This document shows, one piece after another, positions 1-38,334 of a stretch of 38,334 nt of DNA; the first letter of the stretch is position 1, and every line of letters starts with the position of its first letter. The DNA comes from Bacteroidaceae bacterium (GTDB taxonomy: Bacteria; Bacteroidota; Bacteroidia; Bacteroidales; Bacteroidaceae). Position numbers and translations under genes: made by a program. The stretch spans positions 1 through 38,334 of the forward strand of contig JAFYNL010000009.1 of assembly GCA_017548075.1 (NCBI GenBank), read 5' to 3'. The notes beneath the pieces were generated by a model, which did no database searches, had not been told where the DNA came from, and saw only the letters and a program-made list of their open reading frames with translations.

Positions 1-2826
1 ATGGCAAGAGAATACAACTTTCAAGAGATAGAGAAAAAGTGGCATAAGCTCTGGACAGAACGCCAAACCTACAAAGTAACTGAGGATGAGAGCCGAAAGA
101 AGTTCTATGTCCTCAATATGTTCCCCTACCCTAGTGGAGCAGGACTGCATGTTGGTCACCCTCTTGGCTACATCGCAAGCGACATCTATGCTCGCTACAA
201 GCGTCTGCAAGGCTTTAATGTCTTGAATCCGATGGGTTATGATGCTTATGGTCTGCCTGCAGAACAATATGCCATCAAAACGGGTCAGCACCCAGAAAAG
301 ACAACCTTTGCCAACATCGACCGCTATCGTGAGCAGCTCGACAAAATAGGTTTCTCGTTCGATTGGGACAGAGAAGTGCGCACTTGCACTCCCGACTATT
401 ATCATTGGACGCAGTGGGCTTTCCAGAAGATGTTCAATTCGTACTTCGACGAAGAACTCCAAAAGGCTCAACCCATAGAGAAGCTCATCGAGAAATTCAA
501 GGCTGAAGGCACTTGGCCTACTGATGAAAAGGCTCAAAGCGACCTGTTGATGAACTACAGAATCGCTTTCTTGGGCGAGACGATGGTGAACTGGTGCCCC
601 AAACTCGGCACAGTCCTCGCCAACGATGAAGTAGTCGAAGGCGTGAGTGTTCGAGGCGGCTATCCCGTTGAACAAAAGAAGATGCGGCAATGGTGTCTGC
701 GAGTAAGTGCCTACAGCCAACGCCTTCTCGACGGACTCGAAACGATTGATTGGAGCGAGAGCATCAAGGAAACGCAGAAGAACTGGATTGGCAGGAGCGA
801 AGGTGCCGAGATAGAGATTCCCTATACCCTCTCCAAAGGTGGAGAGACAGAAGGCTCTTTCACCATCTTCACCACTAGAGCAGATACAATGTTTGGTGTC
901 ACCTTCTTCGTTCTGGCTCCTGAAAGCGAACTGGTAGATAAGGTAACCACTCCTGAACAAAGAGCCGCAGTAGACGAATACATTAAATATGTAAAGAGTC
1001 GAACCGAGAGGGAACGCATGATAGACCATACTGTAACAGGCGTCTTCAGCGGAGCTTACGGCATCAATCCCATTACTGGAGACCGTTGTCCTATCTTTGT
1101 GGCTGAGTATGTGCTTGCAGGTTATGGCACAGGAGCCATTATGGCTGTGCCCGCTCACGACAGCAGAGACTATGCCTTTGCCAAGCATTTCGACCTTCCC
1201 ATCATTCCTCTTGTGGAAGGAGCCGACATTTCGGAGGAAAGTTATGATGCAAAAGAAGGAATTGTTACCAATTCGCCTATCAGCGAAGACAAGAGTGTGA
1301 AGTACGACGGAGAAAGTCTCTGCCTGAATGGTCTCACTATTAAAGAGGCGATTGCAGAAACAAAGCGATTCGTCAAAGCACACAATCTTGGTCGAGTTAA
1401 AGTGAACTATCGACTCCGCGACGCAATCTTCAGCCGTCAAAGATACTGGGGCGAGCCCTTCCCCGTCTATTATAAGAACGGAATTCCTACAATGATTCCT
1501 GAGGAATGTCTGCCCGTCGAACTCCCTCAAGTCGAGAAGTTCCTGCCAACAGAAACAGGCGAACCTCCTCTCGGAAATGCCCAAATCTGGGCTTGGGACG
1601 AGCAGAATCGCAAGATTGTAGACAAGAAACTCATCGACGAAAAGACGGTCTTCCCCATCGAACTCTACACCATGCCGGGCTTTGCAGGCAGTAGCGCTTA
1701 CTATCTTCGCTACATGGATCCACACAACAACCAGGCTTTGGTGAGCGACAAGGCTGCCTCTTATTGGCAGAATGTCGACCTTTATGTGGGCGGATCAGAG
1801 CATGCAACAGGTCACCTCATATATTCCCGCTTCTGGAACAAGTTCCTCTTCGACTACGGAATCAGTAAGAAGGAAGAGCCTTTCAAGAAGCTCGTCAACC
1901 AGGGAATGATACAAGGTCGCTCAAACTTCGTCTATAGAATCAAGGAGACGAACACCTTCGTTTCCTTCGGACTCAAGGATCAATACGACGTAACACCAAT
2001 TCATGTGGACGTCAACATTGTGAAGAACGACATTCTCGACCTTGATGCTTTCAAGGCTTGGAGTCCTGAATATGCTACCGCAGAGTTCGTTCTCGAGGAT
2101 GGCAAGTACGTTTGCGGCTGGGCAATCGAGAAGATGTCGAAGTCGATGTACAATGTCGTCAACCCGGATATGATTGTAGAGAAGTTCGGAGCCGACACTT
2201 TGCGACTCTACGAAATGTTCCTCGGCCCCGTAGAACAATCGAAGCCTTGGGACACAAACGGCATTGACGGATGCTTCCGCTTCCTTAAAAAGCTCTGGGC
2301 ACTCTACTGGGACAAAGACGGAGAACCCGCTGTGACCGATGGCGACGAACCCTCTGCCGACAGCCTCAAAACGCTTCACAAGCTCATCAAGAAGGTTACG
2401 AGCGACATCGAGCAATTCTCCTACAACACTAGCATCTCGGCCTTCATGGTCGCAGTCAACGAGTTGAGTCAGCAGAAATGCACCAGTCGCAGCATCCTCG
2501 AAACGCTTCCCGTCCTCATTGCACCTTTTGCTCCGCACATCGCAGAAGAGCTTTGGGAAGCACTCGGCAAGGAAGGAAGTGTCTGCGATGCAAAGTGGCC
2601 GCAACATAAAGAGAAGTATCTCGTAGAGACAAGCGTGAAGCTTGGTGTTCAATTCAATGGTAAAGTGCGTTTCGATATGCTCTTCCCCGTTGATGCAACG
2701 CCAGAGCAAATGATCGAGCTTGCTACCTCTGCTCCAGAAGCAGCCAAGTATCTCGAAGGAATGCAAATCGTTAAGACTATCGCCATACCTAAGCGTATCG
2801 TCAATATCGTCATTAAGCCCTGCTAA
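1..2826 (+). CDS. leuS: Leucyl-tRNA synthetase
   Basis: Class Ia aminoacyl-tRNA synthetase that charges tRNA-Leu in the cytoplasm. The protein is 941 residues, full length for the Bacteroidetes form. The ATP-binding HIGH motif appears as HVGH at residues 50-53 and the KMSKS loop is exact at 711-715. The CP1 editing domain shows the threonine-rich TTRADTMFG stretch near residue 290 and [12 protein letters not shown] near 376, with the conserved editing aspartate. A leucine-specific insertion precedes KMSKS, and the C-terminal anticodon-binding region is intact. The ATG is the first base of the window, so the promoter is not visible, but the N-terminus ([14 protein letters not shown]) is typical. 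The stop overlaps the next start by one base (TAATG), which suggests translational coupling to the YitT genes. Confidence 0.98.
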
Positions 2827-3722
2827 TGGACATTAAGTTGAAGAAAAGTCGCATCTGGGAATTCTTGCAGGACTTCCTCGCCGTCAACCTCGGCATAGCC
2901 ATTTATGCTTTGGGTTGGGCCGCGTTCCTGTTGCCCTATCACATCACAACAGGAGGTCTGACGGGTATGTTCGCCATCGTCTACTACCTGACGAAATTCC
3001 CGATGTCGGCTGCCATCTTCATCGCCAACGGCATTCTGCTCCTCATCTCCATCAAGCCTCTTGGCTGGAAATTCGTGGCCAAAACGTCTTATGCCGTCTT
3101 TGCTCTTTCGTCTTTCCTCGAGATAGGACGACAAATGATGACTAATGACGACGGCACTCTCATGCAGATCCTCGGTCCTGGACAAGACTCGATGGCTTGC
3201 GTATTGGGTGCTATCTTGAATGGCATAGGCATAGGAATGGTCTTCCTTGCCGGAGGAAGTACTGGAGGTTGGGACATCATAGCGGCGCTCGTCAACAAGC
3301 GTCATAATGTGTCTTTCGGCAGAATCTTGCTCTATCTCGACTTCGTGGTGATTGCCTCCTGCTGGCCTATCTTCCATGATTGGCGGATGGTCGTATTCGG
3401 TTACGTAGCCTTAGCTATCTACACCTATGTAATTGATATGCTCATCAACAGTTCGAGGCAGGATGTTCAGTTCATCATCTTCACTCGAAAGCATCAGGAA
3501 ATCTGTGATCGCATCATTTCAGAGACGGTTCATTCCGCAACTGTGCTTGATGGCGAGGGCTATTATACTCACGAAGATGTGAAGGTTGTCTTCGTCATAG
3601 CACACAAGAGAGAGAGCCTCACAGTACTTCGAATGATACGAGAAATTGACCCGGCTGCCTTTGTCTCGCAAAGCAGAGCCGAAGGTGTATATGGTAACGG
3701 ATTTAACGTCATCAAGCCATGA
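2826..3722 (+). CDS. YitT family membrane protein (first of two tandem copies)
   Basis: Integral membrane protein of the YitT family (DUF161 membrane part followed by a cytoplasmic DUF2179 domain), 298 residues. It has about five hydrophobic segments in residues 15-195 and the family signature GGSTGGWDII near 143-152. A soluble C-terminal domain from about 210 ends in AEGVYGNGFNVIKP. The biochemical function of the family is not established, although a transport role is often supposed. It overlaps leuS by one base and the next yitT-like gene by four (ATGA), so the three genes are almost certainly one transcript. The two YitT genes are clearly paralogous and probably arose by duplication. Confidence 0.93.
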   Translation: MDIKLKKSRIWEFLQDFLAVNLGIAIYALGWAAFLLPYHITTGGLTGMFAIVYYLTKFPMSAAIFIANGILLLISIKPLGWKFVAKTSYAVFALSSFLEIGRQMMTNDDGTLMQILGPGQDSMACVLGAILNGIGIGMVFLAGGSTGGWDIIAALVNKRHNVSFGRILLYLDFVVIASCWPIFHDWRMVVFGYVALAIYTYVIDMLINSSRQDVQFIIFTRKHQEICDRIISETVHSATVLDGEGYYTHEDVKVVFVIAHKRESLTVLRMIREIDPAAFVSQSRAEGVYGNGFNVIKP

Positions 3723-4627
3723 AGATAAAAGACATCATAGGACCTTCTCCTTGGCAATTGTTGCGCGACTATCTGCAAATGCTCTTGGGTACAGTCATCT
3801 ATACGATTGGCTATACCTGCTTCTTGTTGCCTTATAAGATTGTGAGTGGCGGAGTGTCTGGTATCTCTACCATCTTCTTCTACATGACAGGCTTCCCAGC
3901 AGGAAACACCTATTTCATCATTAACGTTTTCCTGCTTTTGATGGCAATGCGCATCTTGGGTTGGCGCTATTTGGTACGCACCATCATCGTCACCTTGCTC
4001 ATTTCCGGTGCTATCGGACTACTGCAGACACAACTCACAGAGATTGCTCCTGACGGAACAGAGACACTCAGACACATCCTAGGCGAACAGAAGTTCATGG
4101 CCTGCGTCATCGGTGCCTTCTTCGAAGGTCTTGGCCTTGCAACCATCTTCCTCGCTGGTGGCAGTACTGGAGGCACAGACATCATAGCCAGTTCCATCAA
4201 TAAATACTGGAACATTTCGCTGGGACGTCTGCTATTGATGTGCGACATCGTCATCATTGGCTTCAGCTATATCATCGAACATAACATCGAAACGGTAGTC
4301 GTAGGCTACTTGGCGATGTTCATCAGCACCAACTTCCTCGACTATGTCATCAACTCTGCAAGGCAAAGCGTACAGTTCATTATCATTAGTGAACACTATG
4401 AAGAGATTGCAGAAGAAGTAAACACACAACTTGAGCGAGGCGTTACCGTCCTATCTGGCGAAGGCTTCTACAGCAAGGAGAAACGTCAGGTCTTGCTCAT
4501 CCTCGCCAAGAGATACGAGAGCCGCAGCATCTTCCAACTGATAAAGCGCCTCGATCCGCAAGCATTCGTATCCATGAGTAATGTGGAAGGCGTCTTTGGT
4601 GAAGGCTTCGACACAATAAAGAGATAA
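3719..4627 (+). CDS. YitT family membrane protein (second of two tandem copies)
   Basis: Second YitT/DUF2179 protein, 302 residues, starting inside the stop codon of the previous gene (ATGA). It shows the same order of parts: hydrophobic segments through residue 200, GGSTGGTDII near 147, and a C-terminal DUF2179 domain ending EGVFGEGFDTIKR. The two copies share this layout and many positions but are well diverged, so the duplication is not recent. They may form a heteromer, which is inference. The substrate is unknown. Nine bases separate it from the pyrophosphatase gene that follows. Confidence 0.93.
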   Translation: MKIKDIIGPSPWQLLRDYLQMLLGTVIYTIGYTCFLLPYKIVSGGVSGISTIFFYMTGFPAGNTYFIINVFLLLMAMRILGWRYLVRTIIVTLLISGAIGLLQTQLTEIAPDGTETLRHILGEQKFMACVIGAFFEGLGLATIFLAGGSTGGTDIIASSINKYWNISLGRLLLMCDIVIIGFSYIIEHNIETVVVGYLAMFISTNFLDYVINSARQSVQFIIISEHYEEIAEEVNTQLERGVTVLSGEGFYSKEKRQVLLILAKRYESRSIFQLIKRLDPQAFVSMSNVEGVFGEGFDTIKR

Positions 4628-4636
4628 GTTACAAGC

Positions 4637-5251
4637 ATGGCTGTACCACGAGAACTCATAATGGCAACCAACAATGCCCACAAGTTGGAGGAAATCCGAC
4701 AAATACTGGGTGACGCTTTCTCTATCAAAAGTTTGAGCGATATTGGCTGCTACGAAGACATTCCCGAGACTGCCGATACACTCGAGGGCAATGCTTTGCA
4801 GAAAGCTTTATACATTCATGAGCATTATGGTGTGGACTGCTTTGCCGACGATACAGGCCTTGAAGTGGATGCTCTCGATGGTGCTCCTGGAGTTTTTACG
4901 GCTCGCTTTGGCGCCATGAACGGATATGGTGAGAGCCATGATGCCAATGCGAATATACAATGTCTCCTTGACAAACTTAAAGAGGCAACGACTCGCAAAG
5001 CCCGTTTTCGCACAGTTATTGCACTCGTGCAAAATGGTACGGAGAAACTCTTCGAAGGCATCGTTGAGGGCAATATCCTGACACAACCAGTCGGAGAAGG
5101 AGGCTTCGGATACGATCCCGTCTTTGCCCCTGTTGAAGCTGACGGCCTTGCCTTTGCTCAGATGAGTGCAGAAGCGAAGAATGCCATCAGTCATCGTGGA
5201 CGAGCCACAAAGAAGTTAGCGGAATTTCTCGCAACAGAAAGCAATAATTGA
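4637..5251 (+). CDS. rdgB: RdgB/HAM1 family non-canonical purine NTP pyrophosphatase
   Basis: Hydrolyses dITP, ITP and XTP to the monophosphate and pyrophosphate, which keeps deaminated purines out of DNA and RNA. The protein is 204 residues, normal for the family. The N-terminal nucleotide-binding motif TNNAHKLEEI is at 11-20 and the catalytic segment FADDTGLEVDAL, with adjacent aspartates at 71-72, follows. GEGGFGYDPVF and the C-terminal SHRGRA motif are present. The ATG at 4637 puts eight residues before MATNN, as in homologues. It lies 9 bases after the second yitT-like gene and is probably the last member of the leuS transcript. Confidence 0.96.
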   Translation: MAVPRELIMATNNAHKLEEIRQILGDAFSIKSLSDIGCYEDIPETADTLEGNALQKALYIHEHYGVDCFADDTGLEVDALDGAPGVFTARFGAMNGYGESHDANANIQCLLDKLKEATTRKARFRTVIALVQNGTEKLFEGIVEGNILTQPVGEGGFGYDPVFAPVEADGLAFAQMSAEAKNAISHRGRATKKLAEFLATESNN

Positions 5252-5286
5252 TTGAAGGTTTGCGTTATATGAATATATAATATGGA

Positions 5287-7617
5287 ATGATGATGACAAA
5301 GAAACTCTCTTCCCTAGCACTACTCCTTTTAGCACTTTGCCTTAGTGCTACGGCTCAACAATTGGGCACTTGGCGCATGTATCTAAGCTACCAAATCGCC
5401 ACAAAGAGTGTTGCTAGTGGCAGCACCATCTATTCGTTGATGAATGGCAACCTGCTTTCCTACGATACAGAGGACGGAGAAGTACGCACTTACGACCATT
5501 TGGATGTGCTGAGCGACGTAAACATCTCTCACATTGCTTATAGTAAAGAGGCGGGGAAACTGCTCATCGTTTATAGCAACAGCAACGTTGATTTGCTCGA
5601 CAAAGACGGCAATATCGAAAATCTCTCAGCTTTGAAAGACAAAAGCATCTTGGATAAAGAGGTTTCTGATGTCTACGTCAACGGTTCTATGGCTTATCTT
5701 GCTACCGGATTCGGCTTTGTAGAGGTGGACATGAAGGAAGGTGTATTTCGCAATACTTACAAGTTGAGTTATACCATTTCCTGCATTGCGGCATCCGACG
5801 AAGCTGTGTTTATTGGTACTCCAGAAGGCATCCGTCGTTGCATGAAAAGTGATAACATGCAAATAGAGGAGAACTGGAAGATGCGACTCAATTGGGGTGG
5901 TTTTAAGGAACTGAGCTTTTTCCAGGAAAAGTTGATAGCAATGAACGGAGATGGCGTCTTTGCATTATACCCTTATCGCAACGGACAATTCCGTATAGTT
6001 CAAGGAAATTATACCTTCCTAAAGAACTTGGGAAACCAATTGATGTGGGGAAACAAAACGCAAATTGCTTTTACCTCGGACGTAAGCGGTGAGGATGCGG
6101 CAACTTTAGCTTCTGCCGTTACTATCATTCCTATTAATAATCTTTGGAAAGACGTCTCCTATATTGGTGGAACATACTGGATGAGCGAACAGGAAAATGG
6201 ACTTCGCGGGTACAAGATTAACGAGTCGGACATCGTTCCCACAGGAGAAGTCATTCAACCTAGCAGTCCCATTCGAGACATTGGATACAATATAAGTTGG
6301 GTGGGTGACCGTCTTCTCGTGGCTGGAGGCATCAATACTGTGAGTGGTTTCTACAACCCTGCGACGGCGATGTACTACGAGAATGGGGAATGGACGAACT
6401 TCCAAGAGATGGAAATTCCTGAGAAATATCCCAAGTTTCAATTGCGTAACACTACTGATCTCGTTCAAGATCCGACAGACGACACGCATCATTTCGCCAG
6501 CCTTTATCGTGGCGGTCTATGCGAATACAAGAACGGAAAGTTCGTCAAACTCTACAATCATGACAACTCGCCGATCCGTAGTGTGATGCGCACTCTGTCT
6601 ACATACTACAATTATTGCACTTGTGCCGCATTGAGTTATGACGAGGACGGCAATCTTTGGATGGCGTCTTCGTTAAGAGATTCCGTGCTTCACATACTTA
6701 AACCTGACGGGAACTGGGTCAATCCCTACTATGAAGAAATGAATGGGGTCTCGTTGATAGACAAGATTTTGCATCATAGTAGCGGCATCAAACTGATCTC
6801 TAGTCGTCGAATAGACAAGCGAGGAGTATTCTGCATCGACACAAAGGGAACTGAACGCACTACCGACGATAGGATCATCCTGCACCAAAACATTGTCAAT
6901 CAAGACGGTACACCCTACACTCCCGATCAGTTCTTCTGCCTTTGCGAAGACCTTGAAGGAATGGTATGGGTGGGCACATCTGCCGGACTCTTTGTCATCG
7001 AAGATGTTTCTGAAGTGTTTAATCAGAATTTCCAATTCACTCAGATTAAGATCAATCGCAATGATGGAAGCGGACTTGCCGACTATCTTCTCAACGATGT
7101 CTCAATTGCTTGCATCTCCATCGATGCCGCCAATCGCAAATGGATAGGCACACAAACCAACGGAGCTTACCTTATTAGTGCCGACGGACAAGAGATGATT
7201 CATCACTTTACCACAGAAGATAGCCCCTTGTTGAGCAACAATGTGCAAACCATCGCTGTTCATCCGGGCACAGGAGAAGTGGTGTTCGGCACAGATAAAG
7301 GCATTTGCAGCTTTATCGGAGATGCCACAACTCCCGAAGAAGAACTGGAAAAAAGCAACATAGTGGTCTTCCCGAATCCAATTACGCCTGACTATAACGG
7401 TCCGATTGCCATTCGAGGATTGGTGAACGATACTGAGGTGAAGATTATCTCGACTGGCGGCCAATTGGTTTGGAACGGCAGATCTGCTGGCGGAACCTGT
7501 CTTTGGAACGGCCTCGCAAACAATGGAAAACGCGTTGCCAGCGGCGTTTATCATGTTGTTGCCAACACTCCTGAAGGCAACAAAGCCATAGTGACTCGCA
7601 TCGTTATTGTGAGGTAG
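5287..7617 (+). CDS. porZ: PorZ-like beta-propeller protein (type IX secretion)
   Basis: Predicted exported surface protein of 776 residues, the size of P. gingivalis PorZ. An N-terminal signal peptide (MMMTKKLSSLALLLLALCLS, cleavage after about ATAQ) is followed by repeated two-component-regulator-type propeller blades, for example DGNLWMASSL, GMVWVGTSAGLFV and NRKWIGTQTNGAYL. The last roughly 80 residues form a beta-sandwich tail (VVFPNPITPDY, then ASGVYHVVANTPEGNKAIVTRIVIVR) resembling type IX sorting or C-terminal domains. In P. gingivalis PorZ works with PorU at the cell surface to attach cargo to anionic LPS. The call here rests on length, domain order and propeller motifs. Three in-frame ATGs occur at the start, so the exact one is uncertain. 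Confidence 0.85.
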   Translation: MMMTKKLSSLALLLLALCLSATAQQLGTWRMYLSYQIATKSVASGSTIYSLMNGNLLSYDTEDGEVRTYDHLDVLSDVNISHIAYSKEAGKLLIVYSNSNVDLLDKDGNIENLSALKDKSILDKEVSDVYVNGSMAYLATGFGFVEVDMKEGVFRNTYKLSYTISCIAASDEAVFIGTPEGIRRCMKSDNMQIEENWKMRLNWGGFKELSFFQEKLIAMNGDGVFALYPYRNGQFRIVQGNYTFLKNLGNQLMWGNKTQIAFTSDVSGEDAATLASAVTIIPINNLWKDVSYIGGTYWMSEQENGLRGYKINESDIVPTGEVIQPSSPIRDIGYNISWVGDRLLVAGGINTVSGFYNPATAMYYENGEWTNFQEMEIPEKYPKFQLRNTTDLVQDPTDDTHHFASLYRGGLCEYKNGKFVKLYNHDNSPIRSVMRTLSTYYNYCTCAALSYDEDGNLWMASSLRDSVLHILKPDGNWVNPYYEEMNGVSLIDKILHHSSGIKLISSRRIDKRGVFCIDTKGTERTTDDRIILHQNIVNQDGTPYTPDQFFCLCEDLEGMVWVGTSAGLFVIEDVSEVFNQNFQFTQIKINRNDGSGLADYLLNDVSIACISIDAANRKWIGTQTNGAYLISADGQEMIHHFTTEDSPLLSNNVQTIAVHPGTGEVVFGTDKGICSFIGDATTPEEELEKSNIVVFPNPITPDYNGPIAIRGLVNDTEVKIISTGGQLVWNGRSAGGTCLWNGLANNGKRVASGVYHVVANTPEGNKAIVTRIVIVR

Positions 7618-7638
7618 TAGTTCTCCCCCACAATAACG
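7602..7638 (+). terminator. Stem-loop overlapping the porZ stop, between convergent genes
   Basis: A perfect 10-bp inverted repeat (CGTTATTGTG at 7602-7611, CACAATAACG at 7629-7638) encloses the stop codon of the porZ-like gene and is extended by a GG/CC pair. It lies between convergent genes, so it probably ends porZ transcription. It has no good T-tract, so it could instead be a processing or stability hairpin. Confidence 0.5.
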
Positions 7639-7649
7639 ATTGCAAACTT

Positions 7650-7925
7650 CTAGAGCTGGAGTTTCTCAATCTTCATTTCGCCGCAACTCTCTATAATGCC
7701 CACAAGTTCGATGAACTCTGGTGTTGCGGCATGCTTTGCAAGCGCTTCTTCGCTCTCCCAAGTCTCGCAAAACATAAAGATGTCCTTTCGAGTTGCACTC
7801 TCGAAAACGTCGTAGCTGATCATGCCTTCATGCTTCTGAGTCTTTGCAGTAAGCAGGATGGCTGCCTCAAGGGCTTCGTTGTACTTACCCTTCTTGGCTT
7901 GGAAAAAACAATTCAGTCGTATCAT
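7650..7925 (-). CDS. Small ABM-fold (antibiotic biosynthesis monooxygenase-like) protein
   Basis: A 91-residue protein of the dimeric alpha/beta barrel ABM family, similar to YgiN-type quinol monooxygenases. Visible family features are the opening MIRLNCFFQAKKGKYNEALEA, the central HEGMISYDVFES, and FMFCETWESEEALAKHAATPEF, the usual W-x-(5-6)-A-x-H-x-x-(S/T)-P-x-F pattern. No signal peptide is seen, so it is probably cytoplasmic. The substrate cannot be told from sequence. It starts 17 bases downstream of lpxB on the same strand and so looks like the last gene of the surE-lpxB transcript, with no obvious functional link to lipid A synthesis. Confidence 0.87.
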   Translation of the reverse strand: MIRLNCFFQAKKGKYNEALEAAILLTAKTQKHEGMISYDVFESATRKDIFMFCETWESEEALAKHAATPEFIELVGIIESCGEMKIEKLQL

Positions 7926-7942
7926 AATCTCATTTCTTATTT

Positions 7943-9094
7943 TTAATTGCCTTCTCGGGCGTTTAATGTTTCCAAAATAATCTTGGCGGCTCGCTTTGGA
8001 GCGCCCTTTCCACCGAGGATTTCGGTCATTCGTTCGTAGCCTTTCAACTGCACTTCCCTACCCTTTTCATTAGGTAAGATAGAAGCCAAATGCTGACGGA
8101 CATTCTCCACATTCATTTGTTCTGCCACGAGTTCGGGAACCACTTCTTCGCCAACAATGAGGTTGACAAGAGAAATGAACGGAATCTTCAAGAACAATCG
8201 ACGAGCGAAAGAGGCCAACCGACCTGCTTTCATATAGTAACAAACCACTTGAGGCACCTTGAACAGAGCCGTTTCGAGCGTTGCCGTTCCGCTTGTAACA
8301 AGGGCTACTGAGCTGTGTTGGAGGAGCCGATAAGTCTGGTCGCGAACAATCTTAACACCCAATCCTGAAGCATACTTCTGGTAGAAATCATCATCGAGGC
8401 CAGGAGCAGCTGCAAGGACAAGCTGATAGTCTTTCTGGAAAGGCTTTGCGGCCTCGACCATCCGACGAAGATTGTCGCGAACTTCCTGCTTCCTGCTTCC
8501 TGCCAAGAGCGCGATAATGGGCTTCTCATCAAGTTCGTTATCGGCCCTGAAAGCGTTGAAATCGAGAGGGTTAGCCTCGAGGAAAACCTCCACTTCATCA
8601 ACCGAAGGATTGCCCACATAATGTACCTTATACTGATGTTGCTCGTCGAAATACTTCACTTCGAACGGCAAGATGCTCAAGAGGCAAGTTATGTTGCGTT
8701 TTATGTCGTGAATTCGGTGTTCTTTCCATGCCCATATTTTTGGCGAAATATAGTAGAAAACGGGAATGTTGCTATGTTCTTTTATGAAGCGAGCTATCTT
8801 CAGATTGAAGCCAGGATAGTCGATGAGGATTAATGCATCTGGTTGCCAATCCAGAATATCCTGCCTGCATCGTTTCATACCCCTCAGTATGGTTCGTAAG
8901 TGCCTGAGAACAGGAAGGAAACCCATATAGGCGAGGTCGCGATAATGCTGAACCAACTCAGCCCCTTCAGCCGCCATCATGTCCCCACCAAAGCAGCGGA
9001 ACTTTGCTTGTTCGTCTGCCTGTTTGAGGGCTTTTATCAAGTGGGCTGCATGAATGTCGCCGCTTGCTTCGCCAGCTATGAGATAGTACTTCAT
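7943..9094 (-). CDS. lpxB: Lipid-A-disaccharide synthase
   Basis: Glycosyltransferase family 19 enzyme that condenses UDP-2,3-diacylglucosamine with lipid X to make the lipid A disaccharide, acting at the inner face of the cytoplasmic membrane. It opens with MKYYLIAGEASGDIHAAHL, the LpxB signature. YYISPKIWAWKEHRI, a LAGSRKQEVRDN nucleotide-binding stretch and VTSGTATLETALFKVPQVVCYY follow in normal order. I place the start at 9094 because that ATG overlaps the surE stop as ATGA and gives the conserved N-terminus (383 residues). An in-frame ATG at 9106 would add four residues (MFTK). It is downstream of surE and upstream of the ABM-fold gene. Confidence 0.96.
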   Translation of the reverse strand: MKYYLIAGEASGDIHAAHLIKALKQADEQAKFRCFGGDMMAAEGAELVQHYRDLAYMGFLPVLRHLRTILRGMKRCRQDILDWQPDALILIDYPGFNLKIARFIKEHSNIPVFYYISPKIWAWKEHRIHDIKRNITCLLSILPFEVKYFDEQHQYKVHYVGNPSVDEVEVFLEANPLDFNAFRADNELDEKPIIALLAGSRKQEVRDNLRRMVEAAKPFQKDYQLVLAAAPGLDDDFYQKYASGLGVKIVRDQTYRLLQHSSVALVTSGTATLETALFKVPQVVCYYMKAGRLASFARRLFLKIPFISLVNLIVGEEVVPELVAEQMNVENVRQHLASILPNEKGREVQLKGYERMTEILGGKGAPKRAAKIILETLNAREGN

Positions 9095-9849
9095 TTTTGT
9101 AAACATTTTAGTTCGTCGAACAGACTATAAGCCGTCATATCCAACTGAACGGGAGTAATGGCTGCGAAACCATGATCGAGAGCCCAGTAATCAGTATCTT
9201 CAGCCTCAGGTTCAAGGTTCTGGAAGTAGCCACTCAAGCGGAAAGAGCCTTCTCCTTCGTCCGCCTTCACCATTTCCTTCATCCAAACTCCGCGACCAAT
9301 TCTGCAGACCTTCGCACCCTTCAAAGCCTCTACTTCAGGGAAGTTCACATTGAGCAGGACATCATGAGGAAGTCCGTTCTCCAAAACATATTGGGCCGTC
9401 TGCAAGATGACCTCTTCGTAAGGTCGGAAATCGCATTGCTGCTCCTTTGTCTTGAGACTGAAAGCGATGGCAGGAACCTGCTTCATGCAAGCCTCGAGGG
9501 CTGCTCCTACGGTTCCACTATAATGGATGCTGACCGAAGCATTGTCGCCATGATTGATGCCACTCACAACAAGGTCGGGCCTTCTCGTCAAGAGCCCGTC
9601 CAAAGCCAGTTTGACACAATCGGTTGGGGTTCCTGTGCAACGATAGACCTTCAAACCTTCCTCCTCCTTCAAAAGAGTGATGAAAATGGTATCGAGAGGC
9701 GAAATGCTGCAAGACGAAGCACTTCGAGGGCCATCTGGAGCCACCACAATCACATCGCCAAGCCTTTGCATCAAAGCGGTCAGAACCTGTATGCCTTGGG
9801 CATTTACGCCGTCGTCGTTCGAGATGAGTATAAGAGGACGATTCGTCAT
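9091..9849 (-). CDS. surE: 5'-nucleotidase SurE
   Basis: Metal-dependent phosphatase acting on 5'- and 3'-nucleotides, linked to stationary-phase survival. The protein is 252 residues. Metal-binding NDDG is at 11-14 in LILISNDDGVNAQG. The serine of VVAPDGPRSASS lies near 43 and VSGINHGDNAS contributes the conserved asparagine near 99. YSGTVGAALEA is also present. It is the first gene of the surE-lpxB-ABM transcript, with a strong Bacteroidetes-type promoter 20 bases upstream of its ATG. It diverges from parA across a 306-base control region carrying repeats. Confidence 0.96.
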   Translation of the reverse strand: MTNRPLILISNDDGVNAQGIQVLTALMQRLGDVIVVAPDGPRSASSCSISPLDTIFITLLKEEEGLKVYRCTGTPTDCVKLALDGLLTRRPDLVVSGINHGDNASVSIHYSGTVGAALEACMKQVPAIAFSLKTKEQQCDFRPYEEVILQTAQYVLENGLPHDVLLNVNFPEVEALKGAKVCRIGRGVWMKEMVKADEGEGSFRLSGYFQNLEPEAEDTDYWALDHGFAAITPVQLDMTAYSLFDELKCLQK

Positions 9850-9869
9850 AACATCTTTTTATTTGCTTG

Positions 9870-9901
9870 CAAAGATACGAAAAAGGGAGGGAAAAAACAA
9901 A
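9870..9901 (-). promoter_or_regulatory. surE promoter
   Basis: On the minus strand TTTG (9901-9898) is followed after exactly 20 bases by TATCTTTG (9877-9870), matching the Bacteroidetes -33/-7 pattern. The inferred transcription start is near 9865, giving a leader of about 15 bases before the surE ATG. Confidence 0.75.
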
Positions 9902-9904
9902 TAA

Positions 9905-10014
9905 TTCGCAAACATAACACGTTAAATTGGCAAACGTAACAGGTTAAGATTGCAAACGTAACAGGTTAAGATTGCAAACGTAACAGGTTAAGTTTGGATT
10001 TTAACCACGTTAAC
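9905..10014 (-). repeat. 22-bp tandem repeat array 1
   Basis: Four contiguous 22-base units (9905-9926, 9927-9948, 9949-9970, 9971-9992), two of them identical, then a degenerate fifth unit to 10014. Read on the minus strand the shared core is TTAACSTGTTACGTTTGC. It belongs to the same family as the arrays at 16153, 28802 and 35650, in the opposite orientation. It abuts the surE -33 box on its upstream side. Confidence 0.9.
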
Positions 10015-10015
10015 T

Positions 10016-10065
10016 TTATCAACATCTCAGGCCTAGTTATCAACAAAAACACAAACTTATCAACA
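10016..10065 (+). promoter_or_regulatory. Three phased DnaA-box-like sites
   Basis: The 9-mer TTATCAACA occurs three times in the same orientation, at 10016-10024, 10037-10045 and 10057-10065. The spacings are 21 and 20 bases, about two helical turns. The sequence differs by one base from the DnaA-box consensus TTATCCACA. The sites lie just upstream of parA, and partition genes often sit near replication origins. They could be part of oriC or a DnaA-controlled element of the parA promoter. Confidence 0.5.
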
Positions 10066-10115
10066 CTCTAAGCATTCTGCTTAGGCAAAATAGCGTTTGT
10101 TTCGGACTTTTGTCG

Positions 10116-10123
10116 TATCTTTG
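10116..10123 (+). promoter_or_regulatory. parA promoter -7 element
   Basis: TATCTTTG matches TAnnTTTG and lies 32 bases before the parA ATG. The nearest upstream TTTG (10096-10099) is only 16 bases away, shorter than the usual 19-21, so the -33 part is weak or different. Confidence 0.5.
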
Positions 10124-10155
10124 CCGAATAAATTCGAAACATTGAAACCACAAAT

Positions 10156-10929
10156 ATGAGCAAAACAATCGCAATAGTCAACCAGAAGGGCGGCGTAGGC
10201 AAGACTACGACGAGCATGAACCTAGCTGCTTCCCTTGCCACTCTAGAAAAGAAAGTACTCCTCATCGATGCTGATCCGCAGGCCAACGCATCCAGCGGTA
10301 TGGGTGTGGACGTCAGCAAGCTGGAGAGTTCCATCTACAATGCTCTGCTCGGCCAGGTTGACATCAAGGAAATCATCTACACAACAGATATCGAGGGCCT
10401 CGACATCGTACCTTCGCACATCAACCTCGTCGGAGCCGAAATTGAACTGCTGAACATCAGAAATCAGGAGCGCGTCCTCAAGGACACAATACAGCCCATC
10501 GTCAAGGACTACGACTACATCCTCATCGATTGCAGTCCCAGCCTGGGCCTTATCACAGTAAACGCTTTGACCGCTGCCGATAGTGTCATCATCCCAGTCC
10601 AGTGCGAGTACTTCGCTCTGGAAGGCATCAGCAAGCTGCTCAACACAATTAAGATAGTGAAGTCGCGCATGAATCCTCGTCTCGAAATCGAGGGTTTCCT
10701 GCTGACGATGTACGATAGCCGACTCCGTCTGGCCAACCAAATCTACGAAGAAGTGAAGCGACACTTCCGCGAACTGGTCTTCAAGACGGTCATCCAGCGC
10801 AATGTAAAGCTCAGCGAAGCCCCAAGTCATGGCGTTCCGGCTATCCTCTATGATGCCGACGCAACAGGCTCGAAGGCCCATTTAGCGCTGGCTCAGGAAA
10901 TCATTGAGAAGAATAAAAACAAGAACTAG
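10156..10929 (+). CDS. parA: ParA/Soj chromosome partition ATPase
   Basis: Deviant Walker A ATPase that forms ATP-dependent dimers on the nucleoid and moves ParB-bound origin regions apart. The protein is 257 residues, the short chromosomal type without an N-terminal HTH. It has KGGVGKTTT at 11-19, [12 protein letters not shown] near 35-45 (Walker A') and the Walker B segment [13 protein letters not shown] near 115-127. It is followed after 8 bases by parB, the usual pairing. No classical parS palindrome was seen nearby, so its location is open. Confidence 0.97.
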
Positions 10930-10937
10930 CTACATAT

Positions 10938-11840
10938 ATGGCAATCAAGAAAAAGTATCAAGGACAGGCTTTGGGCAGAGGGCTCGACGCCTTGCTCCAG
11001 ACAGAAATCATTCAGACCAACGGCTCGTCGAATCTCTCGGAAGTGAGGATGGACGACATTCAGCCGAACCCCAATCAGCCTCGAAGTGAGTTCGACGACG
11101 ACAACCTGCAGGAACTCGCCAACAGTATCCGCCAAATCGGTCTCGTTCAGCCTATTACGCTTCGCGATATGGGCGATGGAACCTATACGATTATTGCGGG
11201 TGAAAGGCGTTGGCGAGCTTGTCAGAGAGTCGGCCTGACCACCATTCCCGCCTACATCAGAACAGTTGACGATGAGAATATGCTGGAAATGGCTCTCGTA
11301 GAGAACATCCAACGCGAAGACCTTACTGCAATTGAAGTGGCTCTAGCCTATCAGAACCTCATCGAACAATATAGTCTGACGCAGGATCAACTCAGCGAGA
11401 AAGTGGGCAAGAACCGCGCTACAATCGCCAACTACCTGAGGCTTTTGAAACTCCCCGCAAGCGTTCAGATGGCCCTTCGAAAGAGGGAATTGGATATGGG
11501 ACATGCTCGCGCTCTCCTCTCTATTTCCGATCCGAAGGCTCAGCTCAAGGTCTTCTCCGAAATGAAGAAAGGTCGCATGAGTGTCCGCCAAATAGAAAAT
11601 ATGGTAAGACTGCTCAGCGAAGGCGGTTCCGTAAAGACCAAGACTGGCAAACGCATCAAGCAGAAAGGCTCCAACCTGAGTGCCGACTACAATCTTCTGC
11701 GCGAAGGCTTGAGGAAAATCTTCAAGACGAAAGTGGAGATGACCTGCTCGAACACAGGCAAGGGAAAGATCAGCATTCCCTTTGCAAACGAGGCTGAACT
11801 GGAGCGCATCATAGAAATGCTCGACAAACTCCGCAACTAA
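10938..11840 (+). CDS. parB: ParB/Spo0J chromosome partition protein
   Basis: CTP-dependent DNA clamp that loads at parS and partners ParA. The protein is 300 residues. The basic N-terminal start ALGRGLDALL (residues 11-20) fits the ParA-interacting region. The ParB/Srx CTP-binding fold shows AGERRWRA near 87-94 and ENIQREDL near 122-129. The HTH region LTQDQLSEKVGKNRATIANY (147-166) recognises DNA, and a C-terminal dimerisation segment ends the protein. Its stop overlaps the next start by one base (TAATG), so the DUF5683 gene is translationally coupled. Confidence 0.97.
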   Translation: MAIKKKYQGQALGRGLDALLQTEIIQTNGSSNLSEVRMDDIQPNPNQPRSEFDDDNLQELANSIRQIGLVQPITLRDMGDGTYTIIAGERRWRACQRVGLTTIPAYIRTVDDENMLEMALVENIQREDLTAIEVALAYQNLIEQYSLTQDQLSEKVGKNRATIANYLRLLKLPASVQMALRKRELDMGHARALLSISDPKAQLKVFSEMKKGRMSVRQIENMVRLLSEGGSVKTKTGKRIKQKGSNLSADYNLLREGLRKIFKTKVEMTCSNTGKGKISIPFANEAELERIIEMLDKLRN

Positions 11841-12568
11841 TGTCTGAAACGAAGCACATTCTCCGACTCCTTTTGGCCAGCCTGCTTTGGCTGAGCCTCA
11901 CACCTGTTCTTATGGCGCAGGAAGAGGAAGATGTGCTCGTACCCGACTCCATCGAAACGGCAATCAAGGCTCACAAGTCCGATTCGCTCGTCATCGATAC
12001 GGCCTCGCTCTTTGCCATTACCGAAAACATTTTGGCAAAGAAGCGCCACAAACGCGACCTCGCCACCTTCAAGCCCGACCCCATTCGTTCTATGTGGCTG
12101 GGTTTGGTATTTCCCGGAGGCGGCCAAATCTACAATCGAAAGTACTGGAAATTGCCCATCATCTACGGAGGATTCCTCGGTTGCGTATATGCTCTTACCT
12201 GGAACAGCCAGATGTATTCCGACTATTCGCAAGCCTATCTGGATATCATGGATAGCGATCCGAACACGAAGAGCTACGAGAAAATGCTGCCGCCTCGCTA
12301 TAGTATCGAGGGCAAGGAAGAGCGTTTCAAAGGCATCTTCCAGAGAAAGAAGGACAATTTCCGAAGGTACAGAGACCTCAGCATCTTCTCTTTCGCCGGA
12401 GTTTACCTGCTCTCTGTCATCGATGCCTACGTCGATGCCGAGCTTTCCACCTTCGACATTTCCCACGACCTCAGCCTGCAAGTCCAACCCACATTCATCG
12501 AGACTGGGCGTTTCGACATGAATCATCGCACCACATCTCCAGGCGTACAATGCGTCATAAACTTTTAA
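11840..12568 (+). CDS. DUF5683 domain-containing exported protein
   Basis: Conserved Bacteroidetes protein of unknown function, 242 residues. It has a signal peptide (MSETKHILRLLLASLLWLSL, cleavage after MAQ) and two hydrophobic segments, around KLPIIYGGFLGCVYALTW and FSFAGVYLLSVIDAYVDAEL. The motif PGGGQIYNRKYWKLP near 95-109 is typical of DUF5683. It probably resides in the envelope. Its place between parB and mltD recurs in Bacteroidales as far as I know, which suggests a link between cell-wall work and chromosome partition genes. That link is inference from order only. Confidence 0.88.
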   Translation: MSETKHILRLLLASLLWLSLTPVLMAQEEEDVLVPDSIETAIKAHKSDSLVIDTASLFAITENILAKKRHKRDLATFKPDPIRSMWLGLVFPGGGQIYNRKYWKLPIIYGGFLGCVYALTWNSQMYSDYSQAYLDIMDSDPNTKSYEKMLPPRYSIEGKEERFKGIFQRKKDNFRRYRDLSIFSFAGVYLLSVIDAYVDAELSTFDISHDLSLQVQPTFIETGRFDMNHRTTSPGVQCVINF

Positions 12569-12578
12569 ACAACTGATT

Positions 12579-13847
12579 ATGAACAAGTTCACAACATACA
12601 CCTCCCTTTTCTTATTCTTTGCTCCCTGTTTTCTGATGCCCGTTTCGGCTCAAGAAGAGAACGACTACGAAGAGTACATCGACGATGCAACCCTGGAACT
12701 TCCAGAAGGCATGCAGATGCAAGAGATAGACAGCTTGCTGGCAGACTGGCAGACTCGCAATTTCCTTTCCTTCGACGAGGCTTGCGAAACAACCAGCGAA
12801 AACCCCGTCTTCGATGCCGAGACCTATGCCTACAGACTCGGCCGATTGCCGAATGTCATCGATATGCCCTACAATAATGTGGTGCAGAAGTACATCGACC
12901 TCTATAGCGGACGACTTCGCAACTCCGTTGCCGTCTTGCTTGGAAGGGGCAACTTCTACAATCCCATCTTCGAGGAAGCGCTGGAAAGCTATCAGGTTCC
13001 TTTGGAGCTGAAGTACCTTCCCATCATCGAGAGCGCCCTCAATCCTACTGCAGTAAGCCGAGCCGGAGCAGTTGGTTTGTGGCAATTCATGATTACTACT
13101 GGCAAGCAATACGGCCTCGAAGTGACGAGCCTCATCGATGAGCGCCGCGACCCCATCAAGGCCAGCTATGCCGCAGCCCGATATCTGCGCGACCTCTACG
13201 ACATCTTGGGCGATTGGACACTTGCAATTGCTGGCTACAACTGCGGGCCCAACAACATCACAAAGGCCATCAAGAGGGCTGGAGGCGTCAAGGACTATTG
13301 GACAATCTACCCTTACTTGCCAGCTGAGACAAGAGGCTATGTCCCTGCCTTCATTGCCGCCAACTACATCATGAACTACTATTGCGACCACAATATCTGC
13401 CCCGTCAACACCACACTTCCGCAGGGAACCGATACCATTCAAGTGAGTCGCAACGTCAGAATGGAGCGAATAGCAGAACTCTGCAACATCAGTCAGGAAG
13501 AGCTTCGCTCGCTCAATCCGCAGTATCGCACAACCCTTATTCCTGGCGACTCGCACGCTTGCACCCTTCGAATGCCCACAAACGCCATCAATGCCTTCAT
13601 CGAGGCTGGCGACTCCATCTATGTTCCGCCAACGGAAATAGCCGCTCAGATTGATGTTCCTGTGGTGGAACAACCTCGAGCAAAGAAAGGCAGAAGCAGC
13701 GGAAAAGCCAAATATGCAACGGTTAGGAGGGGCGATACCCTTGGCAAGATTGCAGCCCGCAACCATACTACGGTTGCTCGCCTTCGCCAACTCAACAGAA
13801 TAAGGGGCAACAAAGTCCTTTCCGGAACACGTATCAGAGTGAATTAG
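12579..13847 (+). CDS. mltD: MltD-like lytic transglycosylase with LysM domain
   Basis: Cleaves peptidoglycan glycan strands to 1,6-anhydro-muropeptides in the periplasm. The protein is 422 residues with a signal peptide (MNKFTTYTSLFLFFAPCFLM, cleavage after VSAQ). The SLT domain spans about 125-270, with the catalytic glutamate in IIES at residue 151, followed by NPTAVSRAGAVGLWQFM and AGYNCGPNNI. A degenerate LysM-like segment (NVRMERIAELCNISQEELRSL) lies near 293-315, and a clear LysM (TVRRGDTLGKIAARNHTTVA) occupies the C-terminus from about 380. It begins 10 bases after DUF5683 and ends 8 bases before relA/spoT. Confidence 0.95.
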   Translation: MNKFTTYTSLFLFFAPCFLMPVSAQEENDYEEYIDDATLELPEGMQMQEIDSLLADWQTRNFLSFDEACETTSENPVFDAETYAYRLGRLPNVIDMPYNNVVQKYIDLYSGRLRNSVAVLLGRGNFYNPIFEEALESYQVPLELKYLPIIESALNPTAVSRAGAVGLWQFMITTGKQYGLEVTSLIDERRDPIKASYAAARYLRDLYDILGDWTLAIAGYNCGPNNITKAIKRAGGVKDYWTIYPYLPAETRGYVPAFIAANYIMNYYCDHNICPVNTTLPQGTDTIQVSRNVRMERIAELCNISQEELRSLNPQYRTTLIPGDSHACTLRMPTNAINAFIEAGDSIYVPPTEIAAQIDVPVVEQPRAKKGRSSGKAKYATVRRGDTLGKIAARNHTTVARLRQLNRIRGNKVLSGTRIRVN

Positions 13848-13855
13848 AGAGAATT

Positions 13856-16117
13856 ATGGAAGAGAAGAGCACAAAGGGAATGGAAGATGAGATGATGGTT
13901 GCTGAGGCCTATCAGCACCTCATAGACACCTATCTGGCATCTCATCATCGCAAGCACACCGAAATCATCGACAAAGCCTTTAACTTCGCGAAAGAAGCCC
14001 ACAAAGGTGTTCGTCGTCTTTCCGGCGAGCCCTACATCATGCACCCCATTGCCGTTGCGCAGATTGCCTGCGAAGACATCGGCTTGGGCAGTACCGGCAT
14101 CTGCTCTGCTCTTTTGCACGATGTAGTCGAGGATACAGATTATACGGTCGAGGACATTGCCAACATCTTCGGCCCCAAGATTGCTCAGATTGTCGATGGC
14201 CTGACCAAGATTTCGGGTGGTATCTTCGGCGACAAAGCATCGGTCCAGGCAGAATCGTTCAAGAAGCTTCTGCTTACCATGAGCGAAGACATTCGCGTCA
14301 TCCTCATCAAGATTTCCGACCGATTGCATAACATGCGAACCCTGGGCAGCCAACTGCCCGGCAAGCAGTACAAGATTGCTGGCGAAACGCTCTACATCTA
14401 CGCTCCCCTCGCCCATCGACTCGGTCTGAACAAAGTGAAGGAGGAACTCGAAGACCTCAGCTTCCGCTACGAGCATCCCGAGGAATACAAGGGCATCAAG
14501 AAATTGCTCGACGGCAAACGCGACAAGCTGATCAAAGCCTTCGAAGAGTTCACCGTTCCCCTTCGCCAGAAGTTCGACGAGATGGGGCTCCACTATGAGA
14601 TAAAGGCCCGCATCAAAGCCCCCTACAGCGTCTGGAACAAGATGCAGACCAAGCACGTCACTTTCGAGGAAATCTACGACATTCTGGCAGTCCGCATCGT
14701 CTTCGAAGTGGACGAAGGAATAGACGAAATCGACGAATGTTTCAAGATCTACTCCATCGCCAGCAAGATCTATAAGCCACGACCAGACCGTATGCGCGAC
14801 TGGCTCTCCAACCCCAAAGCCAACGGCTATCAGGCACTCCACACCACACTCATGAGCAAGACTGGCGAATGGATGGAGGTGCAGATTAGAAGCCGACGGA
14901 TGGACGACATAGCAGAGCACGGCTTTGCCGCACACTGGAAGTACAAGGACGGCGACACCACCTCAGAAGAGCAAGAAGGAGGCGACAACGGACTCGACAA
15001 ATGGCTCTACACCATCCGCGAAGTCCTCGACGACCCACAGCCCAACGCCATCGACTTCCTCGACAAAATCAAACTCAACCTCTTTGCCAACGAAATCTTC
15101 GTCGTCACACCCAAAGGCGAGTTCAAGACCATGCCCGCAGGATGCACAGTGCTCGACTTCGCCTTCAGCATCCACACCTTCCTCGGAACCCATTGCATCG
15201 GAGCCAAAGTCAACCACAAACTCGTCGGCATCAGCCATGTCCTCGAGAGCGGCGACCAAGTGGAAATCCTCACCTCCAAGACACAGAAAGTCGACAAGAA
15301 ATGGATGGATTTCGCCACAACAGCCAAGGCCATGGGCAAGATACAAGCCATTCTGCGACGCGAAGAACGCGAGAAACAAAAGGTCGGCGAAGACATCCTG
15401 AACGAATTCCTCCAGAAGAACGAGAAAGAGCCTAACAGCATCAACATCAACAAGTTGTGCCGCTTCCACACACTCGAAACCCGCGAAGAACTCCTCTCAG
15501 CCATCGGCTCAGGGACCATCACCCTGGGCGAAGAAGACCTCAACGCCCTCAACGAGAGAAGGCCCAAGGGGAACGCCTGGAGCAAGTACCTCGGCATCTT
15601 CAAGCGAAAGCACGAAGAAGGAACCATCGAGCAACCCGAAGAAACAGAACAGGAAGCCGTCAAAGTCGACAAGAAAGCGCTGCTCATCCTCAACGAAGAA
15701 ACCATCGACCGCTATGTCATGTGCGACACCTGCCATCCCATCCCCGGCGACGACATCCTCGGCTTCCTCGACGAGAGCGGACACATCATCATCCACAAAC
15801 GCCAGTGCGAAATAGCAAAGCGGCTCAAGGCAACCGGCGGCAACCGGATCATGGCAGCCAACTGGGACACCCACGGACAGCTCTCCTTCCCAGCCACGCT
15901 CCACATCATCGGCTTTGACCGCGTAGGCGTCCTGCATCAAATCACAGGCATCCTCTCGCACGGCCGAGGCATCAACATCCACAGCGTCCACATCGAGACC
16001 AACGACGGCCTCTTCACCGCCGAAATCAACCTTGGTGTCCACGACGTCCGCGACATCCAGTCCATCTGCCGCGACCTCAAGAAAATCAAGGAAATCGAAG
16101 ACGTCAGAAGGTTCTAA
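13856..16117 (+). CDS. RelA/SpoT bifunctional (p)ppGpp synthetase/hydrolase
   Basis: Long Rel protein (753 residues) controlling the stringent response. The hydrolase domain keeps its metal ligands: GEPYIMHP (His63), HD at 88-89 and ED at 92-93, so hydrolysis is expected. The synthetase domain is present, with YSVWNKM, NPKANGYQALHTTL and EVQIRSRRMDDIAEHG. A TGS domain starts near 398. A cysteine-containing region (CDTCHPIPGDDI near 623) and a C-terminal ACT domain (from about 680) follow. It is probably the only long Rel enzyme of the cell, which I cannot check here. Codons in the second half favour C-ending forms strongly, leaving long stop-free shadow frames. The symbol rel or spoT is a matter of convention. 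Confidence 0.95.
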   Translation: MEEKSTKGMEDEMMVAEAYQHLIDTYLASHHRKHTEIIDKAFNFAKEAHKGVRRLSGEPYIMHPIAVAQIACEDIGLGSTGICSALLHDVVEDTDYTVEDIANIFGPKIAQIVDGLTKISGGIFGDKASVQAESFKKLLLTMSEDIRVILIKISDRLHNMRTLGSQLPGKQYKIAGETLYIYAPLAHRLGLNKVKEELEDLSFRYEHPEEYKGIKKLLDGKRDKLIKAFEEFTVPLRQKFDEMGLHYEIKARIKAPYSVWNKMQTKHVTFEEIYDILAVRIVFEVDEGIDEIDECFKIYSIASKIYKPRPDRMRDWLSNPKANGYQALHTTLMSKTGEWMEVQIRSRRMDDIAEHGFAAHWKYKDGDTTSEEQEGGDNGLDKWLYTIREVLDDPQPNAIDFLDKIKLNLFANEIFVVTPKGEFKTMPAGCTVLDFAFSIHTFLGTHCIGAKVNHKLVGISHVLESGDQVEILTSKTQKVDKKWMDFATTAKAMGKIQAILRREEREKQKVGEDILNEFLQKNEKEPNSININKLCRFHTLETREELLSAIGSGTITLGEEDLNALNERRPKGNAWSKYLGIFKRKHEEGTIEQPEETEQEAVKVDKKALLILNEETIDRYVMCDTCHPIPGDDILGFLDESGHIIIHKRQCEIAKRLKATGGNRIMAANWDTHGQLSFPATLHIIGFDRVGVLHQITGILSHGRGINIHSVHIETNDGLFTAEINLGVHDVRDIQSICRDLKKIKEIEDVRRF

Positions 16118-16152
16118 ACATCCCTTCGCCTATCATACAGTTAAAATGCAAA

Positions 16153-16240
16153 CTTAACGTGGGTCGTTGCCCATCTTAACGTGTTACGTTGGCAAAGTTA
16201 ACGTGTTACGTTTGCAATCATAACTGCAGTTGTTTTCCAT
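16153..16240 (+). repeat. 22-bp tandem repeat array 2
   Basis: Three clear units (16153-16174, 16175-16196, 16197-16218) and one degenerate unit to 16240, each exactly 22 bases, with core TTAACGTGTTACGTTKGC. The array lies 35 bases after the relA/spoT stop, in the plus orientation. Confidence 0.88.
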
Positions 16241-16250
16241 CGTCACCAAA

Positions 16251-16391
16251 GTAACATAGTAACATAGTAACATATCTGAAAATATGATACCTTACTTGAG
16301 AAAAGAAATTCTATTATATTAATAATAATAGAGCTTAAAAAGCGAGGGTAGGTAACACTTTTTTTAATATGTTACTATGTTACTATGTTAC
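16251..16391. repeat. 24-bp perfect inverted repeat built from 8-bp units
   Basis: GTAACATA is repeated three times at 16251-16274, and its exact reverse complement TATGTTAC is repeated three times at 16368-16391, separated by 93 bases. The right arm overlaps the right arm of a second, interlocked hairpin (16337-16410). Confidence 0.85.
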
Positions 16392-16410
16392 CTTCCACCC
16401 TCGCTTTTTT
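16337..16410. terminator. Long hairpin, probable bidirectional terminator
   Basis: AAAAAGCGAGGGT (16337/8-16349) pairs with ACCCTCGCTTTTT (16397-16409). After a 1x4 internal loop, GGTAACA (16351-16357) pairs with TGTTACC (16386-16392). This gives 20 pairs and a 28-base loop. T-tracts flank the stem on both strands. It could end relA/spoT transcription, but the long loop and interlocking repeat are unusual for a simple terminator. Confidence 0.6.
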
Positions 16411-16444
16411 CATGCATAACTTATGTAGTTTCATTAATTACTCG

Positions 16445-16531
16445 TATATTTGCAGAGCAATCCGAAAGGAAAGCAAGGCGAAATAATCTTATTACAATAC
16501 AATTCAAAAGGCGGCATTTCTGTCGCCTTTT
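16445..16531 (+). ncRNA. Possible small RNA: promoter-like box followed by terminator hairpin
   Basis: TATATTTG (16445-16452) matches the -7 pattern, without a good TTTG about 20 bases upstream. About 50 bases later a 10-bp hairpin follows: AAAAGGCGGC at 16506-16515, a 6-base loop, GTCGCCTTTT at 16522-16531. A transcript of about 75 bases is possible. The hairpin may simply serve the nitrilase-family gene on the other strand, so this is a weak call. Confidence 0.25.
16506..16531. terminator. Terminator of the nitrilase-family gene (bidirectional)
   Basis: A 10-bp stem with one G-U pair, a 6-base loop and T-runs on both strands. It lies 9 bases past the stop of the minus-strand nitrilase-family gene. 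Confidence 0.7.
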
Positions 16532-16539
16532 GTTGTGCT

Positions 16540-17310
16540 CTAAATTGAATCCTTTTCTTTTAGGACAGGGAACTTTTCGCGGAAAGCTTTGAGGCGTTTC
16601 AGGTCGAGGGTTTGAGTCAGGACGCAGGGCTCATTGTCGGGGCAAGTCGTGGCAAAACCGAAGGGATCGACGACGGCTGAGCCGCCACTGTACTCGCAAT
16701 GGGGGTCTTTGCCTATGCGGTTCACTCCCAATACATAACTTTGATTCTCGATGGCTCGGGCTGCAAGCAACACCCTCCAGGCCTGCATGCGAACGGACGG
16801 CCAGGAGGCTACGCAGATGAGGACTTCGTACTCGTCGCGGTTCCTCAGCCAAAGCGGAAATCGCAGGTCGTAGCAAATGCAAAGATGAAAGCGCAGACCT
16901 CGCCACTCTACCGTAACATACTCATTCCCAGCCGTATAGTGCTCCGTCTCGCCTCCATAGGAGAAGAGGTGGTGCTTGTCGTAGTATTGGACAACGGACG
17001 ACGGACTACAGACAACAGTCGGTTTGACGAAGTAGAGGCGGTTGCGATAGGTGCCGTCGGAGGCTTTGATGGCGATGCTTCCGCAGATGGCGGCGTCGAG
17101 CTGGTCGGCCATTCGCTGCATCCACTGCAAGGTCTCGCCGTTCTCACTCTCGGCAATGCCCATCGGCTCTGTCGTGACACCTGTATTCCACATTTCGGAC
17201 AGGACATAGAGGTCGCTCTTCTCGGCTGAGAGCATCAGTCGTTCGGCAGTCTGACGATTCACTTCGGCCTGCTCCCAAGCAATGTCCATCTGTATCAACG
17301 AAACTTTCAT
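16540..17310 (-). CDS. Nitrilase-superfamily omega-amidase (YafV/Nit2-like)
   Basis: Carbon-nitrogen hydrolase, 256 residues, probably an omega-amidase that hydrolyses alpha-ketoglutaramate or ketosuccinamate (metabolite repair). The catalytic triad is visible: Glu39 in LSEMWNTG, Lys112 in YDKHHLF, Cys146 in CICYDLRFP. A supporting glutamate is in GGETEHYTAG. No signal peptide is seen. The first ATG is at 17310 and gives the conserved MKVSLIQMDIAW. Between strand motif RLYFVKP and YDKHHLF the protein is about six residues longer than I recall for E. coli YafV. That stretch is encoded by four 7-bp repeats (16989-17016). The substrate assignment is by family resemblance only. Confidence 0.92.
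   Translation of the reverse strand: MKVSLIQMDIAWEQAEVNRQTAERLMLSAEKSDLYVLSEMWNTGVTTEPMGIAESENGETLQWMQRMADQLDAAICGSIAIKASDGTYRNRLYFVKPTVVCSPSSVVQYYDKHHLFSYGGETEHYTAGNEYVTVEWRGLRFHLCICYDLRFPLWLRNRDEYEVLICVASWPSVRMQAWRVLLAARAIENQSYVLGVNRIGKDPHCEYSGGSAVVDPFGFATTCPDNEPCVLTQTLDLKRLKAFREKFPVLKEKDSI
16989..17016. repeat. 7-bp tandem repeat inside the nitrilase-family gene
   Basis: Four consecutive heptamers (GGACAAC, GGACGAC, GGACTAC, AGACAAC on the plus strand) lie within the coding sequence. They encode the extra loop VVCSPSSVVQ before the catalytic lysine. The unit matches the heptamers in the aminotransferase fusion linker. Confidence 0.75.
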
Positions 17311-17314
17311 AGTG

Positions 17315-17322
17315 CAAAAGTA
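17315..17322 (-). promoter_or_regulatory. Possible promoter -7 element of the nitrilase-family gene
   Basis: TACTTTTG on the minus strand fits TAnnTTTG and ends 4 bases before the ATG, so a transcript starting here would be nearly leaderless. No matching TTTG is seen upstream. Confidence 0.35.
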
Positions 17323-17330
17323 CAACTTTT

Positions 17331-17358
17331 GAGTGAAAAGTGAAGAGTGAAGAGTGAA
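17331..17358. repeat. 7-bp tandem repeat between divergent genes
   Basis: Four tandem heptamers (GAGTGAA, AAGTGAA, GAGTGAA, GAGTGAA) lie between the nitrilase-family start and the OPT transporter promoter, where copy number could alter promoter spacing. Confidence 0.8.
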
Positions 17359-17376
17359 AAATTAAGAACTTTTTTG

Positions 17377-17384
17377 TATCTTTG
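17377..17384 (+). promoter_or_regulatory. OPT transporter promoter -7 element
   Basis: TATCTTTG fits TAnnTTTG and lies 28 bases before the ATG at 17413. No clear -33 TTTG exists at 19-21 bases upstream, where the 7-bp repeats are. Confidence 0.5.
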
Positions 17385-17412
17385 TACGCAATAACTCATA
17401 AACTGAAAAACT

Positions 17413-19374
17413 ATGGAATACAAAACTTCATTGCCCGAGAATGCTTTCCGCGAGCTGAAAGAGGGCGAAGTGTACGAACCTATGATGGCTGCCGAAAGCA
17501 GTCCAAGAGAAGTGAACCTGTGGTCGGTCTGCTGGGGCATCCTGATGGCTGTCATCTTTAGCGCAGCAGCAGCCTATCTGGGACTCAAGGTGGGTCAGGT
17601 CTTCGAGGCTGCCATTCCCATCACCATCATTGCCGTTGGCGTGAGTAGCGCTACCAGACGCAAGAACGCCTTGGGCGAGAACGTCATCATCCAGAGCATT
17701 GGTGCTTGCAGCGGCGTCATCGTGGCTGGAGCAATCTTTACTTTGCCGGCTCTCTACATCTTGCAGGCCAAATACCCAGAGATGACGGTGAACTTCCTCG
17801 AGGTCTTCTTTGCGAGCCTGCTTGGAGGCATCCTGGGCATTCTGTTCCTCATTCCTTTCCGCAAGTATTTCGTCAAGGAAATGCACGGCAAATATCCTTT
17901 CCCCGAGGCAACTGCGGGCACTCAAGTGCTGGTGAGCGGCGAGAAGGGAGGTGCTCAGGCTAAGCCTCTGATGATTGCTGGACTGCTGGGCGGACTCTAC
18001 GATTTCGTGGTTGCCACCTTCGGACTCTGGCACGAAAACTTCACAAGCCGTGCTCTTCTGTGGGGCGACACAATGGCCGAGAAGGCAAAGCTCGTCCTGA
18101 AGTGCAATACTGGGGCAGCCGTCTTGGGTATGGGCTACATCGTCGGACTGAAATACGCCTTCATTATCTGCTGTGGCTCAGCGCTTGTATGGTGGGTTAT
18201 CGTGCCTGCAATCGCCCTGTTCTTCCCCAATCTCGAAGTACAGGAAGGCATTACGGCAGCTCTGGCAAGTCCCGAAGAAATCTTCAAATATGCGAAGAGC
18301 ATCGGCATTGGCGGCATTGCGATGGCCGGCATCATCGGCATCGTGAAGAGCCGCAAGATTATTGCCGGAGCCGTTTCGCTGGCAGGAAAAGAACTTGGCG
18401 GCAAGAAGGGCGAGGCCCAAAGCGAGGAAAGGACTCAGAGAGACCTTCCGATGAAGTTCGTCAGCTTTGGCGTAATCCTTGCTCTTGTCCTGACTTTCCT
18501 CTTCTTCCACCTCGATGTAATGCACGGAAACATCGTCTTCAGCATCGTTGCCATCCTGGTTGTCAGCATCATCACTTTCCTCTTTACGACTGTGGCAGCA
18601 AACGCCATCGCCATCGTCGGCACCAATCCCGTGAGCGGTATGACTTTGATGACGCTCATTCTGGCCTCTGTCGTAATGGTGGCCGTAGGTTTGAGCGGCA
18701 CTTCAGGCATGGTAGCAGCCCTCATTATGGGCGGTGTGGTCTGCACAGCCTTGAGTATGGCAGGCGGTTTTGTCACTGACTTGAAGATTGGCTATTGGCT
18801 GGGCTCAACTCCTCGCAAGCAAGAGACCTGGAAGTTCCTCGGCACTTTGGTCAGCGCTGCAACTGTGGCAGGCGTCATCATGATTCTGAACAAGACTTAC
18901 GGCTTTACCGACGGCACTCTCGCAGCTCCTCAAGCCAACGCCATGGCTGCAGTCATCGAGCCTCTGATGAGCGGAAACGGAGCACCTTGGTTGCTCTACG
19001 GCATCGGTGCTCTCATTGCTCTCTTGCTGAATGCTTTCGGCGTTTCGGCTCTCGCCTTTGCCCTCGGAATGTTCATTCCCTTGGAACTCAACTTGCCCTT
19101 GCTCGTTGGCGGCGCCATCAATTGGTTCGTGACAACCAGAAGCAAAGACGCAGCCCTGAACAATGCTCGAGGCGAGAAAGGCACTCTGCTTGCCAGCGGC
19201 TTCATTGCAGGCGGTGCTTTGATGGGTGTAGTCAGTGCTGCATTGAAGTGGCAGAACGTCAGCTTCGACTACGAAGCCTGGTGGCAGAACCCCTCGAGCC
19301 AGCTCATCAGTCTGGGTATGTACTGCATCCTAATCATATATATGGTGCGTTCTTCCATGCGCGCGAGAGCATAA
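17413..19374 (+). CDS. OPT family oligopeptide transporter
   Basis: Inner-membrane transporter of the oligopeptide transporter (OPT) family, 653 residues with some 14-16 hydrophobic segments. The N-terminal region RELKEGEVYEPMM, followed by ATRRKNALGENVIIQSIGACSGVI, and KYPFPEATAGTQVLVSGEKGG are typical of the bacterial/archaeal OPT branch. The central ANAIAIVGTNPVSGMTLMT stretch is also typical. Transport of small peptides is presumed, but substrates of this branch are poorly known. It is a single-gene unit diverging from the nitrilase-family gene, with its own -7 element and a promoter region bordered by 7-bp repeats. Confidence 0.94.
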   Translation: MEYKTSLPENAFRELKEGEVYEPMMAAESSPREVNLWSVCWGILMAVIFSAAAAYLGLKVGQVFEAAIPITIIAVGVSSATRRKNALGENVIIQSIGACSGVIVAGAIFTLPALYILQAKYPEMTVNFLEVFFASLLGGILGILFLIPFRKYFVKEMHGKYPFPEATAGTQVLVSGEKGGAQAKPLMIAGLLGGLYDFVVATFGLWHENFTSRALLWGDTMAEKAKLVLKCNTGAAVLGMGYIVGLKYAFIICCGSALVWWVIVPAIALFFPNLEVQEGITAALASPEEIFKYAKSIGIGGIAMAGIIGIVKSRKIIAGAVSLAGKELGGKKGEAQSEERTQRDLPMKFVSFGVILALVLTFLFFHLDVMHGNIVFSIVAILVVSIITFLFTTVAANAIAIVGTNPVSGMTLMTLILASVVMVAVGLSGTSGMVAALIMGGVVCTALSMAGGFVTDLKIGYWLGSTPRKQETWKFLGTLVSAATVAGVIMILNKTYGFTDGTLAAPQANAMAAVIEPLMSGNGAPWLLYGIGALIALLLNAFGVSALAFALGMFIPLELNLPLLVGGAINWFVTTRSKDAALNNARGEKGTLLASGFIAGGALMGVVSAALKWQNVSFDYEAWWQNPSSQLISLGMYCILIIYMVRSSMRARA

Positions 19375-19399
19375 AAAGGAAAAAAAAGTTGCCAATTGC

Positions 19400-19429
19400 T
19401 TTGTAATTCAAAAGAAAGTTGTACCTTTG
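19400..19429 (+). promoter_or_regulatory. rpsP promoter
   Basis: TTTG (19400-19403), an 18-base gap and TACCTTTG (19422-19429) lie upstream of rpsP. The spacer is one or two bases shorter than usual. It leaves a leader of about 55 bases. Confidence 0.65.
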
Positions 19430-19487
19430 CGCCGCCATTACGAGTTAGTGGCACATTTCAAACCTATAAAAAAGTTTAATTAAAATT

Positions 19488-20105
19488 ATGGCAACAAAAA
19501 TCAGATTGCAGCGTCACGGCCGTAAAGGCTATGCTTTCTACAGCATCGTGATTGCTGATGTAAGAGCACCGCGAGACGGTAAGTTTACAGAGAAGATTGG
19601 TACTTACAATCCCAATACCAATCCTGCCACTGTAGATTTGAAATTCGATCGTGCCCTTTATTGGGTAGAGTGTGGCGCACAGCCTACTGACACGGTTCGT
19701 AACATCCTCTCGGGCGAAGGTGTTTATCTCATGAAGCACCTCCGTGGTGGTGTTAAGAAGGGCGCTTTTGACGAAGCAGCATGCCAGGCAAAATTCGACG
19801 CTTGGAAGGCTGACAAGCAGAAGGGCTTGAGTCAGGTAGTGGCTAAGAACGAGGCAGACAAGAAAGCTGCAGCAGCAGAAAGACTGAAAGCCGAGAAGAA
19901 GGCCAACGAAGAGATCGCTAAGAAAGTAGCAGACAAGAAGTCCGCTGAAGCTGTCGCTCAGGCAGAAGCAGAGGCTGAAACCAAGATCGAGGAAGCTGCC
20001 GAAGAGGCTGCTCCAGTTGAAGAAACTGCAGCAGAACCCCAGGCTGAGGTCGTAGCTGAAGAGGCTGCACCCGCTCCCGAGACTGAAACTGAAGCTGAAG
20101 CTTAA
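19488..20105 (+). CDS. rpsP: 30S ribosomal protein S16 with long acidic tail
   Basis: S16 binds 16S rRNA and supports assembly of the small subunit. The S16 domain occupies about residues 1-80 ([41 protein letters not shown] type sequence). The remaining roughly 125 residues are a lysine/alanine-rich helix-prone stretch ([20 protein letters not shown]) and then an Ala/Glu/Pro-rich acidic tail. Bacterial S16 is normally 80-90 residues. Tails on S16 are common in Bacteroidetes, and this one, giving 205 residues, is at the long end. It is monocistronic, with its own promoter and a terminator after it. Confidence 0.97.
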
Positions 20106-20157
20106 AATCAATCACAAACCATTATTTCAATTAGACTTTTTCCAACCAACCAAAAAA

Positions 20158-20187
20158 GAAGGGCGTTGCCGTGAGGCAGTGCCCTTC
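20158..20187. terminator. Bidirectional terminator between rpsP and the sugar aminotransferase gene
   Basis: GAAGGGC (20158-20164) pairs with GCCCTTC (20181-20187), and pairing continues inward (TGCC/GGCA with two G-U pairs) to a GTGA tetraloop, about 14 pairs in all. A six-base A-tract precedes it, which is a T-tract on the minus strand. Confidence 0.8.
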
Positions 20188-20223
20188 AATATTTTATAGA
20201 CCCTTTCTCAAGTCTGGCTTTGG

Positions 20224-22377
20224 TCAATTGTAGGCGTTGAGCACATCAATGACTCGCTGAACTTCCTCCTTTGTCATAACAGGAGATATCGGCAGAGAAA
20301 GAATTTCGCGATGAATCTGCTCACTAATCTGATAGGTCCTGTCGTTCCATTCGCTATAAGCCTCTTGCTTGTGAGGTGGAACAGGATAATGCACCATTGT
20401 TTCTATGCCTTCCCTCGAGAGATATTCGCGCAAACGGTCGCGCTCAGGAGTACGAATGGGATAGATGTGCCAGACATTCTCCTTTGATTCGAAAGGCATT
20501 GTGGGCAAGGTTATCAAAGGATTTGTAATGCCCTCGCTATAAGCCTTCGCAATCTTTCGACGCTTCTCGTTATCCTCATCCAAGCGCCTCAGTTTCAAGC
20601 ACAAAACGGCAGCCTGAATCTCATCCATTCGGCTGTTCAAACCCTTCATTTTGTTGAGGTACTTCTCCTGACTTCCGTAATTCGCCATTGCTCGAACATA
20701 GTCGGCCAAAGCCTCATCATCGGTCGTAATGCAACCTGCATCGCCAAGGGCTCCGAGGTTCTTTCCCGGATAGAAACTGAAGCCTGCCGCATCACCAAGA
20801 TGACCGGCTCGAACACCCTCATAAACTGCGCCTTGAGCCTGAGCAACATCCTCTATGACCTTGAGATTGTGCCTCTTGGCAATCTCCATAATCGGCTTCA
20901 TATCACAAACCCGTCCATAAAGATGAACAGGCATAATAGCTTTTGTTCGCTCTGTAATGAAGCCCTCGATATTATCGGGATTGATGAGGTAATCATCCAA
21001 GCGAGGCTCGCAAAGAACAGGCTGCAGACCAGCTCTGCTCACAGCCAAAATGCTGGCAATATAAGTGTTCGAAGGCACGATGACTTCGGCTTCATCAGTC
21101 CAGCCAAGCATCCGCTTGTAAGCCACAAGAATCATCGTCAAAGCATCCAAGCAATTGCCCGTCGGCACACAATACTTCGCTCCACAATACTCTGTGAAAG
21201 CCTCTATGAATCGTTTGTTCTCCTGCCCCAACAAATACCAACCGCCTTGAACCACTCTCGAAACCTCAGCCGTCAATTCCGGCTCGAAAGAATTGCTGAT
21301 GCGTTGAAGGTCGAGATACTTGATAGTTGGGCGTTGTCCTTCCGTTGTCTGTTGTCTGTTATCCGTTGTCTTTTCCTCGGCTAAGTTCACCTCATAAGTA
21401 TCATAGCAGACGGCCCTACCTCCGAAACCTTCTTTCTGATGGATGAGACCTTCGTTCAAATAGCGACCTCCATCCTCGTTGGAAGTGCCGAGATCGAGGT
21501 ACTCAAACTGCTTGTATCGCTCGTTGATAAGGTGACGGAAGAGCAAATCGAGTGCTCCAAAGGCTCTGCCTTCCTCTCCACTCGCAATATATTGGACATG
21601 AGCCACTCTTTTGCATTCGAAGACAACCACTCCGGCAACAATGCGTTTCTCATGCCGAACAATGTAGAGCCGGATGTTCTTCGGGAACTGACTCATAAGC
21701 AAAGTCATCTCCTTCAAAGAATGAGTGGGACGAGCATTGTGATACTTCTCCAAGACTCCCTCCAAGAGTTTCCAGTACTCTCGAAGTGTCTCGGTATCGC
21801 CTTCCGTCATACGGTCGATGTAGAAACCCTGATCGACGGCTTTTCTTGCTTGACGAATGCGCAAAGAACTCATCTTCATCGGGTTGCGCATCGAGACACA
21901 AGTGCTCACCAACCTTCGCGACAACTTTGCTCCTGCCCGGAAAAGCGCATAAAGGTCTTCGCCAGAAGGAACACTACTATATATATAAGGTATCGGCTTA
22001 TAGACCAGGTGCTCGGCTTGCATATAGTCGCGATAGTACTGCATAATGGCCTGCATCATATCCATGACCTCCTTCTGCGTCACATCTGGAAGCACCACAA
22101 GACCGCCATAAGTTAAGCCTTGATGCGAATGTACCGTCTTACTGTCCTTGTCCCAATTCGCAGGAAAGACTGCTACGAGATCTTTCGTCGTAAGGCTCTT
22201 CTCCTTGAATTCTCCGTCTGGCGAAATACCGGCATAGATGAGGAGAGAGCAGTCGAAGAAGCGGTCGGAATGATAGTCCATGAAGTTGCGCTTCAAGAGG
22301 AAAGTGCCGTTCTTCGACATCTCCACAAACGCATCCCAAGTCTCTTTCCTGTTTATGGAATAAGGTATAATCGTCAT
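20224..22377 (-). CDS. Fusion of GNAT/FemAB-like acyltransferase and DegT/FdtB-like sugar aminotransferase
   Basis: 717 residues with two enzymes joined. Residues 1 to about 330 resemble the GNAT_6/FemAB-like acyltransferases found in glycan loci (central part [21 protein letters not shown], then [19 protein letters not shown]). Residues from about 350 form a complete DegT/DnrJ/EryC1 aminotransferase: [10 protein letters not shown] start, [15 protein letters not shown], and a PLP-binding lysine (Lys539) in [14 protein letters not shown]. The linker, about 332-349 ([16 protein letters not shown]), is encoded by 7-bp repeats. The start overlaps the FdtA-like stop as ATGA. Together the pair should make a dTDP-3-amino-3,6-dideoxyhexose (Fuc3N or Qui3N type), perhaps N-acylated by the first domain. 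The sugar identity is inference. Confidence 0.88.
21333..21371. repeat. 7-bp tandem repeat forming the inter-domain linker
   Basis: On the coding (minus) strand the heptamers AGACAAC, GGATAAC, AGACAAC, AGACAAC are followed by four bases and GGACAAC. They encode [12 protein letters not shown] between the two domains of the fused protein. A change of one unit would shift the frame. Confidence 0.8.
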
Positions 22378-22802
22378 GCCTTCAGCAGTCTTTTGAATTC
22401 GTCGTAATCATGGATGTAGTCCTCGCTTCTGTACTCTTCCGAAGCCAAACTGATGCAAGCCGCTTCCTTCGTGAAGTTCATCAGTCGGCACCAAACCAAA
22501 GGCGGAATATACACTCCTTGGCTGGAATCGTCCATATGAAGAACCATCTTGTTCTCTCCATCGTCAAGTTCGATGTCGAAACTTCCACCAATAGGGAAAA
22601 GCACCATCTCGCAAGTCTTGTGAGCATGATCGCCCCGCATATTGCCGTCCTTGATATTATAAGTCCAAAAGACGCGCTTTATGGGGAAAGGAATATGCTG
22701 CTCCGACTCTCCAAAAGCCAAGTTTCCGCGTTTGTCGGACACCTTTGGAAGTTGCACCAAGAAGCATCCTTTAGGAAGTTGAGGAGTTATGTTACAACTC
22801 AT
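22374..22802 (-). CDS. WxcM/FdtA-like sugar 3,4-ketoisomerase
   Basis: Single-domain cupin of 142 residues. FdtA-type enzymes convert dTDP-4-keto-6-deoxyglucose to the 3-keto isomer, the substrate of an FdtB aminotransferase, which is encoded by the next, overlapping gene. The family's catalytic histidine pair is visible in RGDHAHK (His59, His61). Also present are the N-terminal [13 protein letters not shown], the turn [18 protein letters not shown] and the C-terminal [16 protein letters not shown], all typical. It is the first gene of a two-gene transcript, with a TAATTTTG box 18 bases upstream of the ATG. Confidence 0.93.
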
Positions 22803-22820
22803 TTCTTATGATTTTCTGCA

Positions 22821-22828
22821 CAAAATTA
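22821..22828 (-). promoter_or_regulatory. Promoter -7 element of the sugar gene pair
   Basis: TAATTTTG on the minus strand fits TAnnTTTG, 18 bases before the FdtA-like ATG. No clear -33 TTTG is present. Confidence 0.45.
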
Positions 22829-22846
22829 CAAAAAAAACTTGAAATG

Positions 22847-22878
22847 TTTGCTCAGTTCACAAAAAAACTCTACCTTTG
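22847..22878 (+). promoter_or_regulatory. tRNA-Ser/tRNA-Glu promoter
   Basis: TTTG (22847-22850), exactly 20 bases, then TACCTTTG (22871-22878). It lies 58 bases upstream of mature tRNA-Ser and is an excellent match to the Bacteroidetes -33/-7 pattern. Confidence 0.8.
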
Positions 22879-22936
22879 CATCCGCAACAAGAGAAAGAAG
22901 GCGGTTTTAGCACCACTTCAGGCTCTTATACTGGAA

Positions 22937-23023
22937 GGAAGTTTGGGTGAGTGGCTGAAACCACCAGTTTGCTAAACTGACGTGCGGGTAACCGTACCGG
23001 GGGTTCGAATCCCCCAGCTTCCG
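22937..23023 (+). tRNA. tRNA-Ser (anticodon GCU)
   Basis: 87 bases with a complete cloverleaf. The acceptor GGAAGTT pairs with AGCTTCC, and the discriminator is G. The anticodon loop TTTGCTAAA inside the CAG...CTG stem gives GCT. A long variable arm (class II) precedes the T-arm GGGGGTTCGAATCCCCC. CCA is not encoded. Confidence 0.96.
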
Positions 23024-23046
23024 CAAAAGTTTTTAATGAAATGAAT

Positions 23047-23118
23047 GGCGCTTTCGTCTAGCGGCTAGGACACATGCCTCTCACGCATGGAACACGGGTT
23101 CGATTCCCGTAGGCGCTA
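23047..23118 (+). tRNA. tRNA-Glu (anticodon CUC)
   Basis: 72 bases. The anticodon stem CATGC/GCATG carries the loop CTCTCAC, so the anticodon is CTC. D-arm GTCT...GGAC and T-arm ACGGG TTCGATT CCCGT are intact. The acceptor has a G1-U72 pair, as I recall for Bacteroidetes tRNA-Glu. It lies 23 bases after tRNA-Ser, so the two are co-transcribed. Confidence 0.95.
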
Positions 23119-23125
23119 CAAAAAA

Positions 23126-23159
23126 GAAAAAGGACTCCACAATTGTGAGGTCCTTTTTC
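23126..23159. terminator. Bidirectional terminator after the tRNA pair
   Basis: GAAAAAGGAC (23126-23135) pairs with GTCCTTTTTC (23150-23159), with an inner CACAATTGTG palindrome. T-rich sequence follows on both strands. It serves the tRNA genes and the convergent minus-strand operon. Confidence 0.85.
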
Positions 23160-23180
23160 TTTTATTATTCAAGTATGCTC

Positions 23181-25013
23181 TTACTTTACCAAGATTTTCT
23201 TCACAGTTCCATCGTTCATGCGAACAATATTGATGCCCTTCTCCGGTGTCAAAAGTTTACGTCCATCAAGAGAATAGCGAGCAACAGGCATATCGTCCTT
23301 TGACGATACGTCGCCGATGCCTGTCGCATCTTCTGCAATGGTTGTCTGTGCGGCACTGAGGATTGTGCCGTTCGTGCGGTCGATGAGCATAGCGATGGCT
23401 TTCAGCCTCGTCTTGTCCTGAATCAGAGACAGCGATGTGCTGGGAATGGTGCCTGTATAGGTGTATTCTTGTTCTTCGGTCGCATCGATTGTCGCATTGA
23501 CGGAGTTGGTCACACCAGTCCTAACACTCCACCCCGCCACGGCCACATGGTTGTACTCGACACCTGTGACGGAAGAACCTTGCCCGCACCACCAAGCCAT
23601 GTCCGTACCAGCCTGGGAGGTGCTCATGCCACTATAGTAGTTCGTCTGGGCCCACTTAGAGGTTGTTCCCGTCAGTCCGTCTTCCGTCAGGACGAAAGCT
23701 ATTCCAAACTTGGTGTTCTCGTCGCTGTAGCCGAATTTGGTCTTCGTGTTGAAGATAACGGCTTTCTGTTCGGCTGTTTTCCACTCTGCAGACAGCTCGA
23801 TGGAGGCTGGCACCGTCTCCTTGAAGACGACTGACAGAACATTCTTCAGGGAGGAGAACGACGGATCGGCTATCCAATGGCGGTTTGTGATGGAAGAGGG
23901 GTAACCGTCTACGTAGTCGTTAACGACTGTATTGTAAGCGCTGATTTGCATGGGATCACCATTGCCATTGTGCACAGCAATCTGTACTACCTGGTCGCCA
24001 TACATTTCATGTATCTTCTCCATTCCCGTCATACCTCTAGGACACCAGCCACACCATGTTCCCGTAAATTCCTCTATGACGGGTTTCAAGGTGAATCTCT
24101 GTGTTAGGGAGATGACTTCGCCCTCAGCGCTGTTGTCCTGAGCCGTGTTCTCCTCTCCGTTGACCTTCGTTATGGTAAATGTCTTCTTGTGCCTTCTGGC
24201 TTCCTCGTCGGCAGGGAAGGGCACATTGATGACGCTAGAGCTGTTGAAGGCCAGATTCCCTACAGCAAGCGTTTTCTCGCTGGTGGCGTCACCGCCTTCG
24301 GTGGCTATCGTGTAGGAAATGGAGGTGATGGCCTGCTTGCCCAAGTTGGTGAGGGTAATGGGAACTGTGGATTCTTCGCCCTGGACAACGTAGCTCGGTC
24401 CAAAATCCTCGGCTGTTGCACAATAATTGTTGAAGGTGGCTCCCTCTACAAGAATCTGGAAAGCGAGTTTGCCGAAGCCGTTGCCATAGAGGTCTGTCCA
24501 GCCCATGTTCGAGGCGGGATTGCCAACCCAGAAGGAATTGGGCGCATCTGTGCCACCACACCTGATAAAATAGCCTGTAGAACTGTTCACATAGTATCCA
24601 ATGTAGAACCCCTCGCTGCCTATCTCGTAGGGAGCCGTCAGGCTGAAGTCGTTGGCATCGGCAGTTATCGTGCCCAAGTCGCCCTGAACATAGTCGGCCT
24701 CGTCCACTTTATTGGGGACCTCACTGGAAATCCATATCTTCATGTCGCTGAGATTCGATACGACACTTCCCTTAATATACACTCGGACAGCCTTGATGGT
24801 CGCTCCCTTCAGGCTTTCGTGGTTAGCAGGAATGTAAATGCCTGCCATCAGAGCCATTGCAGACCCTGTGCCGATGAGACTTTCGCGTGTACTGAAGTCA
24901 CTTTCGTTGAAGTAACCCCACCATGTCTGGCCTTCGCCAGCTTCGATAATTCGCGCTTGCGCACTTGCCGCCAATACGAGGGCAGCTGTCAATGTAAGTA
25001 GATGTTTTACCAT
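23181..25013 (-). CDS. Omp28-like secreted protein with thioredoxin fold and type IX-like tail
   Basis: 610 residues from the preferred start. The signal peptide is MVKHLLTLTAALVLAASAQA. The N-terminal half (to about 300) is beta-rich with no motif I recognise beyond a CARDB-like stretch (VPITLTNLGKQAITSISYTI). A thioredoxin-like segment then carries CGWC at 321-324 (EEFTGTWCGWCPRGMTGMEK), typical of Omp28-related proteins. The C-terminus (ARYSLDGRKLLTPEKGINIV, ending KKILVK) resembles a type A sorting domain of type IX secretion. An upstream ATG at 25049 overlaps the previous stop as ATGA and would add 12 residues before the signal peptide. I prefer 25013, which has an A-rich leader. It is the last gene of a five-gene operon. 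Confidence 0.85.
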   Translation of the reverse strand: MVKHLLTLTAALVLAASAQARIIEAGEGQTWWGYFNESDFSTRESLIGTGSAMALMAGIYIPANHESLKGATIKAVRVYIKGSVVSNLSDMKIWISSEVPNKVDEADYVQGDLGTITADANDFSLTAPYEIGSEGFYIGYYVNSSTGYFIRCGGTDAPNSFWVGNPASNMGWTDLYGNGFGKLAFQILVEGATFNNYCATAEDFGPSYVVQGEESTVPITLTNLGKQAITSISYTIATEGGDATSEKTLAVGNLAFNSSSVINVPFPADEEARRHKKTFTITKVNGEENTAQDNSAEGEVISLTQRFTLKPVIEEFTGTWCGWCPRGMTGMEKIHEMYGDQVVQIAVHNGNGDPMQISAYNTVVNDYVDGYPSSITNRHWIADPSFSSLKNVLSVVFKETVPASIELSAEWKTAEQKAVIFNTKTKFGYSDENTKFGIAFVLTEDGLTGTTSKWAQTNYYSGMSTSQAGTDMAWWCGQGSSVTGVEYNHVAVAGWSVRTGVTNSVNATIDATEEQEYTYTGTIPSTSLSLIQDKTRLKAIAMLIDRTNGTILSAAQTTIAEDATGIGDVSSKDDMPVARYSLDGRKLLTPEKGINIVRMNDGTVKKILVK

Positions 25014-25045
25014 AATGTTATTGTTGTTTAGCTTATATGAAAATG

Positions 25046-25636
25046 TCATTTTACTCTCACTTTACGGATGCGCTCCTCTTCTGCCACGATATACATGCCT
25101 GCTGGCAGAGGGCTTTGAACACGTCTGCCATAAAGGTCATAGACGGCTCTTGCTCCACCATTTCTTTGGGATAGCGGCTTGATGCCATCCACGTCGCCAT
25201 TGACAAACATAATGTTCACTTGGCGCGACTCGATTCCGACCGTAACCCTCAGCGTTGCCTTGAGATAGCCCTCGCTCTGGATGCCGATTGCGTCAAACTG
25301 CACCTGCTCGCTGAAACCCATCGTAAAACGCTTGGTGAGCGAAGTCTCCAATGTCTGGCAATTGCCTCCCATACACCATTGCAGAGTTGTTGCGTTCAAG
25401 CTGTTGAAGGTTATTTCCAAGGTCGCAGTCACAGAGGCAGAGGTTCCCCTCAGCAGTGTCATTGCCAGACTGCTGCTTTCACACGACATGTCTCCGAACA
25501 GGTCTTCTTCGGCCATAATGACGACAGTCTCCCCATCTGTCAGGTCTTCCCCTTGGAACTGGAACACAAAACCCTGTGCCTGAGAGGAAAGGGCTGCTAT
25601 TAGCCCAATGCATAATAGTATATTGAACTTCTTCAT
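25046..25636 (-). CDS. Secreted protein with C-terminal sorting-like tail, function unknown
   Basis: 196 residues. The signal peptide is MKKFNILLCIGLIAALSSQA. The body is beta-rich with four cysteines (SCESSS, QWCMGGNCQT), which could form disulphides outside the cell. The end AVYDLYGRRVQSPLPAGMYI followed by VAEEERIRKVRVK has the usual form of a type A C-terminal sorting domain. I do not recognise the central region. Its place between two Omp28-like genes suggests a related surface role. Disulphide handling by the neighbouring thioredoxin-fold proteins is possible but inferred. Confidence 0.8.
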   Translation of the reverse strand: MKKFNILLCIGLIAALSSQAQGFVFQFQGEDLTDGETVVIMAEEDLFGDMSCESSSLAMTLLRGTSASVTATLEITFNSLNATTLQWCMGGNCQTLETSLTKRFTMGFSEQVQFDAIGIQSEGYLKATLRVTVGIESRQVNIMFVNGDVDGIKPLSQRNGGARAVYDLYGRRVQSPLPAGMYIVAEEERIRKVRVK

Positions 25637-25643
25637 AGCTTAT

Positions 25644-26420
25644 TTATTTCACTTTTATTTTTGCTGCTTGTTGCACACCTTGACTATTATAGACAAAGAC
25701 AACGATGCTTAGTTCTTCTCTGTTCCAAACTGATTCCAAGGACTGAGTCATCGTTCTTTCTACTGTTTCTCCTTCCTTGATGCTGAAGTCTTCGCCCCAA
25801 GTTCCATTGATGGCGGTTCGGAAGACATGATTGTGGATGTATTCCTGATTGGCTGAACCGTCTGGCATCAGTTGAAGCGTCTTGATACCATCTTCCAAAA
25901 GCCAAACCTGAAGCTTACCTTGAGCGGTTCCATCAGTACCATAAGCCTTTATTTGGATGGCGATAGTATTGTCTTCAATGGTAGCCGTTCCATCCAAACT
26001 TAAAGGTGCTGGCTTTGCAAGTTCTTCCTTTACTGCCGCTGCCCACTCAGGATAATTGACAGGAGTACGCCTATTGACCAATCCTATAGGCTGATATTCA
26101 AGATTCCAATGGTTATAGTATTCGTCACCAGTATCCGTTTTTAGTCCGATGATCCTCGCATTGCCAGCAAAAGCAAGAGGGCCACCATGAATACCAACTG
26201 CCACCAAAGCCTCGCCATAAGTTTCCTGTAACTGCTCAATAACTTCTGTTGCCTTAGGACAGTTCGTGCACCTCTGACCTGTGAAGTCCTCGAGCAGAAC
26301 AACTCGCTGAGCCGGTTCCGGCTTTTCGTATATCAGACGCTCAGATTCCGCGATATTGTCGCAACCTGCCAACATCAGGCAGATGCCACACATTATTAAA
26401 TATGTATATCGTCTAAACAT
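25644..26420 (-). CDS. Omp28-like lipoprotein with thioredoxin-type CXXC
   Basis: 258 residues. A lipoprotein signal (LMLAGC, Cys20) anchors it in the envelope. The motif VVLLEDFTGQRCTNCPKATE has a CXXC at 51-54 on a thioredoxin-like fold, the mark of Omp28-related proteins. The second half is a beta-sandwich-like domain (SLDGTATIEDNTIAIQIKAY onward). The family is found at the surface of Bacteroidetes, and the role of its CXXC is not established. It lies 7 bases upstream of the sorting-tail gene and 11 bases downstream of the DUF6029 gene. Confidence 0.88.
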   Translation of the reverse strand: MFRRYTYLIMCGICLMLAGCDNIAESERLIYEKPEPAQRVVLLEDFTGQRCTNCPKATEVIEQLQETYGEALVAVGIHGGPLAFAGNARIIGLKTDTGDEYYNHWNLEYQPIGLVNRRTPVNYPEWAAAVKEELAKPAPLSLDGTATIEDNTIAIQIKAYGTDGTAQGKLQVWLLEDGIKTLQLMPDGSANQEYIHNHVFRTAINGTWGEDFSIKEGETVERTMTQSLESVWNREELSIVVFVYNSQGVQQAAKIKVK

Positions 26421-26431
26421 TTTGTTCTACA

Positions 26432-28078
26432 TCAGAAGTTATAATTATACGAGAGCGTCAAACCTCTTGAGGCTGGCACATATCGACAAACGCCGCCTGA
26501 ACAGTTGTAGCCTGCTCGAGTTCGTCCATAGCCTGCTTGGATGCGATGCTGACCAACATTATAGGTCACAAGTCCCTGATAGTAGTGCAAGTTCGTTTCG
26601 CCGCAGTTCCACATATCGCTGACAGTAAACATCCAATGCGGAGCCAGCGAAAGTTCCAAAAGTCCATATGCCCAGTCACCCTGATCTTGCTTGGTCGTCA
26701 GGTATTGTAGTTCGCCTCGAAGCGTCACTTTTGGCGAGAACTGATACTTGCCGTCAGCAATATATATATTAGTATGTACTATGCCTCCGTGCCCTTCAAC
26801 TACCAGTTGATTGTACTGCTGATTCACATACATTAGGCTGAGTTTGAAAGCCTTAGAGAGTTTACGAGTCAAGGTAAGATCGAAACTCCTGTAATAGGTC
26901 TGGTCGCCCAATTTGAAGAATTTCGAGGTGTAGCCGTTCGTTTTTGCCACAAGGTCATCTCCTTCATAGAACTGTCTGTCGATGGCTCGAACATAAGAAA
27001 GATTGGCTTTCACATTCATGCCATAACGGCCTCCAAGCAGCGTCTTCTTTTTAAAGTTGTAACCCAACTCTGCCTGATAAGCCCATTCGCCGTCTGCAAG
27101 CTGAGTGGCGTATGGATAAAGGGCTGCAAGAGCATAGGTCTGGTCTTGCGTAAAGGCAGGCAGATGGTTGATTGCAGAGGAAATTCCGATGGCTTTCGAG
27201 ACATCGGTTGTACTCTTGAACGACATATTCTCGGAACGCTTGGCCTGCAGAAGAACACTCATTCCCTTCCCAGAATACGAACCCGAAATCATAGCCGCAA
27301 AACCTTTCCTGTAGATGTAATCGTTAGCATAAGAGGGGTCGTTGCTTTTCTGAGCATACTCGCCAAGCACACTCCAAGGACCTCGACTGAAGTTCAGCCT
27401 CACATCCCAAGCATTGACGAACTTCGGAATGCGCAAACGATAAACGGGAGACATATAAATCTTTTCGTCGCTTTTCTCGTATTTATTCACCCACGAGCCG
27501 CCCAACATAACGTTTGTACCGCTCTTTTGCAACGACGGAATAAACTCTTCGATACCCACTTCGGCATCGGCTCCACTGATAAGCGATTCGTTCCAATTCC
27601 AATAGCGGCGCTGAACACCAGAAAGAGCTTTCAAAGTAACACCTTTCGTCGGCTTCACCACAATGCGACCTCCAAACAGAGAATTGTCGATACCTAGAGA
27701 GCGCTCCTCATAAGTGCGAAGAATGAAACCCGAACCAAATTGCTCGTAAAACGAGCCTGCCGTCAGTTCCACCTTTCCTAACTTGCCTTTCAGCCAAAGA
27801 TTGGGCACGCCCCAACCCTTGAAATCTTTCTCAAAGCCAGGCAACGGATACTCGAGGAACTCGAAACGAGTGCCAGCATCGATGTACTTGCTCTGCAACA
27901 TCAGGTCGAAATAAGTGTTGTTGAGGAAGTCGCCAGTCTTCTCGGCACCAGTCCCACTATCATGCTGAGGAACAAGCATATCGCTCTGTATGCTACCAGA
28001 AATCGTGACACCCTTCCTTTCCCAAGCCAAAGTGGAAAGGCTGCAACAACAAGCAAAAAGATATACCAGAAACCTCAT
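26432..28078 (-). CDS. DUF6029-like outer-membrane beta-barrel protein
   Basis: 548 residues. A signal peptide (MRFLVYLFACCCSLSTLAWE) is followed by a long run of alternating amphipathic strands (for example TAGSFYEQFGSGFILRTYEE, YRSFDLTLTRKLSKAFKLSL). It ends with aromatic-rich strands and a terminal phenylalanine (GLTLSYNYNF), as in outer-membrane barrels. It matches my recollection of the DUF6029 family. Function is unknown. The first ATG is at 28078. The open frame runs on upstream to a TTG at 28111, which would put charged residues before the signal peptide and is less likely. It sits 36 bases after the tlpA-like stop in the same operon. Confidence 0.82.
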   Translation of the reverse strand: MRFLVYLFACCCSLSTLAWERKGVTISGSIQSDMLVPQHDSGTGAEKTGDFLNNTYFDLMLQSKYIDAGTRFEFLEYPLPGFEKDFKGWGVPNLWLKGKLGKVELTAGSFYEQFGSGFILRTYEERSLGIDNSLFGGRIVVKPTKGVTLKALSGVQRRYWNWNESLISGADAEVGIEEFIPSLQKSGTNVMLGGSWVNKYEKSDEKIYMSPVYRLRIPKFVNAWDVRLNFSRGPWSVLGEYAQKSNDPSYANDYIYRKGFAAMISGSYSGKGMSVLLQAKRSENMSFKSTTDVSKAIGISSAINHLPAFTQDQTYALAALYPYATQLADGEWAYQAELGYNFKKKTLLGGRYGMNVKANLSYVRAIDRQFYEGDDLVAKTNGYTSKFFKLGDQTYYRSFDLTLTRKLSKAFKLSLMYVNQQYNQLVVEGHGGIVHTNIYIADGKYQFSPKVTLRGELQYLTTKQDQGDWAYGLLELSLAPHWMFTVSDMWNCGETNLHYYQGLVTYNVGQHRIQAGYGRTRAGYNCSGGVCRYVPASRGLTLSYNYNF

Positions 28079-28114
28079 TACAAAGCCTTCTTTTCGCTCC
28101 TCAATCTTCAACTG

Positions 28115-28606
28115 TCACTTTTTAATCAAAGCACGAACCTTCTCTATCAGTTCCGCCTCAGCACCATCGGTATAACCATTGTGCTTGTACACAATTTCGC
28201 CCATTCCATTGACAATTATCGTATATGGAATCATTTGACAACCAAGGGCACGCTTGAAGTCACCATTCGGATCGAGCAAGACCTCGTACTCCCACCCATG
28301 ATTGTTTACAAGCGGTTTCACCTTGTTGATATTCTGAGCCTGATCGATGCTGATGGCAATAATTTTCACGCCTGTCTCTTCCTGCCATTCCTCATAGACC
28401 TCGCTGATGGCATCCAGCTCACGATTGCAGGGCTTGCACCAAGTAGCGAAGAAGTCAATAATGAACGGCTTGCCGTTGTTGGAAAGCGTATCTGTGCGCA
28501 CCTCCGAGCCGTTCAGGGTTTTCAGGGTAACGGCAGGCAATTGTGCCTGAAGCGAACTAACGGAAAGGGCCAAAGCCACTATCGAAAGAAGTATTGATTT
28601 CTTCAT
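28115..28606 (-). CDS. TlpA-like thioredoxin (exported thiol-disulphide oxidoreductase)
   Basis: 163 residues. A signal peptide (MKKSILLSIVALALSVSSLQ, cleavage after AQ) exports it to the periplasm. The thioredoxin domain carries CKPC at 57-60 in IIDFFATWCKPCNRELDAIS and the cis-proline region MIPYTIIVNGMGEIVYKHNG. It resembles TlpA/ResA reductases. I choose the ATG at 28606. Another at 28618 would add MSER. It is the first gene of the five-gene operon and may supply reducing or oxidising power to the two Omp28-like CXXC proteins downstream, which is inference from order. Confidence 0.92.
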   Translation of the reverse strand: MKKSILLSIVALALSVSSLQAQLPAVTLKTLNGSEVRTDTLSNNGKPFIIDFFATWCKPCNRELDAISEVYEEWQEETGVKIIAISIDQAQNINKVKPLVNNHGWEYEVLLDPNGDFKRALGCQMIPYTIIVNGMGEIVYKHNGYTDGAEAELIEKVRALIKK

Positions 28607-28637
28607 CCTTTCACTCATCTTTTTCTAATTTCGCGTG

Positions 28638-28668
28638 CAAAGGTACAAATAAGCGAAGACAATACAAA
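28638..28668 (-). promoter_or_regulatory. Promoter of the tlpA-DUF6029-Omp28 operon
   Basis: On the minus strand TTTG (28668-28665), 19 bases, then TACCTTTG (28645-28638). The inferred start is near 28634, giving a leader of about 28 bases. Confidence 0.78.
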
Positions 28669-28801
28669 ATAATTAACTTATTTTTATTGTTGAGCGGGAG
28701 TACTTTCGACAAAGTCAAATTTACGAAATTCTTCCCAAACCACAAACACTATAACAGAAATAACAACTTGTTTTTAAGAGAAAGGAAAGCAACCCTAAAA
28801 A

Positions 28802-28889
28802 GTTAACGTGTTATGTTAGCGAACTTAACATGTTACGTTGGCAAAGTTAACGTGTTACGTTGGCCATCATAACACGCTACGATTGCAAA
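28802..28889 (+). repeat. 22-bp tandem repeat array 3
   Basis: Four contiguous 22-base units at 28802-28823, 28824-28845, 28846-28867 and 28868-28889. Three keep the core TTAACRTGTTAYGTTRGC, and the last begins CATAACACGCTACG. The array lies between the HTH gene stop and the operon promoter, in the plus orientation. Confidence 0.9.
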
Positions 28890-28909
28890 GACAGGAAATT
28901 CAGGAAACG

Positions 28910-29260
28910 CTAGGCAGTCTCTTCTGCTGGCTTCGACGCTTCGACAAGTCTTTTGTGATAGCCTATAACCAACTTGATTTCATTATAGGAAATCTCATCA
29001 GGACAGTATTCTTTTAGAGGCGTCAACCTGTATGTATCAGTCGCTTTAATAGCCTCCTCAACTTTCTGAATTACTGAAGGTTCCACAAGGTCATGGATAT
29101 TGACTCTCCCCAAAGTAATCAGCATAGCAAGATGACCGATAATACTTCCCACCGTTAACTCTCTTTGAGCTGCTATCTGTTCAGGCGTAAAACCTTTTTG
29201 AAACAATTTTAAGGTTGCTCTTTGCGTTTTACTTGTTTTGTTGGTTTTTCTCCTTCTCAT
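28910..29260 (-). CDS. Small HTH protein resembling the HTH_40 domain of RecQ-type helicases
   Basis: 116 residues, basic at the N-terminus (MRRRKTNKTSKTQR). Residues 15-60 (TLKLFQKGFTPEQIAAQREL, then TVGSIIGHLAMLITLGRVNI) match the pattern of the HTH_40 domain, usually found at the C-terminus of RecQ/YpbB-like or other helicases. Here it stands alone with its own strong promoter and no helicase nearby. It could be a genuine small DNA-binding protein or the remnant of a larger gene. The intact promoter and frame favour a working gene. A 9-codon frame (29286-29257) in its leader overlaps its start as ATGA. Confidence 0.75.
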   Translation of the reverse strand: MRRRKTNKTSKTQRATLKLFQKGFTPEQIAAQRELTVGSIIGHLAMLITLGRVNIHDLVEPSVIQKVEEAIKATDTYRLTPLKEYCPDEISYNEIKLVIGYHKRLVEASKPAEETA

Positions 29261-29297
29261 AATCTACAAATTGCTCGTTTTTTCATGTTCTCGGTTG

Positions 29298-29329
29298 CAA
29301 AGATACGTTTTTTATTTATTCCCTCCAAA
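29298..29329 (-). promoter_or_regulatory. Promoter of the HTH gene
   Basis: On the minus strand TTTG (29329-29326), exactly 20 bases, then TATCTTTG (29305-29298). The leader is about 34 bases. Confidence 0.78.
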
Positions 29330-29332
29330 TCT

Positions 29333-29351
29333 CTCACACAAAATGTGTGAG
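29333..29351. promoter_or_regulatory. Perfect palindrome just upstream of the HTH promoter
   Basis: CTCACACA (29333-29340) and TGTGTGAG (29344-29351) form an 8-bp perfect inverted repeat around AAA, three bases upstream of the -33 box. This is a candidate operator, perhaps for the HTH protein itself. Confidence 0.4.
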
Positions 29352-29403
29352 TGAAAAGTGTAATTTCTGATAATCTATTGAGGAAACAGAAGAGTCCAGA
29401 TAC

Positions 29404-29432
29404 AAAAAAAGTCCAAGATTGCTCTTGAACTT
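29404..29432 (-). terminator. tRNA-Met terminator
   Basis: On the minus strand a 10-bp stem (AAGTTCAAGA / TCTTGGACTT, one G-U) with GCAA tetraloop is followed directly by a run of T residues. It lies 4 bases past the tRNA. Confidence 0.88.
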
Positions 29433-29436
29433 CTTG

Positions 29437-29510
29437 TGGACCAGGTAGGGCTTGAACCTACGACCTCCAGATTATGAGTCTGTTGCTCTAACCGACTGAG
29501 CTACAAGTCC
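29437..29510 (-). tRNA. tRNA-Met (anticodon CAU, elongator type)
   Basis: 74 bases on the minus strand. The anticodon loop CTCATAA within the CAGA/TCTG stem gives CAT. D-arm GCTC...GAGC and T-arm GTAGG TTCAAGC CCTAC are intact. The acceptor is GGACTTG/CTGGTCC with one U-U mismatch (6-67), and the discriminator is A. G1-C72 pairing and the lack of three G-C pairs in the anticodon stem exclude the initiator. A CAU-tRNA modified to read Ile is not fully excluded. Confidence 0.9.
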
Positions 29511-29539
29511 GACGATTTGGCTTATCGCTTAATCGGCTG

Positions 29540-29571
29540 CAAAATTAGACATTTCTGGCGAATTATGCAAA
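29540..29571 (-). promoter_or_regulatory. tRNA-Met promoter
   Basis: On the minus strand TTTG (29571-29568), exactly 20 bases, then TAATTTTG (29547-29540), 30 bases upstream of the mature tRNA. Confidence 0.78.
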
Positions 29572-29586
29572 TGAAAGCACGAAAAA

Positions 29587-29618
29587 TTTGGTATCGCAAA
29601 GAGTTTTGACTATTTTTG
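29587..29618 (+). promoter_or_regulatory. ribF promoter
   Basis: TTTG (29587-29590), exactly 20 bases, then TATTTTTG (29611-29618), only 9 bases before the ribF ATG. The transcript should have a very short leader. Confidence 0.72.
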
Positions 29619-29627
29619 CACATTGTT

Positions 29628-30521
29628 ATGAATAAAGGTTTTGCCGCTACTATAGGCTTCTTCGACGGTGTTCATCGAGGCCATCGTTATTTGCTGAAAC
29701 AGTTGGAAGAACTGGCTGCAGCAAACGATTTGTCGCCTATTGCCGTCACTTTCGATTGTCATCCGAGAACTGTGGTGCAGAAAGATTTTGTACCTTCGCT
29801 CTTGACAACCCAAGAAGAGAAGCTGGCTCTCCTCTCCGAAGTATTTAAAGGTGAGGTTGTTGTGTTGCCATTCACGCAAGAATTGAGTGCCTTGAGTGCA
29901 AAGGATTTTATGGAATCTGTACTTCGAGACAAGTTGAATGCAAAGCTTTTGCTGATGGGCTATAACCATCACTTTGGTCACGGAGGCGGCACTCATGAGG
30001 AATATGAGGCTTGGGGGCATGAGACAGACATTAAGGTTTGTCTGGCTGAAGCGCTTTCTGGCGAGAAAGTGAGCAGTAGCAGAATAAGGAGCCTGATTGG
30101 TTTGGGCGAGATGGAGAAGGCAAACGAAATGCTTGGCTACCCGTATTTCCTGACGGGCAAAGTTTCCGAAGGCAGACAAATTGGACGACAAATAGGATTC
30201 CCAACCGCAAACCTTTTGACTGCGGAACATAAACTCCTGCCCGTTTGTGGTGTGTATGCCGTCTGGGTAAGAATGCCTGATGGTACAAAGAAGGGGGGAA
30301 TGCTCTGTATCGGCCATCGTCCAACAGTTGAGGAAAACGGAAAAATAAGTGTGGAAGTGCACATCTTCGACTTCAGCGGAAACTTATATGGTGAGTCAAT
30401 TTCTATCGATTTCATCGGGAAATTACGCGACGAAAGACACTTCGATTCGCTCCAATCCTTGCAACAACAACTCACCCTCGATGCCGTTTCAGTCAAAGAA
30501 ATGATTCGTCGCTCAAAATGA
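29628..30521 (+). CDS. ribF: Bifunctional riboflavin kinase / FAD synthetase
   Basis: Makes FMN from riboflavin, then FAD from FMN and ATP. The protein is 297 residues from the ATG at 29628. The FAD synthetase part has GFFDGVHRGHRYLL at 10-23 (with the GxH-type nucleotidyltransferase histidines His16 and His19), MGYNHHFGHGG, and the SSSRIR motif. The flavokinase part starts at about 175 with GKVSEGRQIGRQIGFPTANL and contains VCGVYAVWV and VHIFDF. A TTG upstream at 29616 is in frame but lies inside the promoter. The stop overlaps the next start as ATGA. Confidence 0.95.
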   Translation: MNKGFAATIGFFDGVHRGHRYLLKQLEELAAANDLSPIAVTFDCHPRTVVQKDFVPSLLTTQEEKLALLSEVFKGEVVVLPFTQELSALSAKDFMESVLRDKLNAKLLLMGYNHHFGHGGGTHEEYEAWGHETDIKVCLAEALSGEKVSSSRIRSLIGLGEMEKANEMLGYPYFLTGKVSEGRQIGRQIGFPTANLLTAEHKLLPVCGVYAVWVRMPDGTKKGGMLCIGHRPTVEENGKISVEVHIFDFSGNLYGESISIDFIGKLRDERHFDSLQSLQQQLTLDAVSVKEMIRRSK

Positions 30522-31687
30522 CCAACGAGGCTTTCATAGCACAAAACAAAGATGCCGATGTTCATTCGCTGGCACTAAGCAAGGTTCCTGCTGGCATCGA
30601 CCTTCACTTCTGCTTGCAACAAATAGCAGGTCTGCAAGTAGCCAAGCGGAAGCTTCCTTCGTGGTCTAAAATCGAGGGCATTCTCTTCCCTCCAAAACTC
30701 TCTCTAGAACAATGCAGTAGCGAGCAGACGGCACTTCACAAGCAACAATTGGTGGAACGTCTTCTCCCTACAAACAGGCAAAGAATGGTGGATTTGACTG
30801 GCGGTTTCGGCATTGATTTCACCTTTTTGGCAAAGCAATTTGAGGAGGCAGAATATGTAGAATCCAACGAAAACCTTTGCGAGATTGCCCGTCACAATTT
30901 CCCTCTTCTTGGCCTCCAAAAGGCTCAGGTTCATTGCTCGACTTGCGAGGATTTTATCGATGAAATGGGGCATTTTGACCTCATTTATCTCGATCCAAGC
31001 CGAAGAGATGCCGTTGGGAGGAAGATGGTTGCGCTGAGCGATTGCTCGCCAAATATAGAAGAACTTCACGACAAACTCCTCAGTCACGCAGAAATCGTCC
31101 TCGTCAAACTCTCGCCAATGCTCGACATTCAGGACACACTTCGTCGATTGCCCAATGTGAGCGAAGTGCATGTTATAAGTTTGGGTGGCGAGTGCAAAGA
31201 AATTCTATTAGTACTTTCCAAAAAGCCGCAAAGTGATAAGTTGTACTATTGCGCAAACATCACAACAAAGACTCAGGGTTTTTGCACGAAAGCACAAAAC
31301 ATTGAACCAATTATAGGTACCCTTCCTGAACATTATCTTTACGAACCCAATGCCTCTATCTTGAAAGCTGGCGTACAGAATGCGCTTTGCCAAACTTATG
31401 AGGTTAAGAAGCTTCATCCATTCAGCCATCTATTCATTTCTTCCCATTTCATCGAAGATTTTCCTGGTCGCAGCTTCATGATAGAGGACTATTGCAGTTT
31501 TGCAAAGAAGGACTTGAAGAGGTTATTGGAAGGCATCAGTCAATGCAATCTGACTGTCCGCAACTTCCCTTCAACTGTTGCAGAACTACGAAAGCAACTC
31601 AAACTTCGCGAAGGCGGTGACATCTACCTCTTCGCTACAACTCTCAACGATGGCTCGCATGCCCTACTTCGTTGCAAACAACTCTAA
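30518..31687 (+). CDS. THUMP-like class I SAM-dependent methyltransferase
   Basis: 389 residues, probably an RNA-modifying methyltransferase. The SAM-binding motif is MVDLTGGFGIDFTFLAKQF (about 89-107), with an acidic residue in YVESNENL and motif IV YLDPSRRDAVGRK around Asp159. The C-terminal part (KKLHPFSHLFISSHF onward) matches the THUMP-like domain found in this Bacteroidetes family. The target is unknown. DPSRR differs from the NPPY/DPPY of amino-methylating enzymes. It is translationally coupled to ribF (ATGA). Confidence 0.88.
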   Translation: MTNEAFIAQNKDADVHSLALSKVPAGIDLHFCLQQIAGLQVAKRKLPSWSKIEGILFPPKLSLEQCSSEQTALHKQQLVERLLPTNRQRMVDLTGGFGIDFTFLAKQFEEAEYVESNENLCEIARHNFPLLGLQKAQVHCSTCEDFIDEMGHFDLIYLDPSRRDAVGRKMVALSDCSPNIEELHDKLLSHAEIVLVKLSPMLDIQDTLRRLPNVSEVHVISLGGECKEILLVLSKKPQSDKLYYCANITTKTQGFCTKAQNIEPIIGTLPEHYLYEPNASILKAGVQNALCQTYEVKKLHPFSHLFISSHFIEDFPGRSFMIEDYCSFAKKDLKRLLEGISQCNLTVRNFPSTVAELRKQLKLREGGDIYLFATTLNDGSHALLRCKQL

Positions 31688-31722
31688 CCCATAATACCAC
31701 ACTCAACACACTATAAGACAAT

Positions 31723-33270
31723 ATGTTAGTTAAGACATTCAGTGCTAGCGTTCAAGGGCTTCAAGCTTCGGAAGTCACGATTGAAGTAAACTCTACCATA
31801 GGTGCTCGATTTGTCCTTGTAGGCTTGCCCGATAGTGCCGTCAAAGAGAGTTACGAGCGTATCTTGGCTGCCATCGAGAATAGCGGCTACACCTTTCCAG
31901 GCCATTCAATCACGATAAACATGGCTCCTGCCGATGTTCGCAAGGAAGGTTCGGGTTTCGACCTTCCAATGGCCATAGGCATTCTGGCTACGGCAGGGCA
32001 AGTTGATACTCGATTGCTGAACCGCTATATGATGGTTGGCGAGCTAAGTCTGGACGGCTCTCTGCAGCCTATCAAAGGCGCTCTCCCTATCTCTATCAAG
32101 GCTCGCGAACTTGGATTTGAGGGACTTTTCGTGCCAGAAGCGAATGTTCGAGAGGCTGCAGTCGTGAACAACCTCAAGGTCTATGGTGTGAAACATATCA
32201 ATCAGGTTATCGGACACCTGAACGGCATCGAGCCAGCAGAACCTACCATCATTGATACTCGCGCAGAGTTCTATGCAAAGCAAAGCGAATTTGAGTTTGA
32301 TTTCGCAGATGTTAAGGGACAAGAACAAGTGAAGCGAGCCTTAGAGATTGCAGCATCAGGAAGCCACAATCTAATTATGGTCGGCCCTCCTGGCAGTGGT
32401 AAGAGTATGTTAGCCAAGCGGTTACCAAGTATTTTACCGCCTCTATCTCTTCGCGAAAGCCTGGAGACAACACAGATTCACTCTGTGGCTGGGAAGTTGA
32501 AAAGCGATTGTTCTCTCATTGCTCAACGGCCTTTCCGTTCCCCTCACCACACCATCTCTCAAGTGGCACTCGTTGGTGGCGGCACAAATCCACAGCCTGG
32601 GGAAATCAGTTTGGCCCATAATGGAGTCCTCTTTTGCGATGAATTGCCTGAATTTCAGCGTTCTGTGCTTGAGGTTTTAAGGCAGCCTTTGGAGGATCGC
32701 GTCATAAATATTTCTCGCGCGAAGTACACCATTACCTATCCTTGCTCGTTCATGTTTATCGCTTCCATGAACCCTTGTCCATGCGGATATTACAATCATC
32801 CGGACAAGCATTGCTGCTGTACTCCAGGGCAAATCATGAAATACCTTAATAAGATATCAGGTCCTTTGCTGGACAGGATTGACATTCATTGCGAAATTCA
32901 GCCTGTACCCTTCGCGCAACTCAGTCAGATGAAGCCAGGAGAGCCGAGTTCCGTCATTAGAGAAAGAGTGATTAAGGCTCGAAAGATACAGGAAGAGCGC
33001 TTCAAAGAATATCCAGGCATTCATTGTAACGCGCAGATGACGGAGAAGATGCTCCATAAGTTTGCGGAGCCAGATGCTCAGTCTCTCGATATGCTTCGAA
33101 TGGCTATGGAACGCCTTAAACTCAGTGCTCGAGCCTACACTCGCATCCTAAAAGTCGCAAGAACCATTGCAGATTTGGATGGAAGCGAAAACATTCAAAG
33201 TCAGCATATTGCCGAAGCTATCGGCTATCGCAGCCTTGATAGAGGCGATTGGGCTGAACGAGGGATATAA
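31723..33270 (+). CDS. YifB/ComM family Mg-chelatase-like AAA+ ATPase
   Basis: 515 residues. An N-terminal Lon-protease-like ChlI domain (residues 1-170: GLPDSAVKESYERILAAIEN, NMAPADVRKEGSGFDLPMAI) is followed by the AAA+ module. That module has Walker A GPPGSGKS at 221-228, Walker B GVLFCDELPEF near 302-312, and a C-terminal Mg-chelatase domain with a CPCGYYNHPDKHCCCTPGQI cysteine-rich insert. In Vibrio and Haemophilus, ComM is a hexameric helicase aiding branch migration during natural transformation. That role here is by homology. It starts 35 bases after the methyltransferase gene and ends 19 bases before the Vat-like gene. Confidence 0.94.
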   Translation: MLVKTFSASVQGLQASEVTIEVNSTIGARFVLVGLPDSAVKESYERILAAIENSGYTFPGHSITINMAPADVRKEGSGFDLPMAIGILATAGQVDTRLLNRYMMVGELSLDGSLQPIKGALPISIKARELGFEGLFVPEANVREAAVVNNLKVYGVKHINQVIGHLNGIEPAEPTIIDTRAEFYAKQSEFEFDFADVKGQEQVKRALEIAASGSHNLIMVGPPGSGKSMLAKRLPSILPPLSLRESLETTQIHSVAGKLKSDCSLIAQRPFRSPHHTISQVALVGGGTNPQPGEISLAHNGVLFCDELPEFQRSVLEVLRQPLEDRVINISRAKYTITYPCSFMFIASMNPCPCGYYNHPDKHCCCTPGQIMKYLNKISGPLLDRIDIHCEIQPVPFAQLSQMKPGEPSSVIRERVIKARKIQEERFKEYPGIHCNAQMTEKMLHKFAEPDAQSLDMLRMAMERLKLSARAYTRILKVARTIADLDGSENIQSQHIAEAIGYRSLDRGDWAERGI

Positions 33271-33289
33271 TATCAAACAAAGAAGTTAT

Positions 33290-33946
33290 ATGCAGATAAT
33301 GAATAGACCCAACCCCAACGAGATTTTTCCAAATCCCAATCTGCCACGTCTATGTTTTATTAAGAATGTGGTAAAGAACCCCAATATTATTATAGGTGAC
33401 TACACCTATTATGATGATGTAGATGGTGCAGAACAATTTGAGAAGCACGTCACCCACTTCTATGACTTCATTGGTGATAAACTAATAATTGGTAAGTTCT
33501 GTGCTATTGCCAAGGGAATAGAGTTCGTGATGAATGGCGCCAATCACAGAATGAACTGCGTTACTACTTATCCATTTTACATTATGGGGGGAGATTGGGG
33601 AACTGCCATAGCACCTGTGAAAGAAGAGTTGCCAATAAAAGGTGATACTGTTGTTGGCAATGATGTATGGATAGGTCAGAATGTTACCGTAATGCCTGGT
33701 GTGCATATTGGTGATGGAGCAATTATCGGAACAAACTCTGTTGTAGCCAAGGACATTCCACCATATTCTATTGCAGTAGGCAATCCATGTAGAGTTATTA
33801 AAAAACGATTTGATGATGAACTTATCGGTTATTTGTTAGAACTGAAATGGTGGGATAAAAGTATCGAGGAAATAGAGGCTCTAATGCCTATTCTCTCTTG
33901 TGGCGATTTGGAAAAGGTCAAAAAAGAAATAAGGGCAAAGTTATGA
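33290..33946 (+). CDS. Vat-like xenobiotic acetyltransferase (CatB-related, left-handed beta-helix)
   Basis: 218 residues with the full pattern of the streptogramin A / CatB O-acetyltransferase group. The N-terminus is MNRPNPNEIFPNPNLPRLCF, followed by YTYYDD, then GDKLIIGKFCAIAKGIEFVM. The catalytic histidine (His86) is in MNGANHRMN. Hexapeptide repeats lie at 118-165 (GDTVVGNDVWIGQNVTVMPG) and ELKWWD near the end. Vat enzymes acetylate virginiamycin M-type drugs. The real substrate here is unknown and might be a sugar or other small molecule. Starts at 33290 or 33299 are possible. It is visibly more A+T-rich than its neighbours and overlaps the next gene by ATGA. Confidence 0.88.
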   Translation: MQIMNRPNPNEIFPNPNLPRLCFIKNVVKNPNIIIGDYTYYDDVDGAEQFEKHVTHFYDFIGDKLIIGKFCAIAKGIEFVMNGANHRMNCVTTYPFYIMGGDWGTAIAPVKEELPIKGDTVVGNDVWIGQNVTVMPGVHIGDGAIIGTNSVVAKDIPPYSIAVGNPCRVIKKRFDDELIGYLLELKWWDKSIEEIEALMPILSCGDLEKVKKEIRAKL

Positions 33947-34476
33947 TTATACTTATAACAGGAGCATCACACACAGGGAAAACTCTTTTAGCACAACGAA
34001 TGCTTGAAAGATACAAATACCCCTATCTCTCCATTGACCATTTGAAAATGGGTTTAATTCGCAGCGGTAATACCAAACTTACACCAAAGGATGATGAAGC
34101 CCTTACTGAATATCTTTGGCCGATTGTTAGGGAGATGATAAAGACTGCGATTGAGAATAGGCAGAACCTTATAGTGGAAGGCTGCTACATTCCTTTTGAA
34201 TGGCGGCAAGATTTTGGTGAACAGTATTTGGTGTCAATCAAATTTGTGTGCCTTGCTATGACGGAGGCGTTTATTGATAACCATTTCGATACCATAAAGA
34301 ATCATAGTTCCGATATAGAAACAAGATTAAATGATATGGACTATACACCAGATTCTTTGAAAGAAGACAATCTTTACTATATCAATGGATTCATCCAAAG
34401 CGGAGAGTTAGTAACGTTGATAGAAACAGATTATGAGGAAACTATAAAATCCATATTAGAAAAGAAGATAATTTGA
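33943..34476 (+). CDS. P-loop small-molecule kinase-like ATPase
   Basis: 177 residues, cytoplasmic. Walker A GASHTGKT lies at 7-14 in MIILITGASHTGKTLLAQRM. A YLSIDHLKMGLIRSG segment resembles the substrate/acceptor region of AAA_33, zeta-toxin and 2-phosphoglycerate-kinase-like proteins, followed by NLIVEGCYIPFEW as the Walker B-like strand. The exact substrate cannot be told. Its start overlaps the Vat-like stop as ATGA, so the two are made together. Both are A+T-rich with codon use unlike the surrounding genes. A role in modifying the same compound as the acetyltransferase is a guess. Confidence 0.82.
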   Translation: MIILITGASHTGKTLLAQRMLERYKYPYLSIDHLKMGLIRSGNTKLTPKDDEALTEYLWPIVREMIKTAIENRQNLIVEGCYIPFEWRQDFGEQYLVSIKFVCLAMTEAFIDNHFDTIKNHSSDIETRLNDMDYTPDSLKEDNLYYINGFIQSGELVTLIETDYEETIKSILEKKII

Positions 34477-34581
34477 ATCAACTATAATAAGCTAAAATGA
34501 AAGAAGATGGTTATTTATGGTGTATAATCCCATGTAATTCTACAACAATTTAATGTAAACCATATCGTAAACCACTCAGCA

Positions 34582-35067
34582 ATGAACAACACTAACTTTT
34601 TAAAACAAAATAAGTTAATAAGACTACTCTTTATTTGTCACGGCAATATCTGCAGAAGTCCGATGGCGGAGTTTGTGATGAAAGACCTCGTTCAAAAGGC
34701 TGGTCTTGCTGAGGACTTCTACATCGAGTCCGCAGCAACTTCTACGGAAGAACTGGGCAACGAGGTCTATCCACCTGCCCGTAGGAAGTTGGCCGAGCAC
34801 GGAATCTCTTGCAAAGGAAAGGTTGCGAGGCAGATGAATCGCAGAGATTATGAGCGATTCGACCTGCTGATTGGAATGGATTCTTGGAACATCCGAAACA
34901 TGATGGCCATTTGTGGAGGTGATCCAGAAGAGAAGATTCATCAGTTGCTCGACTTTACAAACAGGCCCGGAGATGTGGCCGATCCCTGGTACACCCGCGA
35001 TTTCGAGGCCACTTGGCGAGACGTCCTCGAAGGATGTCAATGCCTCTTGAAGCAGTTAACGATTTAG
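34582..35067 (+). CDS. Low-molecular-weight protein tyrosine phosphatase
   Basis: 161 residues. The P-loop ICHGNICRSP carries the CX5R signature with nucleophile Cys19 and Arg25. The general acid Asp134 is in VADPWYTRDF. These enzymes dephosphorylate tyrosine kinases of capsule or exopolysaccharide export and other targets. Family members normally begin three to five residues before the first strand. This one has about ten extra A+T-rich-coded residues (MNNTNFLKQNKLI) and no other ATG upstream of the P-loop. It lies 105 bases after the kinase-like gene and 11 before the next. Confidence 0.95.
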   Translation: MNNTNFLKQNKLIRLLFICHGNICRSPMAEFVMKDLVQKAGLAEDFYIESAATSTEELGNEVYPPARRKLAEHGISCKGKVARQMNRRDYERFDLLIGMDSWNIRNMMAICGGDPEEKIHQLLDFTNRPGDVADPWYTRDFEATWRDVLEGCQCLLKQLTI

Positions 35068-35078
35068 ATAATTGACTT

Positions 35079-35615
35079 ATGAAATACATTAAACTGGTCT
35101 TTTCTTTATGCATTTTGAGCGCTTGCCTTAGTGCAAATGCACAGAATGGAGACTTTAAGATGCCTTTCGACCCTCGCTTTCACATGATTTTGGAAACTAA
35201 GGTCGGCTCTTATCACTATTCCAGAGGTGGTTTTGGCGTAAACTTCGTTTTGGAAAGGGAAATGAACAAGTATCTTGCTTGGGATGTTTTCAGCATAGAT
35301 TTCTCTGCTCCTTGGAATTGCGACCTCGTTAATATAGGCATCAAGACGGGTCTTCGAGGCTTTTCTCCTCGCTTTTGGGAGAAGCAAATGCGTGCCTATA
35401 CCAGTTTTGCTCTGGGTTACGACTGCGGCATTATCACGACCAAAATCGGTCCCATGACCGAGAGAGCCGGACACGGATTTGCCCTAAGTTGTGGTGCAGG
35501 CTTTCAGTTCAGAGAGAAGATTTTCGTAGGTTACGACTTCGAATACAGTACCGCTGAAATAGACAAAGGCAGATTCGGAGTCGCTCATTATGCTAAGATT
35601 GGCTACAAATTTTAG
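35079..35615 (+). CDS. Small exported beta-barrel-like protein
   Basis: 178 residues. A signal peptide (MKYIKLVFSLCILSACLSANA, cleavage after NAQ) is followed by alternating strands rich in aromatic residues and glycine (YHYSRGGFGVNFVLE, LVNIGIKTGLRGFSP, YTSFALGYDCGIITTKIGPM). The end, AHYAKIGYKF, with terminal Phe, is typical of outer-membrane barrels. No family is recognised with certainty. It follows the phosphatase by 11 bases and is probably co-transcribed. The cysteine near the signal-peptide end (SACLS) raises a lipoprotein alternative, but the lipobox fit is poor. Confidence 0.75.
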   Translation: MKYIKLVFSLCILSACLSANAQNGDFKMPFDPRFHMILETKVGSYHYSRGGFGVNFVLEREMNKYLAWDVFSIDFSAPWNCDLVNIGIKTGLRGFSPRFWEKQMRAYTSFALGYDCGIITTKIGPMTERAGHGFALSCGAGFQFREKIFVGYDFEYSTAEIDKGRFGVAHYAKIGYKF

Positions 35616-35627
35616 GTCTCATGAAAA

Positions 35628-35759
35628 CAACCCCAGTTACGTTGCCAAAGTTAACGTGTTACGTTTGACATTTTAACGTGTTACGATTGGCATTTTAACG
35701 TGTTACGATTGGCATTTTAACGTGTTACGATTGCAAACGTAACGTGTGAAGTTGACGAA
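35628..35759 (+). repeat. 22-bp tandem repeat array 4
   Basis: Four strong units at 35650-35671, 35672-35693, 35694-35715 and 35716-35737, the second and third identical, flanked by one degenerate unit on each side (35628-35649, 35738-35759). All are 22 bases in register, with core TTTAACGTGTTACGATTGGC. The array lies between the barrel-like gene and the YbaK gene. Confidence 0.92.
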
Positions 35760-35792
35760 CGACCTTACCCATAAAAACAAATATCTCATTTT

Positions 35793-36341
35793 ATGTCCGA
35801 CAGACAAGAAAAAGTCCTCAACTACCTTCGGGAACATAACATTCCGTTTTCCTGTTATGAACATCCAGAAGGAAAGACCATCGAAGAAGCAAAACGATGG
35901 TGGAAAGACGATGGCTCCGTGCATTGCAAGAACATTTTCATGCGCAATCACAAGGGCAATCAGCACTATCTCATCTGCTTCCATTGCGACCACGACCTCG
36001 ATATTCACGACCTAGAAGCACGCTTGAAGGCTGCACTCTTGACACAAGGAAAGAACTCTCCAGGCAAACTTTCCTTTGCTTCACCCGAGCGAATGATGAA
36101 GTACTTGGGACTCGAACCCGGAAGTGTTTCCCCGTTTGGCCTCATCAATGATGAAGAGCATCATGTTCATCTCTTTCTCGATGCCGCTCTTCTAGATGAT
36201 AATAACTACCGACAACCCGACAGGAAAACACTCTCTTTCCATCCAAACGATTGTAGAGGGACTGTGGTTATCAGCCTTGAAGACTTCAAACGATACCTCA
36301 AAGGACTTGGTAATACCTACGAATTCATCAGACTTTACTAA
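35793..36341 (+). CDS. YbaK/ProX-type aminoacyl-tRNA deacylase
   Basis: 182 residues, the free-standing form of the editing domain found in bacterial prolyl-tRNA synthetase (INS superfamily, YbaK/ProX). It should hydrolyse mischarged tRNA-Pro, most likely Ala-tRNA-Pro. The N-terminal segment VLNYLREHNIPFSCYEHPEG is followed by HCKNIFMRNHKGNQHYLICF, containing the conserved lysine of the deacylase site. LSFASPERMMKYLGLEPGSV, PFGLINDEEHHVHLFLD and the terminal region VVISLEDFKRYL come next. Bacteroidetes usually lack the insertion in ProRS, which fits a free-standing editor. It is a single gene just downstream of 22-bp array 4, with a terminator after it. Confidence 0.9.
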   Translation: MSDRQEKVLNYLREHNIPFSCYEHPEGKTIEEAKRWWKDDGSVHCKNIFMRNHKGNQHYLICFHCDHDLDIHDLEARLKAALLTQGKNSPGKLSFASPERMMKYLGLEPGSVSPFGLINDEEHHVHLFLDAALLDDNNYRQPDRKTLSFHPNDCRGTVVISLEDFKRYLKGLGNTYEFIRLY

Positions 36342-36364
36342 CCTCGCTTTCGTTTAACAAGAAA

Positions 36365-36399
36365 AGAAGCCCCACCCGAATTAGCCGGATGGGACTTCT
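36365..36399. terminator. Bidirectional terminator between ybaK-like and the large secreted protein gene
   Basis: AGAAGCCCCACCCG (36365-36378) pairs with CGGATGGGACTTCT (36386-36399) except for two C-A mismatches. It lies between convergent genes, followed by T-rich sequence on both sides. Confidence 0.7.
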
Positions 36400-36420
36400 C
36401 TTTATGTAATCAATTGTTCT

Positions 36421-38334
36421 TTACTTCAGAATCTTCTTGCCTCCAACAATGTTGATGCCCTTCTGCATCTTGCTCAAACGCTGACCTGCAAGGTTGTAAA
36501 TGGCAGTTTCGCTCTGGATAGAAGTCGGGGTACTGATTGCGGTTACAATGTCTGTGTTGACGTAGGTCACCTCAATAGTCTTGATGCGAGCCTGAGCTGT
36601 CGACAGGTTCGTCAAGATAACATCGGCTTCAACGCCTTCCCAAGTAGCGGTAGTACCACTAATGACAGCCTCTTTGCCGGACTGATCCTTCCATTCCTTA
36701 ATATAGTCTTTGCCCGTAGCAGTCATGACAACCTTAGTGATAACATAAGGCACAGCAACTGACAATTTAATGTAGCTTGGCTCTGTAAGTGTTCTGTTAC
36801 CTTCTTCTTCAGTACCTTCATACTTGCTGCCATAAATCTTGATGTGAGTATCCTCGGGCTTAGCATAGGCTTTGTTAGCATAGAGAGTGAGGACTTCGTT
36901 GCGAGTTGCAGTAAGTTCTGCGCCAACTTCAGAAGCACCCTGACCTACTATGTCTGTATCGTTGTACTTAAAGGTAGCGTCAACATAACCCTCAACTGTA
37001 ACCTTGAGTGTAAAGCTCTTGCTGTCAGGTAAGTAAGTTTCTGTCTCTGCAACATTAGCGGTAATCGTTGTGGTACCCTTGCCAACAGGAGTGATGACGC
37101 CATTCTCGTCGATAGTAGCAACCTCTTCGTTTGAACTCTCATAAGTCACAACACCATCGGAATTGGTAGTGAACACAGCTGTAGGAGTCTCGTTGACATC
37201 AACAACTTCCTCTTCAACACTCCAAGAAGATTCAGGAGCAACCTGTGTAGTAAGCAACTCTATCTCGTCTGCTGTACGAGGAGCAATCTCCCAATAGCCA
37301 CTTCCACTATTGGGAAGATACCATATGACAACGCCAGTCACATTGTATGTCTTGCCTTCAATAAATGTTGGCAATGCCACGAATGTATTGTAAGGAGTTA
37401 TTGTGTTGTCATCATCATCAACGAACTTACCTTCTGAATAAGTCACACCTTCCAAGGTGATAAGACATCCCTGCATGTTAGTCTCGAGGTCAGCAATAGA
37501 AACATCTGTCATAGGAGTTGCACCCTCGCCCTTCGTTACAGTCACGCCTTCAGTGGAGGAGGTCAGACCCTTTACTTCAGGAGCTCCTTTATACGAGGTT
37601 AAAGTAACGAGAGCCTTACCTGTGAGTACATCGCCCACTTCAAAGTTATGTCCGCTTTGATAGAGAAGAATACCGTTTGCACCATCGGTAAAGTAAACAT
37701 TGCTATTCTTAACTCCTGTAACAACCCAGTTGTTGAACTCGACAATCTCCTCGACGTTAGTACCTTCAGCTGGTGCAGCTGCACAAAGCTCGGCAATAGT
37801 GGACATAGGAGTAACGATGGTGTAAGTTGCAGAAGCCTCGGAACTCATGTTAGCTCCCATATAAAGGGCATAAGCACGAATGGTAGTAGTTTCTGTAACC
37901 TCAACTGTTGCTGTGTTAGCCTCCACCAATGTTGCAGTCGTAGAAGCTTGTGGATCTACACCATCTGTTGTATAAAGAATGTAGCAATCCTCATCAGCAG
38001 AGATGGTTACTGTCACAGATTCCGCATAGACTCCACCTGCAGGACTAAAGGTTGGTCTTGCAACGCCACCACCATTATCTTCCTTCTTGAAGAAGCCGAA
38101 AGACTGATCTTTAATGTTGTTGTTGATTGAGGTGTAGCAACGCCAATCTGGGCGATCGAGATACACACCAACGTAGCGGTTTGTTGCTGTATTGACCAGA
38201 TAACCCTCTTCGCTAATGGTGAACACGTTGTTCGTGTTTGTTCCTACGCGAATGCCGTTGTTTGTGTCTGTACAATAGAGGTAGTTTGTTGTACCCTCAA
38301 CGCCAAACTGATAAGAAGACTCATCTACCGTTAC
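36421..38334 (-). CDS. Large secreted multidomain protein, 5' end outside the window
   Basis: The frame is open to the right edge, so only 637 C-terminal codons are visible. Reading in from the edge it begins VTVDESSYQFGVEGTTNYLY. Around 37810-38060 is a chitobiase-C-like domain (PTFSPAGGVYAESVTVTISA, then YILYTTDGVDPQAS). About 37240-37800 is an OB-fold-like region (VVTGVKNSNVYFTDGANGIL). About 37010-37190 is a Big_2-like domain (VVTYESSNEEVATIDENGVI). The C-terminus AIYNLAGQRLSKMQKGINIV, then GGKKILK, is a type IX sorting-like tail. It is probably an exported surface protein. The enzymatic part, if any, lies outside the window. A GTG at 38226 is in frame but is not a likely start. Confidence 0.85.
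   Translation of the reverse strand, partial: VTVDESSYQFGVEGTTNYLYCTDTNNGIRVGTNTNNVFTISEEGYLVNTATNRYVGVYLDRPDWRCYTSINNNIKDQSFGFFKKEDNGGGVARPTFSPAGGVYAESVTVTISADEDCYILYTTDGVDPQASTTATLVEANTATVEVTETTTIRAYALYMGANMSSEASATYTIVTPMSTIAELCAAAPAEGTNVEEIVEFNNWVVTGVKNSNVYFTDGANGILLYQSGHNFEVGDVLTGKALVTLTSYKGAPEVKGLTSSTEGVTVTKGEGATPMTDVSIADLETNMQGCLITLEGVTYSEGKFVDDDDNTITPYNTFVALPTFIEGKTYNVTGVVIWYLPNSGSGYWEIAPRTADEIELLTTQVAPESSWSVEEEVVDVNETPTAVFTTNSDGVVTYESSNEEVATIDENGVITPVGKGTTTITANVAETETYLPDSKSFTLKVTVEGYVDATFKYNDTDIVGQGASEVGAELTATRNEVLTLYANKAYAKPEDTHIKIYGSKYEGTEEEGNRTLTEPSYIKLSVAVPYVITKVVMTATGKDYIKEWKDQSGKEAVISGTTATWEGVEADVILTNLSTAQARIKTIEVTYVNTDIVTAISTPTSIQSETAIYNLAGQRLSKMQKGINIVGGKKILK

Follow-up and report, generated by a model that had tools for sequence, protein, structure and literature searches.

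Dispersed 22-bp repeat arrays in a Bacteroidaceae genus tend to keep their places between genes while their sequence differs between species

Iteron arrays of plasmid origins are direct repeats of about 22 bp that phase the bound protein, and they make up few sites at one origin. Among dispersed chromosomal repeats, REPs are described as GTAG- or CGTC-tagged hairpins with an associated tyrosine transposase (RAYT), and roles in supercoiling, termination and mRNA stability have been proposed for them (PMC3733652). The BrickBuilt elements of Porphyromonas gingivalis, of which 19 are described in ATCC 33277, are always intergenic, spacer-less tandem repeats of a 23-nt unit, with flanking subunits that have small inverted-repeat ends (PMC4596501). 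The DNA uptake sequences of Neisseriaceae are described as 10- to 12-mers that occur singly or as inverted pairs, frequently within genes and about 1-1.5 kb apart, and that form dialects, have permissive intergenic places and are associated with terminators (PMC3630211); a relatively even distribution of uptake sequences is the expected outcome of drive (PMC7811141), and their spacing is reported to match conversion fragments (PMC2397512). The closest functional analogues of the 22-bp arrays that we describe here would be dispersed binding sites on the chromosome or the dialects of uptake sequences; in the tests made, the arrays were without defining features of REPs with RAYTs, of CRISPR, of parS and of uptake sequences, and they differ from iterons in occupying hundreds of chromosomal sites.

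The window, by which we mean the whole 38,334-base stretch of DNA that was analysed, comes from an assembly of 2.66 Mb in 66 contigs that is 88% complete (genome label G000). The initial annotation had placed four tandem-repeat arrays in it, and all four are present where it put them, as judged by TRF (9908-9996, 16148-16224, 28799-28890 and 35636-35747). The arrays, with the genes around array 1, are as follows.

9891..10020, (-): array 1, four core units with degenerate units that keep the phase, between the diverging genes surE (-) and parA (+)
16148..16241, (+): array 2, three core units and the edge unit ATAACTGCAGTTG, lying where relA/spoT (+) and a CN_hydrolase gene (-) converge
28794..28891, (+): array 3, four core units, between an AhpC/TSA gene at 28115-28618 (-) and an HTH_40 gene at 28910-29260 (-), just beyond the 3' end of the HTH_40 gene
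35628..35760, (+): array 4, the left edge unit AACCCCAGTTACG and five core units, between an ORF at 35079-35615 (+) and a tRNA_edit gene at 35793-36341 (+)
9091..9849, (-): surE, adjoining array 1 (PF01975, E = 7.7e-59)
10156..10929, (+): ParA-type ATPase gene, adjoining array 1 (PF13614, E = 2.3e-72)
10938..11840, (+): ParB-family gene (TIGR00180, E = 7.1e-58, above cut-off)

The period is 22 bp in all four arrays, as had been claimed, although not quite without exception, TRF reporting 2% indels in array 1. For the core, TAACGTGTTACG, the window gives 16 matches at no more than two mismatches against 1.17 expected, and none of 100 shuffles reaches 16. All four arrays are intergenic, their neighbours according to Pfam being as listed (SurE and ParA for array 1, RelA-SpoT and CN_hydrolase for array 2, AhpC-TSA and HTH_40 for array 3, and a family-less ORF and tRNA_edit for array 4). 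The units adjoin one another, without the unique spacers of CRISPR, which had been excluded on this ground. Rfam gave no match to the arrays above the gathering score, three tRNAs being its only matches in the window. A partition protein had been suggested as the ligand; the parS consensus, TGTTTCACGTGAAACA, has no match within three mismatches in the window, even though parA and parB genes are present, which counts against that suggestion.

Three sequences outside the arrays also recur in related genomes. The non-coding stretch at 28635-28727 of the window, upstream of the AhpC/TSA gene, is 77-95% identical to several places in G113, G026, G122 and G088, among the matches listed; it contains GCAAAGGTACAAAT, the reverse complement of a TAnnTTTG-type Bacteroidetes promoter box, and may be a dispersed promoter-bearing repeat. 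At 36421-36505 (-), the last 25-28 codons of a protein with Big-like/chitobiase domains (YNLAGQRLSKMQKGINIVGGKKILK) recur often in nine of ten relatives, among the matches listed; this segment matches nothing in Pfam or NCBIfam and looks like a C-terminal sorting signal of surface proteins. Lastly, L048 9108-9294 is 74-92% identical to places in nine of ten related genomes, again among the matches listed.

Real as they are, the four arrays owe their number to the limits of the window. A script counted 47 arrays, these four included, in a genome sample of 438,334 bases made up of the window and 400 kb of further stretches, and one 20-kb stretch (L050) was without any; by extrapolation, this corresponds to about 285 arrays per genome. 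The search of the whole genome for the core that had been called for gave 760 matches to an 18-base motif with up to three mismatches, compared with 14 for the reversed control, and 22-bp arrays were found genome-wide. The spacing of the units is specific: repeat regions in the 438 kb number 42 at a period of 22 bp, 19 at 44 bp, and at most two at any other period from 15 to 45. A core lying at random positions without 22-bp phasing, which had been named as evidence against such a family, is not what we observed.

Each 22-bp unit consists of TTAACGTGTTAM followed by GWTKGCMAWC, such that a 12-bp dyad with imperfect ends alternates with a 10-bp dyad and their centres are 11 bp apart. The initial annotation had described a 5-bp dyad around three bases; a dyad is present, but it is wider than that and alternates with a second. 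Of the 47 arrays, 27 have three core units, 12 have two, five have four, two have one and one has five. Outer units hold the 22-bp phase rather than the sequence, and have CTGCAG, CTAG or CCCCAG as other centres. The consensus drawn from 94 edge units is close to AACNCCAGTTACG on the left and to the reverse complement of that sequence on the right, conservation at single positions ranging from 0.3 to 1.0; checked as inverted-repeat ends, the left edge AACCCCAGTTAC and the GTAACTGGGGTT-like right edge are roughly reverse-complementary and vary between arrays. Local homogenisation, proposed earlier because units seemed more alike inside one array, is not supported: mean unit identity is 0.741 within arrays and 0.748 between them, and the within-array figure is equalled or exceeded in 878 of 1000 shuffles. 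Among the 27 arrays of three units, by contrast, units with the same index in different arrays are 0.775 identical and those with different indices 0.750, a difference seen in none of 1000 permutations. Given this likeness by index and the lack of likeness within arrays, an array looks like an ordered composite rather than a freshly amplified satellite. For 143 arrays from 22 sampled genomes of the genus, the mean best-dyad score is 0.61, compared with 0.47 for column-permuted controls; some unit families, with examples in G070, G069, G122 and G123, are no more symmetric than the control (0.38-0.44).

Co-variation was assessed at the 11 dyad pairs of 132 core units. Pairs 2/11, 4/9 and 5/8 are almost invariant and hence little informative, and pairs 1/12, 13/22, 14/21, 15/20 and 17/18 have no excess of complementary combinations. 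Pair 3/10 has a z of 4.5, but the same positions of neighbouring units give 4.0, as a subfamily would; pair 16/19 has a z of 2.0, and the central pair 6/7 is anti-complementary (z -8.3). An RNA hairpin with a 9-bp stem and a CGTG loop is thus not borne out by co-variation at the informative pairs, three of the 11 pairs being nearly invariant. Compared with shuffles, the arrays fold more stably (mean z -2.13 and median -1.82 over 94 strands, 44% below -2), as any dyad repeat would. Of the gene ends with an array, 19 of 46 have a terminator-like hairpin, and of those with no array, 19 of 92; inside genes the count is 8 of 281.

Gene positions came from a hexamer-scored caller of our own rather than from annotation; it replaced an earlier crude caller that had put two of this genome's 47 arrays, and 17 of the 143, inside ORFs. 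With it, 78 of the 143 arrays lie between co-directional genes, 36 between convergent and 24 between divergent genes, four are at the ends of stretches and one is inside a predicted gene. Set against the number of gaps of at least 90 bp, there are 36 arrays to 71 convergent, 78 to 312 co-directional and 24 to 107 divergent gaps. Between co-directional genes, 70 of 78 arrays are nearer the 3' end of the upstream gene, with a median distance of 31.5 bp to that end versus 178.5 bp to the next 5' end. The preference for gene ends is not absolute, given the 24 arrays called divergent. Array 3 is scored as one of these because the hexamer caller misses the HTH_40 gene, which Pfam supports; the divergent gap of array 1 has Pfam support on both sides. 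Neither strand is preferred, with 11 arrays oriented like their co-directional genes and 12 opposite to them.

The arrays are evenly spaced. On four contigs, 43 arrays of this genome have a mean spacing of 8.3 kb with a coefficient of variation of 0.52, compared with 0.84-0.90 when the same number of eligible gaps was drawn at random; for each of six definitions of eligible, 0 of 2000 draws fell at or below the observed value. No spacing is shorter than 2.5 kb, where 23-25% would be expected, and the shortest is 3,548 bp. For 56 arrays in seven other genomes, with arrays closer than 600 bp merged, the coefficient of variation is 0.61 versus 0.91-0.94 (p<=0.0005), and 8% of spacings are below 2.5 kb versus 21-24% expected. 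Even spacing can arise from a function of the spacing itself, from drive with a characteristic fragment length, from target immunity, or from recombination loss between close copies. Outside arrays, single units are in no clear excess: at 15 or more of 18 positions, 135 matches are in arrays, one is in coding sequence and one in another intergenic region (shuffled patterns, 0.6 and 0.2), and at 14 of 18 there are 185, five and four (shuffled, 7.4 and 0.9), a slight excess in the other gaps. The lack of a clear excess argues against a single-site uptake signal.

Related genomes, which were to be checked, proved to have exact 22-bp arrays with differing unit sequences in 20 of the 22 sampled. 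This count comes from a self-comparison at a shift of 22 bp, which assumes no sequence and found no region in G005 (5.6 kb) or G008 (40 kb). Other periods are rare in most sampled genomes, G129 being an exception (two regions at 22 bp, three at another period). The unit sequences, which we call dialects, differ widely between genomes (for example TACATGTA/GCAATTGC, GGTTAACC, GCCGCACGCGGCG and GGAGCGTGCTCC), and several coexist in G069 and in G122. This genome's own dialect is above background in a minority of other genomes, 11 of 100 having at least 30 matches, and is at background level in 92 searched genomes of other genera; four other genera of the family, sampled at 12 kb each, showed no 22-bp array, which is too little sequence to establish absence. 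A looser pattern of two 10-bp dyads 22 bp apart, applied to 139 genomes, gave 709 matches here versus three for the control, and raised counts in further genomes. Its reversed control is high in G053 (L065, 536), G055 (L070, 328) and G008 (L109, 279), and also in G087 and G074; for G053 and G055 this is because the unit contains CAACGTGTTG, and a reversed pattern serves poorly as a control where the repeat is palindromic. Six of seven genomes with few pattern matches have a 22-bp region at a threshold of 0.70, G030 having none, and some of these regions, most of them in G130 and one in G065, resemble satellites of short period. The CTTGCCATCTCCTTGCGAAGTA-like repeats of G065 (L184 1229-1392) fit a 22-bp shift but resemble a mixed short-period satellite. 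Six public contigs from three genomes, all Bacteroidaceae or Bacteroidales MAGs, contain the double unit, and two of the three genomes are from yak rumen or omasum. Full-text searches of the open PMC subset turned up no published description of a 22-bp element and no named element with this sequence, in line with the initial annotation.

To compare orthologous gaps, we anchored three regions of this genome in ten relatives. Gaps with an array here have one in the ortholog in 19 of 27 cases, and gaps with none here in 4 of 112; at control periods of 20, 21, 23 and 24 the array detector fires in 8 of 556 trials. When divergent gaps and those shorter than 60 bp on either side are left out, the figures are 19 of 25 versus 2 of 25 (Fisher, 1.6e-6), and the two exceptions, with an array in the partner only, fall in one gap, one of them (G129) being low-complexity by eye. 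Counted per gap, there is a partner array for all six own-array gaps with orthologs and for 3 of 19 gaps without an own array. Six of the 19 partner arrays sit in gaps longer than 1.2 kb, which may hold another gene, and start within about 65 bp of the same upstream gene. These counts, which are not independent since they come from three regions and related species, show that array positions are conserved in the regions tested. An unanchored ortholog test, less strict because the anchored one required both flanking genes to match, found no excess (5 shared versus about 4.2 expected, 115 pairs). At sites corresponding to those of the window, relatives have an adjacent array at 3 of 7 loci related to array 4 and at 4 of 5 related to array 3.

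Partner arrays in orthologous gaps carry other dialects. At the gap L040 16712-16837, three relatives are equal in length (156 bp with margins); two share a dialect and the third differs. Across dialects, the flanks are identical at 37 of 47 and 39 of 44 positions and the array at 73 of 109 and 72 of 112, with the phase the same. At this site the units of one array differ together while position and phase stay, and, as a general tendency, related bacteria have arrays at corresponding places but with sequences that vary between species.

In one pair of genomes, G122 and G104 (L161 8936-9287 and L164; gap L048 11887), arrays are identical at 83 of 88 positions and flanks at 233 of 264, with differences mostly at one end; larger aligned stretches around the gap are 87-93% identical. 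This is suggestive of an exchange of the array-bearing gap between the two genomes, but only suggestive.

We place first, tentatively and at somewhat short of an even chance, the reading that the arrays are predicted site clusters for a sequence-specific, probably dimeric protein that would mark the chromosome between transcription units, about 8 kb apart in this genome. Each 22-bp unit would offer two dyads 11 bp apart, one of 12 bp and one of 10 bp, and since a 22-bp repeat amounts to two turns, bound protein would recur on one face. A short cooperative filament could form over the two to four core units that are typical here (one to five are seen) and the edge units. The recognised sequence would be a species dialect, the units of an array shifting together with position and phase retained, and the sites may be rewritten by selection for a changed specificity of the protein, or by drive or gene conversion biased by that protein. 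Dimeric-protein sites in phased arrays had been proposed before, and gain indirect support from the average dyad symmetry, from halves that vary independently at most informative positions and from the lack of strand preference, which together suggest half-site recognition on duplex DNA. Beside what is observed, namely the period, the symmetry on average, the location, the even spacing, the positions conserved in the three regions tested and the joint difference of units at one site, we infer protein binding, a dimeric state and a role in chromosome organisation or transcription-unit insulation. A purely self-propagating short repeat, the other earlier proposal, is less likely given the conserved array positions and the lack of a clear excess of isolated units.

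The fact that is hardest to explain is the coordinated change of dialect, which points either to co-evolution of protein and sites over hundreds of arrays or to drive, by biased gene conversion or biased DNA uptake. For binding arrays, a changed specificity would need to alter roughly 285 arrays by extrapolation, which would be hard for selection alone. The coexistence of several dialects in G069 and G122, the unit families no more symmetric than the control, the arrays called divergent, the absence of a conservation signal in the unanchored test, and the greater frequency of terminator-like hairpins at gene ends with arrays also count against this reading.

Second, and unlikely in our judgement, is self-recognition during natural transformation, whereby a receptor would prefer DNA of the dialect, and biased uptake with recombination would spread the motif and change it in place. 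Like uptake sequences, the arrays consist of a short motif that is found throughout the genome, prefers intergenic places, is associated with terminators, is evenly spaced and has different dialects in related species, and the coordinated difference in place and the absence of strand bias in these arrays are also as such a drive would have it. The genome encodes a ComEC-type Competence domain (PF03772, E = 1.2e-58), although this is weak support, since 10 of 14 control genomes, including Escherichia coli, also match the family. However, we see only multi-unit arrays about 8 kb apart rather than 1-1.5 kb, several dialects can share a genome, and single units are not in clear excess outside arrays, coding regions included, unlike the common intragenic uptake sequences described for Neisseria (PMC3630211).

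Less probable still is an ordered MITE- or BrickBuilt-like cassette with inverted-repeat ends, moved by a putative transposase, whose copies would be separated by target immunity or recombination loss and would later diverge. As described (PMC4596501), BrickBuilt elements share with our arrays a tandem organisation without spacers, units of almost the same length and an intergenic location; their inverted-repeat ends may have a counterpart in the edges of the arrays, which vary from array to array. The ordered unit signature, the roughly inverted edges and the absence of close spacings in this genome are what such a cassette would leave. The arrays differ from BrickBuilt in their 22-bp period, their abundance (47 in 438 kb), their many dialects across the genus, their even spacing and their conserved places. 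Moreover, orthologous gaps hold arrays of different dialects, and the same phase and flanks at one site with different dialects are not expected from independent insertion. Array-less orthologous gaps exist (in G108, gaps of -4 and 51 bp), and no clean junction or target-site duplication was found in them. The Y1 transposase family PF01797 has no match in the 88%-complete genome, while it was found in 5 of 14 control genomes, and array 4 has no match in plasmid or phage collections. The arrays are like REPs (PMC3733652) and BIMEs in being dispersed small palindromic repeats, intergenic and near 3' ends; REPs with a RAYT were rejected for want of a PF01797 match in this 88%-complete genome, and the strict 22-bp tandem arrangement is a further difference.

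We consider it improbable that the arrays are recognised by DNA shape, as gyrase sites or similar topology-related sites would be, and that their sequence drifts and is exchanged between arrays by gene conversion, as in BIMEs. The bias towards 3' ends and convergent gaps and the even spacing would fit relief of positive supercoils, and a conserved position with free sequence would fit shape reading. A shift of 11 bp gives a weak signal in 42 arrays of this genome, with correlations of 0.19 for AA/TT steps and 0.17 for roll (0.53 and 0.59 at 22 bp), but in other genomes (168 arrays) A/T content, YR steps, AA/TT steps and roll all give values between -0.04 and -0.06, and hence there is no shared phased-bend signal. 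In fifth and last place, 3'-end hairpins acting in RNA as terminators or stabilisers would account for the 3'-end bias, the terminator-like hairpins and the better folding, and are the least probable of these explanations given the lack of co-variation at most informative dyad pairs and the arrays in divergent gaps, array 1 included.

Taken as putative binding arrays, the repeats would form a chromosome-wide grid, about one per 8 kb at gene boundaries, with positions inherited and sequence rewritten between species, which would divide the chromosome and possibly distinguish self from foreign DNA; we put this forward as a possibility that is itself rather doubtful. In this genus we see a dispersed repeat whose place, phase and spacing are maintained from one species to another, its sequence meanwhile changing in a concerted way. 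Should a protein read these sites, they would offer many natural dialects for the study of specificity, with hundreds of targets changing together, and a test ground for evenly spaced intergenic sites that may delimit chromosomal domains in these bacteria.
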